The notes below the pieces were generated by a model that made no database searches, was not told the origin of the DNA, and worked only from the letters and a program-made list of their open reading frames with translations. DNA of 64,000 nucleotides, taken from NCBI GenBank assembly GCA_963169745.1, contig CAUJCU010000013.1:1-64000 (forward strand), written 5' to 3'. This document shows positions 1 to 64,000 of this stretch, in pieces. How positions within the stretch are numbered: position 1 is the first letter of the stretch; the number at the start of each line of letters is the position of its first letter. Made by a program: the position numbers and the translations under genes. The DNA comes from Bacteroidota bacterium (GTDB taxonomy: Bacteria; Bacteroidota; Bacteroidia; UBA4408).

Positions 1-600
1 ATAACCATCAAACTCTGTTTGTTTGCAGTTCTTTATTTTTGATTCTGCGGTGGCTTTGTCATAGTCCATAGCCAATGCTTTATTGTAAATGCTGATGGCA
101 TCGCTGTATTTCTTCTCCGCTAACTTCGCATCGCCATCGGCAATGATCTTATCAAAGGTATCTTTCGATTTGGCTGTTTGCGCTGCTTTGATTTTGGCCT
201 CGGCTGTTGGATTATCAAAGTTCATGGCTACAGCCTTACTGTATTCTTTTACGGCATTATCGAACTGCTTTTGATTTAATATATCATCTCCTGATTTTAA
301 ATAACCATCAAACTCCGTTTGCTTGCAATTCTTTATTTTTGATTCTGCTGCAGGGTTATCCAAATTCATCGCTAAGGCTTTGTTATATTCCTTAATTGCG
401 TCTGCAAATTTCTTCTCTCCTAAGCGGGCATCACCATCGGCAATAATCTTATCAAAGGTATCTTTCGATTTGGCTGTTTGCGCTGCTTTGATTTTGGCTT
501 CGGCTGTTGGATTATCAAAGTTCATGGCCAAAGCCTTGCTGTATTCTTTTACGGCATCATCATATTTTTTGGTGTTTAATAAAATATTCCCATCAGCAAT
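1..600 (-). repeat. 300-bp direct repeat inside the TPR-like gene
   Basis: Bases 1-300 and 301-600 are near-identical direct copies: ataaccatcaaactc occurs at 1 and 301, and the stretch at 129-229 is almost repeated at 429-529. Each copy encodes two of the roughly 50-residue helical repeats. The array may continue past the left edge. Confidence 0.85.
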
Positions 601-1371
601 ATATTTTTCAAACTCTGCTTCCTTCTTTGCTAAAGCATCTGCTTCTTTTGCTTCTCTAGCGGCTTTAATCTTATTATTACAAGTAACCTTGTCAACGTTC
701 ATATTCAAGGCTTTTGTGTACGTCAATATTGCATCATCAAACTTTTTAGCAGCAAGATGGGCATCTCCTTCACTAATAAGTTTATTAAACCCTGCATTTT
801 GTTTGGCTTTCACAGCTGCTTCTGTGGCTTCCTTCTGTTTCTTAACTTCAAGCGCTTTGGAAAGTACCTCTACTTTTGTTTTTATGCTCTTTGTGTACTC
901 TTTATCATAGTCAAAATTTTTGATGGCCGGATCAAAATATATTTTTCCGATAGGTTGTTCTAAAATACTCACGTCTAAATCAGGGACGATTTCAAATAAA
1001 TAAACTTTTGCACCACGGTAATTAAAAACAGCCGTTTTATCAGAAATTTCTTTAGGAACGTTTTTAGTACTTATGCTCAATATTTTTGAAGTAAATCCAT
1101 TTTTCGAAAAAACTATTGTGTAATCGTCATCTTGAGGAATCTTAAATATAAAGGCTCCGTTTGCGTTAGTTCTTACTTTATTTACCTCAGTTTTATCTTT
1201 GTATAATACGACTAAGACATCTTCCATTTCTTGACTATTACTATCATCAAGGACACGCCCACTAAATTCGAGAAGCCACTTGTCATTAGTCTGCGATATA
1301 GCATTTTGAATAGTAAAAAAATTGATCGTAAAAAATATGTATGTAAATAATCTCAAAAGGGAAAAGGGCAT
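1..1371 (-). CDS. Secreted TPR-like repeat protein (partial, C-terminus beyond window)
   Basis: Open minus-strand frame of 457 codons from an ATG at 1371 to the window edge with no stop, so the C-terminus is missing. Residues 1-27 look like a signal peptide (MPFSLLRLF..., hydrophobic core, ending ...ISQ). Residues 30-110 form a small beta-domain of carboxypeptidase-regulatory type (GRVLDD, TNANGAFIFKIP, YTIVFSKNGF). After a linker come at least five helical repeats of about 50 residues with the pattern F-x-x-x-I-x-x-G-D...A-x-x-x-Y-x-K-A-L-x-M-N, resembling TPRs. Codons at 1-300 repeat those at 301-600. The N-terminal 150 residues are clearly homologous to the gene just upstream (4194-1390). 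The gap of 18 bp to that gene suggests one operon. Function is not recognised; a surface or periplasmic scaffold is an inference. Confidence 0.8.
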   Translation of the reverse strand, partial: MPFSLLRLFTYIFFTINFFTIQNAISQTNDKWLLEFSGRVLDDSNSQEMEDVLVVLYKDKTEVNKVRTNANGAFIFKIPQDDDYTIVFSKNGFTSKILSISTKNVPKEISDKTAVFNYRGAKVYLFEIVPDLDVSILEQPIGKIYFDPAIKNFDYDKEYTKSIKTKVEVLSKALEVKKQKEATEAAVKAKQNAGFNKLISEGDAHLAAKKFDDAILTYTKALNMNVDKVTCNNKIKAAREAKEADALAKKEAEFEKYIADGNILLNTKKYDDAVKEYSKALAMNFDNPTAEAKIKAAQTAKSKDTFDKIIADGDARLGEKKFADAIKEYNKALAMNLDNPAAESKIKNCKQTEFDGYLKSGDDILNQKQFDNAVKEYSKAVAMNFDNPTAEAKIKAAQTAKSKDTFDKIIADGDAKLAEKKYSDAISIYNKALAMDYDKATAESKIKNCKQTEFDGY

Positions 1372-1389
1372 AATCGTACCTGATAAATC

Positions 1390-4194
1390 TTACTTATTTT
1401 TATATTTTAATAATCTGATTTCATTGTTAAATATAGACGGGGTAACATCATTATTGTTTTTCTTATAATAAACCCCCCACTTATAGGTAAACTTTTTATA
1501 ATCTGTAACATTCTTACCTTCAATAAAAATCCATCGCTCAATTTTACAATTTCCAGTTACATACTCTTCAAAAGTAAGACCATCAGGGTAATTTGCTAAA
1601 ATAGAATCTAATGAGTTTGATAAAGCAATAGGCTTGTCCATAGGCTTTCCATCCGACTCAAATGTTTTTCTTTTACTGTTAAAATTAGAGTTACTGAGAG
1701 CGAGCGACTGTTTTTTTCTTTCTTCAATAGCTCTACGTTGTGCCTCTAAATGCATTTGCCTTTTTGCTTCAAGGTCTTCGGCTGCTTTCCTCTTTTTTTC
1801 TTCCATTATCTTAGCATTCTCCTTCAACTTTTCTCTAATTTCTCGCCTCTTTTTTGCAGCTTCTTCTGCTCTTGCAATTCTATTTCTTTCTGCCTCTTCA
1901 AGTGCTCTTTTTCTGTTGTCGTTATTTAATTTATTTGATGTCTCTAACTCTGCCGAAGCTCTATATATTTTTTTATTTGAGGTAGTAGAAATCCCATTAT
2001 TCAATTCTTCATTCTTTTTTATTAATGAAGCTTGTTCCTTTTTTTCTTTTTCAGCAGCTTGTCTAGCTTTGCTCTCAGCAATCAGCCTTTGGCGTTCTTC
2101 ATCGGCTATGCGGGCTTTCTCTGCTGCCTCGGCAGCTTCCTTCTCTTTGGCTAATCGCATGGCTTCCAATTCGGCCTGACGCTGTGCTTCTTGTTCGGCT
2201 TTTATACGTGCCTCCTCTTGTTCTTTGGCTAATCGCTCGGCTTCTATTTGCAACCTATTTTCTTCTTCCTTTTTTAATCGGCTCGCCTCTTTCTCTGCTG
2301 CTTCTTTCTCGATAGCGGCCTTTTGAGCGGCAAGATCTTCTTCACGTTTTTGTTCCTGTTCGGCCTTAATGCGTGCTTCCTCAGCATCTTTTGCTGCTTT
2401 CTCAGCAATCAGCCTTTGGCGTTCTTCATCGGCTATGCGGGCTTTCTCTACTGCCTCGGCAGCTTCCTTCTCTTTGGCTAATCGCATGGCTTCCAATTCA
2501 GCCTGACGCTGTGCTTCTTGTTCGGCTTTTATACGTGCCTCCTCCTGTTCTTTGGCTAATCGCTCGGCTTCTATTTGCAACCTATTTTCTTCTTCCTTTT
2601 TTAATCGGCTCGCCTCTTTCTCTGCTGCTTCTTTCTCGATAGCGGCCTTTTGAGCGGCAAGTTCTTCTTCACGCTTTTTTTCCTGTTCGGCCTTAATGCG
2701 TGCTTCCTCAGCATCTTTTGCTGCTTTCTCAGCAATCAGCCTTTGGCGTTCTTCATCGGCTATACGGGCTTTCTCTGCTGCCTCGGCAGCTTCCTTCTCT
2801 TGGGCTAATCGCATGGCTTCCAATTCAGCCTGACGTTGTGCTTCTTGTTCTGCTTTTACTCGTGCCTCCTCCTGTTCTTTGGCCAATCGTTCGGCTTCTA
2901 TTTGCAACCTATTTTCTTCTTCCTTTTTTAATCGGTTCGCCTCTTTCTCTGCTGCTTCTTTCTCTAGGGCGGCCTTTTGAGCGGCAAGTTCTTCTTCACG
3001 CTTTTTTTCCTGTTCGGCCTTAATGCGTGCTTCCTCAGCATCTTTTGCTGCTTTCTCAGCAATCAGCCTTTGGCGTTCTTCATCGGCTACGCGGGCTTTC
3101 TCTGCTGCCTCTGCAGCTTCCTTCTCTTTGGCTAATCGCATGGCTTCCAATTCAGCCTGACGCTGAGCTTCTTTTTCTGCTTTTATACGTTCTTCTTCCT
3201 GCTTTTTTGCTTTCTTTTCGGCTTCTAAGCGTAGCCTATCATCTTCAGCTGCCTTTTTTTTAGCTTCGGCTTCAAGTTGAGCAGCCAATTTCTTTTGTTC
3301 AGCAGCTAATAAAGCCGCTTCTGCGTCTGCTTTTCTTTTGGCCTCCTCTTCTGCTTTTTGTCGAGCAATTTCAGCTTCTCTTGCATTTTTTTCAGCTTCT
3401 AAACGAAGTCTTTCTTCTTCTGCAGCTTTCTTTTTAGCTTCTGCTTCTGCTTGCGCTTTAGCTTTAGCCTCTTCTAATGCTCTTTGTTTCGCTTCTGCTT
3501 CCTTCCTTAAACGCTCTTTCTCTTCTTCTTGAGATTTCCGTTTAGCTTCTTCCAACTCTTTTTTTCTAGCTTCAGCTTCTTCCAATGCTTTCTTTCGAAG
3601 CTCCTCGGCAGCTAACTTCTCTAATCTTGCTTTCTCTGCCAGCTCTTCTTTCTTTCTTATGCGTTCCTCCTGAAGTTTAGCTTCGTATTCTTTCTGCATA
3701 TCTTCGACCCGCTTTTGTATCGTTTTATAATAATCTGGATCAAAGCCAAATTCTTGAGTACTTTTCATAAAAAAAATACGCACCATAGGTTCCTCCATAA
3801 CAGAGTGATCAATTCCAGGAAAATCACGTAACATGGAAACATTGGCCCTAAAAGTAAACATACCTTCAATGGCAGAAGCTGGTGGGACATTCTCGGTATT
3901 TACTTCAATTATTTTAGTGAGATAATCACTTTTACTATAAGAAACAGTGTATTCTCCATCAGGATCTAGTTTGAATTGGTAAAGAGCTGTTTCGGTGGTT
4001 ACTTTTCTATCAACTTCCTTTCCGTTCTTTTTAAGGATAATCGTTACACCCCCAAACTTGATATTATCCTCATTATACACCACTCCTTTCAACTCCAGAT
4101 ACCAATCTATCTGAGCTGAAGCCGAAAAGGTAAAACTGCATAACAATACAATTAAACTTTTAACTAGCCATAATTGCCTTCCGGTTAGGTGCAT
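1390..4194 (-). CDS. Secreted coiled-coil repeat protein with N-terminal beta domain
   Basis: 934 residues. A signal peptide (about 1-27, ending ...SASAQ) is followed by a carboxypeptidase-regulatory-like beta domain at about 30-150, shared with the downstream neighbour (WYLELKGVVYN, VNTENVPP, FGFDPDYYKTIQ). Residues 165-780 are an almost uninterrupted Glu/Lys/Ala/Arg coiled coil. Its centre is a 109-residue unit (AEEARIKAEQE ... EERQRLIAE) in about three and a half near-perfect copies. A more basic stretch follows, then a C-terminal domain of about 75 residues with aromatic and Cys residues (TGNCKIERWIFIEG). TolA- or IgA-peptidase-like hits would reflect composition only. A minus-strand TAnnTTTG-type box lies at 4250-4257, about 55 bp upstream. 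No function is recognised; a long structural rod in the periplasm or at the surface is inferred. Sequence identity between units makes copy-number change by recombination likely. Confidence 0.8.
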   Translation of the reverse strand: MHLTGRQLWLVKSLIVLLCSFTFSASAQIDWYLELKGVVYNEDNIKFGGVTIILKKNGKEVDRKVTTETALYQFKLDPDGEYTVSYSKSDYLTKIIEVNTENVPPASAIEGMFTFRANVSMLRDFPGIDHSVMEEPMVRIFFMKSTQEFGFDPDYYKTIQKRVEDMQKEYEAKLQEERIRKKEELAEKARLEKLAAEELRKKALEEAEARKKELEEAKRKSQEEEKERLRKEAEAKQRALEEAKAKAQAEAEAKKKAAEEERLRLEAEKNAREAEIARQKAEEEAKRKADAEAALLAAEQKKLAAQLEAEAKKKAAEDDRLRLEAEKKAKKQEEERIKAEKEAQRQAELEAMRLAKEKEAAEAAEKARVADEERQRLIAEKAAKDAEEARIKAEQEKKREEELAAQKAALEKEAAEKEANRLKKEEENRLQIEAERLAKEQEEARVKAEQEAQRQAELEAMRLAQEKEAAEAAEKARIADEERQRLIAEKAAKDAEEARIKAEQEKKREEELAAQKAAIEKEAAEKEASRLKKEEENRLQIEAERLAKEQEEARIKAEQEAQRQAELEAMRLAKEKEAAEAVEKARIADEERQRLIAEKAAKDAEEARIKAEQEQKREEDLAAQKAAIEKEAAEKEASRLKKEEENRLQIEAERLAKEQEEARIKAEQEAQRQAELEAMRLAKEKEAAEAAEKARIADEERQRLIAESKARQAAEKEKKEQASLIKKNEELNNGISTTSNKKIYRASAELETSNKLNNDNRKRALEEAERNRIARAEEAAKKRREIREKLKENAKIMEEKKRKAAEDLEAKRQMHLEAQRRAIEERKKQSLALSNSNFNSKRKTFESDGKPMDKPIALSNSLDSILANYPDGLTFEEYVTGNCKIERWIFIEGKNVTDYKKFTYKWGVYYKKNNNDVTPSIFNNEIRLLKYKNK
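2075..3200 (-). repeat. 327-bp tandem repeat in the coiled-coil gene
   Basis: The segment beginning cagcaatcagcctttggc recurs around 2075, 2402, 2729 and 3056, exactly 327 bp (109 codons) apart, with only scattered substitutions. The outermost copies diverge near 2070 and 3200. The multiple-of-three period keeps the frame open if units are gained or lost. Confidence 0.9.
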
Positions 4195-4490
4195 TTATAC
4201 AATTATTTCATTCTGTTAATTGAATTCTATTTTCATTTCATCAAACCAACAAATATACTTAATTTATAATTACTTAATAGTAAGTATGGTTATTTATTAT
4301 TGACAAAATTTGAATATAAAAAAAACTTGTAATTTCTTATTTGAAATTAAGAAATTTAGTCATTGAGGACTCAGATAAGTTTGAGAAATAATAACACTGA
4401 ACAGACCTTCTGAAAATCAAGTTTATTCGGTGTTATATTTAACCCTTAAAACACCGGATGTTTTGTTCCTTGTTTAGGAAACAATAGGCT
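4195..4490. other. Intergenic region with a paired element
   Basis: No gene is visible. A minus-strand -7-like box (revcomp TATATTTG) at 4250-4257 may serve the coiled-coil gene. Bases 4391-4401 (ataacactgaa) can pair with 4426-4436 (ttcggtgttat) in an 11-bp stem enclosing a small CAGA/TCTG hairpin at 4402-4412. Further weak stems lie at about 4447-4485, just past the ffh stop, and may terminate ffh transcription. Nothing identifies a known RNA family. Confidence 0.35.
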
Positions 4491-5825
4491 CTATCTTTTG
4501 GCTTGAGGCATACTGCGCATTAACTTACTCATTTGCTCTTTATTTCCCATTAATTTCATCATTTTTCGGGTATCTTCAAATTGTTTAATGAGCTTATTTA
4601 CTTCCTGAATGTTAGTGCCGCTTCCTTTGGCTATCCGCATGCGTCTTGAGCCATTTAATATATCAGGGTTTTCTCGCTCGGCTGTAGTCATAGAATATAT
4701 AATGGCTTCAATTCCTTTAAATGCATCGTCATTAATATCAACATCTTTTAGAGCTTTGCCCGCACCTGGAATCATACCCATCAAATCTTTAATATTACCC
4801 ATCTTTTTAATCTGTTGCAACTGTCCTAAAAAGTCGTTAAAATTAAACTGATTCTTCGCTATTTTCTTTTGGAGTTTCCGAGCCTCTTCAATATTAAATT
4901 GCTCTTGTGCTCGTTCTACAAGGCTTACCACATCGCCCATCCCTAAAATACGATCTGCCATCCTTTCAGGATAGAAAATATCAAGGGCCTCCATTTTTTC
5001 ACCTGTCCCAATAAATTTTATGGGTTTATCAACCGTATATCTAATGGTAAGAGCTGCACCACCTCTAGTATCACCATCTAATTTGGTTAAAATAACTCCA
5101 TCAAAATTCAAGTGCTCATTAAAAGTTTTAGCTGTGTTTACAGCATCTTGCCCAGTCATAGCATCAACTACAAATAAAATTTCATCGGGTGTTATGGCTG
5201 TTTTTATAGCGGCAATCTCATTCATCATTTTTTCATCAATGGCCAAACGACCAGCAGTGTCAATAATCACAACTGTGTGCGCATTTTCTTTAGCAAATTT
5301 GATAGCTTTTTGGGCAATATCAACGGGGTTCTTATTCTCAATTTCGGCAAAAACAGGAATTCCCAATTGCTCACCTAAAACTTGCAACTGATTAATAGCA
5401 GCCGGACGATAAACATCACAAGCTACCAACAAAGGTTTTTTCCCTTTTTTATTTTTTAAGTAATTAGCCAGTTTACCCGAAAAAGTTGTTTTTCCTGATC
5501 CTTGCAAACCACTCATTAAAATAACAGATGGGTTGTTTTTAAGATTCAATTCCTTCATGCTGCCTCCCATAAGCAAGGCCAATTCATCATGAACAATTTT
5601 TATCATTAACTGCCCCGGAGAAACCGCATTGAGTACATTAGCGCCTAAAGCTTTTTCTTTTACCGTTTCCGTAAATTGTTTGGCAATCTTAAAATTAACA
5701 TCGGCATCTAATAATGCTTTTCGAACTTCTTTAAGAGTTTCGGCAACGTTAATTTCAGTTATCTGTCCATGACCTTTAAGGATTTTAAACGCTCTATCAA
5801 ATTTTTCACTTAAGCTTTCAAACAT
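4491..5825 (-). CDS. ffh: Signal recognition particle GTPase Ffh
   Basis: 444 residues, the usual length. Ffh binds the SRP RNA and signal sequences of nascent inner-membrane proteins and delivers the ribosome to FtsY. The helical N domain covers about residues 1-95. The G domain has the P-loop GLQGSGKTT at about 106-113, DTAGR near 190 and TKLDGD near 247. The methionine-rich M domain follows from about 300, with GMIPGAGK and repeated Met pairs near the end (MMKLMGNKEQMSKLM). The gene stands alone between the coiled-coil gene and the tRNA cluster. A promoter-like pair lies just upstream (5851-5880). Confidence 0.97.
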   Translation of the reverse strand: MFESLSEKFDRAFKILKGHGQITEINVAETLKEVRKALLDADVNFKIAKQFTETVKEKALGANVLNAVSPGQLMIKIVHDELALLMGGSMKELNLKNNPSVILMSGLQGSGKTTFSGKLANYLKNKKGKKPLLVACDVYRPAAINQLQVLGEQLGIPVFAEIENKNPVDIAQKAIKFAKENAHTVVIIDTAGRLAIDEKMMNEIAAIKTAITPDEILFVVDAMTGQDAVNTAKTFNEHLNFDGVILTKLDGDTRGGAALTIRYTVDKPIKFIGTGEKMEALDIFYPERMADRILGMGDVVSLVERAQEQFNIEEARKLQKKIAKNQFNFNDFLGQLQQIKKMGNIKDLMGMIPGAGKALKDVDINDDAFKGIEAIIYSMTTAERENPDILNGSRRMRIAKGSGTNIQEVNKLIKQFEDTRKMMKLMGNKEQMSKLMRSMPQAKR

Positions 5826-5850
5826 GATTTTTTTATTTTTTTGGGGACTG

Positions 5851-5880
5851 CAAATTTATTAATTTTTACCTTTATACAAT
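5851..5880 (-). promoter_or_regulatory. Predicted ffh promoter
   Basis: On the minus strand ATTG (5877-5880) is separated by 18 bp from TAAATTTG (5851-5858), matching the Bacteroidota -33/-7 pattern TTG-N17-20-TAnnTTTG. It lies about 26 bp upstream of the ffh ATG. Confidence 0.5.
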
Positions 5881-6126
5881 GACCTTTAAAAACAAACTCT
5901 AAAGCAATTCTGAACTTTTTAAACAAGGAATTATTATACTTTATTTATGTATTTCTTATTTCCTAAAATAAGCAATATTTTTGAGAGAAACAAACATTTG
6001 GAGTATGCAAAATTGTTTCTTAAAATTTAAACACACTTAAAGTGGTTTATAAACTTTTAATCACATGCTTAACAATTACTTAAATATTTATCTGCATTAT
6101 GTGTAACCAATTTATAAAAAATAAAT
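5881..6126. other. AT-rich intergenic region
   Basis: No ORF with family resemblance and no strong hairpin is visible between ffh and the tRNA cluster promoter. Confidence 0.5.
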
Positions 6127-6157
6127 TTTGTCGTTGATGATTTAGTTGCTACATTTG
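6127..6157 (+). promoter_or_regulatory. Predicted promoter of the tRNA cluster
   Basis: TTTG at 6127-6130, a 19-bp spacer and TACATTTG at 6150-6157 match the Bacteroidota consensus exactly. The expected start of transcription is about 20 bp before tRNA-Ser. Confidence 0.7.
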
Positions 6158-6183
6158 CAAACCTTTTTAGTTAAGGAGGGCAA

Positions 6184-6270
<87 letters not shown>

Positions 6271-6310
6271 CATTAAAGAGCTGAAGTTATTTAACATTCT
6301 TATTTATATT

Positions 6311-6385
6311 CGGGGCGTAGCGTAGTCCGGTCATCGCGCCTGGTTTGGGACCAGGAGGTCGCAAGTTCGAATCTTGCCGCCCCGA
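6311..6385 (+). tRNA. tRNA-Pro (anticodon TGG)
   Basis: Acceptor stem CGGGGCG/CGCCCCG with discriminator A6385. Anticodon stem CCTGG/CCAGG encloses TTTGGGA, anticodon TGG at 6346-6348. The T-loop is GTTCGAATC. It lies 40 bp after tRNA-Ser, probably in the same transcript. Confidence 0.95.
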
Positions 6386-6397
6386 CATTATATCAAG

Positions 6398-6468
6398 AGC
6401 TAATTATTTAATTAGACTATTTAGTATCGCTACTAAATAATTCCAATTGGTTAATTAGCTTTTTTTTT
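6398..6468 (+). terminator. Terminator-like long hairpin between tRNA-Pro and tRNA-Arg
   Basis: Outer arms agctaatta (6398-6406) and taattagct (6452-6460) enclose a perfect inner hairpin tatttagta-tcgc-tactaaata (6418-6439). Eight T residues (6461-6468) follow and abut the tRNA-Arg acceptor stem. The shape is that of a weak, AT-rich intrinsic terminator, or a processing signal within the tRNA transcript. Confidence 0.45.
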
Positions 6469-6542
6469 GGTTCCGTAGCTCAGCTGGATAGAGCAACTGC
6501 CTTCTAAGCAGTAGGTCATTGGTTCGAATCCAATCGGAATCA
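6469..6542 (+). tRNA. tRNA-Arg (anticodon TCT)
   Basis: Acceptor stem GGTTCCG/CGGAATC (one G-T pair) with discriminator A6542. Anticodon stem ACTGC/GCAGT with loop CTTCTAA gives anticodon TCT at 6503-6505, reading AGA/AGG. D arm AGCTCAGCTGGATAGAGC and T-loop GTTCGAATC are standard. Confidence 0.95.
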
Positions 6543-6548
6543 CAAAAA

Positions 6549-6587
6549 TAAAAGGGATTACACGATGTGTAATCCCTTTTATTTTTT
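6549..6587 (+). terminator. Intrinsic terminator of the tRNA cluster
   Basis: A perfect 14-bp stem (aaaagggattacac at 6550-6563, loop gat, complement at 6567-6580) is followed by ATTTTTT. It could also work in the opposite direction for the S74 pseudogene, whose last codon is at 6653. Confidence 0.85.
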
Positions 6588-6652
6588 CGTTTGCACACAT
6601 TTTGCACAAGATTGAGTTTTTCTATTGTTCTTTAATAATTGGAAGTTGAATC

Positions 6653-9178
6653 TTATTTAACATTCACCATTTTCTTAGTGTCAATACTAATTCCATCAGC
6701 TACTAAAGAATATGAATAAGCTCCAGCACTTAAATTGGATAAATAAACTTCTAATTGACCAATTCCTCTTGTTTCAATTAAAATTGACTTAATAATTGAA
6801 CCATTGTTATCAAAGAAAATTATTTCCGCTTGTTTAACATCATTCGGAATTGAATATCTTATTGTTGTTTTGTCTTTAAATGGATTAGGCTCGTTTTGAT
6901 TCAAAACTATTTTATCATAATTCGACAACTCAACTTTAACTTTTTTTATTTGAGCGCCATTGTCTGAATCTTCTTGCATGAATTGACCGGAACGATTTCC
7001 TTCATCACTTACTCTGCAACATTGTTTTAGTTTTTGTAATATTTCATCTATTCTTTGATTCTGTTGTTCCAAAGTTTGAGCAAGAGCTTGGTTCTGATTT
7101 ACCAATTCTTGATTTTGATTGTCAAGTGCTTGGTTTTTACTATCAAGTTCTTTAATTGCATTTATTGTTGTAAACAATAGGACATTTTGATCAATTCTCA
7201 AAATCTCCTGAGCAGCTTCCGTGCTATCAGCAGGGTTATTTAAAACACCTAAAAAATTATCAACAGCATTCGGTAAAACCTGCATTAGTTCTTGTGCTAT
7301 TACACCAACCTTAGTATTAACAGTATCTGTAATTCCCAATTTAGTTTTGTATTGGTATGATACTCCTGTACATTTTTCTTAATCCGTTCGTCAGAGGGTA
7401 AATAATTTCCTGTTACTGTTATGTCACCATTTACCCATAGCCCAATTATACCAGCAGGTACGAATCCTCTAATTCCAACATTTCCACCAGCTGCTACCTC
7501 AAAAAGAGGCACAATTGAACCTATACCACCATTTTGGCAAAAATTATTTGTTCCTGAACCTGTTGGCGTACCAATAATTCTAAAATATGAAGCATTATCA
7601 TATAACATTCCTGTTTGCAAATACATAGCACAATCCGTATTACTAACATCTCTTGCATTTCCAGGTCGGATTCTAAAAAAATCTAGGATTAGTACTTCTT
7701 GACTTCCAAATATCGTGTGCGTAAACACGACCCCAATGATGGGTATAATCACCAAAAATAGCACCAGTAAAAGAGCAACCACTTCCAGTATTGGTGGTGT
7801 TTGGAATGATTGTGTCTCCTACAAAGGCTAACCTGTCGTTAGATACATTAACTGGCTCAATCCCCGGAATGTTACTTCCATTAATGCTTGAAGTTATTCT
7901 AACACCTATATTGCTTACCAACGCCTCAACTTGGCCATCACCTCCTCTCCCAACAGCCTGAATTGTTGCTGTTTCGTTTCCATTAGTTCCTGAAGTAAAC
8001 ATTGTAAAAGCGTCTTTATAGCCAGATCTGTCGCTAGTGGTGCCCAATAAAAAATTACGCTGAGTTGCACTTGGAGAACTGGTAAAAGATGCATCAGTAT
8101 TTACATGCAAACGAGCCTCTACTAATTGGCCACTCCCGTTGCTTCTTCCAATACCAGTATTACCTTCTACCACCATTCCATCAGTAGGTGCGCTTGTAGC
8201 AGTAGCAACATATCCACTACCTATTTTTGTATTACCATTTACATTAAGTTTACTTCTTAAATTATTGCTCGTGCTAGAGCCAATACCGATATTATTTATA
8301 TAAGTTCCACTTGGCACTTCATAAACACCACTTGCACATAGATTATTTGTAGCTGCATCTTTTTTCATTAAAAAATCATTGGGAACGCCTGTGCAATAGT
8401 TTACACCACCGCCACCTGGACCTTGCTTATCATCAACCAATATTACATCGCCACTGCTGTTTACACTTAAAACTCTGCTGGTAGAATTTGTCAAGGGCGA
8501 GCCGCTGGCATAGGTGTTAGTTAAATTTGTAGAACGTAAGCCGCTATTGCCGTTTGTTCCATTTCTAATTTCAACATTATTTTGAGGTTCTGTTCCGCTT
8601 AAATTAAAACCGCTTCTCGAATTACTTGGATTTATTCGTAGATTACCAGAACTTGTAGTTTCAAAATCAGTGTATTGTAAAGGATTTGAGGCTAAAACAC
8701 TGCTTATTCTGAATTGAGGTACAGCGCTTGATTCATAAACCTCCATTTTCCTCGCTGGAGCTGATGCTCCTACACCTGTTCTTCCCTCAACAATTAAACC
8801 GTTTGTAGGTGCTAAAATACCTGTGTTGGTATTACCTATTGATGCACCACCATTTACATTTAATCTTGATCTGTTAGGGTCATAGGTAGTTATACTATTA
8901 AAACCAATATTAAAGTTAATATCACTATAGGCGGTATAACTACCAGTTGTTGCCATACTACCAAAGTTAAAAATTCCAAAAGATGATTTTATTTCATCTG
9001 GCCCGCCTGGCGAAAATGCACCAATTGCAAGTGAATTGCCACCTGCCATGATTATTCTTGTATGAATTGAGTCCACATCTAATATACTATCAATTTTCAT
9101 AGAGTATAAAAAATTGGTTCTTCCATTGGGCTTAATGACTCGTCCTAAAAAAAGTTTACATTTTAATTGATTAATCAT
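6653..9178 (-). pseudogene. Broken S74 tail-fibre-type T9SS surface protein
   Basis: Three overlapping minus-strand ORFs (9178-7673, 7782-7300, 7339-6653) add up to one gene. Part 1 is rich in short Gly/Asn/Ser repeats of tail-fibre type (LNVNGGASIGNTNTG, LNVNGNTKIGSG). Part 2 carries the start of an intramolecular chaperone (peptidase S74-like) domain (LPSDERIKKN). Part 3 carries its rest (GVIAQELMQVLP), a Gln/Asn coiled coil and a T9SS type A sorting tail (NQNEPNPFKDKTTIRY ... KKMVNVK). Part 1 runs out in a T7 run on the coding strand (about 7675-7681); six T would restore ...NPRFF-RIRPG. The second break near 7350 joins KKNVQ almost directly to GVSYQYK, although the paralogue at 57360 has about 14 more residues there, so this is a deletion. 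No signal peptide is visible at 9178, so the 5' end may also be lost. Confidence 0.8.
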
Positions 9179-9722
9179 GCAAAAAGTTTACAGTTCATTT
9201 TTAGGACTGTATGGGGTTTGCTAATATATTTTGTTTTCGATAATAATTCTTCCATTATCTTTCTGTTATAGTTATTGTTTTTGAATGATGAATACGGTTT
9301 GGTGTGAAGTTACTGTCTGTGTTCTTCTTCTTCGCCTGTGTACTTCTCCCTAATCTCTACCTTGGTACATTGGGTTGTAATTAACTCCTGAATAATCTTG
9401 TGTTTCTCCTCTACGGTCAAATATTTACCTGCTTTTTGAATGATTTTTTGTCCATTTTTTACACTTTTTAGAGTAACCCTATTTTAGGAAGAAACACTCT
9501 TGATTATAGTTAAGATAAAATTACCTAAAAATAAAATCAAACATTTATTGAAAAATGTTTGATACTTAAAGCAATTTCATTTGATTCTCTTTATGTAGAG
9601 ATTATATTTATCTTTACTCCCACTTATGAATAATAATACTGCTTTGCTATAATATAAAATTATTATTTATCAGTAATAATGTTAAGTAAGTTTGCTATAT
9701 ATTTCTTTGATTACGGTTTGTA
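9179..9722. other. Intergenic region with IS relic
   Basis: Apart from the transposase-like fragment at 9310-9455 no gene is visible. Two imperfect copies of a short stretch (aaaaagtttaca) flank the first codon of the S74 pseudogene near 9125-9200. A TAAGTTTG box at 9687-9694 may drive the gene at 9723. Confidence 0.4.
9310..9455 (-). pseudogene. Relic of a transposase orfA (IS3-like)
   Basis: Minus-strand reading from 9455 gives MDKKSFKKQ. One frameshift later (an A run near 9421-9425) it continues KYLTVEEKHKIIQEL, TTQCTKVEIREKYTGEEEEH and stops at 9310. This resembles the N-terminal helix-turn-helix part of IS3-type OrfA proteins in Bacteroidota, which usually continue EHG...WMR. No orfB, catalytic DDE part or terminal inverted repeats are visible nearby, so only a fragment remains. 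It lies 130 bp upstream of the broken S74 gene. The family assignment is from memory of the motif only. Confidence 0.4.
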
Positions 9723-11075
9723 ATGCTACGTTTTTTACATATCACTTTAATACTTAGTGCGGTAGTTTGTTTTAGAGTTTGTGGCCAAAATATTACCTTA
9801 ACTACAGTTGCCGATATTACTCCTATCTTAGATGAAAGTAGCGGAATAACTTACCGTGCTCCAAATAGCTTATACACACATAACGATTCCGGAGGAGGTA
9901 ATGAGCTTTTCGAAATTGACACATTAGGAAATTGGGTAAGAACCATTATTATTGGTAATGCTACAAATATTGACTGGGAAGATATAACACACGATAATAG
10001 CAACAATATTTATATAGGTGACTTTGGCAATAATGACAACGACAGAACAAATTTAAGGATTTTAAAAATTCCCGATCCGCATACTTTTTCTAATGATACG
10101 GTGAATGCAGAAATAATATCTTTTCTTTTTCCTGACCAAAGTCAATTTCCTCCATTTCCTCCAAAAAGAAATTTTGATGCTGAGGCTTTTGTGTGGTTCA
10201 ACGATAGCTTATTTATTTTTACTAAAAACAGAACAGCACCTTTTAATGGATACTGCAAAGTATATAAAGTACCTGACTTACCGGGTAATTACAATGCACA
10301 ACTCTGTGATAGTGTGTTGATAGGTCTTACTTCACAATCCGAAAACTGGGTTACTGCTGCGGCTCTGTCTGAAGACAAAAGCCAACTTGCTTTGCTCAAT
10401 GGAAGTAAAATATGGCTGTTTAGTTGCTTTAATAACTCCTCATTTTTTAAAGGTAATAGAGCCAATATACTGCTCAACTCTATGTCACAAAAAGAAGGTA
10501 TTTGTTTTAAAAATAACAATAAGATATTTATAACCGATGAGCTTTTTGCAAATACCGGAGGTAAGTTGTATCAAGCCAGCTTAGCTGATTATACCACTAT
10601 GCCGTTTGTAAACATTAATCAAGATAGTATAATTTGTGATAATTGCACCCTATCTGTTGATAGTTTTTCTGGAAATTTATTTTGGAGTAATGGAACTTTT
10701 GGGCCTAGTATGACTCCAAATTATACCGGTTGGCATAGCGTAACAGCAAAAACATTAAACAATTGTACTTTTACCGATTCTGTTTATGTTTCCTGGGTTC
10801 AAGCAGTAAAACAAAACGCTAATCAGGCTCTTTGTATGAATGCCAGGGTAGTTTCTCCCGAGAAAATAAAAGTTAACCTCAGTAATATTTCTCAAAGCCA
10901 ATATACCTTACGTTTACTTAATTTATCAGGTAAAATAGTTAATGTCACTTATATTGAACCTACAGCACCAAACCAGGAAATTTATATTTTTGCCCCGGCT
11001 CAAAATGGGTTGTACTTTCTTGAATTAAGCGGTGCTAATACAAATATTGTTTGCAAAGTGGTTATAGCAAATTAA
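9723..11075 (+). CDS. Secreted beta-propeller-like protein with T9SS sorting tail
   Basis: 450 residues. Residues 1-21 form a signal peptide (MLRFLHITLILSAVVCFRVC, then GQ). Residues 25-310 have a propeller-like pattern of Asp/Asn-rich strands (THNDSGGGNELFEID, DWEDITHDNSNNIYIGDFGNN, FDAEAFVWFNDSLFIF, LSEDKSQLALLNGSKIWLF), as in secreted phytase-like or esterase-like propellers. About 310-365 looks like an Ig-type domain with a Cys pair. The end (YTLRLLNLSGKIV ... NGLYFLELSG ... VVIAN) fits a T9SS type A sorting domain. The substrate is unknown. TAAGTTTG at 9687-9694 is a possible -7 box about 30 bp upstream. The next gene follows after 58 bp. Confidence 0.75.
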   Translation: MLRFLHITLILSAVVCFRVCGQNITLTTVADITPILDESSGITYRAPNSLYTHNDSGGGNELFEIDTLGNWVRTIIIGNATNIDWEDITHDNSNNIYIGDFGNNDNDRTNLRILKIPDPHTFSNDTVNAEIISFLFPDQSQFPPFPPKRNFDAEAFVWFNDSLFIFTKNRTAPFNGYCKVYKVPDLPGNYNAQLCDSVLIGLTSQSENWVTAAALSEDKSQLALLNGSKIWLFSCFNNSSFFKGNRANILLNSMSQKEGICFKNNNKIFITDELFANTGGKLYQASLADYTTMPFVNINQDSIICDNCTLSVDSFSGNLFWSNGTFGPSMTPNYTGWHSVTAKTLNNCTFTDSVYVSWVQAVKQNANQALCMNARVVSPEKIKVNLSNISQSQYTLRLLNLSGKIVNVTYIEPTAPNQEIYIFAPAQNGLYFLELSGANTNIVCKVVIAN

Positions 11076-11133
11076 AGAAAGGCATAGTAATTGTTGAGTT
11101 TATCCCAGTTTTCATTGATAATATTTAAAGTAC

Positions 11134-11781
11134 TTGGACCGATTAAAAAAACATATAGAGCAAAAAGCGCATACACAAAATGGCCGGTTTTTACCTTTGA
11201 TGGAAGCCTTTTATACCATTCAAGGCGAAGGCTATAACACTGGAAAAGCAGCGTTTTTTATACGGATAGGCGGTTGTGATGTAGGTTGCCATTGGTGCGA
11301 TGTGAAAGAAAGCTGGGATGCCGCTATTTATCCTTTAACTTCAAGTCACGAGATTGTAGCACGCGCCCGAAAATATACTGCAAAAGCAGTAGTGATAACT
11401 GGAGGCGAACCGAGTATGTATCCTCTTGATTATTTAACTGATCAATTAAGATCAGAAAAAATTAAAACATTTGTTGAAACATCAGGTGCCTATCCTTTAA
11501 GTGGATATTGGGACTGGGTGTGCCTTTCGCCCAAGAAATCATTGCCTCCATTACACGAAAATTACCACTTAGCTCATGAATTAAAAGTAATTGTTTATAA
11601 TAAACATGATTTTATTTGGGCAAACGAAAATGCGTTAAAGGTAAGTCCGAATTGTTGCTTGTATTTGCAACCCGAATGGAGTAAATCAAAAGAAATAACC
11701 CCTTTGATTATTGATTATGTTAAGGAAAATCCGCAATGGAATATTTCTTTACAAACGCATAAATTTTTAAACATCCCTTAA
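11134..11781 (+). CDS. queE: 7-carboxy-7-deazaguanine synthase QueE
   Basis: 215 residues. A radical-SAM enzyme that converts 6-carboxytetrahydropterin to 7-carboxy-7-deazaguanine in queuosine synthesis. The diagnostic cluster motif is CDVGCHWC (Cys48, 52, 55), spaced CX3CX2C. It follows EAFYTIQGEG and GKAAFFIRIGG; TGGEPSMYPL provides the SAM-binding GGE motif. The chosen start is TTG at 11134, because the 20-residue leader before PLMEAFYTIQGEG is usual in Bacteroidota; ATG at 11200 is the alternative. The following gene begins 10 bp after the stop, so the two may be co-transcribed. No other queuosine gene is in the window. Confidence 0.93.
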   Translation: MDRLKKHIEQKAHTQNGRFLPLMEAFYTIQGEGYNTGKAAFFIRIGGCDVGCHWCDVKESWDAAIYPLTSSHEIVARARKYTAKAVVITGGEPSMYPLDYLTDQLRSEKIKTFVETSGAYPLSGYWDWVCLSPKKSLPPLHENYHLAHELKVIVYNKHDFIWANENALKVSPNCCLYLQPEWSKSKEITPLIIDYVKENPQWNISLQTHKFLNIP

Positions 11782-11791
11782 ATTTTTTTCG

Positions 11792-13774
11792 ATGATTAAA
11801 TTAACGGTTAATCTCCTGAACATAGTACTGCTTTGTTTTGCTATTTATAGCCCGCTTTATGCTCAGAAATGGGATAACAAATACAGTACTAAATCTGACA
11901 AAGCCATCAAATATTTTGAAAAAGCTCAATTGAGTTTTGATGCTCGTAAAGACGCTGACGCCATTGAATTACTACAAAAGGCAATAAAAACCGATAATAA
12001 TTTTATTGAAGCTCACATGTTTTTAGCTGAGGTTTTTGCTGAAAACAAAAATTATACAGAGGCCCTTCAAGAAGCCCAAATAGCCACATCTATCAATGCT
12101 GATTTTTTTACCAGTGCATACTACAGTATGGGATTTTGGTGCTTAAAACTACAAAGCTATAATGAAGCTGAAAAAAATTTTAGAAAATATTTATCCTATA
12201 AAAATATTTCTGCTCAAGCTAAGGCTAATGCCAGTTTAGGATTAAAATCAGCTTTATTTGCCCAACAGGCTTTAAAAAATCCGGTTCCTTTTAATCCACA
12301 AAATTTAGGGGCAGAAATAAACTCTAGCGACAATGATTATTTACCCGCCATTACTGCTGACGAACAGAAGTTAATTTTTACACGATTAATTTCACGTGAT
12401 CCCAGTGGGAACTCAAAAGACATGCGTAATAAACAAGAAGATTTTTACAGCAGTATAAAAATAAATGAACATTGGAGTAAAGCAAAAAATATTGGCCCTC
12501 CTATTAATACCATAGGAAATGAAGGAGCACAATGTATTTCGGCTGACGGGCAAACATTAATATTTACTGCCTGCAAAGAGTATGACGGCTATCCCGGGGG
12601 CAGAAAAGGTTTTGGAAGTTGCGATTTATTTATTGCCAAAAAATTACCCAACGGAAACTGGGGAACTCCTGAAAATATGGGGAAGCCTATTAACACAGAA
12701 TCGTGGGATTCACAGCCCTCACTAACAAGCGATGGGCAAACTTTATATTTTGTAAGTAACAGGCCCGGAGGAAAGGGTGGATCTGATATTTGGAGAAGTA
12801 CCAAAAGTGAAAATGGCAAATGGGGTATACCTGTAAATTTGGGCGACAGTGTCAATACCCATGAAAATGAAGAATCTCCTTTTATTCATCCGGATAATAA
12901 AACTCTTTATTTTTCTTCAGAAGGATGGCCAGGGATGGGAAGCAAAGATTTGTATGTGGTACGCTTAAAAAGTAACCAAACATTTGGCACACCCGTAAAT
13001 TTAGGCTACCCAATAAATACAAGCGAAAATGAACGTGATTTAATAGTCAGCGCAAACGCCAAAACAGCCTATTTTTCTTCTGAGCGATCCCTTGGGTACG
13101 GAGGTTTAGATTTATACAACTTTGAACTTTACGAAGCAGTCCGCCCCGAAGCAGTTACTTATGTAAAAGGCAAAGTATTGAATAAAGAAAATAATAATGG
13201 ATTGGAAGCTAAATTTGAATTAGTTGATTTGGCAAATGGGCAAACAGTGATGCAAGCCTCAAGCATGGCCGGTACAGGAGAATTTCTTGTTTGTTTGCCA
13301 GCGAATAAAAATTATTTAATGAATGTAAGCAAAAACGGTTTTTTGTTTGCATCCGAAAACTTTAGTCTCAAAGGAATGAGTAATGATCTGAAACCCTTTG
13401 AAAAAAATGTTGGTCTAACACCCATAAAAGTTGGTGAAAAAGTAATTTTGAAAAATATTTTTTTTGAAACTGCTTCATACAGTTTAAAAGATGAATCAAG
13501 AATTGAACTTCAAAAACTGAAAGCATTTTTAGTATTAAATCCTAATATTAAAATCCAAATTTGCGGGCATACTGATAATATAGGAGACAAAAAATCGAAT
13601 CAATTGCTTTCTGAAAATAGAGCTAAAGCAGTTTTTGACTTTTTAATCAATCAAGATATTACCAAGGAAAGACTCAGTTTTAAAGGCTACGGTGACTTAG
13701 TGCCCATAGATAGTAATGATACTGAAATGGGCAGAGCCAACAACCGTAGAACGGAATTTATAATAATTAATTAA
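11792..13774 (+). CDS. TPR / PD40 propeller / OmpA-domain protein, PorE-like
   Basis: 660 residues. Signal peptide 1-24 (...AIYSPLYA-QKW). TPR repeats at about 33-150 (AIELLQKAIKTDNNFIEAHMFLAEVF). PD40/WD40-like propeller blades at about 165-440 (YLPAITADEQKLIFTR, QCISADGQTLIFTA, QPSLTSDGQTLYFVSNRPGG). A carboxypeptidase-regulatory-like domain at about 455-530. An OmpA C-terminal peptidoglycan-binding domain at about 545-660 (ICGHTDNIGDKKSNQLLSENRA ... GRANNRRTEF). This order matches PorE, the T9SS component of Porphyromonas gingivalis that contacts peptidoglycan. Unlike PorE I see no clear lipobox, and many Bacteroidota paralogues share the architecture. The PorE role is therefore an inference, supported by several T9SS cargo genes in the window. 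Confidence 0.8.
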   Translation: MIKLTVNLLNIVLLCFAIYSPLYAQKWDNKYSTKSDKAIKYFEKAQLSFDARKDADAIELLQKAIKTDNNFIEAHMFLAEVFAENKNYTEALQEAQIATSINADFFTSAYYSMGFWCLKLQSYNEAEKNFRKYLSYKNISAQAKANASLGLKSALFAQQALKNPVPFNPQNLGAEINSSDNDYLPAITADEQKLIFTRLISRDPSGNSKDMRNKQEDFYSSIKINEHWSKAKNIGPPINTIGNEGAQCISADGQTLIFTACKEYDGYPGGRKGFGSCDLFIAKKLPNGNWGTPENMGKPINTESWDSQPSLTSDGQTLYFVSNRPGGKGGSDIWRSTKSENGKWGIPVNLGDSVNTHENEESPFIHPDNKTLYFSSEGWPGMGSKDLYVVRLKSNQTFGTPVNLGYPINTSENERDLIVSANAKTAYFSSERSLGYGGLDLYNFELYEAVRPEAVTYVKGKVLNKENNNGLEAKFELVDLANGQTVMQASSMAGTGEFLVCLPANKNYLMNVSKNGFLFASENFSLKGMSNDLKPFEKNVGLTPIKVGEKVILKNIFFETASYSLKDESRIELQKLKAFLVLNPNIKIQICGHTDNIGDKKSNQLLSENRAKAVFDFLINQDITKERLSFKGYGDLVPIDSNDTEMGRANNRRTEFIIIN

Positions 13775-13788
13775 GTACAGTAAATGAG

Positions 13789-14022
13789 CTATTTGCTGTC
13801 GGTGCAAGTTACAGTTGCTCCATTATCGGTAGCGGCTGCTGCATTTACGGTGCTGCGGTAATTGTCCAATACTTTTTTGTTGCCGCACTGTTCGGGGTAA
13901 GTTTTTACACTATCCTTTCCGGCTATTTGATATTGGTAGGAGCACGTTGTGCATTTGGTACACGAAGCAAAAATCATGGCACTTAATGCTGTTGCAGCAA
14001 ATAGAGTAAATAGTTTTTTCAT
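13789..14022 (-). CDS. Small cysteine-rich lipoprotein (copy 1)
   Basis: 77 residues. A lipoprotein signal ends in the lipobox IFAS-C21. It continues C21-TK-C24-TT-C27-S, then PEQCGNKK near 43-50 and a terminal TCTDSK. Besides the lipidated Cys there are four Cys that could form two disulfides or bind metal. The same spacing occurs in the two genes upstream, so this is the last member of a three-gene tandem family read on the minus strand. Its 3' end converges with the PorE-like gene, with a gap of 14 bp. I recognise no named family and assign no function. Confidence 0.75.
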   Translation of the reverse strand: MKKLFTLFAATALSAMIFASCTKCTTCSYQYQIAGKDSVKTYPEQCGNKKVLDNYRSTVNAAAATDNGATVTCTDSK

Positions 14023-14064
14023 CTTATGTTCTTCTAGTAAGGTTTATTTTGGGCTTGTGTTGTT

Positions 14065-14292
14065 TTAAAATAGTGTGGTTTTTCGTTCCACACATTGTAC
14101 TTTGTTTCCATTAGGGTTAACAATTTCTTCGTAATGTTTCCTGCGCTCCTCAATATACTTCTTTTTTCCGCATATTTCGGGCCATTCTATAACTTTTGTG
14201 CCACCGGCATCTGTTTCGGTACACTCTACACATTTATGGCATGCGGTAGTGGCTGTAATCACTAGAAGTAAAAGAGCTAACCGAATTTTCAT
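14065..14292 (-). CDS. Small cysteine-rich lipoprotein (copy 2)
   Basis: 75 residues. Lipobox ATTA-C18, then C18-HK-C21-VE-C24-T, PEICGKKK near 38-45 and VQCVERK near the end. The middle part is more charged than in the neighbours (YIEERRKHYEE), but Cys positions agree. It lies 8 bp after copy 3 and 42 bp before copy 1, fitting one short operon. Probably lipid-anchored at the inner or outer membrane; function unknown. Confidence 0.75.
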   Translation of the reverse strand: MKIRLALLLLVITATTACHKCVECTETDAGGTKVIEWPEICGKKKYIEERRKHYEEIVNPNGNKVQCVERKTTLF

Positions 14293-14300
14293 CTGTATTG

Positions 14301-14522
14301 TTATTTATCTTTATCTACACATTGAGCTGTAGTTCCGTAGCGCTGTGCATCATCCGAAACAAGCTTCTTAAAAGTTGTAATATCTTTACTTTTCTTACTG
14401 CAATAATCTCCGGTATATGGCTTTATACCTGGCGCGCTATAGCTGCAAGTAACACATTTTTTACACGAACTAAATAAGGTAAAACCTAAAATTAAACTTA
14501 TTCCAAAAACCAATAATTTCAT
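14301..14522 (-). CDS. Small cysteine-rich lipoprotein (copy 3)
   Basis: 73 residues. Lipobox LFSS-C20, then C20-KK-C23-VT-C26-S, GDYCSKKS near 39-46 and AQCVDKDK at the end, the same five-Cys plan as copies 1 and 2. It is the promoter-proximal member; 90 bp separate it from folD on the same strand. No TAnnTTTG box stands out in that gap, so read-through from folD is possible. Confidence 0.75.
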   Translation of the reverse strand: MKLLVFGISLILGFTLFSSCKKCVTCSYSAPGIKPYTGDYCSKKSKDITTFKKLVSDDAQRYGTTAQCVDKDK

Positions 14523-14612
14523 ATCTTGTCTTGTTATATTTTGAGGCTAAAAATAAAAAAAATAATAGTGTTGATTTAAAAATTTATCGTATCGGTAATT
14601 TATCATTTTTAA

Positions 14613-15491
14613 TCAATACAGTTCGTTACGATTTGCCAAAAGGGTATTTTGCATCAAACTAGCAATGGTCATTGGTCCTACTCCACCAGGTACGGGAGTT
14701 ATAAAACTGCATTTATCTGCAATATCATCAAAATCAGCATCTCCGGCCAACTTAAAACCGCTCTTAGTAGTGCTGCTCGGAACTCTATTAATACCAACAT
14801 CAATAACTACTACACCGTTTTTTATCATATCTCTTTTTAGATAATAAGGTTTCCCAATGGCTAGTATAATAATATCGGCTTGTCGTGTAAAATAAGATAA
14901 ATTATCTGTTTTGCTGTGGCATAAAGTAACTGTACAATTTCCGGGCGATGAGTTTCGTGCAAGCAAAACACTCATTGGCGAGCCTACTATATGACTGCGC
15001 CCAACTACTACACAATGTTTTCCTTGAGTCTCTATATTATTGGCAGCAAGCATTTTCATTATTCCGAATGGTGTGGCAGGTAAGTATGAAGGAAGGTTTA
15101 GCAACATACGCCCTAAGTTAACCGGATGAAACCCATCAACATCTTTTTGAGGAGCAATAGCCTGTGTTACTTTGTTTTCGTCAATATGTTTAGGAAGCGG
15201 TAACTGTACAATAAAACCATCAATACTGGTATTTTGGTTAAATTCATCAATAATTTTAAGCAACTCCATTTCCGTAATTTTTTCATCAAGCTGCAATAGT
15301 GTTGATTCATAACCAACTTGCTCACACGCCTTTATTTTTGCATTAACATAAGTTTGGCTTGCCGGATTATTGCCAATAATAATGGCTGCTAAATGGGGTA
15401 CCTTTTTACGCTCTTCTTTTAACAGCGCAACCTCATTTTTAAGCTGCGTGTATATTTCTTCAGATAGTTTTTTTCCATCTATTAGTTTCAT
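14613..15491 (-). CDS. folD: Bifunctional methylene-THF dehydrogenase / cyclohydrolase FolD
   Basis: 292 residues, the family length. It interconverts 5,10-methylene-THF and 10-formyl-THF in the cytosol with NADP. Catalytic Tyr and Lys lie in SQTYVNAKIKACEQ (Tyr48, Lys52). Other family blocks are VQLPLPKHID, DVDGFHPVNLGRML, the nucleotide-binding VVGRSHIVGSPMSVLL and the C-terminal PGGVGPMTIASLMQNT. It is followed at 32 bp by the POT transporter upstream on the same strand, so the two may share a transcript. Confidence 0.97.
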   Translation of the reverse strand: MKLIDGKKLSEEIYTQLKNEVALLKEERKKVPHLAAIIIGNNPASQTYVNAKIKACEQVGYESTLLQLDEKITEMELLKIIDEFNQNTSIDGFIVQLPLPKHIDENKVTQAIAPQKDVDGFHPVNLGRMLLNLPSYLPATPFGIMKMLAANNIETQGKHCVVVGRSHIVGSPMSVLLARNSSPGNCTVTLCHSKTDNLSYFTRQADIIILAIGKPYYLKRDMIKNGVVVIDVGINRVPSSTTKSGFKLAGDADFDDIADKCSFITPVPGGVGPMTIASLMQNTLLANRNELY

Positions 15492-15523
15492 AGTAGTATG
15501 ATTAATATTTATGTATGAAATGG

Positions 15524-17158
15524 TTACGCTCTGTGCTCTTTGATTATACTATTAAGCCATTTTATCATCAATAAAATTATAGCTGATGTAACCAAAGCCA
15601 AAACAAAATTTACCCAAAAGAAATTGGCTTTATGCTCATAGCCATCCCACATACTTGCTAAAACACCGCTCAATTTATTTCCAATAGAGGTTGACAAAAA
15701 CCACCCGCCCATCATAACAGCAGTAAGTCGGGGCGGGGCAAGTTTTGACACCAATGAAAGAGCCATAGGACTTAAAAAAAGCTCTCCTACAGTTATAACA
15801 CCATAAGCCCCAATTAACCAGAGCATACTGCTTTTTTCTAAACCATTATGGCAAGCATAGGTGGCGCCAACCATAACTAAGGTTGATAAGGCAGTTATAA
15901 ACAATCCAAAAAATATTTTCCAAGGAGTTCCGGGTTCTTTGTTTCGTTTTTTTAGAAAAGCAAAAAAGCCTACAACAAGAGGTGTAAGAACAATAACCCA
16001 AAAAGGGTTAATACTTTGACCTAACTCGGTAGATACTAATTTTACAGTTTCTCCGCTTGCAGGCAATTGGCTGGCTGTAACATTTTTAAAATATGACGGA
16101 TAATCCCATGATTTTATAATTCTTCCCTCTTTATCACGTGCCACTCGAAACTGCTCATCAATCATAGGAACCGAGTCTTTTGTGTAACTTAACTCTTGAA
16201 CAACTCCAAGAGATTTTGCAGGAGCATAAAGAGAAGGGCTAATTTCACGATCCGTATAACTTTCGGCCCAGGTAGTAAGTGCTGTACCATTTTGCTTAAA
16301 AATAGCCCAAAAAACAATTGCCACTGCGAACACAGAAAGCAATGCAGCGATAGATTTTTTATCAGCGGCATCACTTCGCAACATAATGTTAACATAATAT
16401 CCGGCAACCGGTATTGCCCCTAAAATAAAAGCATCGGTACTGTCACTCCCAAAAATATTTCCAGGTATTATCCACCCAATATATCCGGCTACAAGCATAG
16501 GAATTAAGGTTACACTAAATATTCTAGCCACCGACATATCTTCTGGTTTGGCTGGTTTTACTACATCTGCATGTTTAAAATGTTTATTGCCCATCCAAAA
16601 AATAATAACCCCTAAAAACATTCCTATACCGGCTGCTGTGAATGCTGCCCCCCAGCTAAATGTATTACGTAAATATGACCCAAAAAAATTGCATATAAAA
16701 GCTCCGATATTAATACCCATATAAAAAATATTGTACCCCGAATCTTTTAGTCCTTTGTACTTTTCATCGTTATAAACATTTCCTAAAATTGTGGAGATGT
16801 TGGGCTTAAAAAATCCGTTTCCTATGCATATTATTATAAGAGAACTATAAAAAGCGGTCATTCCAGGAATGGCCAAACCACAGTAACCTATACCCATTAA
16901 AATTCCGCCTATAGTTATAGAAACTCGGTAGCCCAGTACTCTATCGGCCAATAAACCTCCAATAAATGGGGTTAAATAAACCAAAGCAATGAATGTTCCA
17001 AATACATCACTCGCTTGCTTTTTGTCCATTCCCATACCACCTTGTTGAGTGTCGGTCATGTATAAAAAGAAAATTCCGAGCATAAGATAAAATCCAAATC
17101 GTTCCCACATCTCTGAAAAAAACAAGTATGGTAATGCTTTAGGATGCTTTTTATTCAT
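15524..17158 (-). CDS. POT-family proton-coupled oligopeptide transporter
   Basis: 544 residues with about 12-14 hydrophobic segments. The N-terminus has the family signature SEMWERFGFYLMLGIFFLYM at about 13-32, followed by GGLLADRVLGYR between helices 2 and 3 and GNGFFKPNISTILG at about 110-125. A loop of about 70 polar residues (roughly 305-375) separates two halves, as in Bacteroidota members. Di- and tripeptides are the expected substrates, driven by the proton gradient across the inner membrane. A minus-strand CAAATGTA (revcomp TACATTTG) at 17202-17209 is a probable -7 box, about 45 bp upstream. Confidence 0.92.
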   Translation of the reverse strand: MNKKHPKALPYLFFSEMWERFGFYLMLGIFFLYMTDTQQGGMGMDKKQASDVFGTFIALVYLTPFIGGLLADRVLGYRVSITIGGILMGIGYCGLAIPGMTAFYSSLIIICIGNGFFKPNISTILGNVYNDEKYKGLKDSGYNIFYMGINIGAFICNFFGSYLRNTFSWGAAFTAAGIGMFLGVIIFWMGNKHFKHADVVKPAKPEDMSVARIFSVTLIPMLVAGYIGWIIPGNIFGSDSTDAFILGAIPVAGYYVNIMLRSDAADKKSIAALLSVFAVAIVFWAIFKQNGTALTTWAESYTDREISPSLYAPAKSLGVVQELSYTKDSVPMIDEQFRVARDKEGRIIKSWDYPSYFKNVTASQLPASGETVKLVSTELGQSINPFWVIVLTPLVVGFFAFLKKRNKEPGTPWKIFFGLFITALSTLVMVGATYACHNGLEKSSMLWLIGAYGVITVGELFLSPMALSLVSKLAPPRLTAVMMGGWFLSTSIGNKLSGVLASMWDGYEHKANFFWVNFVLALVTSAIILLMIKWLNSIIKEHRA

Positions 17159-17288
17159 AAAGAAGAAATCTGTTAGTTGTTAATTATTTACTTTAGTTTC
17201 CAAATGTATCATTAAAATAATACAAATTATAAAAGACCCAATAATTTTTAAAATATAGAATTGTGCCTATTTTCTAATGTTAAAAACG

Positions 17289-17296
17289 TACTTTTG
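17289..17296 (+). promoter_or_regulatory. Predicted -7 box upstream of rsfS
   Basis: TACTTTTG fits TAnnTTTG and lies 20 bp before the rsfS ATG. The best TTG upstream (17261-17263) is 25 bp away, longer than usual, so the -33 part is uncertain. Confidence 0.45.
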
Positions 17297-17316
17297 CTTT
17301 TTATTAATAGTTTGGA

Positions 17317-17691
17317 ATGACAAAAAAGAAAAGAACAACTGACCATGCTGCCATTTTAGCAGACACGGTGGTTAAAGGAATTCAGGAAAAAAAAGGCAGC
17401 AATATTGTAATTATGAACCTAAAAGGTATTCCAAATGCTGTTACTGATTATATGGTTATTGCCAACGGAGAATCAAACACTCAAGTGGCTGCCATTGCCG
17501 ACTCGGTTGAGGATGAAGTGCGTAAAAGCTTAGATGAAAAACCTTGGCATACCGAAGGATACTCCAATGCACTTTGGGTACTGTTAGACTACGTTACTGT
17601 TGTTGTACACGTTTTTCAGCCAGATGTTCGGGATTATTACCAATTAGAAAAACTTTGGGCCGATGCTGAATTTAATTGGGTTAAGGACTAA
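17317..17691 (+). CDS. rsfS: Ribosomal silencing factor RsfS
   Basis: 124 residues. RsfS binds ribosomal protein uL14 and blocks joining of the ribosomal subunits when nutrients are short. Family motifs are the N-terminal KKGSNIVIMNLKGIPN, TDYMVIANGESNTQVAAIAD, KPWHTEGYSNALWVLLDY and VVVHVFQPDVRDYYQLEKLW, ending in the usual WADAEF. It is followed at 87 bp by ftsH on the same strand, an order often seen in Bacteroidota. Confidence 0.96.
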   Translation: MTKKKRTTDHAAILADTVVKGIQEKKGSNIVIMNLKGIPNAVTDYMVIANGESNTQVAAIADSVEDEVRKSLDEKPWHTEGYSNALWVLLDYVTVVVHVFQPDVRDYYQLEKLWADAEFNWVKD

Positions 17692-17778
17692 GTGGCGTAC
17701 TTTTCAAAAAATAACTATTGGTATGCTATTTGAATAGGAACTTTATTTATTATAAAATTTAAGACAGAACCACAATAT

Positions 17779-19809
17779 ATGTTTAACCAAGAAAAGGATA
17801 AGGAAAAAAAATCAATGAAAGATAAGTTACCTAAAAAACCACAAATGCCCAAAAATGGATTTAATTTTTATTGGATTTATGTGGCAATAATTGTGGCTGT
17901 AATTGCTATTCAGTTTATTGATTTTAACAGTGTTGCCCGTGAAATAGATTTTGGAAAATTTGAAAACACGATGCTCAAAACCGGAGATATTGATAAGTTG
18001 GTGGTGGTAAACAAAGAGATTTGTGAAATTTATTTAAAACCCTCAAGCCTTGAAAAGCCAGAGTATAAGGATATTGCACAAAAACCCTACGGCAATGGTA
18101 AAAACTTAGGTCCGCATTATTATTTTACCATTGGTTCTGTTGATTCTTTTGAAAAAAAGCTAAGTGAAGCTCAAGCTAATGTGAGCCCCGAAAACCGTGT
18201 TAATGTCGTTTACGAAACACGAAAAAACTGGGGTGGTGACATTATTACATGGCTTTTACCTTTTATTCTTCTAATCTTATTTTGGATATTTATATTTAGA
18301 AGAATGGGGGGCGGTGGTGGAGCCGGTGGGCAAATATTCAATATCGGTAAATCACGAGCAGCATTATTTGACCCTGAAGATAAAATTAAAGTTACATTTA
18401 AAGATGTAGCCGGCTTAGAAGAAGCTAAGGAAGAGGTTATGGAAATTGTTGAATTTTTAAAAAACCCTGCCAAATTTACTAAGCTGGGGGGTAAAATTCC
18501 AAAAGGTGCTTTATTGGTTGGCCCTCCGGGAACAGGAAAAACCTTGTTAGCAAAGGCAGTAGCCGGTGAAGCTGGAGTTCCTTTCTTTTCGCTTTCTGGA
18601 TCAGACTTTGTTGAAATGTTTGTGGGCGTTGGAGCTGCTCGTGTTAGAGATTTATTTAATCAAGCTAAACAAAAAGCTCCTTCTATTATTTTTATTGATG
18701 AGATTGATGCAGTTGGTCGCAGCCGTGGCAGAGGTTCATTTACCGGAGCCAATGATGAGCGTGAAAATACATTAAACAGCTTACTGGTTGAAATGGATGG
18801 GTTTGGAACTAATAGTGGAGTTATTATACTGGCCGCTACTAACCGCCCAGATGTATTAGATTCTGCTTTATTGCGCCCCGGGCGTTTTGACCGTCAAATA
18901 AGTATTGATAAACCCGATATTATAGGACGCGAAGCCATATTTAAAGTACACATGAAGAACTTAATCTTAGCTCCTGAAGTAAACGTTAAGAACCTATCTG
19001 AACAAACTCCGGGATTTGCAGGAGCTGAAATTGCCAATGTGTGTAACGAAGCAGCCCTTATTGCAGCACGTAAAAATAAAACGCAAATTGACACACAAGA
19101 TTTTCATGATGCTATTGACAGGGTTATTGGAGGCTTGGAAAAGAAAAACAAAATCATTTCTCCCGAAGAAAAAAATATTGTTGCCTATCATGAAGCCGGG
19201 CACGCTGTTGTAGGATGGTTCCTTGAACATACTGACCCTTTGGTTAAAGTAAGTATTGTTCCACGCGGTATTGCAGCATTAGGTTATGCACAATACTTAC
19301 CTAAAGAACAATTTTTACATACTACCGAACAAATGCTCGACTCTATGTGTATGGCTTTAGGAGGTAGAGCTGCTGAAGAAATTGTTTTCGGGCGTATATC
19401 AACAGGTGCCTTGAGCGATTTAGAAAGAATTACTAAAATGGCTTACAGTATGGTGACCATTTACGGGATGAATAAACGTATTGGAAATATTTCATTTTAT
19501 GACCCACAACAATCAGAATATGGCTTTACTAAGCCCTATTCGGAAAGTACCGCACAAGCTATTGATGAAGAAGTAAAGAAAATAATAGAAGATGCGTATA
19601 ACGTAACAAAAAAACTTTTGTATAATAAAAGAAATGAACTAGAGATAGTGGCGCAAGAGTTACTTAAGAAAGAAGTCATTTTTGATCAGGATATTGAAAG
19701 ATTAATTGGGAAAAGACCATATCAAAAACATACAAGCAATCCAGAACCACTGGCGCTCGAAGAAAAAACAGAACAACAAACTGAGGCACCTGAAAAAAGT
19801 ACCCTATAA
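17779..19809 (+). CDS. ftsH: ATP-dependent zinc metalloprotease FtsH
   Basis: 676 residues. A membrane-anchored AAA+ protease that removes damaged membrane proteins and short-lived regulators. Two transmembrane segments lie at about 33-52 and 155-173, with the small periplasmic domain between them. A Gly-rich hinge ([14 protein letters not shown]) leads to the AAA domain: Walker A GPPGTGKT near 249, Walker [10 protein letters not shown] near 308, and arginine fingers in [10 protein letters not shown]. The protease zinc site is HEAGH at about 471-475, with the third ligand in the ALSDLER region. A terminator follows at 19815-19845. Confidence 0.97.
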
Positions 19810-19814
19810 AATTT

Positions 19815-19845
19815 AAAAAAGCTAAAGATTTCTTTAGCTTTTTTT
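19815..19845 (+). terminator. Intrinsic terminator after ftsH
   Basis: aaaaaagctaaaga (19815-19828) pairs with tctttagctttttt (19831-19844), followed by T residues. It starts 6 bp after the ftsH stop and precedes the ATG of the next gene by less than 20 bp. Confidence 0.8.
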
Positions 19846-19861
19846 GTAGTACCTATGTGTT

Positions 19862-20776
19862 ATGAACGTTCAATTAAAGAACATCTTAATTTTTTCATTC
19901 CAAGTTTTGGCACTTAGTACACCTTTATATACCATGTCGCAAAATAATTTTGAAAACTACAATACACAATTAGAGCAATGGCATAATCAACGTGAACAAG
20001 CTCTAAAAAGTGAAAAAGGATGGCTTACCGTTTCAGGTTTGTATTGGTTAAAAAGTGGAATCAACACGATTGGTTCTGATTCAAATTGCACTATTGTTTT
20101 TCCAAAAAATAATGCTGCTGAACAATTAGGCTTTTTATCACTTCAAAATGATGAAGTATATTATACTGCTGAACCCAACTCAGATATTTTGTTGAATGGC
20201 AAACCTTTTGAGAAGGGAAAGATATTTGATTTGAATACCGATGAAGAAAGCCTTGTTATTACACACCGAAACCTGCGTTGGTTTATCATAAAAAGAGGAA
20301 ATAAATATGCACTTAGACTTCGTGACTTAGACAATGATGCACGAAGAAACTTTAAAGGAATTAATCGCTTTCCAGCGAATAAAAGTTTTATCTTTAACGC
20401 TAAACTGGAAGTGCCCCAAAAAGCAGAAACAATAGCTGTACCTGACATTATTGGGAACATTACCGAAACACCACTAGCCGGTTATCTTACTTTTACATTA
20501 GCCGGTCAAGTGTATAAGCTGGAGGCTACTCTCGAAGGCCAAAATGATTTGTTTATTGTTTTCTCTGATTACACTTCGGGTCATAGTACTTACGGTGCAG
20601 GGCGTTTTTTATACGCCAAAAAAATGCCTAACGAAAATACAGTTTTGTTAGATTTTAATAAAGCCTATAATCCTCCATGTGCTTTCACAAACTTTGCCAC
20701 TTGCCCGCTACCTCGTGAGCAGAACAAGTTGAAAGTTGAAATAAATGCAGGTGAATTAAAATATGAGCACGATTAA
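19862..20776 (+). CDS. Secreted DUF1684 protein
   Basis: 304 residues. N-terminal hydrophobic segment (about 8-24) with possible signal-peptide cleavage near MSQ. The rest matches DUF1684: W-HNQREQALKSEKGWLTVSGLYWLKSG at about 40-65, FP-NNAAEQLGFL, RDLDNDARRNFKGINRFP, FSDYTSGHSTYGAGRFLY and the end FNKAYNPPCAFTNFATCPLP. The domain is widespread but has no established biochemical role; the conserved RxFP and PCA-Y/F-T motifs suggest a binding or catalytic groove. It starts directly after the ftsH terminator and converges with the transglycosylase gene after 9 bp. Confidence 0.88.
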   Translation: MNVQLKNILIFSFQVLALSTPLYTMSQNNFENYNTQLEQWHNQREQALKSEKGWLTVSGLYWLKSGINTIGSDSNCTIVFPKNNAAEQLGFLSLQNDEVYYTAEPNSDILLNGKPFEKGKIFDLNTDEESLVITHRNLRWFIIKRGNKYALRLRDLDNDARRNFKGINRFPANKSFIFNAKLEVPQKAETIAVPDIIGNITETPLAGYLTFTLAGQVYKLEATLEGQNDLFIVFSDYTSGHSTYGAGRFLYAKKMPNENTVLLDFNKAYNPPCAFTNFATCPLPREQNKLKVEINAGELKYEHD

Positions 20777-20785
20777 AGTATGGTA

Positions 20786-22429
20786 TTAATTGGCTACCAC
20801 AACCTTTAATTTGCTTCCCGGAATTAGTACATAATCACGTTTTAAATTATTTAAACGCATTAACTCATCAACTGATTCCATTTTGTACCGATTGGTTATA
20901 TTCCACAATGTATCTCCTTTTTGAATAACATGATAAGTTACTTTCGAAACCGAAGAAGGAGTATTTTTTTCACTCAAAATAACAGGATTTAAGGTCAAAT
21001 GAATGCTATCATTTGAAAGAGAATCTTGAGCTATAGTAAGTGTGTCTAAAGTGTTTTTGATATTATTTTTAGCAAGTGAAGTATTCTTATTTGAAGCTTC
21101 AGGTGCAACAAAAACAATCAATTTAGTACCGGGTTTTAAAGACGTTTTGTGTAGCTTATTCCAATTCTTAATATCTTGAACCGAACAGTTATACTTAGCA
21201 GCAATTTTCTTTAGATTATCACCCGACACTACTTTATGATATTTTTTTTGTGGAGCAAACCGTATGGCAGCAGTCATAATGCTATCTCTAATGTGCTCTT
21301 CTGATCTTTGATAGGAATAAATAGCGTTTTGATTGTTTATAAATGACCCTATTTTTTCGGCAGGCAAATACAAGTAACGATAGCTGTCATAACCGGGTAC
21401 TCGTTTCATCTTGTATGATGGGTTCAGAAAAGCAATGTCTTCCATTGAAATATCCAATACTTTTGAAACAGCTTCAAATGAAACCGCTTGGTTTACATGA
21501 ACCGTATCTGCATAAAAATAACTTTTTTTGGCTGCTATCGGATATATATTGTGTTCACGGGTATAATTCATTAAATAATTAACCGCAATAAATGCCGGTA
21601 CATAGCCTTGTGTTTCTGCAGGTAAATAGGGACGTACTTCCCAATAAGTCTTTTTATTTCCGCTTCTACGAATGGCTTTGTTTAATGTTCCGGGGCCACA
21701 ATTATATGCTGCTAAAACCATTTGCCAATCACCAAACATACCGTATAAGTATTGTAAGTAGCGACAGGCTGCTTCTGTTGCTTTTAGAGGGTCGCGTCTA
21801 TCATCAACATACGAGTTTACTTCCAGGTCAAACATTTTCCCTGTAGGATACATAAATTGCCATAACCCGCCAGCTCCTGATTTACTAACAGCGCTTGGAT
21901 TAAGAGCCGATTCCACTATTGCCAGATACTTTAATTCCATAGGTAAATTGTATTTGGCTAATTTTTCCTCAAACATTGGAAAATATATTTGAGAAAGCCC
22001 AATCATTCTACTTACCAAAATTCTTTTACGTAAAGAATATACATCTATATAAGCCTTTACAGATTTGTTATAAACCAAATCGAAAGGGGTTGCTTGGTCT
22101 AATTTTGCTAAACGTGCCTCATAAACCAACTCATCAAAATAAGGAATAAAACCTTCTTTATAATTGGCCATATCATAGAGACAAGAATCGGATAAATAAC
22201 TGTTACACTCAAAATATTTGGTTCGTTGCAAACTATCGAGCATAGCCAAAATAGGATCATCTGAAATATAAACAGCAGCAGTATCGCCATCAGCTTTGGT
22301 CCTTAAAGGGCAAAGTCCTAATAGGGTCAATACCAATATATATTTAAAAATGTTGAGCACGTTTAAAATAATGGTTTTATAACTAAACGCAAAGATGTTT
22401 ATTGTAGCTGTAAAAAAATGATAAAACAA
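20786..22429 (-). CDS. Membrane-bound lytic transglycosylase with two LysM domains (MltD-like)
   Basis: 547 residues. An N-terminal hydrophobic segment (about 24-45) serves as export signal; a GTG at about codon 24 (VLNIFKYILVL) may be the real start. The SLT domain at about 150-300 has the catalytic Glu in AIVESALNPSAVS, then GAGGLWQFMYPTG and AAYNCGPGTLNKA. Two LysM peptidoglycan-binding domains follow: YHKVVSGDNLKKIAAKYNC near 398 and HVIQKGDTLWNITNRYKM near 500. It cleaves glycan strands to 1,6-anhydromuropeptides during wall remodelling. It stands alone, convergent with the DUF1684 gene. Confidence 0.93.
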   Translation of the reverse strand: MFYHFFTATINIFAFSYKTIILNVLNIFKYILVLTLLGLCPLRTKADGDTAAVYISDDPILAMLDSLQRTKYFECNSYLSDSCLYDMANYKEGFIPYFDELVYEARLAKLDQATPFDLVYNKSVKAYIDVYSLRKRILVSRMIGLSQIYFPMFEEKLAKYNLPMELKYLAIVESALNPSAVSKSGAGGLWQFMYPTGKMFDLEVNSYVDDRRDPLKATEAACRYLQYLYGMFGDWQMVLAAYNCGPGTLNKAIRRSGNKKTYWEVRPYLPAETQGYVPAFIAVNYLMNYTREHNIYPIAAKKSYFYADTVHVNQAVSFEAVSKVLDISMEDIAFLNPSYKMKRVPGYDSYRYLYLPAEKIGSFINNQNAIYSYQRSEEHIRDSIMTAAIRFAPQKKYHKVVSGDNLKKIAAKYNCSVQDIKNWNKLHKTSLKPGTKLIVFVAPEASNKNTSLAKNNIKNTLDTLTIAQDSLSNDSIHLTLNPVILSEKNTPSSVSKVTYHVIQKGDTLWNITNRYKMESVDELMRLNNLKRDYVLIPGSKLKVVVAN

Positions 22430-22704
22430 AAATCAATTATCAACGAACTATTGTGAAATCTAATTCTGATGAATCAATTGTTGATCTTATTAATTACAAG
22501 TTTACCATTAAAGTACGTTTACAATTTTAATAGTCATACCATTTGTTTTGCATATTTGATGGGAGTTCGGGAATATTATTACTTTTTACAATGGTAAAAT
22601 AGATACCCGATTTTTGAATAATTCTTATGCATTTATGTAATTATACTTTGGGTATAAAACTTTTACTAATCCGAAACGGATATAGTTACTCAAAATCTTA
22701 TACA
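22430..22704. other. Intergenic region
   Basis: No gene or strong terminator is visible between two minus-strand genes. Only loose inverted motifs (atcaac / gttgat) near 22438-22485 stand out, upstream of the transglycosylase. Confidence 0.4.
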
Positions 22705-24210
22705 TTACGGGCGTACACTAATAAAATAAGGGTCAACTGAAACCTCAATTTTTTTTTGAGGTATTAGTTTTAAAGTATTTATATCTACAAAGGTAATGTA
22801 TCCGTTACGGCCTCCGCAGTCCGAGCTGTGATGTGGTGCCGGCCCGTTTGCGTTATTATTTCGGTTGGCAATAATCAGCTCATCAAAAGATTCATCAACG
22901 GCTATGCCATGTGGCTGATGGCCGGTGTAAATATGTTTCACTAAACTTAAAGTATTCAAATCAATAACAGCTATTGAGCCCCGAAATCCCGGAAAGTTGA
23001 CTGTATCTTCCATACAGGATACAAACAAATAATTTTTATGATTCGAAATTGCCAGTTCTTGTGGAAAAGTCCCTACCGGAATTGTTTTGATTAAATGATC
23101 ATCGGCTGTGCTATAAAAACGTACCTCATTGGTATTTTGACACGAAAGCATATATTTATCCCCATCTGGGCTAAAAAGAACATCATGAGGTTTTAACATT
23201 TGACCGTTTGATTGGTCCATCGTAATCATTCCACTAATCTCAGGTGATAATGGAGAATTTCCTTGACTGGCACGCATATCAACCTTATAAAAAAAGCTTG
23301 CCTCCTGGCCAAAAACATACAATAAATTTTGATTGGGATGAAGAGCAACAGCATGAGGAAATGAGAATAAATTGGGGCCATTATACGTTGCTTTTACTTC
23401 CATTGCCGATAGATCAATATATTTAACTCTGCCTTGTCCCGGAAATAAATCATCGCCAGCACTGTAATCAACTAAATAAGCATACTTAGAGTCAGCTGTA
23501 ATAACAAAGGTATTCCAGCTTCCATGACCTATATACACCTGTGAAACGAAAGAATCATCGGCTGTGTTGAATTTTTGGAAAATGGTACCATTTAAAAATA
23601 TAACATAATAACTTCTACCATCTGGTGAAACTCTAACTTGATGTGGCGATTCATTAAAATTTGGCGATTGTCCTACTTCAAAACAGCGCATTGGAAGTGC
23701 TGTAGCGGCATCAAAAACAGTAACCAAATCACATCCTTGATTGCAAACATAAAATTTGGAACGTAAAGGATTGTCACTAAATTTCACAAAACCCTTCTCG
23801 TTGGGCGCACCATAGTCAATCCAATTTCGTAAAGTAATTACTTCTTCTTTTGTAAGTGGCGACTCTTCGTAAGGCATTGTAGGTTTAGCAGAAACGCCCA
23901 ATTCTTTATAAACATTAGAAAATAGAAATAATGTACTTTGTTTGTGGTTATATGGAATTACTGCTGCTCCATTTCTTGTACCTTCAAACATGTGATCCCA
24001 CGTGGTTAATGAAAGACCAGACGCTGCTTCTTTACTTATATCATTGTGGCAGCCGCTTACGGCACATTTATTTAATATAATTTTAGCAATGGGTTCAGGA
24101 TAATTTCCACCACTTTTAATAATTACCGATGAATCGGTTTTACAAGTGCAAAGTACAATGGAAAAAAGTAATAGAACAAAAAGTAACTTATAGCTGTTAT
24201 TTGATTTCAC
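22705..24210 (-). CDS. Lipoprotein with cytochrome-c-like N-domain and YncE-type propeller
   Basis: 501 residues. A hydrophobic leader ends in LCTCKTD (Cys21 or Cys23 lipidated). Residues 35-135 look like the cytochrome-c-like domain often found before propellers: KIILNKC49AVSGC54H, later TMPYEESPLTKEEVITLRNWIDYGAP. The heme motif is CX4CH rather than CX2CH. Residues 140-501 form a YncE/surface-layer-like seven-bladed propeller (VCNQGCDLVTVFDAATA, HQVRVSPDGRSYYV, LLYVFGQ, LISPDG-like blades, HGIAVDESFDELIIANRN). The substrate is unknown. The gene follows 10 bp after the FG-GAP gene on the same strand, so the two probably form an operon. Confidence 0.78.
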   Translation of the reverse strand: MKSNNSYKLLFVLLLFSIVLCTCKTDSSVIIKSGGNYPEPIAKIILNKCAVSGCHNDISKEAASGLSLTTWDHMFEGTRNGAAVIPYNHKQSTLFLFSNVYKELGVSAKPTMPYEESPLTKEEVITLRNWIDYGAPNEKGFVKFSDNPLRSKFYVCNQGCDLVTVFDAATALPMRCFEVGQSPNFNESPHQVRVSPDGRSYYVIFLNGTIFQKFNTADDSFVSQVYIGHGSWNTFVITADSKYAYLVDYSAGDDLFPGQGRVKYIDLSAMEVKATYNGPNLFSFPHAVALHPNQNLLYVFGQEASFFYKVDMRASQGNSPLSPEISGMITMDQSNGQMLKPHDVLFSPDGDKYMLSCQNTNEVRFYSTADDHLIKTIPVGTFPQELAISNHKNYLFVSCMEDTVNFPGFRGSIAVIDLNTLSLVKHIYTGHQPHGIAVDESFDELIIANRNNNANGPAPHHSSDCGGRNGYITFVDINTLKLIPQKKIEVSVDPYFISVRP

Positions 24211-24220
24211 ATTCTAACTC

Positions 24221-26461
24221 TTAATGCTTAACGACAAACTTGGCACACTTAACAAACATATTTCCAGATAAGTTGCAAAAATATGTTCCTGCTTTAAACG
24301 ATGAGGTATTAACCACACAAGGAGTTCCGGCTACATAAGTTTTGGAGTATATAATTTGGCCTTGAAGATTAAACACCTCAACTTTGATATCTTGTAGCTT
24401 CATAAAATTATCCGTTTCAATATAAAGCTCTTCGTTTGATGGATTCGGGAATAAACTTATTTGAGGTTCGTAACCGGTATTTCCCATATTGTGAATGGCA
24501 TCAAATGTATCACCCATAAAAAGGCTCACTCCGCCACTATAATTTCCAACAAGCATATCTAATTTTGAGTCGTTATTCAAGTCGTATAAAGCAGGTGCAC
24601 AGCGCTCTCCCTCATATAGATTTTGGAAAACAGAATCTACTAAGGTAAAGGTACCATTCAGGTTATTATCTATGTCAGTGAAACGATAAATACGCCCACT
24701 GGCCGATCCCACAAACATTTCATAATGACCGTTATATTCAAATACGCAAGGATAGCTGAAACCATTGCTCACATTAATGGAAGTTACATTAATGTTCCCA
24801 AAATTATAATTAGCGCTATCAACCGAAAATTGTGGGTTATTAGAACTTCCAATATTTTTATAATAATTTAGTTTCCCGTTACTTCTACCTATTACCAAGT
24901 CTAACTTATTATCTCTATTTATGTCAAATAATTGTGGTGCACAAAACTGCCCGAATAACATTCCGGAAAAGAAGGTAGGGTTAAGTGTATAATTAGCTGG
25001 AAGCCCTGCTGCAGCAGTATTTTGATAATAATACATGCGGCCATCACTGGCACCAACAACCATATCCACATCTCCGTCATTATCTAAATCTCCAAATGTG
25101 GGTACTAAGTTTTGCAAATTTAAAGCTCCCATTGATGCAAAGTCTTTACTAAACAATTCAAATTTAGGTTGTGTAGGGGTTCCAATATTTTTAAGGGCGG
25201 TCATTTTTGAAGTATAAACGCAACCGGTATTGGGATAACCGTAATTTCCAATAATTACATCCATCAAACCATCGTTATTAAAATCAACAAAGGCAGGATA
25301 AGCACCTTCTCCAACCTCTACCATATCATTTTGCAAAAAATTAACCTGTTGAAAAGCAAAATAAGCAGAGTCATCAGTATTGGTATTCTTGTACCACCAA
25401 AGTGATTTATCGCTTATGGAGCATGTATTAGAATTGGGGCTTACCAACAAATCACGTACCTGATCATTGTTTACATCAACATAAAAAGCACACGGAAAGA
25501 GTGGGGAATTTACTGAAGTTGAATATGTTGGAAAATCTGTATGTTGTGCCACAATATCAGCACTCTGCAATGTGCCACCGTTTTTAAGAAAGGTAATATT
25601 ATTAAAGGAGATATCGCCAATCAATAAGTCACGAATATTATCTCCATCTAAATCAGCACATAGTGTACATGACCCGGCATGACGAGCGTTTCGGTTGTTA
25701 TTGTTTTCAGGCACCGGGCTTATATGATCGGTAGGCCCGCACACATCTAGAGTAACTGCATTGCTACTGAAGTTCTCCTCAAAATCACCAAAACATTCAT
25801 CAACCAACATAAAGTAATTTAAAGAGTCGCAGGTCCCATAATTTTCTAACGAAAAATTTTTGTTGAATTGCATCCGACTTCCGGCAAAGTCAAAAGTTAA
25901 AATGTCTAAATCGCCATCATCATCTACATCATAAATTGCCGGAATATCTGAGCTCATTACATACAAATTCAAATAGTTTGAAGGCGGGCTGGTGTCAATA
26001 TAGTATGAGTAAACAACAGGTTTTACTAATGTAAAATGCAATCCATTAACGGCATCTCCATCGTTTATAAAAACCCTAATCCCTAAACTGGTATGTGTAA
26101 AAATATCCATTTTGCCATCACAATTATAGTCACGCAATAGCACCCAACTACTCATTTTTGGAAATTTATCTCGGTATGAAGCATCATATTTATAATCTAC
26201 CGTATTTGCAGTACCACCATTAATAAAAGTAGAAACTTTATTTCCGGTTCGGTCAAATACAAATAAATCCATAATCCCATCATAGTTGAGGTCAATATCT
26301 GAAACCTGCAAAAAATTTAATCCTCCAGCCCAAGGATTGGCCAAAGTAGTACCGGATATTGTTTGTACTAAAACAGTGTCTGTTCTGCTAAAATACAACT
26401 GCGCTTTTGCACTTAAAAAAGAAATTAACAGACTTAAAATTAAAGTAAGCTTTGTTTTCAT
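24221..26461 (-). CDS. Secreted FG-GAP/VCBS repeat protein with T9SS sorting tail
   Basis: 746 residues. Signal peptide 1-20 (MKTKLTLILSLLISFLSAKA). The body carries at least ten FG-GAP/VCBS-type calcium-binding loops of the form D-x-N/D-x-D-G-x-x-D (SDIDLNYDGIMDLFVFDRTG, YDVDDDGDLDILTFD, GDLDNDGDVDMVVGAS, FDINRDNKLDLVIGRS, YDLNNDSKLDMLVGNY). These predict an integrin-like propeller. The C-terminus (ISLFPNPSNEELYIET ... GTYFCNLSG ... KCAKFVVKH) is a T9SS type A sorting domain, so it is exported to the cell surface or medium. A minus-strand CAAATGTA at 26481-26488 is a possible -7 box. It likely heads an operon with the cytochrome/propeller lipoprotein. Confidence 0.87.
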   Translation of the reverse strand: MKTKLTLILSLLISFLSAKAQLYFSRTDTVLVQTISGTTLANPWAGGLNFLQVSDIDLNYDGIMDLFVFDRTGNKVSTFINGGTANTVDYKYDASYRDKFPKMSSWVLLRDYNCDGKMDIFTHTSLGIRVFINDGDAVNGLHFTLVKPVVYSYYIDTSPPSNYLNLYVMSSDIPAIYDVDDDGDLDILTFDFAGSRMQFNKNFSLENYGTCDSLNYFMLVDECFGDFEENFSSNAVTLDVCGPTDHISPVPENNNNRNARHAGSCTLCADLDGDNIRDLLIGDISFNNITFLKNGGTLQSADIVAQHTDFPTYSTSVNSPLFPCAFYVDVNNDQVRDLLVSPNSNTCSISDKSLWWYKNTNTDDSAYFAFQQVNFLQNDMVEVGEGAYPAFVDFNNDGLMDVIIGNYGYPNTGCVYTSKMTALKNIGTPTQPKFELFSKDFASMGALNLQNLVPTFGDLDNDGDVDMVVGASDGRMYYYQNTAAAGLPANYTLNPTFFSGMLFGQFCAPQLFDINRDNKLDLVIGRSNGKLNYYKNIGSSNNPQFSVDSANYNFGNINVTSINVSNGFSYPCVFEYNGHYEMFVGSASGRIYRFTDIDNNLNGTFTLVDSVFQNLYEGERCAPALYDLNNDSKLDMLVGNYSGGVSLFMGDTFDAIHNMGNTGYEPQISLFPNPSNEELYIETDNFMKLQDIKVEVFNLQGQIIYSKTYVAGTPCVVNTSSFKAGTYFCNLSGNMFVKCAKFVVKH

Positions 26462-26648
26462 ATATTATTGATAATACTTACAAATGTACTAATTATAAAA
26501 ATGAGAAATAACGGTATTACAGGAACACAATTTCAATAATTGTCTTTTTTATTCAGCTTAAAAGCTATTTGTAGCGTGAGTTTTTAACAAGTACAGCCAA
26601 ATGTTCAAAAATACTTCAAAAAGGATTCAAAATTACTGTATTTGCACC

Positions 26649-26678
26649 ATTGTAAATACATCAAAAATTGTATCTTTG
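26649..26678 (+). promoter_or_regulatory. Predicted gyrB promoter
   Basis: ATTG (26649-26652), an 18-bp spacer and TATCTTTG (26671-26678) match the Bacteroidota consensus. The implied start leaves a leader of about 75 nt before the gyrB ATG at 26760. The rest of the 298-bp gap (26462-26759) shows no gene. Confidence 0.65.
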
Positions 26679-26750
26679 TACTCCTTTAAAAAATTACGCG
26701 AATCTATTACTGATTCAAGTATTTACAAAGAGGTAAAGAATTTAATCTAA

Positions 26751-28718
<1,968 letters not shown>

Positions 28719-28746
28719 AATGTTTATAATAAATCTAAAAAAAATC

Positions 28747-29115
28747 ATGCCTAAACTTCTTTTAGCCATAGCTCTAATTTTTGGACTAAACAGCACCCAA
28801 GCCCAAATCATTAAAAAGCCTACCGAAATAAGCATTAAAGTTGGGAATTATGATGTGCGCTATGAAATGAATGGGCGCACCATTGTAAACAAACCGCATG
28901 TAGAAATAATGTCAGAAGAACACGGAACTGTTGTGGTTACCGTTACCATAAACAAATATGGACACGTTATTTCAGCAATACCCGGTGCACCAGGAACCGA
29001 CACAGAAAGCAAGTACTTAAGAACCAAGGCGAAGCAATGTGCTGAATCAGCACAATATGACACCAAGCCAACGTATCCCTTAAAAACAGTCGGAACTTTT
29101 ACTATTACCTTTTAA
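28747..29115 (+). CDS. Small secreted protein with TonB-C-like domain
   Basis: 122 residues from ATG 28747. Residues 1-20 are a clean signal peptide (MPKLLLAIALIFGLNSTQAQ). ATG 28720 would add nine residues and sits 2 bp after the gyrB stop; longer in-frame starts lie inside gyrB and are unlikely. The C-terminal half (VVVTVTINKYGHVISAIPGAPGTD ... KAKQCAESAQYD ... VGTFTITF) has the strand pattern of the TonB C-terminal domain (V-x-F-x-I-x-x-x-G-x-V), but there is no membrane anchor or Pro-rich linker. It probably shares the gyrB transcript. Function unknown; possibly an exported domain-swapped relative of energy-transducing TonB. Confidence 0.7.
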   Translation: MPKLLLAIALIFGLNSTQAQIIKKPTEISIKVGNYDVRYEMNGRTIVNKPHVEIMSEEHGTVVVTVTINKYGHVISAIPGAPGTDTESKYLRTKAKQCAESAQYDTKPTYPLKTVGTFTITF

Positions 29116-29417
29116 ACAATTTATTTTTTAAGTAATACAAGTTCACAAAAATATTTTTCTTAAATACCATTATCTTTAAGACTGTTTAAAAACCTCCATA
29201 TATAAATATGAAATATGGAATGTATTTAACACACTGAAGCTTAAAATTGCATTAGCAAAGAAAATAGTTCGTTTAATTTGGGGATTACCCTATTGATATA
29301 TCAATAGAAATCTTTATTGCTTAATCAAGGTTTAAGTGCTTTCAATTATTTATACTTTTCTGATATGCTTTTCTGCATTTGAAAAATTATAAATATAAAT
29401 AGCGTTTTGTTTCAATG
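29116..29417. other. Intergenic region with an 18-bp palindrome
   Basis: No gene is visible between two convergent genes. Bases 29290-29307 are a perfect palindrome with half-site CTATTGATA. AT content is high throughout. Confidence 0.45.
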
Positions 29418-32400
29418 TTATATTTTTACTCCTATCATTAAAATATCGTCAATCTGTTCGGTATCTCCTCGCCAGTCAATATGAAGTTTTTTAATAAGAT
29501 GTTTTTGTTGATTCATAGAAAATTGCTGCATAGCTATTAATTCATTTTGCAATCGTTTAACCATAAATTTTTTATTTGATTCACCTCCAAATTGGTCAGC
29601 ATAACCATCACTGAAAATATAAAATGTATCATTCTTTTTCATCTGAATGTTATGGACTGTGAATCTCCTGTCTGATTCAATTTGATAGCCTCCAATAGGA
29701 GTTTTATTTGGTTTAACTTCTACAAATTCAGCACCTTCATTACTTTTTGTGTAAATATAAAGTGGTCGGTTGGCACCGGAATATTGCAACTGAAAAGTAT
29801 CCATATTTACTCTGCATAAAGCAATATCCATACCATCATTAGTAGCATTTTGGGCAATGTCTTGCTTAAGTGCAGAACGAACACCAGTATGTAAGTGGTT
29901 TAAAATTAAATCCGTTTCATAAATTTGTTTTTCATTTAGAATTTCGTTTAAAAGTGAGTTCCCTACCATACTCATTAAAGCTCCCGGTACACCATGCCCG
30001 GTACAGTCGGCCACGGCAATATAAACCCAATTTTGGTCAATATTGTTAGGACTATAAAACCAATAAAAGTCGCCACTTACAATATCACGAGGTTGAAAAT
30101 AAATAAAAGACTCCGGAAACATTTTACTAAAATCTTCGGGTAAGGGTAAAATAGCTTGTTGAATCTTTTGGGCGTAATTGATACTGTCTGTAATATCCTT
30201 ATTTTTAACTTCAACAATCTTTTTTTGTTTTAACACCTCTTCTTTTTCTGCCACTACTTCAGCAGTACGGCTTTTTACTACTTCTTCCAATCTTACCTTA
30301 GCTCGTTTTAAACGAGAAACACTAATTTGAATACTCACATAAATCAATGCAAAAACCCCAAATGAATATGCAATATATGCCCAGATAGTACGATACCAGG
30401 GTGGTAAAACAACAAAAATATAAGTATCTTCTTTCCCAATTTTATTGTAAATATTTTGGGATCTAACATGAAAAGTATAAGTCCCTTCGTTTACATTGGT
30501 ATAACTTTTCTTGAATTCAGATGACCATTCAGACCAATTTTTATCAAAACCTTCCAGATAACAACTGTACATATTATCTTTTTCATTATCAAAACTTTGA
30601 GCTGCGTATTCAAAATTTATATTATTGTTTTTATAGTCTATTTCAGGAATTGCGTTTTGAGATTGAGAAAAATGTTTATCCAGTGTGGCATCATAGTTCC
30701 AATACCCCCCAAATAAGGTTTTGTTGTTGCAATACACTTTAGTGATTTTCGTGTTAAAATTTAGTGTATCATATAAAGGTAATGAAGCATCGTACTTAAA
30801 CAAGCCATCAGGCCCGCCAAACCAGGTAACATATTCGTTTTCCGGGAAAATACATTGATATGCATCGTACTCTCCCATTCTTCTCAATGGAAAAGTTGAT
30901 TTATTATTTTTTTGGTCGTAGTAAATAAATTCATGAATCTTGTTGTTTGAGCGAAAAAACCATATTTTGTGTTGAAATGCTTCAATAATCTGAAAAATTT
31001 GGTCTAATTGATTAAACTGACTGAATTGCAGATTAGGAAAACTTTGTACTTTAATAAATTTTAATTTTGACTTATTAAACTCGTAAATGCCATATAATGT
31101 ACCGAACAATATTTGATTATTTACTTTAAAAGGCAAATTGTAAACCAGAGTAGGCAAACCAGATGTTGTATCAAAAGGGGAAATTTGCTTGTTGGTTTTG
31201 TGCAAATTCTGAATTCTGTAAACTCCATTATAAGCAGTACCAACCCATAATGTAGAATCACCTTCTTTAACAATTCTCCTAACCTCACCTATTTGGTCCA
31301 TATTATCTTTTATTATTTGGTTTTTCAAATAATTGTATGTCCAAACTCCATCGCTTGTGCCGATATACACGACACTATTTTGAGAATCCAAATCAGAGAT
31401 AAAATAACAATTCTCATTACTTATTTTAGTTAATTGATTGTTATCTATTTTATATAAACCTGATTCAGCAGCAATTAACAATATTTCTTTTTGATTTTGA
31501 GTAATAATTAGTTTTAAATTTCTAATCTCGTTTTTTATGCCTTTGTATCTGTTAACAAAATTGTCTTTTATTTCAAACAGACCTTTAGAAGTGCCACAAA
31601 ACAACGTATTCTGGTACTTAACCACAGTGTTAACCGTACCTTCTAAACCTTCAAATTCTCCCATACTTTTAATACGTGAGTTAATTTCGATCCGAACAAT
31701 ACCAATATCTAGAGCTAACCAAATAGCTTTCTGTCGGTCTATGTATATATTGTTAATTATATTGCTTTTTAAATTATAGTTTTTATTGGTTATTCTATTC
31801 TTTAATTTTCCAAAAGCATCAATAATAAACATACCCTGGTTAAGAGTTCCAATTCCAATATCGTTTTCTTCATTTAGCTTGGCAGCGCAATACACCTCGG
31901 CATGAGCTAACAATTCATCAATGTCTGTTTTAAAAGGCTCAATTAAAATCGATTCATTTGGATTGAAAGTAATTTTAAAAGCTCCTTTTTCTCTTGTAAT
32001 TACTAGGGCATATTGAGCATAATTAATCCATGCATATATTCTTAAATCTTTAAAAAAATCACCCCCTGAAACTAAGCTTAGTTTATCTTTATAAAGCTTT
32101 TTTAAGCCAATTTCCCGATCTATTATATAAAAGTCATTCCCTCTTTGATATCCAAAGTGAAAGTAATTTTCAGCACGAACAATATTAATCTTTTGGTTTT
32201 CATAAATAAAAACATAGTCAAAAGACTGGAAAATGACTTTATTTTTCAGGCAATACGTTTTCCAAATATCACCATAGTTTCTTATTGAGTCTGGTAAGAG
32301 ATGGGTTAAACTTTTACTTTGCAATATTCCATTACCATCAGCATACAAAAAGCCAAACTCATCTTGGGCTCCATAATAAATTCTATTCTTTGAATCTTTT

Positions 32401-32642
32401 GAAAGACTTCTTACAATTGAATTATTTAATTTAACAGACTCCCATTTCTCACCATCATATACTAAAAGATCTGTGGTGTTTCCCACATAGATTAACCCAA
32501 AGGTATCTTGTAGTACACACCAATTTTGTGCATGTGCATTATATATCTTGGAGCCGTAATAGGTAGAAAAACTTTTACTTTGCCCATGGGCTACAAAAGG
32601 TATTATAAAGAAATACAATAACGTAATTTTAACCGCTTTCAT
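29418..32642 (-). CDS. Receptor-type SpoIIE/PP2C serine phosphatase with propeller sensor
   Basis: 1074 residues. Signal peptide 1-20 (MKAVKITLLYFFIIPFVAHG). A periplasmic sensor of Reg_prop-type propeller blades covers about 25-640 (WCVLQDTFGLIYVGNTTDLLVYDG, LSKDSKNRIYYGAQDEFGFL). A Y_Y_Y domain lies at about 660-745 (YSCYLEGFDKNWSEWSSEFKKSYTN), followed by a transmembrane helix at about 752-775 and a coiled coil. The cytoplasmic C-terminus (about 840-1074) is a SpoIIE phosphatase with metal-binding Asp in DIVSGDFYW, DCTGHGVPGALMSMVG and FSDGYADQFGG. This is the layout of Bacteroidota sensor proteins where the kinase is replaced by a phosphatase. It probably dephosphorylates an anti-anti-sigma-type partner that is not in the window. 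Confidence 0.88.
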   Translation of the reverse strand: MKAVKITLLYFFIIPFVAHGQSKSFSTYYGSKIYNAHAQNWCVLQDTFGLIYVGNTTDLLVYDGEKWESVKLNNSIVRSLSKDSKNRIYYGAQDEFGFLYADGNGILQSKSLTHLLPDSIRNYGDIWKTYCLKNKVIFQSFDYVFIYENQKINIVRAENYFHFGYQRGNDFYIIDREIGLKKLYKDKLSLVSGGDFFKDLRIYAWINYAQYALVITREKGAFKITFNPNESILIEPFKTDIDELLAHAEVYCAAKLNEENDIGIGTLNQGMFIIDAFGKLKNRITNKNYNLKSNIINNIYIDRQKAIWLALDIGIVRIEINSRIKSMGEFEGLEGTVNTVVKYQNTLFCGTSKGLFEIKDNFVNRYKGIKNEIRNLKLIITQNQKEILLIAAESGLYKIDNNQLTKISNENCYFISDLDSQNSVVYIGTSDGVWTYNYLKNQIIKDNMDQIGEVRRIVKEGDSTLWVGTAYNGVYRIQNLHKTNKQISPFDTTSGLPTLVYNLPFKVNNQILFGTLYGIYEFNKSKLKFIKVQSFPNLQFSQFNQLDQIFQIIEAFQHKIWFFRSNNKIHEFIYYDQKNNKSTFPLRRMGEYDAYQCIFPENEYVTWFGGPDGLFKYDASLPLYDTLNFNTKITKVYCNNKTLFGGYWNYDATLDKHFSQSQNAIPEIDYKNNNINFEYAAQSFDNEKDNMYSCYLEGFDKNWSEWSSEFKKSYTNVNEGTYTFHVRSQNIYNKIGKEDTYIFVVLPPWYRTIWAYIAYSFGVFALIYVSIQISVSRLKRAKVRLEEVVKSRTAEVVAEKEEVLKQKKIVEVKNKDITDSINYAQKIQQAILPLPEDFSKMFPESFIYFQPRDIVSGDFYWFYSPNNIDQNWVYIAVADCTGHGVPGALMSMVGNSLLNEILNEKQIYETDLILNHLHTGVRSALKQDIAQNATNDGMDIALCRVNMDTFQLQYSGANRPLYIYTKSNEGAEFVEVKPNKTPIGGYQIESDRRFTVHNIQMKKNDTFYIFSDGYADQFGGESNKKFMVKRLQNELIAMQQFSMNQQKHLIKKLHIDWRGDTEQIDDILMIGVKI

Positions 32643-32736
32643 TTGTACAAACCTAACATTTGTCTAAACAAATAAAAAACAAAAAATAAAAATTAGAAGA
32701 GACCATTAAGATAAGCTTCTCATCTGTTTATGATTT

Positions 32737-35700
32737 TCAATGATAAATCACCAACTTTTTTACAAAGCTTTGAATGCCATCATCAACAAAAACAAAGTAA
32801 ACTCCGTTACTTAAATTTGAAATTTTAAGATCGTAATTCAATTCACCATGTAAAAGAGATTGTTTCGGGGTTTTAAGTATTGTTTTTCCTTCTATATCTT
32901 TAATTGTAAATTGAACAAAATTAGCCTTGTTGAATTTCCCTTTTAAAGTAACAATATCTGCCGCAGGATTGGGGTGCATCAATAACTGATTAGGTGCGTA
33001 ATAATACTTTTTCAATCCGGTTGTATCAGAAGGGGCGCCTTGCAATCCAAATACTCTGCCATGCCCGCCTTGTCCGGCTACAAGTCCTTTTGATGTTCTA
33101 AAAATAATTCCATTATTATTGTAGGTGTCTCCTACACTATATCTAACCCAACTTAAGCCCCCATCTCTGGTTTCATAAACTAATCCGTCAAAAGCACATG
33201 CCCAAGCCGTGTCGGCAATTCCTGTCACACTTCTAAAGCTAACATCAACACCATTTAAAACGGTATTCCAGGTTAAGCCGGCATCAATAGATTTTAAAAT
33301 AAGACCTTGAGTAACACCACCTACTGCATAAACCACATTTTGCCCAATTACAGCTGTACCAAATAAACTGGCAGTAATCCCTGATGATTGTGGCGCCCAT
33401 GTAGTTCCATCATATTTAAAAATTGTACCACCACCCCCAACAGCATAGGCTATAGGGGTGCTTGTTGATTTATCAACGGCAACATCCCAAAATCGGACTG
33501 AAACGCCTGTGTTTTGCTGCGTCCACATGGCCCCATCATAATTAATTATAACTCCAGAGTCTCCAACAGCAAAAGAATGTGTATCATCAAAAGTTGCTAC
33601 ACCATACATTCTCTGTGTTACTCCGGTATTCATAGGCTGCCATGTTTGCCCATTGTTTGTAGATTCTAACATGATACCATTAGAACCGGTTACCCTCCAT
33701 TTATTCGGATACATATCACAGGAAAGCAATGTATCAATCCCAGCAATGAGCCCTGTAGCAGAAACATTCCATGTAACTCCTCCGTCAAATGACTTTAGGC
33801 AATTCCCGTCTCTTAAGGTCATTAATGCCGTGTCTGCAGACAACATGGTAACATCAGTTATATCAACAGTAGTATTGGTATTAACAGCCGAGCTTGGGAA
33901 TAACTGCTCAACCCTGATATATAAATTTTTAGTTACATTAACCACACAAGCTCCATCAGTAATAGTGCAGCTTACATTAAACTTACCAATAGTATTATAA
34001 TTATGGGTAGGTTGTGCCAATGCAGAAACACCTCCATCGCCAAAATCCCATTCATAAGTTGACGTTCCACTTTGTTGAGGAATAACAAAAAAAGTAACTG
34101 CTCCATCGGGTAAGTACTTAATCAGGTTGTTTGCTGCAAAGTCAAATTGAGGACTATTTACAACAATATCAAAACCATTGTCATTACTGGTTGCCGGCAA
34201 ATTGCTTGACTGTATTCTTATCCTGTATGAAAGACCGTTCCCTACTGTTGTAGGAACAACGCATGCAATAACTCCACTGCTTTGAGTTGAAATTAATTGG
34301 CCAATTAATGTTACATTGTTAAAATTACCTACACTATCTGATAATTGAACATAAAAAACATTCCCAGAGTTATAGACCCCGCTAGCCGTATAATATACAA
34401 AAAAAGTATCCAACTTGCAAAATGGTATGGGCAATATAGAATCTATTACAATATCGTTTGCGTTTGGCAATACAGGACCTATGGTAAATAGCGAGTTACT
34501 TTCATCGGAAATAGATGTACCGGTACCTGCATTTTCTACTTTTACAATACATTGGGTTGAAGATATAGCTGGGACATTCCAATAATAACTATCGGCATTA
34601 ACATTGTTAAGAAGTGTATTCCAAGAGGCACCATTATCATCACTAAAATACAAGTTAATTAAAGGTACATTGGTTCGACTCCAGGTTATATTGTACCAAT
34701 AACCTTGATTCAGGTACTCACCCCCATTGGGTGTGATAACGGTAAGAAGTTGGGTTGATGAAGTTATGGCGAATTCAGCATCGCTGATATCCGTTAATGT
34801 TGGGTTTGAATTACTTGTTATGCGAATCAAACATTGTGTTGAAACAATGTTTGGTGTAAACCAATAATAAATATTATTTGCAGATGCAAAGGAATTGATA
34901 ATAGTGTTCCAGGTAGCCCCGGCATCTGATGAAAATTCTATTTTTATGGAATTACCTATTCCGGAACCACTCCACTTAATTAAATGACTAGGTGTATTTT
35001 GAATAAAACTTTCACCCCCATTGGGTGTAATCAATGTTAGAAATGGAGTACCCGTTGTAATAGTAAATTCGGCATCACTTATATCAAACAAACTTGAGTT
35101 ACCTGCTGCTTTAACTTTTATCAAACAATTACTTGAAACAATATTAGGGGCTAACCAATTGTAATAGTTTATATTATTCAAATTAGAAACTAGGGTAGAG
35201 TATGTATTTCCCCCATCGCTAGAAAACAAAATATCAACATTGGGAACTAGAGCACTCGTCCAGGTAATTGGAATGTAATTACCTGCATTAAATGTTTCGC
35301 CTCCATTGGGTACTACATTGTTTATAAACGGGCTTGTTTGCGTGGTACTAAATGTAGCATCACTAACATCAAAAATAGTGGTATCGGTAAGATCAGTTAT
35401 TTTAATCAAACAATTTGACATTGTCTGGTTAGGCACCATCCAGTTAAAGTAACCCGAATTGCTTATACTGTTCGCTAATGTTACCCAAGAGTTCCCATTG
35501 TTATTTGAAAATTGCACTTTAAAATAATTGGAAACAAAACTTGCGTTCCATTGAATAGAATAGTTTAATCCACCATTTAAAATTTCACCTCCGTTAGGTT
35601 GTAAAATAGTAATGTTTGCCGAATTTGCATTAATAGTAAACACATTATTGCTTTCATCAAAAACTGAAGGGTTTGACATTTGACTTACTCTTATCCGGCA

Positions 35701-38631
35701 ATTGCTGCTGTTTACATTGCTCACAAACCATGAATAATAGTTGTAGGAACCGTTTGAGTGATAAATATTGGAATCAATGACACTCCAAGAGCTTCCATTG
35801 TTAATGGAGTACTCCAGTTTAACTGAATTTGTATTTAAATAGCCAGTCCAGTTAAGAGTAACATAAGTAGCTCCATTTAGTGTTTCACCGCCATTAGGAT
35901 ACGTAACTTCTATATAAGGTTCAACAATATAAAATGCACTCTGACTAAAGTCATTAACAGCACTATTTGATGCATCACTTATACGTACAAGACATAAATT
36001 ACTTGGATTGTTCGGTATAGTCCAAACATAATAATTACTTCCGTCAACTGAAGGGAGCCCTGAAACAACACTTATCCAGCTTGTTCCGGCATCAACAGAG
36101 TAATCAATATTTACATTTGACACAAACATGCTTTGCCAAAATATGTTAGTAGTTGTTCCAATTAAAAATGTTTGAGCCGTGTTTGGAGCTAACAAATCAA
36201 CATATATCGGAACATACTGTATTTCAAATTGGTTGTTACTTATGTCAAATACAGAACTATTATTAGACGATAATACTTTAACAAAACAATGTGAGGAAGC
36301 TGGTAATGGAACTTGCCATGAATAGCTGCCGGTATTTACAATATTTGACGCAATACTTTGCCAAGTTAACCCACTGTCAATAGAATATACTAAATCAACG
36401 TTGGGTATATTTTGTGATGTCCATGTAATTAAATTAGAGGTATTACCAATCCAGCTTTCGCCTCCATTAGGTGCAGTAAGATTTATTGCCTGAGTTCCTT
36501 GAGCAACGCAAGATATGGTAGCTTCCCAACCTGTTGATGTGACATTATAAGGATTAGACGACCATACAAATGTTAAGGCCCCTTGAGCGTTAGTTGCTAC
36601 TATTGAGCCCGGGCCATTAGTTCCATTGTAGGTCCCAATTAATGGAGCAGTAGTCGTATCACCATTATAAATATACAAATTATCATAATATGGCTCTGTT
36701 GAAAAGGATGTAAAATCAAATTTTAACACTTGTAGCGGATTTGAGGGGTAAAAGGTTTTCGTATAAAATTCATTCGAATTATAATTGGAAAAAGGTCCCC
36801 CTGAATCGTAAAATGTTCCCCCGCAAAGTGTATCCGTATGGTTATCCATATTATAAACATTAGCAGGCGAAGTAGTAAAACTATTCACAACACAGCCAAT
36901 AGCACTACCATTAAGACTATTAGGAACAATTTGCCAATAATAAGTAGTTAATGGATTTAGATTAGTTAAAGTGTAATTAACATTTAAAATATTTGTAGCA
37001 TATAAAGGAGGGTTAGGTATTGTACCAAAGTACAAATCATAACCTGTAACAACTATATTCGAATTTGAATTAGCCCAAGTTAAGGTTGGATTAGTTGAAA
37101 TTGAGTTAACCATGTTACTCGGGAAGAAATTAGTAGCACAAGCTGGTAAGCCCCCAAAAACTATGGCAAAGGGAAAATCACTCACATCCGATAAAGTATT
37201 ATTGCTCGCATCACTTACTCTGAACAAGCAATTGTTTGATGGAGTATTTGGCACATTCCAAACGTAATCGTTATAGCCATACCATGTTGTTACCGAATCT
37301 TCAACTAGTACCCAGCTATTACCCCCATCTGTACTGTATTCAAGCCTAACAAGGGAAACACCAAATGCAGTATAAGATACATAATACACATTTGACCCTG
37401 ATTGAAACGTTTCACCTCCATTTGGAAAAGACAACTGTATTGTTGGATCTATAATTTCAAAATCAGCATCATTAACATCATAATTTGATGGATTTGATGC
37501 ATCAGAAACTCTTATAAAAGCAGCAGTTGAAATTGCATTGGGCACAGTCCAATCGTAATAAGTGCCTGAATAATAAGAAACAATTGGCTGCCAGGTAGCC
37601 ATGGAGTCGGTAGAGTATTCAATATTAAATTCATTTATTCCAAACCCATCCCAATAAATTTGTTGTTGCGTACCAACTGTCCATTGGGCACCGCCATTAG
37701 GAGTGTAAAGTTCTATTACGCCAGCTCCAATAGTAAAAGTAGCAGCAGAGACATCGTTAATACTTGGGTTATCTTCATCAGAAATTCTGACTAAACAGTT
37801 TGTTGAGGGTGTATTCGGAATTGGATCCCAAGTGTACCCACCTTGTGAACCAGATGAACTTCCAATATACATCCATGTACTTCCATTATCAATAGAGTAC
37901 TCAACTTTAACATTTGCTACTCCAACGCTAGTCCATTGAATATATTCATAGGTGTTTATTATAAAGGTTTCACCCCCGGTTGGATAATAAAGAAGCAAAG
38001 ACGGTGTCTCGATTGAAAAAGAATTATCAGATATATCGCTTATTGCAGTATTACTGCTTTGCGTTAACCTTACTTTACAATTTGTAGAAGGGGTGTTGGG
38101 AATTGGGCTCCATGTATAATTGCCCAAAGTAGCGTCAACACCCGAAGCTATTAATGTAAAATTTGAACCCCCATCAATAGAATACTCAATATTAATAAAA
38201 TCAACACCGGGTGCATACCATTGAATATCTTCAGACCCGCCTATACCAAAACTTTCACTGTAATTTGGATAATATAAATTGATATAAGGTGCGGCAATAG
38301 AAAATGTAGCATCGCTTATATCAAAATCTGATGCGTTTGCGGTATTGGTAACTTTAATTAAACAATTATTTGATAAAACATTGGGCACTGTCCAACTATA
38401 CAGTCCAGTTCCGCTCATAGAAGTGCTGTTGGCTATAAAATTCCAAGTGCCACCATTATCCAAACTGTATTCAATTTTTACTTGTGGCAATGAAGCATCA
38501 TCCCATATTATGTACTGAGAAGAGCTAGCTGTAAAAGTTTCGCCTCCGTTTGGGTAGTTAATTTCAATACTTTGTCCAAAAGAGGTAAAACTAAAGATTA
38601 AAAGATACGATATGTATATTAGCTTTTTCAT
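32737..38631 (-). CDS. Giant secreted repeat protein with CUB, PKD and T9SS domains
   Basis: 1964 residues. Signal peptide 1-19 (MKKLIYISYLLIFSFTSFG). Twelve beta-sandwich repeats of about 90 residues each open with PNGGE-type motifs and continue with VKIEYSLDNGGTW-type strands and a CLIKVTN/ISDATF end. They are interrupted at about 505-715 by a fibronectin-like domain and a CUB-like domain (DTLCGGTFYDSGGPF ... TGWEATISC). After about 1400 come a further beta domain, a PKD domain (YEWDFGDGGVSALAQPTHNY) and a YCF48/BNR-like propeller at about 1600-1870 (SFDGGVTWN, STNNGQTWQPM, SIDAGLTWNT). The last 80 residues (LLMHPNPAADIVTLKG ... VKKLVIYH) are a T9SS type A sorting domain. A surface adhesin role is likely but inferred. 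A minus-strand TAAATTTG box lies at 38657-38664. Confidence 0.87.
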   Translation of the reverse strand: MKKLIYISYLLIFSFTSFGQSIEINYPNGGETFTASSSQYIIWDDASLPQVKIEYSLDNGGTWNFIANSTSMSGTGLYSWTVPNVLSNNCLIKVTNTANASDFDISDATFSIAAPYINLYYPNYSESFGIGGSEDIQWYAPGVDFINIEYSIDGGSNFTLIASGVDATLGNYTWSPIPNTPSTNCKVRLTQSSNTAISDISDNSFSIETPSLLLYYPTGGETFIINTYEYIQWTSVGVANVKVEYSIDNGSTWMYIGSSSGSQGGYTWDPIPNTPSTNCLVRISDEDNPSINDVSAATFTIGAGVIELYTPNGGAQWTVGTQQQIYWDGFGINEFNIEYSTDSMATWQPIVSYYSGTYYDWTVPNAISTAAFIRVSDASNPSNYDVNDADFEIIDPTIQLSFPNGGETFQSGSNVYYVSYTAFGVSLVRLEYSTDGGNSWVLVEDSVTTWYGYNDYVWNVPNTPSNNCLFRVSDASNNTLSDVSDFPFAIVFGGLPACATNFFPSNMVNSISTNPTLTWANSNSNIVVTGYDLYFGTIPNPPLYATNILNVNYTLTNLNPLTTYYWQIVPNSLNGSAIGCVVNSFTTSPANVYNMDNHTDTLCGGTFYDSGGPFSNYNSNEFYTKTFYPSNPLQVLKFDFTSFSTEPYYDNLYIYNGDTTTAPLIGTYNGTNGPGSIVATNAQGALTFVWSSNPYNVTSTGWEATISCVAQGTQAINLTAPNGGESWIGNTSNLITWTSQNIPNVDLVYSIDSGLTWQSIASNIVNTGSYSWQVPLPASSHCFVKVLSSNNSSVFDISNNQFEIQYVPIYVDLLAPNTAQTFLIGTTTNIFWQSMFVSNVNIDYSVDAGTSWISVVSGLPSVDGSNYYVWTIPNNPSNLCLVRISDASNSAVNDFSQSAFYIVEPYIEVTYPNGGETLNGATYVTLNWTGYLNTNSVKLEYSINNGSSWSVIDSNIYHSNGSYNYYSWFVSNVNSSNCRIRVSQMSNPSVFDESNNVFTINANSANITILQPNGGEILNGGLNYSIQWNASFVSNYFKVQFSNNNGNSWVTLANSISNSGYFNWMVPNQTMSNCLIKITDLTDTTIFDVSDATFSTTQTSPFINNVVPNGGETFNAGNYIPITWTSALVPNVDILFSSDGGNTYSTLVSNLNNINYYNWLAPNIVSSNCLIKVKAAGNSSLFDISDAEFTITTGTPFLTLITPNGGESFIQNTPSHLIKWSGSGIGNSIKIEFSSDAGATWNTIINSFASANNIYYWFTPNIVSTQCLIRITSNSNPTLTDISDAEFAITSSTQLLTVITPNGGEYLNQGYWYNITWSRTNVPLINLYFSDDNGASWNTLLNNVNADSYYWNVPAISSTQCIVKVENAGTGTSISDESNSLFTIGPVLPNANDIVIDSILPIPFCKLDTFFVYYTASGVYNSGNVFYVQLSDSVGNFNNVTLIGQLISTQSSGVIACVVPTTVGNGLSYRIRIQSSNLPATSNDNGFDIVVNSPQFDFAANNLIKYLPDGAVTFFVIPQQSGTSTYEWDFGDGGVSALAQPTHNYNTIGKFNVSCTITDGACVVNVTKNLYIRVEQLFPSSAVNTNTTVDITDVTMLSADTALMTLRDGNCLKSFDGGVTWNVSATGLIAGIDTLLSCDMYPNKWRVTGSNGIMLESTNNGQTWQPMNTGVTQRMYGVATFDDTHSFAVGDSGVIINYDGAMWTQQNTGVSVRFWDVAVDKSTSTPIAYAVGGGGTIFKYDGTTWAPQSSGITASLFGTAVIGQNVVYAVGGVTQGLILKSIDAGLTWNTVLNGVDVSFRSVTGIADTAWACAFDGLVYETRDGGLSWVRYSVGDTYNNNGIIFRTSKGLVAGQGGHGRVFGLQGAPSDTTGLKKYYYAPNQLLMHPNPAADIVTLKGKFNKANFVQFTIKDIEGKTILKTPKQSLLHGELNYDLKISNLSNGVYFVFVDDGIQSFVKKLVIYH

Positions 38632-38921
38632 GGTGGGATATTTAACAATTGTAAATCAAATTTAAGCTTTTTTTTTTTTAAAATGAAATTTATATAATTT
38701 TTGATTCATTTTAATTTAACTGAATTATTGAAGTTATTATTCATATCGTTTTGCGGAGTTGCAGAGTTTTGCACTAAAGTTAAATTTTTCCTCCTTTATT
38801 ATAGTTGTCCTCCAACCCTTTAAATTTTTCTACAAACGAAACTAACTTTTGAAATGCAATTTGCTTTTTGTCCATTTTGTAAACTTTATATTGTCAACCT
38901 ATTTCAGTACAAGTCATCCAT
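38632..38921. other. AT-rich intergenic region
   Basis: It holds the probable -7 box of the giant protein (38657-38664) and a T11 run near 38669-38680, and otherwise no recognisable gene. The oxidase operon terminator follows. Confidence 0.45.
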
Positions 38922-38958
38922 AAAAAGAAAAAGCCCTGTATTAGGGCTTTTTCTTTTT
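38922..38958 (-). terminator. Terminator of the act-cox operon
   Basis: A perfect 16-bp inverted repeat (aaaaagaaaaagccct at 38922-38937, loop gtatt, complement at 38943-38958) lies 12 bp beyond the coxA stop. A/T runs on both flanks allow action on either strand. Confidence 0.85.
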
Positions 38959-38969
38959 GATTTTAATTA

Positions 38970-40778
38970 TTAATGCTCTGTTTCTCCAGGGCTTAAAGGT
39001 ACTGTTTGTGGTACAAAATCCTGGTCTTTTCCGGGCTTACTGTAATCGTAAGGCCAACGGTGTACCGTAGGTAATTCGCCCGGCCAGTTACCGTGTAAGT
39101 GTTCAACTGGTGCATCCCACTCTAAAGTATTACTATTCCAAGGGTTTTGAGGAGACTTTTTACCTCTGTACATACTATAAAAGAAATTGAACAAGAATAA
39201 ACCTTGCGCTAAGGCACCAATAATGGCAAAAACAGAAACAGTTATATTAATGTGCTGTAGATTATCAAATAAAGGGAAGGCCTCGTTACTATAATATCTG
39301 CGTGGAACACCACCTAAGCCAATAAAGTGCATTGGAAAGAAAACACCGTAAACCGCAATAAATGTAAGCCAAAAGTGGGCATACCCTAATTTGTTGTTCA
39401 TCATTCGTCCAAACATTCGCGGAAACCAATGGTAAATGCCACAAAACATACCTAAAATTGCCGAAGCACCCATAACAATATGGAAATGCGCTACAACGAA
39501 ATAGGTATCATGCACGTTAATATCTAAGGCTGAATCGGCAAGAATAATTCCTGTAACCCCACCTGTAACAAAAGTTGAAATTAATCCAACAGCAAAAAGC
39601 ATAGCTGGTGAAAAGGTAATATTTCCACCCCAAAGTGTAGTTAAGTAGTTAAATGACTTTACCGCTGAAGGTATAGCAATAATTAACGTAGTGAAAACAA
39701 ATACAGAACCTAAAAATGGATTCATTCCTGTTACAAACATGTGATGCCCCCATACTAGGAATGAAAGAAAACCAATTGACAAAAGGGAACCAATCATAGC
39801 ACGATAACCAAAAATAGGTTTACGGCTCATCGTTGAAAGTACTTCAGAAGTAATACCGAAAACAGGAAGAATAATTATATACACCTCTGGATGGCCTAAA
39901 AACCAAAAAAGATGCTGAAAAAGAATAGGGCTCCCTCCGGTTTGTTCCATGGCTTGTCCGCTGATAAAAATATCAGATAAATAAAAGCTGGTTCCAAAAG
40001 AACGATCCATTATAAGCAATAAAACACCTGCAAAAAGAACCGGGAATGATAATAAACCAACAATAGCTGTGGTTAAGAAAGCCCATATAGTTAATGGCAA
40101 TCGAGTCATTGACATCCCTTTAGTTCTAAGGTTTAGAATAGTTACAATGTAATTAATAGAACCTAATAACGAACCTACAACAAAAAGCACCATACTTAAC
40201 AACCATAATGACATTCCTAAGCCAGCACCCGGCATAGCTTCAGGTAAAGCACTTAGTGGAGGGTAAATTGTCCACCCTACTGAAGCAGCACCAGACTCAA
40301 TAAATAAAGAGCTGAACATGATTAGACTAGATACCGCAAAGAACCAATAGGATAACATATTCAAAAAACCGGAAGCCATATCTCTAGCCCCAATTTGAAG
40401 CGGAATAAGCAAATTACTAAAAGTACCGCTTAGCCCTCCGGTAAGTACAAAAAACACCATAATAGTTCCATGTATAGTAACCAAAGACATATACATATTG
40501 GCATCTAAAACTCCATCAGGAGCCCATTTCTTTCCTAGAAAAAACTCCAGTACACTAAAGCCTTGTCCGGGCCATGCCAACTGCAATCTAAAAAACACGG
40601 ATAACATCATACCCACCACACCCATAAAAATAGCTGTTACTAAAAACTGCTTTGATATCATTTTATGATCGGTAGTAAAAATATATTTTGACCAAAAATT
40701 TGGTTCTTCATGTGCATGGTCATGAGCATGATGATCATGTACATCTCCTAAGTTAACTGATTGTGCGATATCGCTCAT
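38970..40778 (-). CDS. ctaD: Cytochrome c oxidase subunit I
   Basis: 602 residues with about 12 transmembrane helices. This heme-copper subunit reduces oxygen to water and pumps protons. Landmarks: the heme a ligand in MSLVTIHGTIMVFF; the CuB His-Tyr region HLFWFLGHPEVYIIILPVFG; the HH pair in VWGHHMFVTGM; and heme a3 and a ligands in HDTYFVVAHFHIVMG. The His-rich N-terminus (HDHHAHDHAHEE) is a feature of Bacteroidota members. It is the last gene of the operon actABCDEF-coxB-ctaD. Subunits III and IV are not in the window. Confidence 0.95.
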   Translation of the reverse strand: MSDIAQSVNLGDVHDHHAHDHAHEEPNFWSKYIFTTDHKMISKQFLVTAIFMGVVGMMLSVFFRLQLAWPGQGFSVLEFFLGKKWAPDGVLDANMYMSLVTIHGTIMVFFVLTGGLSGTFSNLLIPLQIGARDMASGFLNMLSYWFFAVSSLIMFSSLFIESGAASVGWTIYPPLSALPEAMPGAGLGMSLWLLSMVLFVVGSLLGSINYIVTILNLRTKGMSMTRLPLTIWAFLTTAIVGLLSFPVLFAGVLLLIMDRSFGTSFYLSDIFISGQAMEQTGGSPILFQHLFWFLGHPEVYIIILPVFGITSEVLSTMSRKPIFGYRAMIGSLLSIGFLSFLVWGHHMFVTGMNPFLGSVFVFTTLIIAIPSAVKSFNYLTTLWGGNITFSPAMLFAVGLISTFVTGGVTGIILADSALDINVHDTYFVVAHFHIVMGASAILGMFCGIYHWFPRMFGRMMNNKLGYAHFWLTFIAVYGVFFPMHFIGLGGVPRRYYSNEAFPLFDNLQHINITVSVFAIIGALAQGLFLFNFFYSMYRGKKSPQNPWNSNTLEWDAPVEHLHGNWPGELPTVHRWPYDYSKPGKDQDFVPQTVPLSPGETEH

Positions 40779-40820
40779 ATTTATTGTTTTTAATTAACGT
40801 TAATGAAATGCCTGTTTTAA

Positions 40821-41843
40821 TTAGTTGGCAGCCAAATTAGATACTTCTGTGTTCAGGTTAGCCATACTTTTTTCTTTAAATGTTTTTTGTTCGGCTAACC
40901 ATTTATTGTAATCTTCTTCGGTATCCACAATTACCTTCATTTGCATATTCCAATGGGTGGTACCACATATTTTGTTGCAAAGTAGTAAATAATCAAAATC
41001 AGGATTATTGGTCTTTTTTCTCATCTCGGCAGTGGTAATAGTTGGGGTAAAATGAAATTCTGTTTTCATACCCGGAACGCAATTCATTTGAACTCTAAAA
41101 TGAGGAAGGTATGCACTGTGAATAACATCTTTGGCTCTAAAGTCCATTTGAACGGTTTTATTTACAGGAATGTGAAATTCGCCATTCACTATTTTGTCAT
41201 CCCAGGCATTTTTATCTGTAGCATCAATAGCCAAAGGGTTCATATCGGCTGTAAGTTTGTAATTACTTTTTCCAAGCACGTTATCGGTACCGGCATATCG
41301 TGCTGTCCATTTAAACTGTTCAGCAAAAATTTCCATAACCACAGCCTTTTTTCTGTCAGTTGGTTTGGTAATATTATTCCAAACAGCCAAGCCGTAAATT
41401 ATAACAACAGCTAAAAAAGATGCCGGAACAATGGTCCAAATCATTTCTAATTTATTGTTATGGGCATAATAAACAGCTTTTCTGTTCTTATTACGGTGGT
41501 ATTTATGGGCAAAGTAAAATAATAAAACATTAATCACAACAAATACAATTGTTATCACAATCATATTAAAGTTAAACAAGGTGTCTATTTCAGCACCATG
41601 ACTAGAGGCAGCTTCAGGTAGCATATCGCTTTTATAGGCAAAGTACCAGTAAAAGCAAAATACCATTAAAGCTACTAAAACAGGCAACATAAGTCGTGCA
41701 TTAAAATTAGACTCTGAATCACTTACAGGAGTGTAAACCTCTTCCTGTTCTTTTAAAGCTGCCGAGAGTTCATATACTTTAATTAAATTGGCTATGGCGA
41801 TAATTCCTAAAATTATAGCTATAAGGGTTAAAAGAGTAATCAT
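40821..41843 (-). CDS. coxB: Cytochrome c oxidase subunit II
   Basis: 340 residues. It accepts electrons from cytochrome c, here probably straight from the Act complex, at the binuclear CuA site. Four hydrophobic segments (about 3-22, 53-70, 92-112, 133-153) are followed by the cupredoxin domain. The CuA ligands are a His in IHSAYLPHFRVQMNCVPG and the motif CNKICGTTHWNM. Unlike caa3 enzymes there is no C-terminal cytochrome c domain (no CxxCH), which fits direct docking of complex III. The gap to subunit I is 42 bp. Confidence 0.94.
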   Translation of the reverse strand: MITLLTLIAIILGIIAIANLIKVYELSAALKEQEEVYTPVSDSESNFNARLMLPVLVALMVFCFYWYFAYKSDMLPEAASSHGAEIDTLFNFNMIVITIVFVVINVLLFYFAHKYHRNKNRKAVYYAHNNKLEMIWTIVPASFLAVVIIYGLAVWNNITKPTDRKKAVVMEIFAEQFKWTARYAGTDNVLGKSNYKLTADMNPLAIDATDKNAWDDKIVNGEFHIPVNKTVQMDFRAKDVIHSAYLPHFRVQMNCVPGMKTEFHFTPTITTAEMRKKTNNPDFDYLLLCNKICGTTHWNMQMKVIVDTEEDYNKWLAEQKTFKEKSMANLNTEVSNLAAN

Positions 41844-41869
41844 ATTTTATGAAAAATTGTTTTACAAAA

Positions 41870-43048
41870 TTATAAATAGAAATGGTAACTTTCCTCAATC
41901 ATAGGATGATTTTCAGGGACCACGGCTGTTTTAGACATCGAATTAAAGAAAACATACAAGAACAAGCCGGCAAAGAAACAAGTTGCTCCTATTTCAATAA
42001 TGCCAATGTGTGCATGAGTTCCCATAATTCCAGGCATTACAATTAACCAAACATCAAGCCAATGGCCAATAATCATAAGTGCCCCAGCAACAAGTACCGT
42101 ATTTTCTTTTCTTTTAGAATCTCTTGACATAAGTACTAAAAAAGGAATGGTAAAGTTAATCACAAAATTCAGAATAAAAATTGGTCTTAACTCAGGCTCC
42201 TGTCTTAAAGCATAGTAAGCAACCTCTTCGGGTAAGTTGGCATACCAAATAAGCATAAATTGAGAAAACCACAGGTAAGTCCAAAAAATACTAAAGGCAA
42301 ACATATATTTTCCAATATCATGAATGTGGTTTTCGTTAACTTTTGGGAAATAACCATTTCGTTTTAAATAAATAGTAAGGATTCCCATTACGGTTAGTCC
42401 GGTTACAAACAATCCGGAAAAAATATACCATCCAAATAAGGTACTAAACCAATGTGCGTCAACTGACATAAGGATATCCCAGGCTCCCGTAGAGGAAGTA
42501 ATGGCAAATAATACCAAAAACACATGTGATAATTTAGATGTTTTCCAATAATTCTCAGTCCCCCCTACCCGATCTTCTTCAAGTGCATATTTTCTAAGTA
42601 AAACGGCCGAACCAGCCCAAATAATACCATATAAGATGAGGCGTATAACAAAAAAGGGGATGTTTAAGAATGCTTTTTTTCCATAAAGAATTTCATCAAA
42701 ATGGGGCGAATTTTTATCATATAACTCGGCATGTGTCCAATGATATAAGTCATGGTGCCCGAAAATGAAAATAAGCAGTAAAGCCACGCAAGCATGAGGC
42801 AAGAATTGCGCCATAGCTAATGGAACACGTAATATACCGGCAGCCCAACCGGCCTCAGCGGCAAACTGGAAAGTGTAAAAAAACAAGCCACACAGTGCAA
42901 TGGCTAAAAGGAAAAAATTACTTTGCAATAAACTGGCCCATGTTCTTGTTGGATCGGTAGCAAAACCATAGGCAATACCAACTACTCCAAAGGCAATAAG
43001 GCCAAAAGAAAGGATTTTATTATTTTTAGTTATTGTGTAGTTCTTCAT
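41870..43048 (-). CDS. actF: Alternative complex III subunit ActF
   Basis: 392 residues with about 10 transmembrane helices. ActF is a membrane subunit of quinol:cytochrome c oxidoreductase, related in fold to ActC. Recognisable stretches are WASLLQSNFFLLAIALCGLFF near the N-terminus, SVDAHWFSTLFGWYIFSGLF in the middle and FSQFMLIWYANLPEEVAYY. Position and length agree with ActF, placed between ActE and the oxidase genes. The distance to coxB is 26 bp. Confidence 0.92.
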   Translation of the reverse strand: MKNYTITKNNKILSFGLIAFGVVGIAYGFATDPTRTWASLLQSNFFLLAIALCGLFFYTFQFAAEAGWAAGILRVPLAMAQFLPHACVALLLIFIFGHHDLYHWTHAELYDKNSPHFDEILYGKKAFLNIPFFVIRLILYGIIWAGSAVLLRKYALEEDRVGGTENYWKTSKLSHVFLVLFAITSSTGAWDILMSVDAHWFSTLFGWYIFSGLFVTGLTVMGILTIYLKRNGYFPKVNENHIHDIGKYMFAFSIFWTYLWFSQFMLIWYANLPEEVAYYALRQEPELRPIFILNFVINFTIPFLVLMSRDSKRKENTVLVAGALMIIGHWLDVWLIVMPGIMGTHAHIGIIEIGATCFFAGLFLYVFFNSMSKTAVVPENHPMIEESYHFYL

Positions 43049-43075
43049 AACTCTATAATTTCTGATGTCGTAATT

Positions 43076-43738
43076 TTATTTCTTTTTAGATGATTTAGCA
43101 GATGCTTCAGTTGAATTAACAATCAAGGTAGGGGCTGCCTTTTTAACTAACTCGTCAATGTGATGAATAACAAGCCATCTTTCTTCCTTAGTAAGCTGGG
43201 AAGCATGGGAACCCATCAGATTTTTTCCATAGGTAATTACATGAAACATTTTCCCATCATTTAAGCCATTGGCTAAAACCCTATCCCAATATTTTCCGGG
43301 TGACGGGAATTTTCCGTTAGCCACAATAGAACCATTACCATCTCCGGCATCACCATGGCAGGGAGAGCAAAACTTTACATAAAGATCGGCTCCTTTTTTT
43401 AAATTTTCAGGTGTTGCAGGAAGTGGGTTTTTTAGCTTATTTCCGGCTTCTTCATAGCCTTCATTGGTATCTGGAAAAGGGTAAAAAGCCTCATTTATAT
43501 TAAAAGCTGAATTTGGAAACTCCCCTTGCGACACAGTTCCTTGTACTGGAGGTCGTGCTCCAAGCAGGTCTTTAAAGTTTGGGTTTTCCTCGTATGGCTT
43601 ATAGGCAACTGAACGGTACATATCAGGCATAAATTCGATGCCCGGGCTAAGTGGATCGTTTTTGCAACTATTTAAGAAAACCAAAGCAGATGTTGTTAGC
43701 GCTAAACTTAACTGTATTTTATATTTCAAAATTTTCAT
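43076..43738 (-). CDS. actE: Alternative complex III monoheme cytochrome ActE
   Basis: 220 residues. A lipoprotein leader ends at LNSC25K. The single heme motif is CSPCH in KGADLYVKFCSPCHGDAGDGNG, with a distal Met in GKNLMGSHASQL. ActE is the lipid-anchored monoheme cytochrome of the complex and lies on the electron exit path to the oxidase. The Lys-rich C-terminus (SAKSSKKK) has no assigned role. It follows 22 bp after ActD. Confidence 0.93.
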   Translation of the reverse strand: MKILKYKIQLSLALTTSALVFLNSCKNDPLSPGIEFMPDMYRSVAYKPYEENPNFKDLLGARPPVQGTVSQGEFPNSAFNINEAFYPFPDTNEGYEEAGNKLKNPLPATPENLKKGADLYVKFCSPCHGDAGDGNGSIVANGKFPSPGKYWDRVLANGLNDGKMFHVITYGKNLMGSHASQLTKEERWLVIHHIDELVKKAAPTLIVNSTEASAKSSKKK

Positions 43739-43760
43739 AGTCTTTTCTTAATTTAAACTA

Positions 43761-44285
43761 TTATTTGCCGTATTCTTTAACTTCTTCGGCACCATGTTTC
43801 AAAAGCAAGTTTGTTAAATCAGCTTTTTTACTAGCATCATTACATTCTACTTGCATAATAAATCTGTCATCAGTCATTCTTTTATCTGGTACAAAGGCTG
43901 TTACACCTGGTAAAGTTTTACTTCTTAAGTAAAAAGTAAGTACCATTCCATGGGCAGCGCAAAACACAGCCGATTCAAAAATAATTGGCACAAAAGCCGG
44001 CACATTCTTATAATAGGCAAAGCTTGGTTTACCTCCTATATCCATTGGCCAGTCAGCAATCATCATATACTGGGTCATCCAAATGGCAAGAAGGCATCCA
44101 ATAGCACCATAAATAAAGGAACATATTGCAATACGTGTTCTTTTATGCCCAATTAAATGATCCATGCCATGGATAGGAAATGGACTAAATACCTCTTTAA
44201 TCCGAACTCCCTGACTTCTTAAGGGTTTAATGTTTTGCATTAAAACATCTTCATCATTATAAACTGCGAAAATATATTTGCTCAT
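43761..44285 (-). CDS. actD: Alternative complex III subunit ActD (DUF3341)
   Basis: 174 residues, a typical DUF3341 protein. The N-terminal cytosolic domain begins MSKYIFAVYNDEDVLM and includes FSPFPIHGMDHLIG. Two transmembrane helices follow at about 58-77 and 95-115, then a C-terminal ferredoxin-like fold (FVPDKRMTDDRFIMQVEC). It is a small structural membrane subunit, without cofactor, that packs on ActC/ActF. It lies 20 bp after ActC. Confidence 0.94.
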   Translation of the reverse strand: MSKYIFAVYNDEDVLMQNIKPLRSQGVRIKEVFSPFPIHGMDHLIGHKRTRIAICSFIYGAIGCLLAIWMTQYMMIADWPMDIGGKPSFAYYKNVPAFVPIIFESAVFCAAHGMVLTFYLRSKTLPGVTAFVPDKRMTDDRFIMQVECNDASKKADLTNLLLKHGAEEVKEYGK

Positions 44286-44305
44286 ACTTTTAGATTTTAA
44301 AGGAA

Positions 44306-45706
44306 TTAATGATGTGAAACATGGCTATGTCCGTGTTTTAGAGCTTCGCGCTTGGCTTGTGTGCTTGAAGATTTTACTATTGTTTTTAGCTCACTCATAG
44401 CAATAACAGGGAAAAAGCGTGCGAACAATAAGAACAAAGTAAAAAATAAACCTAATGATCCAACATAGATACCTACCTCAACCCATGATGGGTGATACGT
44501 TCCCCACTCGGATGGAACAAAGGCTCTGTGAAGCGAAGAAACGATAATTACAAAGCGCTCAAACCACATACCAATATTAACTACTATACTTAGTACAAAA
44601 GTAAAAGTGATATTGGTTCTAAGCTTTTTAAACCAAAATAATTGTGGCGATACAACATTACAAGTCATCATACTTGCATAGGCCCACCAATAATATCCGG
44701 TAGCGCGGTTAATAAAACAGTAACTTTCATACTCAACACCCGAGTACCAAGCAATAAAAAACTCAGTAATATAAGCTATACCTACAATTGAACCGGTTAC
44801 TAAGATGATACGGTTCATCATATCAATGTGTAGGGTGGTTATGTAATTTTCTAGTCCTAATACTTTTCTGGTAATAATTAATAAGGTTTGCACCATGGCA
44901 AATCCAGAGAAAATAGCCCCTGCAACGAAATAAGGCGGGAAGATAGTAGCGTGCCAACCAGGTAGTACAGAAGTAGCAAAGTCCATTGATACAATGGTGT
45001 GAACTGAAAGTACTAGAGGCGTAGAAATACCGGCCAAGACTAAGGAAACCTCTTCAAAACGTTGCCAGTTTTTAGATGACCCCGTCCAGCCAAAGGCTAA
45101 TAAGCCATACCAAAATTTTGTAGCACTTGTTTTAGCTCTATCTCTAATAACGGCAAAATCAGGAATAAGCCCTGTGTACCAAAACACCAAAGAAACGGTA
45201 AAATAGGTAGTTACAGCAAAAGTATCCCAAATTAGCGGTGAATTAAAGTTTACCCACAAAGAGCCAAACTGGTTTGGTAATGGTAAAAGCCAATAAGGCA
45301 ACCAAGGGCGACCGATGTGTGTTAGTAAGAATGTTGCAGCACATATTACTGCAAATATGGTCATCGCTTCTGCTGAACGATTAATGGACAAACGCCATTT
45401 TTGACGGAACAGTAACAATACAGCCGAAATAAGTGTTCCGGCATGACCAATACCCACCCACCAAACGAAGTTGGTAATGTCCCAGCCCCAGTCAACAATA
45501 TTGTTTATTCCCCATACTCCAATTCCTTCTCCTACGGTAATGGCAACACATAGTACCCACCATAGTAATGCAGCTACAGCTACTATAAAGCACCACCACC
45601 AGTATTTATTTGCTTTCCCTTCTATAGGTCTGCAAATATCCTCTGTAATGTCGTGATTCGTTTTGTCTCCCAGTATTAACGGTTCTCTTATTGGGGCTTC
45701 GTACAT
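44306..45706 (-). CDS. actC: Alternative complex III quinol-binding subunit ActC (NrfD-like)
   Basis: 466 residues with about 10 transmembrane helices, related to NrfD/PsrC. Family stretches include GVWGINNIVDWGWDITNFVWWVGIGH, LLLFRQKWRLSINRSAEAMT, LHIDMMNRIILVTG and MWFERFVIIVSSLHR. ActC probably holds the menaquinol oxidation site next to the iron-sulfur chain of ActB and may carry the proton pathway. It ends in a His-rich tail (LKHGHSHVSHH). It starts 44 bp after the ActB stop. Confidence 0.94.
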   Translation of the reverse strand: MYEAPIREPLILGDKTNHDITEDICRPIEGKANKYWWWCFIVAVAALLWWVLCVAITVGEGIGVWGINNIVDWGWDITNFVWWVGIGHAGTLISAVLLLFRQKWRLSINRSAEAMTIFAVICAATFLLTHIGRPWLPYWLLPLPNQFGSLWVNFNSPLIWDTFAVTTYFTVSLVFWYTGLIPDFAVIRDRAKTSATKFWYGLLAFGWTGSSKNWQRFEEVSLVLAGISTPLVLSVHTIVSMDFATSVLPGWHATIFPPYFVAGAIFSGFAMVQTLLIITRKVLGLENYITTLHIDMMNRIILVTGSIVGIAYITEFFIAWYSGVEYESYCFINRATGYYWWAYASMMTCNVVSPQLFWFKKLRTNITFTFVLSIVVNIGMWFERFVIIVSSLHRAFVPSEWGTYHPSWVEVGIYVGSLGLFFTLFLLFARFFPVIAMSELKTIVKSSSTQAKREALKHGHSHVSHH

Positions 45707-45750
45707 AATTATTAGGCTATTTTATGATTAATAACTTATTTTATCTTCTT

Positions 45751-48700
45751 TTATGAATGATGTTGATTTGTTGATTCTTCAATGTTTCTAACTTTTACTT
45801 GGTAAAACACAGAAGGTTGAACACCAAGTTCTTCTAACATGTAATAAGACCGATCTTCTTTGTTCATGATGGACACGCGGCTTGAAGAATCGGCAATATT
45901 TCCGAAGGTAATTGCATTAGTAGGGCAAGACTGAGCACAAGCCGTGTCTATATCACCATCTTTAAGCTCTCTGCCTTCTTTTTTAGCTGTTAATTTACCA
46001 TCTTGGATTCGTTGAATACACATAGAGCACTTTTCCATTACCCCACGAGAACGAACGGTAACATCAGGATTTAACACCATTTTACCTAAGTCGTTATTCA
46101 TGTTGTAATTGAACTGGTCATTTTCAAAATATTTAAACCAATTAAATCTTCTTACTTTATAAGGGCAGTTATTGGCACAGTATTTTGTTCCCACGCAGCG
46201 GTTGTATATCATCTGGTTCAAACCTTCGTTACTATGGGTAGTAGCAATTACCGGACATACTGTTTCGCAAGGGGCATGATTACAATGCATACACATAAGC
46301 GGCTGAAATACTACCTGTGGGTTTTCTTCAGGTACTTCCATAGCATGATACATATCAATAACTCCTTTTTTCTCAACTTCAGCCTTTTCTTTAGACATGG
46401 CACTAGAATAATAACGATCTATTCTAATCCATGACATTTCACGGTTCATACGCACCTCATCTTTACCTACCACTGCCACATTATTCTCTGATTGACAGGC
46501 AATTAAACAATTACCACAACCTATACAAGAATTTAAGTCAATACCCATACTCCATTGTAATCCTGGTTTTGCAAAGCCAGGGTTTTCTTTAGTAGCCCAC
46601 AAGTCTATGGTATGAGCAGGTACTTTTTTATGTTCATGACCATTGGATATGGCAAGCATTTCCGTATGATTTCCGGCTTTTGGATCTTTTTGAAATTCAG
46701 CTAATGTAGTTTCCTTAACCATATTTCTACCCATTAAGGTTTGATGGTTTTGGGTTGTAACTACCATGTGTTTTTCGGTGTTATTAGCAATTATAGCCTT
46801 ATTGGAGTAATAGCTAATAAAACCACTGCTGTTTAAACCTAACAATGAAAAGGCATTTACACCTATGTTGTTGGCCGTTGTTCCAGCCATTGTTCTTCCA
46901 TAACCAAGTGCCAAAGCTATAGTTCCTTCAGGTTGACCAGGTTGCGGATAAACCGGTACTTTTTCGAGAGTAACACCATTAACGGTAAGATTTACCGTAT
47001 TCATTTTTTCTTCCTTTTCATGAATGGTGTTGAAACCTCTCTTCTGCATTTCTGCAGGAGACATGGTAATATAGTTATCCCAGGTTACTTTGGATATAGG
47101 GTCAGACATTTCTTGCAACCAAGGGTTATTGGCCTGTGTTCCTATTCCCATTCCTATTTTTTGATAGAATGTAATTTCTAATTCGCTTCCGGTTTCTTTA
47201 GCTATTTCAGATGCACTGCCAGATAATTCAAAATTCCAAGTTACGCTTGATGCAGCAGCTAATGGTACTTCATAAATTCCATCATGGAGGCTTTTCATCC
47301 AAAAGTCTTCAAATAGTAATTCTGTACTTTGGGTTGGAAATATTTTCTTTTCCCAGTGTGCCTTTATATAATCTTGATATTTGGTCGTATTTCCTGTCCA
47401 CTTCAAAACACTGTCGCCAAAAGATCGTGTATTGAACAAAGGGTAAATAGTAGGCTGAATTAAAGCAAAAAGCTTGGCTTTTGGACTGGCATCTCCCCAT
47501 GATTCTAAGTAATGATGATTAGGGCAAACAAACTTACATTTAGAAGCCGTTTCATCTAATCTATCAGCTGTTGAAACGGATACCGGCACTTTGGATAAAG
47601 CGGCTTCAAATCCTAATGATTTAGGAGTTGTATATACGGGATTAGTGTTAAGCATGATCAAAACAGCCACTTTACCTTCTTTCATTTCGCTTACTAGATT
47701 GGTAAATTCGGTATCTTTCCCTTGTCCAATATTTAGCGGGTTGGTTAAATCTATAGTATTCCCATAATTACCTAACAGATTATTGATTCCGTTAACAACA
47801 GCCTGAACATTCGGATTGTTGGAATCGCACACAACAATGGATTTCCCTTTGTTTTCCCATAAATCATGTGCAGCTTTTTCGATATTCTTAGCAAACGATA
47901 CTTTATTTGCATTTAGTGTCGAAACTCCAGCTTTAGAGGCTAAAGCATTATATAAATTAACAATAGCAGCACCTTGTTGTGAAGGCTTAATAGGGGTTCT
48001 TACATCTGCATTAGCTCCGGTCAATGATAAATAACTTTCAAACTGATAGTGTTTACTCATTTCTTTTTTACCATTGCTTAACTTTCTGGTTTGAGCATAT
48101 TGGCGGGCAAATTGTATAGGAGCTATCCAGTTTCCAAGAAAATCGGCACCAAAGCTTACAATTACTTGAGCTTTGCTCAAATCATAAGAAGGTATTGCAG
48201 GAATTCCAAAGGTTTGCTCATGTGCCTTATGAATGGCTGCATAAGAAACTGCATCATACATAACATGCTTGGCCGTAGGGTATTTGCTTATGAAATCACT
48301 AATAGTGCTGTTTAAAGAAGGACTCGTTACCGAGGCACTCAAAATTCGGATAGCAGAGCCTGCTGCTGCTGCCTCGTTTAATTTGCTTTCAATTGCAGCG
48401 TCCACATCTTTCCAGGTGCTAGGTTTGCCATTTTGATGTGGTCCTTGAATTCTGGCAGTGTCATATAAAGTCAAAACGGAAGCTTGAGTTCTGGCATTAG
48501 TGCCCCCCGATGTAAAGGAAGAAAACTTGTTTCCTTCAATTTTAATGGGACGTCCTTCACGAGTTTTTACCAATACGTTACAAAAATCAGCTCCATCATC
48601 AAAAGTTGAAGCATACCAACTCGATACTCCAATGGTAACCTCTTCGGGTTTAAATAAATAAGGAACTGTTTTACGAACCGGAGTTTCACAGGCTGCTAAT

Positions 48701-48891
48701 GATGCAGCCGTTACAGAAAAACCTAAGAATTTCAGAAAATCTCTTCTCGGAGTTTTACTTGATTCTAAAGCGTCATTGCTTAAGAATTTCTCAATAGGAA
48801 TTTCTTCAGCAAATTCATTTTTAGCCTTCTTAACAAATTCAGGGCTTCTATTTAGATCTTCTATTGATTTCCAATATTTTCTATTACTCAT
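45751..48891 (-). CDS. actB: Alternative complex III iron-sulfur subunit ActB
   Basis: 1046 residues. An unusual export region: about 48 charged residues, then a Tat-type motif PRRDFLKFLGFSVTAASLAAC with a lipobox Cys. Residues about 80-700 are a molybdopterin-oxidoreductase-like domain that in this family carries no cofactor. Residues about 760-1000 hold four iron-sulfur sites: CIGCGNCLIAC, CMHCNHAPCETVCPV, CVGTKYCANNCPY and CSMCIQRI...CAQSCPTNAI (three 4Fe-4S and one 3Fe-4S in known members). It moves electrons from quinol at ActC to the ActA hemes. It follows ActA by 66 bp. Confidence 0.95.
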   Translation of the reverse strand: MSNRKYWKSIEDLNRSPEFVKKAKNEFAEEIPIEKFLSNDALESSKTPRRDFLKFLGFSVTAASLAACETPVRKTVPYLFKPEEVTIGVSSWYASTFDDGADFCNVLVKTREGRPIKIEGNKFSSFTSGGTNARTQASVLTLYDTARIQGPHQNGKPSTWKDVDAAIESKLNEAAAAGSAIRILSASVTSPSLNSTISDFISKYPTAKHVMYDAVSYAAIHKAHEQTFGIPAIPSYDLSKAQVIVSFGADFLGNWIAPIQFARQYAQTRKLSNGKKEMSKHYQFESYLSLTGANADVRTPIKPSQQGAAIVNLYNALASKAGVSTLNANKVSFAKNIEKAAHDLWENKGKSIVVCDSNNPNVQAVVNGINNLLGNYGNTIDLTNPLNIGQGKDTEFTNLVSEMKEGKVAVLIMLNTNPVYTTPKSLGFEAALSKVPVSVSTADRLDETASKCKFVCPNHHYLESWGDASPKAKLFALIQPTIYPLFNTRSFGDSVLKWTGNTTKYQDYIKAHWEKKIFPTQSTELLFEDFWMKSLHDGIYEVPLAAASSVTWNFELSGSASEIAKETGSELEITFYQKIGMGIGTQANNPWLQEMSDPISKVTWDNYITMSPAEMQKRGFNTIHEKEEKMNTVNLTVNGVTLEKVPVYPQPGQPEGTIALALGYGRTMAGTTANNIGVNAFSLLGLNSSGFISYYSNKAIIANNTEKHMVVTTQNHQTLMGRNMVKETTLAEFQKDPKAGNHTEMLAISNGHEHKKVPAHTIDLWATKENPGFAKPGLQWSMGIDLNSCIGCGNCLIACQSENNVAVVGKDEVRMNREMSWIRIDRYYSSAMSKEKAEVEKKGVIDMYHAMEVPEENPQVVFQPLMCMHCNHAPCETVCPVIATTHSNEGLNQMIYNRCVGTKYCANNCPYKVRRFNWFKYFENDQFNYNMNNDLGKMVLNPDVTVRSRGVMEKCSMCIQRIQDGKLTAKKEGRELKDGDIDTACAQSCPTNAITFGNIADSSSRVSIMNKEDRSYYMLEELGVQPSVFYQVKVRNIEESTNQHHS

Positions 48892-48957
48892 ATTTGTTAT
48901 ACTTAATCCTGATAAATAGGAATTATTTTTAAAAGATTGATTTTATGCTAAATACTA

Positions 48958-50568
48958 TTAGTAATGACACTTTCCACATTCAATTCCGCCCATCATTTCT
49001 ACGGTAATTGGTTTATTTCCGTATGTCTTTTTGAGTTCTTCGTGTAGTTTTGTGTAATATGGATTTCCTTCCATTTTAACCTCTGTTTTACGGTGGCAAT
49101 CAACACACCAGCCCATAGTTAGTGGTGAAAACTGGCGCAAGGTATCCATTTCGGCTACAGGACCATGGCATGTGGTACACTCTTGCTTGCCTACAGTTAC
49201 GTGCTGAGCGTGGTTAAAATAAGCATGTTCAGGCAGTTGGTGAACTTTTACCCATTTAATTGGTTTTGGGTTAGGCCCATAAGTTCCTTTATCTGGATCA
49301 TAATCTAAAGCTTCGTAAATCTTAGCAATTTCTTTTTTACCAGTTACTGCTCCTTCCTGAATACCTTTATGGCAGTTCATACAAACATTAGCCGAAGGCA
49401 CATTAGAGGTTTTACTTTTTTCGACACCAGAGTGGCAGTAAACGCAATTGATACCATTTTCTCCGGCATGTATCTTATGGCTAAAGAATATAGGTTGTTC
49501 CGGGGCATATCCTTGGTACACACCAATTCCCATCATACCATTCCAAGCAGCTCGAGATGCCACACTAACGACAACAATAAGAATAATTGCTATTAATTTT
49601 TTATTGTTTCTTGCGCATTTTAAGAAGTAAGCTGTGTTGTAAACAACTGGTTCAGGTTCAGGTACTCCATTTTTTTGATTTACCATTTTCTGAAGGGATT
49701 TTTTTACCCCACCAAGTACACTTATTAATATAAGGAATAAAACAATAAGACCAACTAAGAAATACCACACTTGTGATGATGACTCTTTTTTAAGAGGTGC
49801 CGCTTTTTCGGTGGAAGCAGTAGCTGTTCCTTGTCCTGCATTTTCAGCCGGGGGATTCGCAATGTAAGCTAAGATAGATTTAATTTCTGCATCACTTAAA
49901 GCTTGCGCAGGCATTACCATTTTATTGTACTCTTCATAAATCTTATTGGCATAGGTATCACCGCTCTTTATAAGTGATTGTGAATTTTTAATCCACTTTA
50001 TTAACCATTCTTCGGCCGGTTGAGGCACTTTGCTGGCTATATCTTTTAGCCCGGGACCAACTAATTTAGCATCGGTAGTTTTGTGGCATGCAGCGCAGTT
50101 AATTTTAAACAATTTTTCGCCCGCAAGTACTTCTTCTGAAGGAGCCCCTGCGCCTCCGGCTGTAGCTCCTGCAGCTTTGCTGCCCCCCGGATTATCTAAG
50201 TAAGCCAAGATAGACTTAATTTCATCATCGGTTAAAGCCGTGGCCGGCATAATCATTTTGTTATACTCTTCATATATTTTGTTGGCATAAGCATCTCCGC
50301 TCTTAATAACAGCTTGTGAATTTTTTATCCATTTAATTAACCACTCTTCAGCAGGTTGAGGTACATTCTTAGCCACATCTTTTAAGCCGGGGCCTACTAA
50401 TTTAGCATCGGTTTCTTTATGGCAAGCTGCACAATTAATTTTAAATAGTTTTTCACCAGCAGCTGCATCCTGACCGTATGAAAAATGGCCAGAACTAATT
50501 ACTAAAGCTGAAGTGATTAAAAGGAACTGGTGGAAATAAACTCTTAATGCTTTGAAAAGTGTATGCAT
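48958..50568 (-). CDS. actA: Alternative complex III multiheme cytochrome ActA with two extra monoheme domains
   Basis: 536 residues from ATG 50568; an in-frame ATG at 50619 would add 17 residues but lies almost on the expected transcription start. Signal segment about 1-33. Two near-identical cytochrome c domains of 112 residues follow (each GEKLFKINCAACHK...LVGPGLKD...MIMP or MVMP), then a transmembrane helix (VWYFLVGLIVLFLILISVLG), a second one, and the pentaheme ActA domain with CVYCH, CMNCH, CTTCH, CVDCH and CGKCH. This makes seven CxxCH motifs. Known ActA takes electrons from ActB and passes them to ActE or the oxidase. The tandem monoheme pair may be a built-in electron wire to the oxidase. 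First gene of the operon. Confidence 0.92.
   Translation of the reverse strand: MHTLFKALRVYFHQFLLITSALVISSGHFSYGQDAAAGEKLFKINCAACHKETDAKLVGPGLKDVAKNVPQPAEEWLIKWIKNSQAVIKSGDAYANKIYEEYNKMIMPATALTDDEIKSILAYLDNPGGSKAAGATAGGAGAPSEEVLAGEKLFKINCAACHKTTDAKLVGPGLKDIASKVPQPAEEWLIKWIKNSQSLIKSGDTYANKIYEEYNKMVMPAQALSDAEIKSILAYIANPPAENAGQGTATASTEKAAPLKKESSSQVWYFLVGLIVLFLILISVLGGVKKSLQKMVNQKNGVPEPEPVVYNTAYFLKCARNNKKLIAIILIVVVSVASRAAWNGMMGIGVYQGYAPEQPIFFSHKIHAGENGINCVYCHSGVEKSKTSNVPSANVCMNCHKGIQEGAVTGKKEIAKIYEALDYDPDKGTYGPNPKPIKWVKVHQLPEHAYFNHAQHVTVGKQECTTCHGPVAEMDTLRQFSPLTMGWCVDCHRKTEVKMEGNPYYTKLHEELKKTYGNKPITVEMMGGIECGKCHY
49863..50460 (-). repeat. Duplicated cytochrome c domain within actA
   Basis: Two direct copies 336 bp (112 codons) apart: aagatagatttaatttc at 49871 corresponds to aagatagacttaatttc at 50207. 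The protein copies are about 90 percent alike by eye while many third codon positions differ, so the duplication is not very recent and appears under protein-level selection. Confidence 0.85.
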
Positions 50569-50623
50569 ATATGTTAATTTTTCTTTTGTCATATTAATGT
50601 CAGACGACATTGTTTTCACGCGG

Positions 50624-50631
50624 CAAAATTA
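50624..50631 (-). promoter_or_regulatory. Predicted -7 box of the act-cox operon
   Basis: Minus-strand TAATTTTG (revcomp of caaaatta) lies about 56 bp upstream of ATG 50568. A TTTG stands 14 bp further upstream (50646-50649), closer than the usual spacing. Its place supports 50568 over 50619 as start codon. Confidence 0.4.
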
Positions 50632-50857
50632 TAAGTTTACCTATTCAAAGGGCAGAAAATGCTTATATTTTTTTAAGATTTTACTAATTTATAAAAATTC
50701 TAAATAAATTATATAATACACTAAATAACAATGTTATAAGAAATATTTTAATGAATTTTATAATTTTTCCTATTGTTAATAAACTAATTAGGCTGTGTAA
50801 AAATCATAAAATATTTTAAAAAAATTCTTATTGCATAGAAGCATTGCTCGTTTATTA
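50632..50857. other. AT-rich intergenic region
   Basis: Very AT-rich spacer between the actA promoter and the truB stop. No gene or clear terminator hairpin is visible. Confidence 0.4.
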
Positions 50858-51583
50858 TTAAAGTTGAAACTCTGAGGGTTTTGACTTAAAGAGCGGGAAA
50901 GCCGCTTTAAACTGTTCTAATGAAACAGCTTCTTTTATAAAGTAATTACCTATTTGTGTTCTTCTTAAATTAGTAAGGTAAGCCATATTATTTAGTTTTA
51001 AACCAAAATCACGGGCAATAGCTCTTATATAGGTTCCTTTTGAACAAATGATTCTAAAATTTACTTCGATCGTTTCTGCTAGCATCTCAATGCTATTAAT
51101 TTCAAAAACTTTTATTTCTATTTGACTTGCCTTAATCTCGACCGTTTCGCCTCTTCGGGCTTTATGGTATGCTCTTTCGCCCTTTATTTTTTTTGCTGAG
51201 TACAATGGAGCTATTTGGTTTTGAATGCCTATAAAGGTTGTGGCGGCAGTATAAATATCGCTTTCCTTAATATGCGAAATACTGCGTGTTTCAGATATTT
51301 CAGTTTCTAAGTCATAAGAAGCTGTGCTTTTTCCTATAACTATAGTTCCCGTGTATTCTTTATCCAAACCTTGAATGGAGTCAATGCTTTTAGTACTTTT
51401 TCCGGTACACAATATTAATAAGCCCGAAGCTAATGGATCGAGTGTACCGGCATGACCCACTTTTACATTTAGGGTCTTGCGTACATAGTTTACCACATCA
51501 AAAGAAGTCCAATTAACAGGTTTGTCAAAAAGCAGGACAGCGCCTGTTTGCAATACTTCTGGGGTGAGTTTAGTAAGTTCCAA
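50858..51583 (-). CDS. truB: tRNA pseudouridine-55 synthase TruB
   Basis: 241 residues, on the short side because the C-terminal PUA domain is reduced. TruB isomerises U55 in the T loop of tRNAs. The catalytic Asp49 lies in VGHAGTLDPLASGLL. Other motifs are LLFDKPVNWTSFDVVNYVRK, the Tyr-containing GERAYHKARRGE and CSKGTYIRAIARDFG. It is the last gene of the minus-strand operon ftsX-DUF3098-uppP-truB, starting 4 bp after uppP ends. Confidence 0.95.
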   Translation of the reverse strand: MELTKLTPEVLQTGAVLLFDKPVNWTSFDVVNYVRKTLNVKVGHAGTLDPLASGLLILCTGKSTKSIDSIQGLDKEYTGTIVIGKSTASYDLETEISETRSISHIKESDIYTAATTFIGIQNQIAPLYSAKKIKGERAYHKARRGETVEIKASQIEIKVFEINSIEMLAETIEVNFRIICSKGTYIRAIARDFGLKLNNMAYLTNLRRTQIGNYFIKEAVSLEQFKAAFPLFKSKPSEFQL

Positions 51584-51587
51584 GTTG

Positions 51588-52391
51588 TTATAACATACCT
51601 AGTTTTACTCCTGCAAAATGAAGAATTATAATAGCAAGGCCAATAATTATACGGTAATATCCAAATAATTTAAACCCAAATTTAGTAATGTACCCAATAA
51701 AATATTTTATGGCAAGCACGCCTACCAAGAAGGCTACCACATTACCAAGTATGAGTAAGTGCACTTGATTAGACTCAAAACTTGCACCATCATAAATATA
51801 CTTAAAAAGCTTGTAAACAGAGGCAGCAAAAAGTGTGGGAACAGCTAAAACAAATGAAAATTCGGCCGCATTTTTTCGAGACATTTTTTGAGTTAACCCC
51901 CCTACAATTGTAGCAGCAGATCGTGATACACCCGGAATCATAGAAATAGTTTGAAACAAGCCTATTTTAAGAGCTCTTAAATTAGTAAGTGGTTTTTCAT
52001 CTTCTTCTTTTACATCAAACCACTTATCCACAAAAAGTAATATAATTCCTCCGATAACTAGTGAAAAGGCAACAGTAAGGGCATTCTCAAGAAAACCGTC
52101 AATTTGTTTTTTGAAAAGAAAGTAAAATATAGGAGCCGGAAGAAAAGCAATAAAAAGCTTTAAGTAGAAATCAAACTTTAACAAAAAATCTTTCCAATAA
52201 AGCACCATTACAGAAAGAATGCAGCCGAATTGAATTGAAATTACAAAAAACTTAGTAAACTCTTTAGTGGTTTCATCTTGAAGTAAACCCATAATAGAAG
52301 CTGCAATAATTAAATGTCCGGTTGATGAAACAGGTAAAAACTCGGTTAGTCCTTCAATCAATGATAATATTAAGGCGTGCAGCGTATTCAT
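51588..52391 (-). CDS. uppP: Undecaprenyl-diphosphate phosphatase UppP
   Basis: 267 residues with about 8 hydrophobic helices. It recycles the C55 lipid carrier for peptidoglycan and other polymers, and overexpression is known to give bacitracin resistance. Catalytic motifs are EGLTEFLPVSSTGHLII (about 13-29) and PGVSRSAATIVGG (about 155-167). It lies 16 bp after the DUF3098 gene and 4 bp before truB, in a tight operon. Confidence 0.96.
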   Translation of the reverse strand: MNTLHALILSLIEGLTEFLPVSSTGHLIIAASIMGLLQDETTKEFTKFFVISIQFGCILSVMVLYWKDFLLKFDFYLKLFIAFLPAPIFYFLFKKQIDGFLENALTVAFSLVIGGIILLFVDKWFDVKEEDEKPLTNLRALKIGLFQTISMIPGVSRSAATIVGGLTQKMSRKNAAEFSFVLAVPTLFAASVYKLFKYIYDGASFESNQVHLLILGNVVAFLVGVLAIKYFIGYITKFGFKLFGYYRIIIGLAIIILHFAGVKLGML

Positions 52392-52407
52392 TCTAACTTA
52401 TTTCTGA

Positions 52408-52659
52408 TTAATCTTTAGGTTTACGCATAATAGCAATAATTTCAATGGTAAAACCCAGCAAAATTACTATTGGAGCTAAGGTAATACGTCTGAAGCTAAA
52501 AATTTCAGGATTAAAAACATTAGGATCATCAGACCCACCCCCAATCATTAAGAGGTTTCCAATAATTATAACGATTAACCCAATTATCATAATTACATAA
52601 TTTTCTTTTCCAAAAGCAAAATCGTTAGGCTTAGTAGTATCGCTTATTTTTTTTGACAT
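52408..52659 (-). CDS. DUF3098 small membrane protein
   Basis: 83 residues. Two transmembrane helices (about 22-42 and 60-77) flank GGGSDDPNVFNPEIFSFRRI, the family hallmark. It occurs in Bacteroidota between ftsX and uppP, as here (10 bp from ftsX, 16 bp to uppP). Its role is unknown; the fixed position points to envelope assembly or division. Confidence 0.9.
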   Translation of the reverse strand: MSKKISDTTKPNDFAFGKENYVIMIIGLIVIIIGNLLMIGGGSDDPNVFNPEIFSFRRITLAPIVILLGFTIEIIAIMRKPKD

Positions 52660-52669
52660 ATTGTTTTAA

Positions 52670-53551
52670 TTAAAGTTGATACAAATCGTCTGTTTGAATT
52701 TTTAAATATCGTTTAAGTGCAAAATAAGTACTTAGTAAATTAATTCCAATTCCGGCAATGATAACGAGTACAAAAAGTTGAATAAATAAATTAATATCTT
52801 GAAGCTCTATTAACTCAGGGAAATTTTTTTGAGCTACAAAAATCAAACCCATCATTAATGCAATGGTAATTAGCGAACTATAAATACCATTCCAAAGGCT
52901 ACGTACTAAAAAAGGTTTACTGATGAATTTTTGCGTAGCCCCTACTAATTGCATGGTTTTTATTAAGAATCTCTTGGAATAAATATACAAGCGAATTGTG
53001 TTATTAATAAGAGCCACAGAGATAATACTTAATACAAAGCAAATTCCTAGCAATACAAGCCCTATTTTTTTTACATTTTCGTTAATAGCTTGAACTAGCG
53101 ATTTTTGATAAAAAACTTCCTTAATGCTAGGATCGGTAAGTAACCGAGTTTCAATGCGAGCTAAGCTGTCGTTGTTAGCATAAGCGGCATTCAACTTAAT
53201 ATCAAAAGATGAGAGTAATGGGTTAAAGCCTAGAAATTTTATAAAATCTTCGCCCAAGTCTTTTTGCAATGATTCTGCTGCTGCTTCTTTAGTTACAAAG
53301 GTAACTTGCTTTGCAAAAGGTGCAATTTCAAGGTTCTTTCGAAGCTGTTGAAGGTCTGCTTCTTTTATACTATCATGAATAATAACGCTCAAGCCAATGT
53401 TTTCTTTAACATACTCAGAAAGTTTTTTTGCATTTAAAACTATTAATCCCAACAACCCTAAAACAAAAAGCACCAACGACATGCTGATTATAGTTGAGAA
53501 ATAGGACGATTTAACCTTTCTGTTTGTATATTTATCGCTTTGATTTGGCAT
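52670..53551 (-). CDS. ftsX: Cell-division ABC transporter permease FtsX
   Basis: 293 residues with the FtsX layout: cytosolic N-terminus, TM1 at about 22-42, an extracellular domain at about 45-165, then three TM helices in the C-terminal FtsX domain (VLLGICFVLSIISVALINNTIRLYIYSKR ... FLVRSLWNGIYSSL). FtsEX controls peptidoglycan hydrolases at the septum. ftsE is not adjacent, as is usual in this phylum. First gene of the operon, with promoter at 53563-53592. Confidence 0.93.
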   Translation of the reverse strand: MPNQSDKYTNRKVKSSYFSTIISMSLVLFVLGLLGLIVLNAKKLSEYVKENIGLSVIIHDSIKEADLQQLRKNLEIAPFAKQVTFVTKEAAAESLQKDLGEDFIKFLGFNPLLSSFDIKLNAAYANNDSLARIETRLLTDPSIKEVFYQKSLVQAINENVKKIGLVLLGICFVLSIISVALINNTIRLYIYSKRFLIKTMQLVGATQKFISKPFLVRSLWNGIYSSLITIALMMGLIFVAQKNFPELIELQDINLFIQLFVLVIIAGIGINLLSTYFALKRYLKIQTDDLYQL

Positions 53552-53562
53552 TTTACGGGCAG

Positions 53563-53592
53563 CAAAATTATATTTTTATTTTTAAAAACAAT
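53563..53592 (-). promoter_or_regulatory. Predicted promoter of the ftsX-DUF3098-uppP-truB operon
   Basis: Minus-strand ATTG (53589-53592), an 18-bp spacer and TAATTTTG (53563-53570) fit the Bacteroidota consensus. The -7 box ends 11 bp before the ftsX ATG, so the leader is very short. A 24-bp palindrome lies just upstream at 53608-53631. Confidence 0.55.
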
Positions 53593-53607
53593 ATGAACCA
53601 GCTCATT

Positions 53608-53631
53608 TTACTATTCGTTAACGAATAGTAA
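53608..53631. promoter_or_regulatory. Perfect 24-bp palindrome, candidate operator
   Basis: Half-site TTACTATTCGTT is followed at once by its exact reverse complement, centred on GTTAAC. It lies 15 bp upstream of the -33 box of the ftsX operon and about 235 bp upstream of leuS. With no loop it is more likely a dimeric protein-binding site than an RNA hairpin. Confidence 0.5.
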
Positions 53632-53669
53632 CAATTTGTATATTTATTTTTTTTATTTTTCTAATACAC

Positions 53670-53686
53670 TAAACCTCAGAGGTTTA
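53670..53686. promoter_or_regulatory. 17-bp interrupted palindrome
   Basis: TAAACCTC, a single A, then GAGGTTTA. It lies between the ftsX promoter and leuS. A possible second regulator site or weak hairpin; nothing else is seen in the 313-bp gap except a TATTTTTG box at 53826-53833. Confidence 0.35.
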
Positions 53687-53825
53687 AAATTATTTATTTA
53701 TAAGTATTTGTGTTTAAGTTTTGAATTGGTTCATTGTTAGAACTTATAATACAGCAAGCCGAGTTGGTATTTACGAGGAGGCAACTTTATTATCCCTTCT
53801 TTAAGTAATTTAAGGATTAAAGATA

Positions 53826-53833
53826 TATTTTTG
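53826..53833 (+). promoter_or_regulatory. Possible leuS -7 box
   Basis: TATTTTTG fits TAnnTTTG and lies 31 bp before the leuS ATG. No clear TTG stands at the expected distance upstream. Confidence 0.35.
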
Positions 53834-53864
53834 CAAGTTTTTAGAGCTAAATAATTGCATTTTT

Positions 53865-56744
53865 ATGGAGTATAATTTTAGAGAGACCGAAAAAAAGTGG
53901 CAGCAATACTGGGTTGAAAATAAAACGTATAAAACAGAGCGCGATCCCTTAAAACCAAAGTTTTATGTTTTAGATATGTTTCCTTATCCCAGTGGGGCTG
54001 GTTTACATGTTGGGCATCCATTAGGCTATATAGCCTCAGATATTTACAGCCGGTATAAACGACTCAAGGGATTTAATGTTCTGCATCCCATGGGTTTTGA
54101 TTCGTTTGGGTTGCCTGCCGAGCAATATGCTATACAAACAGGTCAACACCCTAAAATAACCACACAAAAAAACATTGAACGTTACCGTGAACAATTAGAC
54201 AAAATAGGTTTTTCATTTGATTGGGACAGAGAAGTACGTACATCAGATGCTTCCTATTATAAATGGACACAATGGATTTTCATTAAGCTATTTCAATCAT
54301 GGTATAATACCCAAAGTGATAAAGCAGAGGCCATAGTTGACTTAATTAAGATTTTTGAAAAAAATGGAAATTTAGACGTTTATGCTTGTTGTGATGATGA
54401 TACACCGCGATTTACAGCAAGTGAATGGTTGTCTTTTTCTCCAAAAAAGCGAGCAAATATTTTAATGGCCTATCGTTTGGCCTATTTGGGTGAAGCATAC
54501 GTAAATTGGTGTCCTGTTTTAGGTACTGTATTGGCTAATGACGAAGTAAAAGATGGTGTAAGTGAGCGCGGTGGGCATCCGGTTGAACGTAAACTTATGA
54601 AGCAATGGAGTATGCGTATTACAGCTTATGCTGATAGGTTGCTAAAGGGTTTAGAGCAAATTGATTGGAGTGAAAGTATAAAAGAAGCTCAACGTAACTG
54701 GATAGGAAAATCAGAAGGAACAAGCTTATACTTTAAAATAGTAGGAAGCGAAAAACAGGTTGAAGTATTTACCACACGGCCTGATACTGTTTTTGGGGTT
54801 ACATTTGTAACGCTCGCTCCTGAACATGAGTGGGTGCCATTAATTACTACCAGCGAACAAAAACAAAAAGTTGAAGACTATATTACAGTAACAGCCAAGC
54901 GTAGCGAACGAGAACGTATGGCTGATGTAAAAAAAATAAGTGGCGTTTTTACTGGGGCTTACGTGCAACACCCTTTTACACAACAAAAAATTCCGGTATG
55001 GGTAGGAGATTATGTGTTAGCGGGCTATGGAACAGGAGCAGTAATGGGGGTTCCGGCACACGATTCAAGAGATTACGCTTTTGCTGATTATTTTGGTTTA
55101 GAAAAAAAACAGGTCATACAACCTGAAGAAGTATGGGATTTTAACAAGCTGTCTTATGACGAAAAACAAGGCATACTCATTCATTCTGATTTTTTGAATG
55201 GATTTTCTGTTCGTGATGCCATAAAAAAAGCTATATCAGAAATAGAACAACGAGGCTTAGGAAAAAGAAAAATAAATTATCGCTTGCGTGATGCCGTTTT
55301 TGGCAGGCAGCGGTATTGGGGAGAGCCTATTCCGGTTTACTATAAAGATGATATACCATGTACTTTAGATTTTAATGAACTTCCGCTAATTTTACCTGAA
55401 ATTGATTCATACTTGCCTACTAAGAATGGCGAACCGCCTTTGGCTCGTGCCGCAGAAACCTGGAAAAAAGATGGCCTATACGATTTCGAGCATACCACCA
55501 TGCCGGGATGGGCAGGAAGCAGCTGGTATTATTTACGCTATATGGATGCTCAAAATCAAAATGAGTTTGTTTCTAAAGCAAATGCAGATTATTGGCAAAA
55601 TGTAGATTTATATATTGGCGGTGCTGAACATGCTACAGGTCACTTGTTGTATGTCCGTTTTTGGACCAAATTTTTATTTGACAGTGGGTATATTACATTT
55701 CATGAACCTGCAAAAAAACTTATCAATCAAGGAATGATACAAGGTGTTAGCAGTTTTGTTTATCGTTCGCCCAATACACGTTCATTTATTTCTTATAATT
55801 TAATAAAAGATCAGTTTGGTAAAATATCTATTGATGAGCTTGAAAGCGAAGCTTCTAAGCCCGGTGCTACTACAGCAGCTCTCAATGCCTGGAAAAATTC
55901 TTCTTACCATAAATTTGGTAAAGTAAGTGCTTTGCATGTAGATATTCGTTTTGTAACCAACAACCAATTGGATATTGAAGGTTTTAAAAGCTGGCGTGCA
56001 GAGTATGCTGATGCTGATTTTGTTTTAGAAGAAGGAAAATATATTTGTGGCAGTGAAGTTGAAAAAATGTCAAAATCAAAATGGAATGTTGTAAGTCCAG
56101 ATGATATTATTGAACAATATGGTGCTGACGCTTTAAGATTATATGAAATGTTTTTGGGGCCCATAGAACTGAGTAAACCATGGAATACTAATGGCATTAC
56201 CGGAGTATCAAATTTTATGCGAAAGTTGTGGCGCTTGTACCATCAAAATAACGAGCTTAACCTAAGTGATGACGAACCTACAAAACTGGAGTGGAAAGTA
56301 CTTCACCGAACTATCAAAAAAATTAGCTATGATATTGAACATTTTTCGTTTAATACCTCGGTTAGTAATTTTATGATTTGTGTAAATGAATTATCAGATT
56401 TAAAATGCAACAAAAGAAAGATATTAAATCCTTTAGCGATTATTATATCACCTTACGCCCCTCATATTGCTGAAGAACTTTGGCATTTATTAGGACACCC
56501 TGAAAGTATTACAAAAGCTCAATTTCCGGAATACGATGAAAGTTTTTTAGTTGAATCATCATTTATTTACCCGGTTTCTTTTAATGGAAAAACAAAATTC
56601 AATTTTGAATTTGACTTATCATTAAGTAAGGAAGAGATAGAAAAACAAGTATTGCAACTAGAACAAACACAAAAAATACTAGCTGGTAAAACGCCCAAAA
56701 AAGTAATTATTGTACCTCATAAAATAGTAAATATTGTGATGTGA
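53865..56744 (+). CDS. leuS: Leucyl-tRNA synthetase
   Basis: 959 residues, longer than the E. coli enzyme (860) but usual for Bacteroidota, which carry insertions near 150-190 and before KMSKS. It charges tRNA-Leu. The class I signatures are HVGH at about 48-51 in [17 protein letters not shown] and KMSKS at about 734-738. The CP1 editing domain has [18 protein letters not shown] and the conserved [24 protein letters not shown] marks the return to the catalytic core. The C-terminal anticodon-binding domain ends with [18 protein letters not shown]. It is monocistronic between the ftsX gap and the 160-bp repeats. Confidence 0.97.
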
Positions 56745-57359
56745 GTCATGAGCCTGCCTTAAGCCTCATTAGCAAAGAACCGGAGCAGATTCAAAAATAT
56801 GCAAGAAAACACAGTTGTATATAAACTCAAATTACTAGGAAGTTTTTGTAAAAGGACACTACATTACCTCTAAAAACGGCAGTTCGTCTAATAATTTAAT
56901 TGTTTTTCCCAGTAAAAGCGAAGCTACGCTTCGTGTTTTTTAATAGATAGAGCTTTGCTCGGCTTTATTGTGCTCATTTGATTTTGAAAAATAACATCTT
57001 TTCTGTATCCACGCAAGTAAAACTTGCTCAATTAAAGGAAAGCGAAGCACAACTTCGCTTTTACGTGTGTGGTAAACGCGAAGCTACCCTTCGTGTTTTT
57101 TAATAGATAGAGCTTTGCTCGGCTTTATTGTGCTCATTTGATTTTGAAAAATAACTTCTGTTCTTTTTCCACGCAAGTAAAACTTGCTCAATTAAAGGAA
57201 AGCGAAGCACAGCTTCGCTTTTACGGAGTAATAAGGTGCGGTTGAACAGGCTTGTTTTGAAGATGATTTATATTTGTTCTCTCCATCTATGTTAACTTGT
57301 CAAAGGCTTTCTGATAACATTTTTTCTTAATCATTTAAAATATTTCACTTGAATTTATA
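56745..57359. other. 615-bp gene-free region holding repeat block A
   Basis: No plausible ORF. The centre (56911-57226) is two tandem copies of the 160-bp palindrome-rich element. Flanks are plain AT-rich sequence. Confidence 0.6.
56911..57226. repeat. Palindrome-rich 160-bp repeat, block A (two copies)
   Basis: Copies begin near 56911 and 57071, exactly 160 bp apart (aagctac at 56921 and 57081). Each copy contains four short inverted repeats in fixed order: CGAAGC..GCTTCG, GAGC-TTT-GCTC, GCAAG-TAAAA-CTTGC and GCGAAGC-ACA-GCTTCGC (the last one imperfect in the first copy), joined by near-constant spacers such as tgtgctcatttgatttt. Related copies form block B at 61722-62021. Confidence 0.9.
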
Positions 57360-59141
57360 ATGTTTTGTAGCTTTGCAACATATAAATTTTTACATAAGAA
57401 AAATTTAAACAAAAACGATTTTATCCCGCTTAATAAAACAATTGGAACAGCCTTAACGCTTATTTTCACATCTAATTTTTTAAATGCACAAATTAGAACT
57501 GGGGGAATATTAATCCCGCCTTCAACTGGTACTCAAAATATTTATATTGGAGATAATGCTATTCTTTCTGTTAATAATGCAAAATTGGAAGTAAAGGCAC
57601 AAGATCTTTTTACTTCACAAAATTGGTCAGCTGGTATTAGATTAATTGCAAAAAATCAAGGTGGAACGCCTCAAAATGGTGCTGCAATAATATGGGATAA
57701 AGGAACTGGTGGTGTTGGTGTTCAAGCTCCCTATCATTTTTTTATGGCTGGTCTAGCTGACAGTCCATTTGGTGACTTTTTTACAGGCTGGGATACAGCA
57801 TATGGAACCACGTATAATCCAATTTACACAAGCACAGTTTATGCTCAAGTTAGAAATGTTGTTAATCCAGTAGGGACTACTAAGTTTTATAAGAATCTCT
57901 TAGTTTATGATGGAGCTTCTCCAGAGGTAAATTCTAGAAATAGAGTAGGAATTGGTTTATCTGCTCCGAGTGAACAATTACATACTAATCAAGGTGAAAG
58001 ATTTGAAGGGCTAACCTCTTCAACTACTGCTCCTCGTTTGGTTGTTCAAGATGCAACAGGTAAATTGTTTTACAGAAATTTTTTGGGTATTCTCTCAAAT
58101 TCTTGTTCTTCTGGCAATTATCTACCAAAGGTTGATATTGCAAATACTAATAATTTTATTTGCAGTCAAGTTTATGATAATGGGAGTAGTGTAGGTATTG
58201 GAACAAGTTCTCCAGATGCTAAGTTTCACATGAATGGTGGCTCAATATGGTTAACAAATGGTGGAGCTCCATTTATTGCAGCTGGCGCAGGTTTAAGAAT
58301 GTACAATGATAATGCAACTAAAAAAAGTAATATTTTTTCGTTTAATTATTCTAATTCTACTGCTACTGACCTTTTGCTACAAGCACCAGGTGGAAATGTT
58401 GGAGTAAATATGACGCCAGGAACTTTTACTGGTAGTGGTGTTTCTATTCTTGGCGCTCCTGCAAACCCTACAAAGGTTAAATTAGATGTAAATGGGATGA
58501 TTAGAAGTACTTATTTAGTTGTAATTTCAGATGAAAAGGTGAAGACAAACATCAAAAATTTGAATTCATCACTTGATAAAGTATTAAACCTTAGAGGTGT
58601 TTCTTACAACTGGAAAAAAGATGTTGCCAATAGAAATTTTGACGATTTCAAACAAATCGGATTCATTGCTCAAGAGGTTGAAAAAGTTTTACCAGAAGTA
58701 GTCGGAAAAGATGAAAACGGCAACTATGCAATGAATTATCAAGCTATAATTCCAGTTTTAGCAGAAGCAATAAAAGAGCAAAATGCTGTAATTTCTGAAC
58801 TTAAAGCTAAAATTGAAATTTTATTAATTGCATCGACAAATAATACAACTTCTGTTAAAGATGTTGAAAATAGCCTTGGGTTAGCTGAAATGATGCAAAA
58901 CAAACCTAACCCTTTTAATAAGGAAACTACTATTACTTGTATAATACCTGAAGCATCCTCAAATTCAGTATTGTTTATTTATGATATACAAGGCAAGCAA
59001 TTACGAAAAACAGAAATAAAACAAAAAGGGAAAACCGACATTACAATTTAAGCAAATGAATTAAAACCGGGCATGTACTTATATAGTTTAATTGTTGATG
59101 GAAAAGAAGTTTCAACAAAGAGAATGATTATAACTGACTAA
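57360..59141 (+). pseudogene. S74 tail-fibre-type T9SS protein with premature stop
   Basis: 563 residues up to TAA at 59049-59051. The frame then continues 29 more sense codons (ANELKPGMYLYSLIVDGKE ... MIITD) to TAA at 59139-59141, which is exactly the end of a T9SS type A sorting domain. The stop is therefore a nonsense mutation in the last strand region. Signal segment at about 25-45 (IGTALTLIFTSNFLNAQ). Tail-fibre-like Gly/Asn repeats (IGTSSPDAKFHMNGG) follow. The S74 chaperone domain at about 385-480 has SDEKVKTNIKN, RGVSYNWKK and GFIAQEVEKVLPEVVG, then a coiled coil and NKPNPFNKETTITC. The truncated protein would probably not be sorted. It is a paralogue of the broken gene at 6653-9178. 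Confidence 0.8.
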
Positions 59142-59228
59142 TTAAAAAGGAACTCTATATTAATATTATATAAGTTTCATTATTGTGATATCGTTAATCC
59201 ATAAATAGTATTTTTCATAAAGTAATCA

Positions 59229-60498
59229 ATGCAAATTTACATCCATAGCTCACTTTCATATATCAATAATGAGTTGGTGTATATCCTAACCCAACTTTTT
59301 AAAAACTACAATACTGAATATGTATTTTTACAACAAAAATCAGAAAACAGCATTTGTGTTTCTACTATTGGTTCAGATATTTTATTCAAAAAATCTAACT
59401 TTGAAAATCTTACAAACTTATACGTTTAGTATCGATTTCACAAACAATGGTTATTTAAAATTAGAAAATGGAACACCTGATTACTTGGCAACTGCTTTTT
59501 ATCTTTTAACCTGCGCTCAAGAATTAAATGATTCTAAAAAAGACAAATTCGGAAGATTTCCTTTTGAAGAAAGTTACCAAAAATACTTTGGTATTGCTTC
59601 TGAAAACCGAGTACAAAAATGTTTTGATGAACTAGTTAAATTAACACCCAAATTAAGTACTCTTAAAAAACCAGCATACAAGAGTACAATTTTTCTTTCA
59701 CACGATATTGATTTAATCAATGGTGCATTGATTCAAGACGGTTTTTATTGTTTAAAAAGAATGAATATCCCTGCCATTTTCCAAATTATATTTAGCAATT
59801 TAATTGTAAAACCACAATGGTTGAATATGGATAAAATAATGAAAATTGAAAGTGAATATGACTTTAAATCAACTTTTTATTGGTTAGTAAACAAAGGGCT
59901 TTCAAAAGAAGGAATTAAAAACTCCGATTACAATTATAATAGTGCTAAAGTGCAAGAACAAGTTCAATTAGTAAAAAATAATGGTTGCGAGAATGGTTTG
60001 CATAAAAGTATTTCTGACGAAACTTTTGAAACAGAAATATTAAAACTTAATTTTAATCCAATAGGAAACCGCTACCACTTTTTAAAATTTAGACCACACA
60101 CTGATTTTGAAAAAATAAACAATATAGGGTTAAAGTTCGATACTTCATTAGGCTTTGCTGAACAAATTGGATTCAGAAATAGTTACGGCTAGCCCTTCAA
60201 ACCATTTAATTTTCAAACAAAAAAGGAATTTAATTTTATAGAATGTCCATTACATATTATGGATACAACATTGCACCATTACCAAAGAAAATCTGCTGAT
60301 GAAGCATTTAATTATATAACTACATTTACCGAACAAAATGCTGAAAATGCAGTATTATCGGTACTTTGGCATAATAACTATTTTACACCTTATAAGTACG
60401 GAAGTTATTTTAAACTCTATAAGCAATTACTTGCTTATTTTTATGAGAATAAGTTTTTAGGTATTACTCAACAAGAAATAATAGAAAAATACAGTTAA
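59229..60498 (+). pseudogene. Damaged polysaccharide-deacetylase-like gene
   Basis: Three reading pieces form one protein. 59229 starts MQIYIHSSLSYINNELVYIL; a frameshift of one extra base between about 59385 and 59430 moves to the frame of FSIDFTNNGYLKL, which runs to TAG at 60190-60192. The same frame goes on PFKPFNFQTKKEFNF ... IEKYS to 60498. Motifs of the family are FLSHDIDLINGALIQDG, FKSTFYWLV, GCENGLHKS, YHFLKFR and LWHNNYF. In Bacteroidota such proteins lie in surface-polysaccharide loci. A frameshift plus a nonsense codon make it a probable pseudogene. The next gene starts 3 bp after it. Confidence 0.75.
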
Positions 60499-60501
60499 AC
60501 A

Positions 60502-61584
60502 ATGACAATAGAAGTAAGACTATTGATGAACGAAGAACTGACACATGCTAACGATTTCTTCAATAAAATTTACAAGTTGCATAGAGCCTATGAGCATTTT
60601 AAATGGGAGTTTCTTGATTGCCCAGCAGGTTCGGCAATCTATGTTGCAGCCATTGATACTTCAATAAAAACAAAAATGAAAATTGTAGGAATCCAATGCG
60701 CAATTCCACTATTGATGATAACTTCGGAAGGACAACAAATACTTACAGCAAAGTCAGAAGACACACTTGTTGATCCTGAATACAGAGGGCAAGACATTTT
60801 TAATAAAATGTATAATCTATTGTTTGAAGAATGTAAAAAAGCAGGCATTAAATACATTTGGGGCTTTACTCCTGCATACAAACCATTTATCAAGTTGGGC
60901 TTTAAACTCAACTTTAAAAGCGCTCAATTACTTTATGTCAATAAACCCATTGCAGCCTATCACTATTTATCCTCATTAAATCCCAAGAATAAATTAATTG
61001 ATAAGGTTAAAATTTTAGGATTAAGTTTTTTATCGAAACTTAATTCGTTTAAGTCAATGCCATTCAGTAAACTTTTTGATGAGATAAACTATAAATTAGA
61101 AAACTTTGAATTAGAAATTGTATCTAAAACATTATTTAAGGAAAATACAAATCAACTATTTTTATATGAAGATAGGGAATATTTTAATTGGAGAATCTTT
61201 AAAAATATACATAATAACAATTACAAAAACCTTGTTTTTAGAACTCCCGATAATAAATGTGTAGCAGACGTTATCATAAACACAAGAGGGACAGTTGGCT
61301 ATATTGAACAAATAATATTTACAGAAATTCTCAGTGAAAAATCAAAAAAAGCAATAATAAAACAATGTTTAAATGTTTTAACAAACTTAGGTGTACCAAT
61401 TATTCGGTTTTTAGGTTTTGAAGCAAATTCCATAAATCAATCGGAAGTGAAATTATTAATAGATATTGGCTTTTATAAAGTAACGCGTGGCAATTGGTTT
61501 GTTTGGAAATCATTAGATAACAACTTTAATCACGAACCTGAAAATATAGTTCTTAATAGATTGTTTACACAAGGTATTATGTAA
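60502..61584 (+). CDS. GNAT-family acetyltransferase
   Basis: 360 residues. The N-terminal half (about 1-155) is a GNAT fold: KSEDTLVDPEYRGQDIFNKMYNLLFEECKKAG carries the Q/R-x-x-G-x-x/A-like acetyl-CoA loop (RGQDIF), followed by YIWGFTPAYKPFIKLGFK. The second half (about 220-350) may be another GNAT-like lobe (YFNWRIFKNIHNN, IEQIIFTEILSEKS, VPIIRFLGFEANS). Such two-lobed proteins occur beside deacetylase-like genes in Bacteroidota polysaccharide clusters. It starts 3 bp after the damaged deacetylase-like gene, so they were probably one operon; it is the only gene of the island with an undamaged frame. Confidence 0.75.
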   Translation: MTIEVRLLMNEELTHANDFFNKIYKLHRAYEHFKWEFLDCPAGSAIYVAAIDTSIKTKMKIVGIQCAIPLLMITSEGQQILTAKSEDTLVDPEYRGQDIFNKMYNLLFEECKKAGIKYIWGFTPAYKPFIKLGFKLNFKSAQLLYVNKPIAAYHYLSSLNPKNKLIDKVKILGLSFLSKLNSFKSMPFSKLFDEINYKLENFELEIVSKTLFKENTNQLFLYEDREYFNWRIFKNIHNNNYKNLVFRTPDNKCVADVIINTRGTVGYIEQIIFTEILSEKSKKAIIKQCLNVLTNLGVPIIRFLGFEANSINQSEVKLLIDIGFYKVTRGNWFVWKSLDNNFNHEPENIVLNRLFTQGIM

Positions 61585-62068
61585 TTAAATTTGTCAATCA
61601 ATAATATTTTCAGTTTTTTCACTTTAAATAAATTATTAATCCAAATTCAATAAAATTATTGCATCCACAATAGAAGCAGGACGCTCAAAAAATGCATCAA
61701 ATTGCTTATATATGTCCCCAATGTAAACGTAAAGCTGCGCTTCGTGTTTTTTTAATAGATAGAGCTTAGCTCGGCTTTTTTGTGCTCATTTGATTTTAAA
61801 AAATTTCATCTGTTCTATTTCCGCGCAAGTAAAGCTTGCTCAATTAAAGGAAAGCGAAGCAAAGCTTCGCTTTTACGTGTGTGGTAAACGCGAAGCTACG
61901 CTTCGTGTATTTTAATAGGTAGAGCTTTGCTCGGCTTTATTGTGCTCATTTGATTTTAAAAAATAGCATCTGTTCTATTTCCACGCAAGTAAAACTTGCT
62001 CAATTAGCTTCGCTTTTACTGGGAGTTATTATAAAGTCTGTAGTTGCCCACAAGCAAAGGCTTGGCTT
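61585..62068. other. Gene-free region holding repeat block B
   Basis: No ORF of note between the GNAT gene and the arginine decarboxylase stop. 61722-62021 is occupied by two 160-bp repeat copies. Confidence 0.6.
61722..62021. repeat. Palindrome-rich 160-bp repeat, block B (two copies)
   Basis: Same element, orientation and 160-bp period as block A (agagctt at 61761 and 61921). The first copy starts aaagctgcgcttcgtg, slightly diverged. The second lacks about 17 bp near 62005, where the last hairpin keeps only its right arm. Many changes keep pairing, for example gagcttagctc against gagctttgctc. Confidence 0.9.
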
Positions 62069-63460
62069 TTAATAGCCTAATATTTTAAGCATTGATTTAT
62101 AGCTTTGTTCTTTGGCAAATAATTTGGTATAATACTCTCCATCATCATCTACATTAATTATAACATGTTTTGGGGCCGGTATTAGGCAATGCTGAATGCC
62201 ACCATATCCACCAAGTGATTCTTGATAAGCACCGGTATGAAAGAAGCCAATATACATAGGTTTTTTCTTATCCAGCTTAGGTAAAAATATTTGATTAATA
62301 TGTGCTTCAGAGTTATAATAATCATCACTATCACATGTTAAACCACCTAAATTTACTTTTTCATATTCCTTATCCCAATTGTTAATAGCCAGCATAATAA
62401 ATCGCTGTCTAATTCCCCAAGTGTCGGGTAAAGTTGTAATAAACGAAGAGTCAATCATATTCCAAAGCTCTTTATCGTTCTGGTATTTTTGATCAACAAT
62501 GCTGTATAATGCAGCGCCACTTTCGCCTACCGTAAAACTACCAAATTCGCTAAAAATATTAGGCTCCTCAACCCCATTTTCATTACAAATTGTTTTTATA
62601 TGTTGAACAATTTGTTCAGCCATATACTCATAATCATAATTAAATGCCAATGATGTTCTTATTGGGAAACCACCTCCAATATCAATACTGTCTAATTCAG
62701 GGCAAACCTTTTTTAAATCACAGTAAACGTGAATACATTTAGTTAGCTCGTTCCAATAATAAGCCGTGTCTTTTATTCCTGTATTGATAAAAAAGTGCAA
62801 CATTTTTAAAGAAAATTTACTGCTCCCCTTTATCTTCGTATGATAAAACTCAACAATATCATTTGATCTAATACCTAATCGCGAGGTGTAAAACTCAAAA
62901 TCAGGTTCCTCTTCAGCGGCTATCCGAAGGCCAATTTTACACGGTTTTTTTATAAATTTTTCGTAATACCTTATTTCATCTTTGGTATCTAAAATAGGGG
63001 TAACATTCTCAAAACCATCATTAATTAAATCGGCAATGGCCTGTGCATAGGAAGGACGTTTATAACCATTGCATATCACATAAATTTGTTTTGTAATGAG
63101 CTTATTCTCATATAGCTTTTTTATTATAGGAATATCAAAGCCCGAACTTGTTTCGATATTAATATCATTTTTAAGAGCTTCTTCCAAAACAAAAGAAAAA
63201 TGTGAGCTTTTAGTGCAGTAACAATACGTATAGCTTCCTTTATAGTCGGCTTTAGCAATGGCAACATTAAACAAGCGTTTGGCTTTTTGGATTTGCGAGC
63301 TTATTTTGGGAAGATACGTAATTTTTAGAGGTGTTCCATATTGTTTAATAATATCCATTAATGGAATGTCATAAAAGTACAACTCGCCCTCATTAACTTT
63401 AAAGCCTTCTTGGGGAAAATCGAAGGTTTGATTAATTAAATCAATATACCTGTGGCTCAT
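62069..63460 (-). CDS. speA: Arginine decarboxylase (PLP fold type III, Bacteroidota form)
   Basis: 463 residues, the short form found in Bacteroidota. It decarboxylates arginine to agmatine. The PLP Lys is about Lys84 in YCYCTKSSHF. The phosphate-binding loop SIDIGGGFP lies near 247, and EFGSFTVGESGA follows. The C-terminal beta domain has LGGLTCDSDDYYNSE, with the catalytic Cys-Asp motif, and GFFHTGAYQESLGGYGG with substrate residues. Its 5' end faces the divergent arginase/agmatinase-family gene 146 bp away, which supports a polyamine role. Diaminopimelate decarboxylase is less likely given this partner and the TCDSDD motif. Confidence 0.88.
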   Translation of the reverse strand: MSHRYIDLINQTFDFPQEGFKVNEGELYFYDIPLMDIIKQYGTPLKITYLPKISSQIQKAKRLFNVAIAKADYKGSYTYCYCTKSSHFSFVLEEALKNDINIETSSGFDIPIIKKLYENKLITKQIYVICNGYKRPSYAQAIADLINDGFENVTPILDTKDEIRYYEKFIKKPCKIGLRIAAEEEPDFEFYTSRLGIRSNDIVEFYHTKIKGSSKFSLKMLHFFINTGIKDTAYYWNELTKCIHVYCDLKKVCPELDSIDIGGGFPIRTSLAFNYDYEYMAEQIVQHIKTICNENGVEEPNIFSEFGSFTVGESGAALYSIVDQKYQNDKELWNMIDSSFITTLPDTWGIRQRFIMLAINNWDKEYEKVNLGGLTCDSDDYYNSEAHINQIFLPKLDKKKPMYIGFFHTGAYQESLGGYGGIQHCLIPAPKHVIINVDDDGEYYTKLFAKEQSYKSMLKILGY

Positions 63461-63606
63461 GTTTTAATAACAGTTAAATATTCTTTGTAAATTTGCGACT
63501 GCAATATACTAAGCTATACAAGATAATTTTATTTTGTTAAAAAATAAAATCAAAAGCTTTCGAATTTATTATAGAGCGAGTAAAAATATAAATAAGGACA
63601 ATAATT

Positions 63607-64000
63607 ATGTTGAAAAAAGTAAAGTTCATTGAAGTAAAGTCAGAAATTGGTGCCGGAACCAGAGGAGCAAGTTTAGGGATAGATGCCATTAAAATAGCAT
63701 CACTCGATCATGGAAGCACTTTATTTAAACGTATCCCATCGGTTGAAATTCCCAATGAGAATCATCTTCTTTTTGAAACCGTTGGCAGCTCTTATGCGAA
63801 AAGAATTAAAGGAGTTTTGAATATGTATGAACGTATTTCTAAAGAAGTAGCAGCCACCCTTAAAAGTAATGAATTTCCGATAGTACTTGCCGGTGATCAT
63901 AGTACTGCTGGAGGAACTTTGTCAGGGATTAAAATAGCTTTTCCGAAACAACGATTAGGTGCTATTTGGATAGATGCTCATGCAGATATGCACTCGCCAT
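63607..64000 (+). CDS. Arginase/agmatinase-family ureohydrolase (partial)
   Basis: 131 codons from ATG 63607, cut by the right edge. Reads MLKKVKFIEVKSEIGAGTRG, then GDHSTAGGTLSG and IWIDAHADMHSP. GDHS and DAHAD provide the first manganese ligands of ureohydrolases. The missing C-terminus holds the remaining ligands and the residues that separate arginase from agmatinase. Divergent from speA: agmatinase would complete arginine to agmatine to putrescine. The early GAGTRGASLG stretch is typical of Bacteroidota members often labelled arginase. TAAATTTG at 63488-63495 is a weak promoter candidate. Confidence 0.85.
   Translation, partial: MLKKVKFIEVKSEIGAGTRGASLGIDAIKIASLDHGSTLFKRIPSVEIPNENHLLFETVGSSYAKRIKGVLNMYERISKEVAATLKSNEFPIVLAGDHSTAGGTLSGIKIAFPKQRLGAIWIDAHADMHSP

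Follow-up and report, generated by a model that had tools for sequence, protein, structure and literature searches.

Repeat units in a Bacteroidota genome as probable gene-deleted remnants of a RAYT element

Introduction

The RAYTs of E. coli, Stenotrophomonas and Marinomonas cut single-stranded REP hairpins; a 5' tetranucleotide helps select the cut, and the E. coli enzyme additionally requires a bulge in the stem (PMC8266576). In gammaproteobacterial REP/RAYT systems and their BIMEs, inverted palindromes flank the RAYT gene and the repeats follow RAYT presence, and in marine gammaproteobacteria the REPs are concentrated near the RAYT gene (Nunvar et al. 2010, PMC2817692). The repeated unit of P. 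fluorescens SBW25 is the REPIN, an inverted REP doublet that is intergenic, occurs in a genome with a RAYT and also forms tandem clusters with their flanks (Bertels and Rainey 2011, PMC3116915). Among the Bacteroidetes, Quentin et al. 2018 (PMC6006769) describe subclass 2.6 of TnpAY1, which corresponds to RAYT group 5 of Bertels et al. 2017 and has NH[LIV]H and YIH[QN]NP motifs. That study characterizes the sequences around these RAYT genes as 'atypical secondary structures' that have no GT[AG]G, were recognised by manual inspection only and have copies elsewhere in the genome; its main text gives no consensus for the hairpins.

The origin of REPs and the substrates of non-proteobacterial RAYTs are the question addressed here. 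The repeats that we analysed resemble the gammaproteobacterial systems in the inverted palindromes around the RAYT gene, in following RAYT presence and in their concentration near it, but they lack both the canonical GT(A/G)G head and the GC-rich palindrome (PMC2817692). Like SBW25 REPINs, they are intergenic inverted doublets in a genome with a RAYT, and tandem clusters occur here too; unlike them, they have another foot and other hairpins, the unit is longer, with two extra inner hairpins, and descent from the RAYT gene's own element appears visible in the sequence (PMC3116915). The RAYT motifs, the atypical flanking hairpins with copies elsewhere and the lack of a GT[AG]G foot are shared with subclass 2.6. 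The present system differs from that subclass as described (PMC6006769) in that a GYW foot, a G.T mismatch and a T-first loop recur and that the repeat unit appears to be a gene-deleted RAYT element; at the W-motif position, which varies within the subclass, it has FWR in place of WQ.

Results and Discussion

The window, by which we mean the whole 64,000-nt stretch analysed, lies on contig C13 of the source genome (G000). It contains four repeat units in a single orientation, arranged as two head-to-tail pairs (A1 and A2 on the left, B1 and B2 on the right) that start at 56912, 57072, 61723 and 61884. An initial reading of the window from its letters alone, the sequence-only reading, had described two blocks of two direct copies each, and sequence comparison bore this out; the exact 160-bp period that it reported was found in the left pair, but the right pair has a period of 161, with one additional T. 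The units of both pairs are separated by the spacer GTGTGTG, and the two blocks therefore look like copies of one dimer. Pairwise unit identity was 90-95%, and because A1-A2 (95.5%) and A2-B2 (94.9%) are equally close, the order of duplication events is not readable.

Unit A1 (56912-57064, + strand) carries an outer hairpin, H1 (56912-56933), followed by H2 (56950-56960), H3 (57013-57027) and H4 (57043-57064), the last being the outer hairpin inverted, with a single stem mismatch. Unit A2 (57072-57224, +) has H1 at 57072-57093 with one mismatch, H3 at 57173-57187 and H4 at 57203-57224; unit B1 (61723-61876, +) has H1 at 61723-61744 with two changes, H3 at 61825-61839 and H4 at 61855-61876. Four hairpins in a fixed order had been claimed for every copy. 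The order holds, but in unit B2 (61884-62019, +), which retains H1 (61884-61905) and H3 (61985-61999), a 17-nt deletion has removed the 5' arm of H4 and left no complete fourth hairpin. H1 and H4 share one sequence, GTAAAMG-CGAAGC-NNN-GCTTCG, and stand inverted to each other, a relation that the sequence-only reading had missed and that makes the unit REPIN-like. A 22-mer from the third hairpin had 4 matches versus 0 expected by chance. H2 is a weak hairpin of 4 bp, which counts against derivation from a RAYT element. On architecture, judged from general knowledge, integron attC sites were dropped (tandem units without cassette genes between them), as was CRISPR (no unique spacers).

Searching the contigs of G000 with the unit, as the sequence-only reading had suggested, revealed further copies. 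The outer-hairpin pattern, with ≤2 mismatches allowed, was found at 59 clustered sites (29 on C2, 11 on C9, 7 on C13, 6 on C17, 5 on C19 and 1 on C10), and the reversed pattern, used as a control, at 0. The largest cluster comprises the 29 C2 sites, at 474.1-486.9 kb, none of them more than 12 kb from the single intact RAYT gene. The C2 and C9 clusters sit between long ORFs, the RAYT gene itself excepted; among nine additional sites checked on C10, C17 and C19, eight overlapped no ORF ≥90 aa and one overlapped a mechanical 92-aa ORF. No movement or excision was seen, and at two C17 clusters no empty sites were found, the flanking genes being too diverged or on separate contigs. Many in-genome copies carry pair-breaking changes, and the repeat-RAYT system may for this reason now be idle in G000; those in the window are probably old copies in decay.

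The proposal of a non-autonomous repeat family was upheld by these many, mostly intergenic copies and by the apparent derivation of the unit from a transposase element. As in REPINs, the unit is an inverted palindrome doublet with a spacer; as in MITEs, which are 100-400 bp long, it has terminal inverted repeats and matches an autonomous element with an internal deletion. A canonical REP would have GT[AG]G at the hairpin foot, where GTAA is found here. That no named family has this design was correct for the sequence itself, but not at class level, where the units appear to be REP/REPIN-type elements of a RAYT.

The RAYT, the only intact Y1 transposase gene (C2:485603-486151), lies inside the largest cluster and is flanked by inverted palindromes (loci L054 and L055). 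Its product passed the NCBIfam model NF047646 REP_Tyr_transpos (90.9 bits; cut-off 80), as did four relatives, matched Pfam Y1_Tnp and failed the IS200 model (16.6 bits; cut-off 55). The HuH motif is NHVH and the Y motif YIHNNP. The W-motif position reads FWR, and FWK or FWQ in relatives, where the subclass motif is WQ; this region is not conserved within subclass 2.6 as described by Quentin et al. 2018 (PMC6006769). By its motifs and phylum, the C2 RAYT would fit TnpAY1 subclass 2.6. A PDB sequence search with the RAYT and a PHROGs search returned no match. A second Y1 transposase gene, at C17:86643-86980 (L038), is broken, with internal stops.

The repeat unit aligned with both ends of the RAYT locus, the gene being deleted. 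In congener G001, the RAYT locus, read as the reverse complement, consists of the outer hairpin, TGTTTTTTAAT, a GAGC hairpin, the RAYT gene, a GCAAGT hairpin, AATTAAAGGAAA and the inverted outer hairpin. The window units follow the same order, with a short spacer replacing the gene. One copy in the source genome, at C9:50055-50232, retains C-terminal codons of the RAYT (NPNFEIKLAAL, in reverse) fused to the RAYT leader. C-terminal-only RAYT remnants occurred in several genomes, and one of them adjoins repeats in congener G003 (C10). Genome G035, from another family and with an unrelated hairpin sequence, has two mini-elements composed of the RAYT left end, the last codons and the right end; because these are likewise RAYT ends with the gene deleted, the same derivation is suggested in two lineages. 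We consider it very probable from these alignments that the repeat units are miniature remnants of a RAYT element whose gene was deleted, and that they represent a branch, in Bacteroidota and so far poorly described, of a known repeat class. Mini-elements would then have descended visibly, by internal deletion, from a RAYT element in two lineages with unrelated hairpin sequences.

We propose that the left and right ends of an element encoding a RAYT, an HuH/Y1 tyrosine transposase, were joined after internal deletion of the gene, giving a REPIN-like mini-element, and that such mini-elements were later amplified in tandem and scattered over intergenic sites. The C2 RAYT may bind the outer hairpin in single-stranded DNA; by analogy, the foot, the mismatched stem and the T-first loop would be the features recognised. 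We infer that the RAYT mobilises the repeats: it would cut and rejoin the hairpin in trans, spreading mini-elements mostly near its own gene.

Alternatively, the Y1 gene could still be a conventional IS200-like insertion sequence, in which case the units would be its MITEs instead of REPs that belong to a domesticated transposase. Both readings involve the same chemistry and differ in whether gene and ends move as one element. Internal-deletion mini-elements are typical of IS-derived MITEs, and homologues are numerous in some relatives (15 matches in G001 and 12 in G080, where some scores are identical). However, G000 has one intact copy, most of the G001 homologues have diverged from one another (86, 63, 48 and 43% to the query) and are not fresh copies, and the IS200 model fell short of its cut-off whereas the RAYT model passed. 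We regard an ordinary insertion sequence as unlikely.

A single unit folded as DNA reached -29.6 kcal/mol (z -5.2), and 56700-62200 contained 8 terminator-like sites versus 2.1 expected, mostly within units. Such a strong fold and excess of terminator-like sites could point to selection for a structured RNA, a regulatory element or a terminator. Against this, an Rfam search of the window matched tRNAs alone, none of them in the repeats. The suggestion that substitutions keep pairing did not hold in the window: stem changes were a C.C mismatch in A2 H1, a wobble and an A.C mismatch in B1 H1, a T.G wobble in B1 H3 and a C.A mismatch in A1 H4. These changes mostly weaken pairing, and no double compensatory change was present in the stems of the four units. 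Covariation among in-genome copies was also rejected, the variants mostly disrupting pairs; a compensated innermost pair, CGAAGT/ACTTCG, was seen in G003 only. The copies further include fragments and tandem arrays of varying length, and their gene neighbour is not constant. Selection for an RNA or terminator is accordingly very improbable, and if the units act as terminators for leuS or the GNAT gene at all, this would be a side effect.

The blocks had also been interpreted as recombination borders of a decaying island, and as similar direct dimers with the same spacer they could recombine. The damage to two of the genes between them is real: the S74 gene (57360-59141) has an in-frame TAA at 59049-59051, and the deacetylase-like gene (59229-60498), with DUF7033 in its N-terminal part, carries both a frameshift and a TAG. 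Past the TAA, the S74 frame runs on to a C-terminal stretch resembling a sorting domain. In G003, however, an intact 428-aa relative of the deacetylase adjoins a GNAT relative on C41 (L101), with no repeat alongside. In the congeners, leuS is on another contig than the decarboxylase and both have other neighbours, and since flanking gene order is not conserved, no empty site is readable for the segment 57230-61720. Close-set clusters are, moreover, common in G000 and normal for these repeats. A role for the repeats as movers of an island with recombination borders is not supported, and we think there is very little chance that recombination between the blocks as borders has moved, or is going to excise, 57230-61720.

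It is hardly credible that the units are palindromes, or MITEs of some other transposase, without relation to the RAYT, and that the RAYT landed in their array by chance. Repeats do occur far from the RAYT, which is just one gene in a repeat-rich stretch, but the RAYT coding and leader sequence within the fused C9 copy, the matching arrangement in G001 and its counterpart of different sequence in the G035 mini-elements largely refute this reading, and the matched inverted hairpins that flank RAYTs across the phylum also speak against it.

Derivation of the units from a RAYT element was also examined through co-occurrence. Within the genus, where the comparison covers four genomes only, G000, G001 and G003 carry the repeat and a RAYT or its remnant, and G002 carries neither. 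Repeat copies lay near contig ends in the draft congeners (C67, C40 and C107 of G001; C20 of G003), so repeat counts there are probably too low. Among 96 sampled genomes outside the genus, the 160-bp unit was absent at E 1e-6, and RAYT homologues were present in 48.

RAYT loci were then screened automatically for a matched inverted pair of six-pair hairpins ≤150 nt from the RAYT. In the first set 16 of 29 loci were positive, versus a mean of 0.015 and a maximum of 1 in shuffles; controls gave 0/25 for distant flanks and 34/812 for cross-locus pairs. A hold-out set from a different collection, which may have a few genomes in common with the first, gave 8/17 positive loci (shuffles, 0.007; distant flanks, 0/15). 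With pairs chosen regardless of foot, 26 of the 46 RAYT loci had their own matched inverted pair. Of the resulting 52 hairpins, 35 had 5'G/3'T and 0 had T/G at the position just beneath the stem where pairing first fails, and 49 had a loop starting with T. Another tally used 36 hairpins chosen by eye because their foot was recognisable, which biases the selection; G.T was present in 36/36 and the foot was mostly GCTG, GCTA or GTAA. Positions -3/+3 were Watson-Crick in 31 of these (11.5 with tails permuted) and -4/+4 in 27 (11.3), a comparison whose p-values are optimistic because U and D hairpins from the same locus are related. Window H1 fits this blueprint, including the G.T mismatch, and window H4 is fully paired; non-fitting loci include L056, L057, L058, L074, L075, L079 and L110.

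These patterns leave us evenly divided on whether many of the Bacteroidota RAYTs share a non-GTAG substrate and REPIN-like repeats arise repeatedly via deletion of the RAYT gene from its own element. The features of that substrate, for which we see the case as equally balanced, would be a GYW foot, a short covarying base, a fixed G.T mismatch, a six-pair variable stem and a T-first loop. Comparison of the relatives gives a testable hairpin consensus to a branch of RAYTs with substrates so far called just 'atypical'; repeated RAYT-gene deletion, if true, would be a directly visible origin for REPINs.

Two further arrays were observed upstream of RAYTs. At L060 (G089), positions 1124-1351 hold two units with a 150-nt period that match that RAYT's own ends, each laid out as an outer hairpin, an AT-rich inner hairpin and an inverted outer hairpin. 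At L061, positions 1117-1377 contain another tandem hairpin array of different sequence, in which the hairpin CCGTAA-CCG-TTACGG occurs seven times, spaced exactly 41 nt apart.
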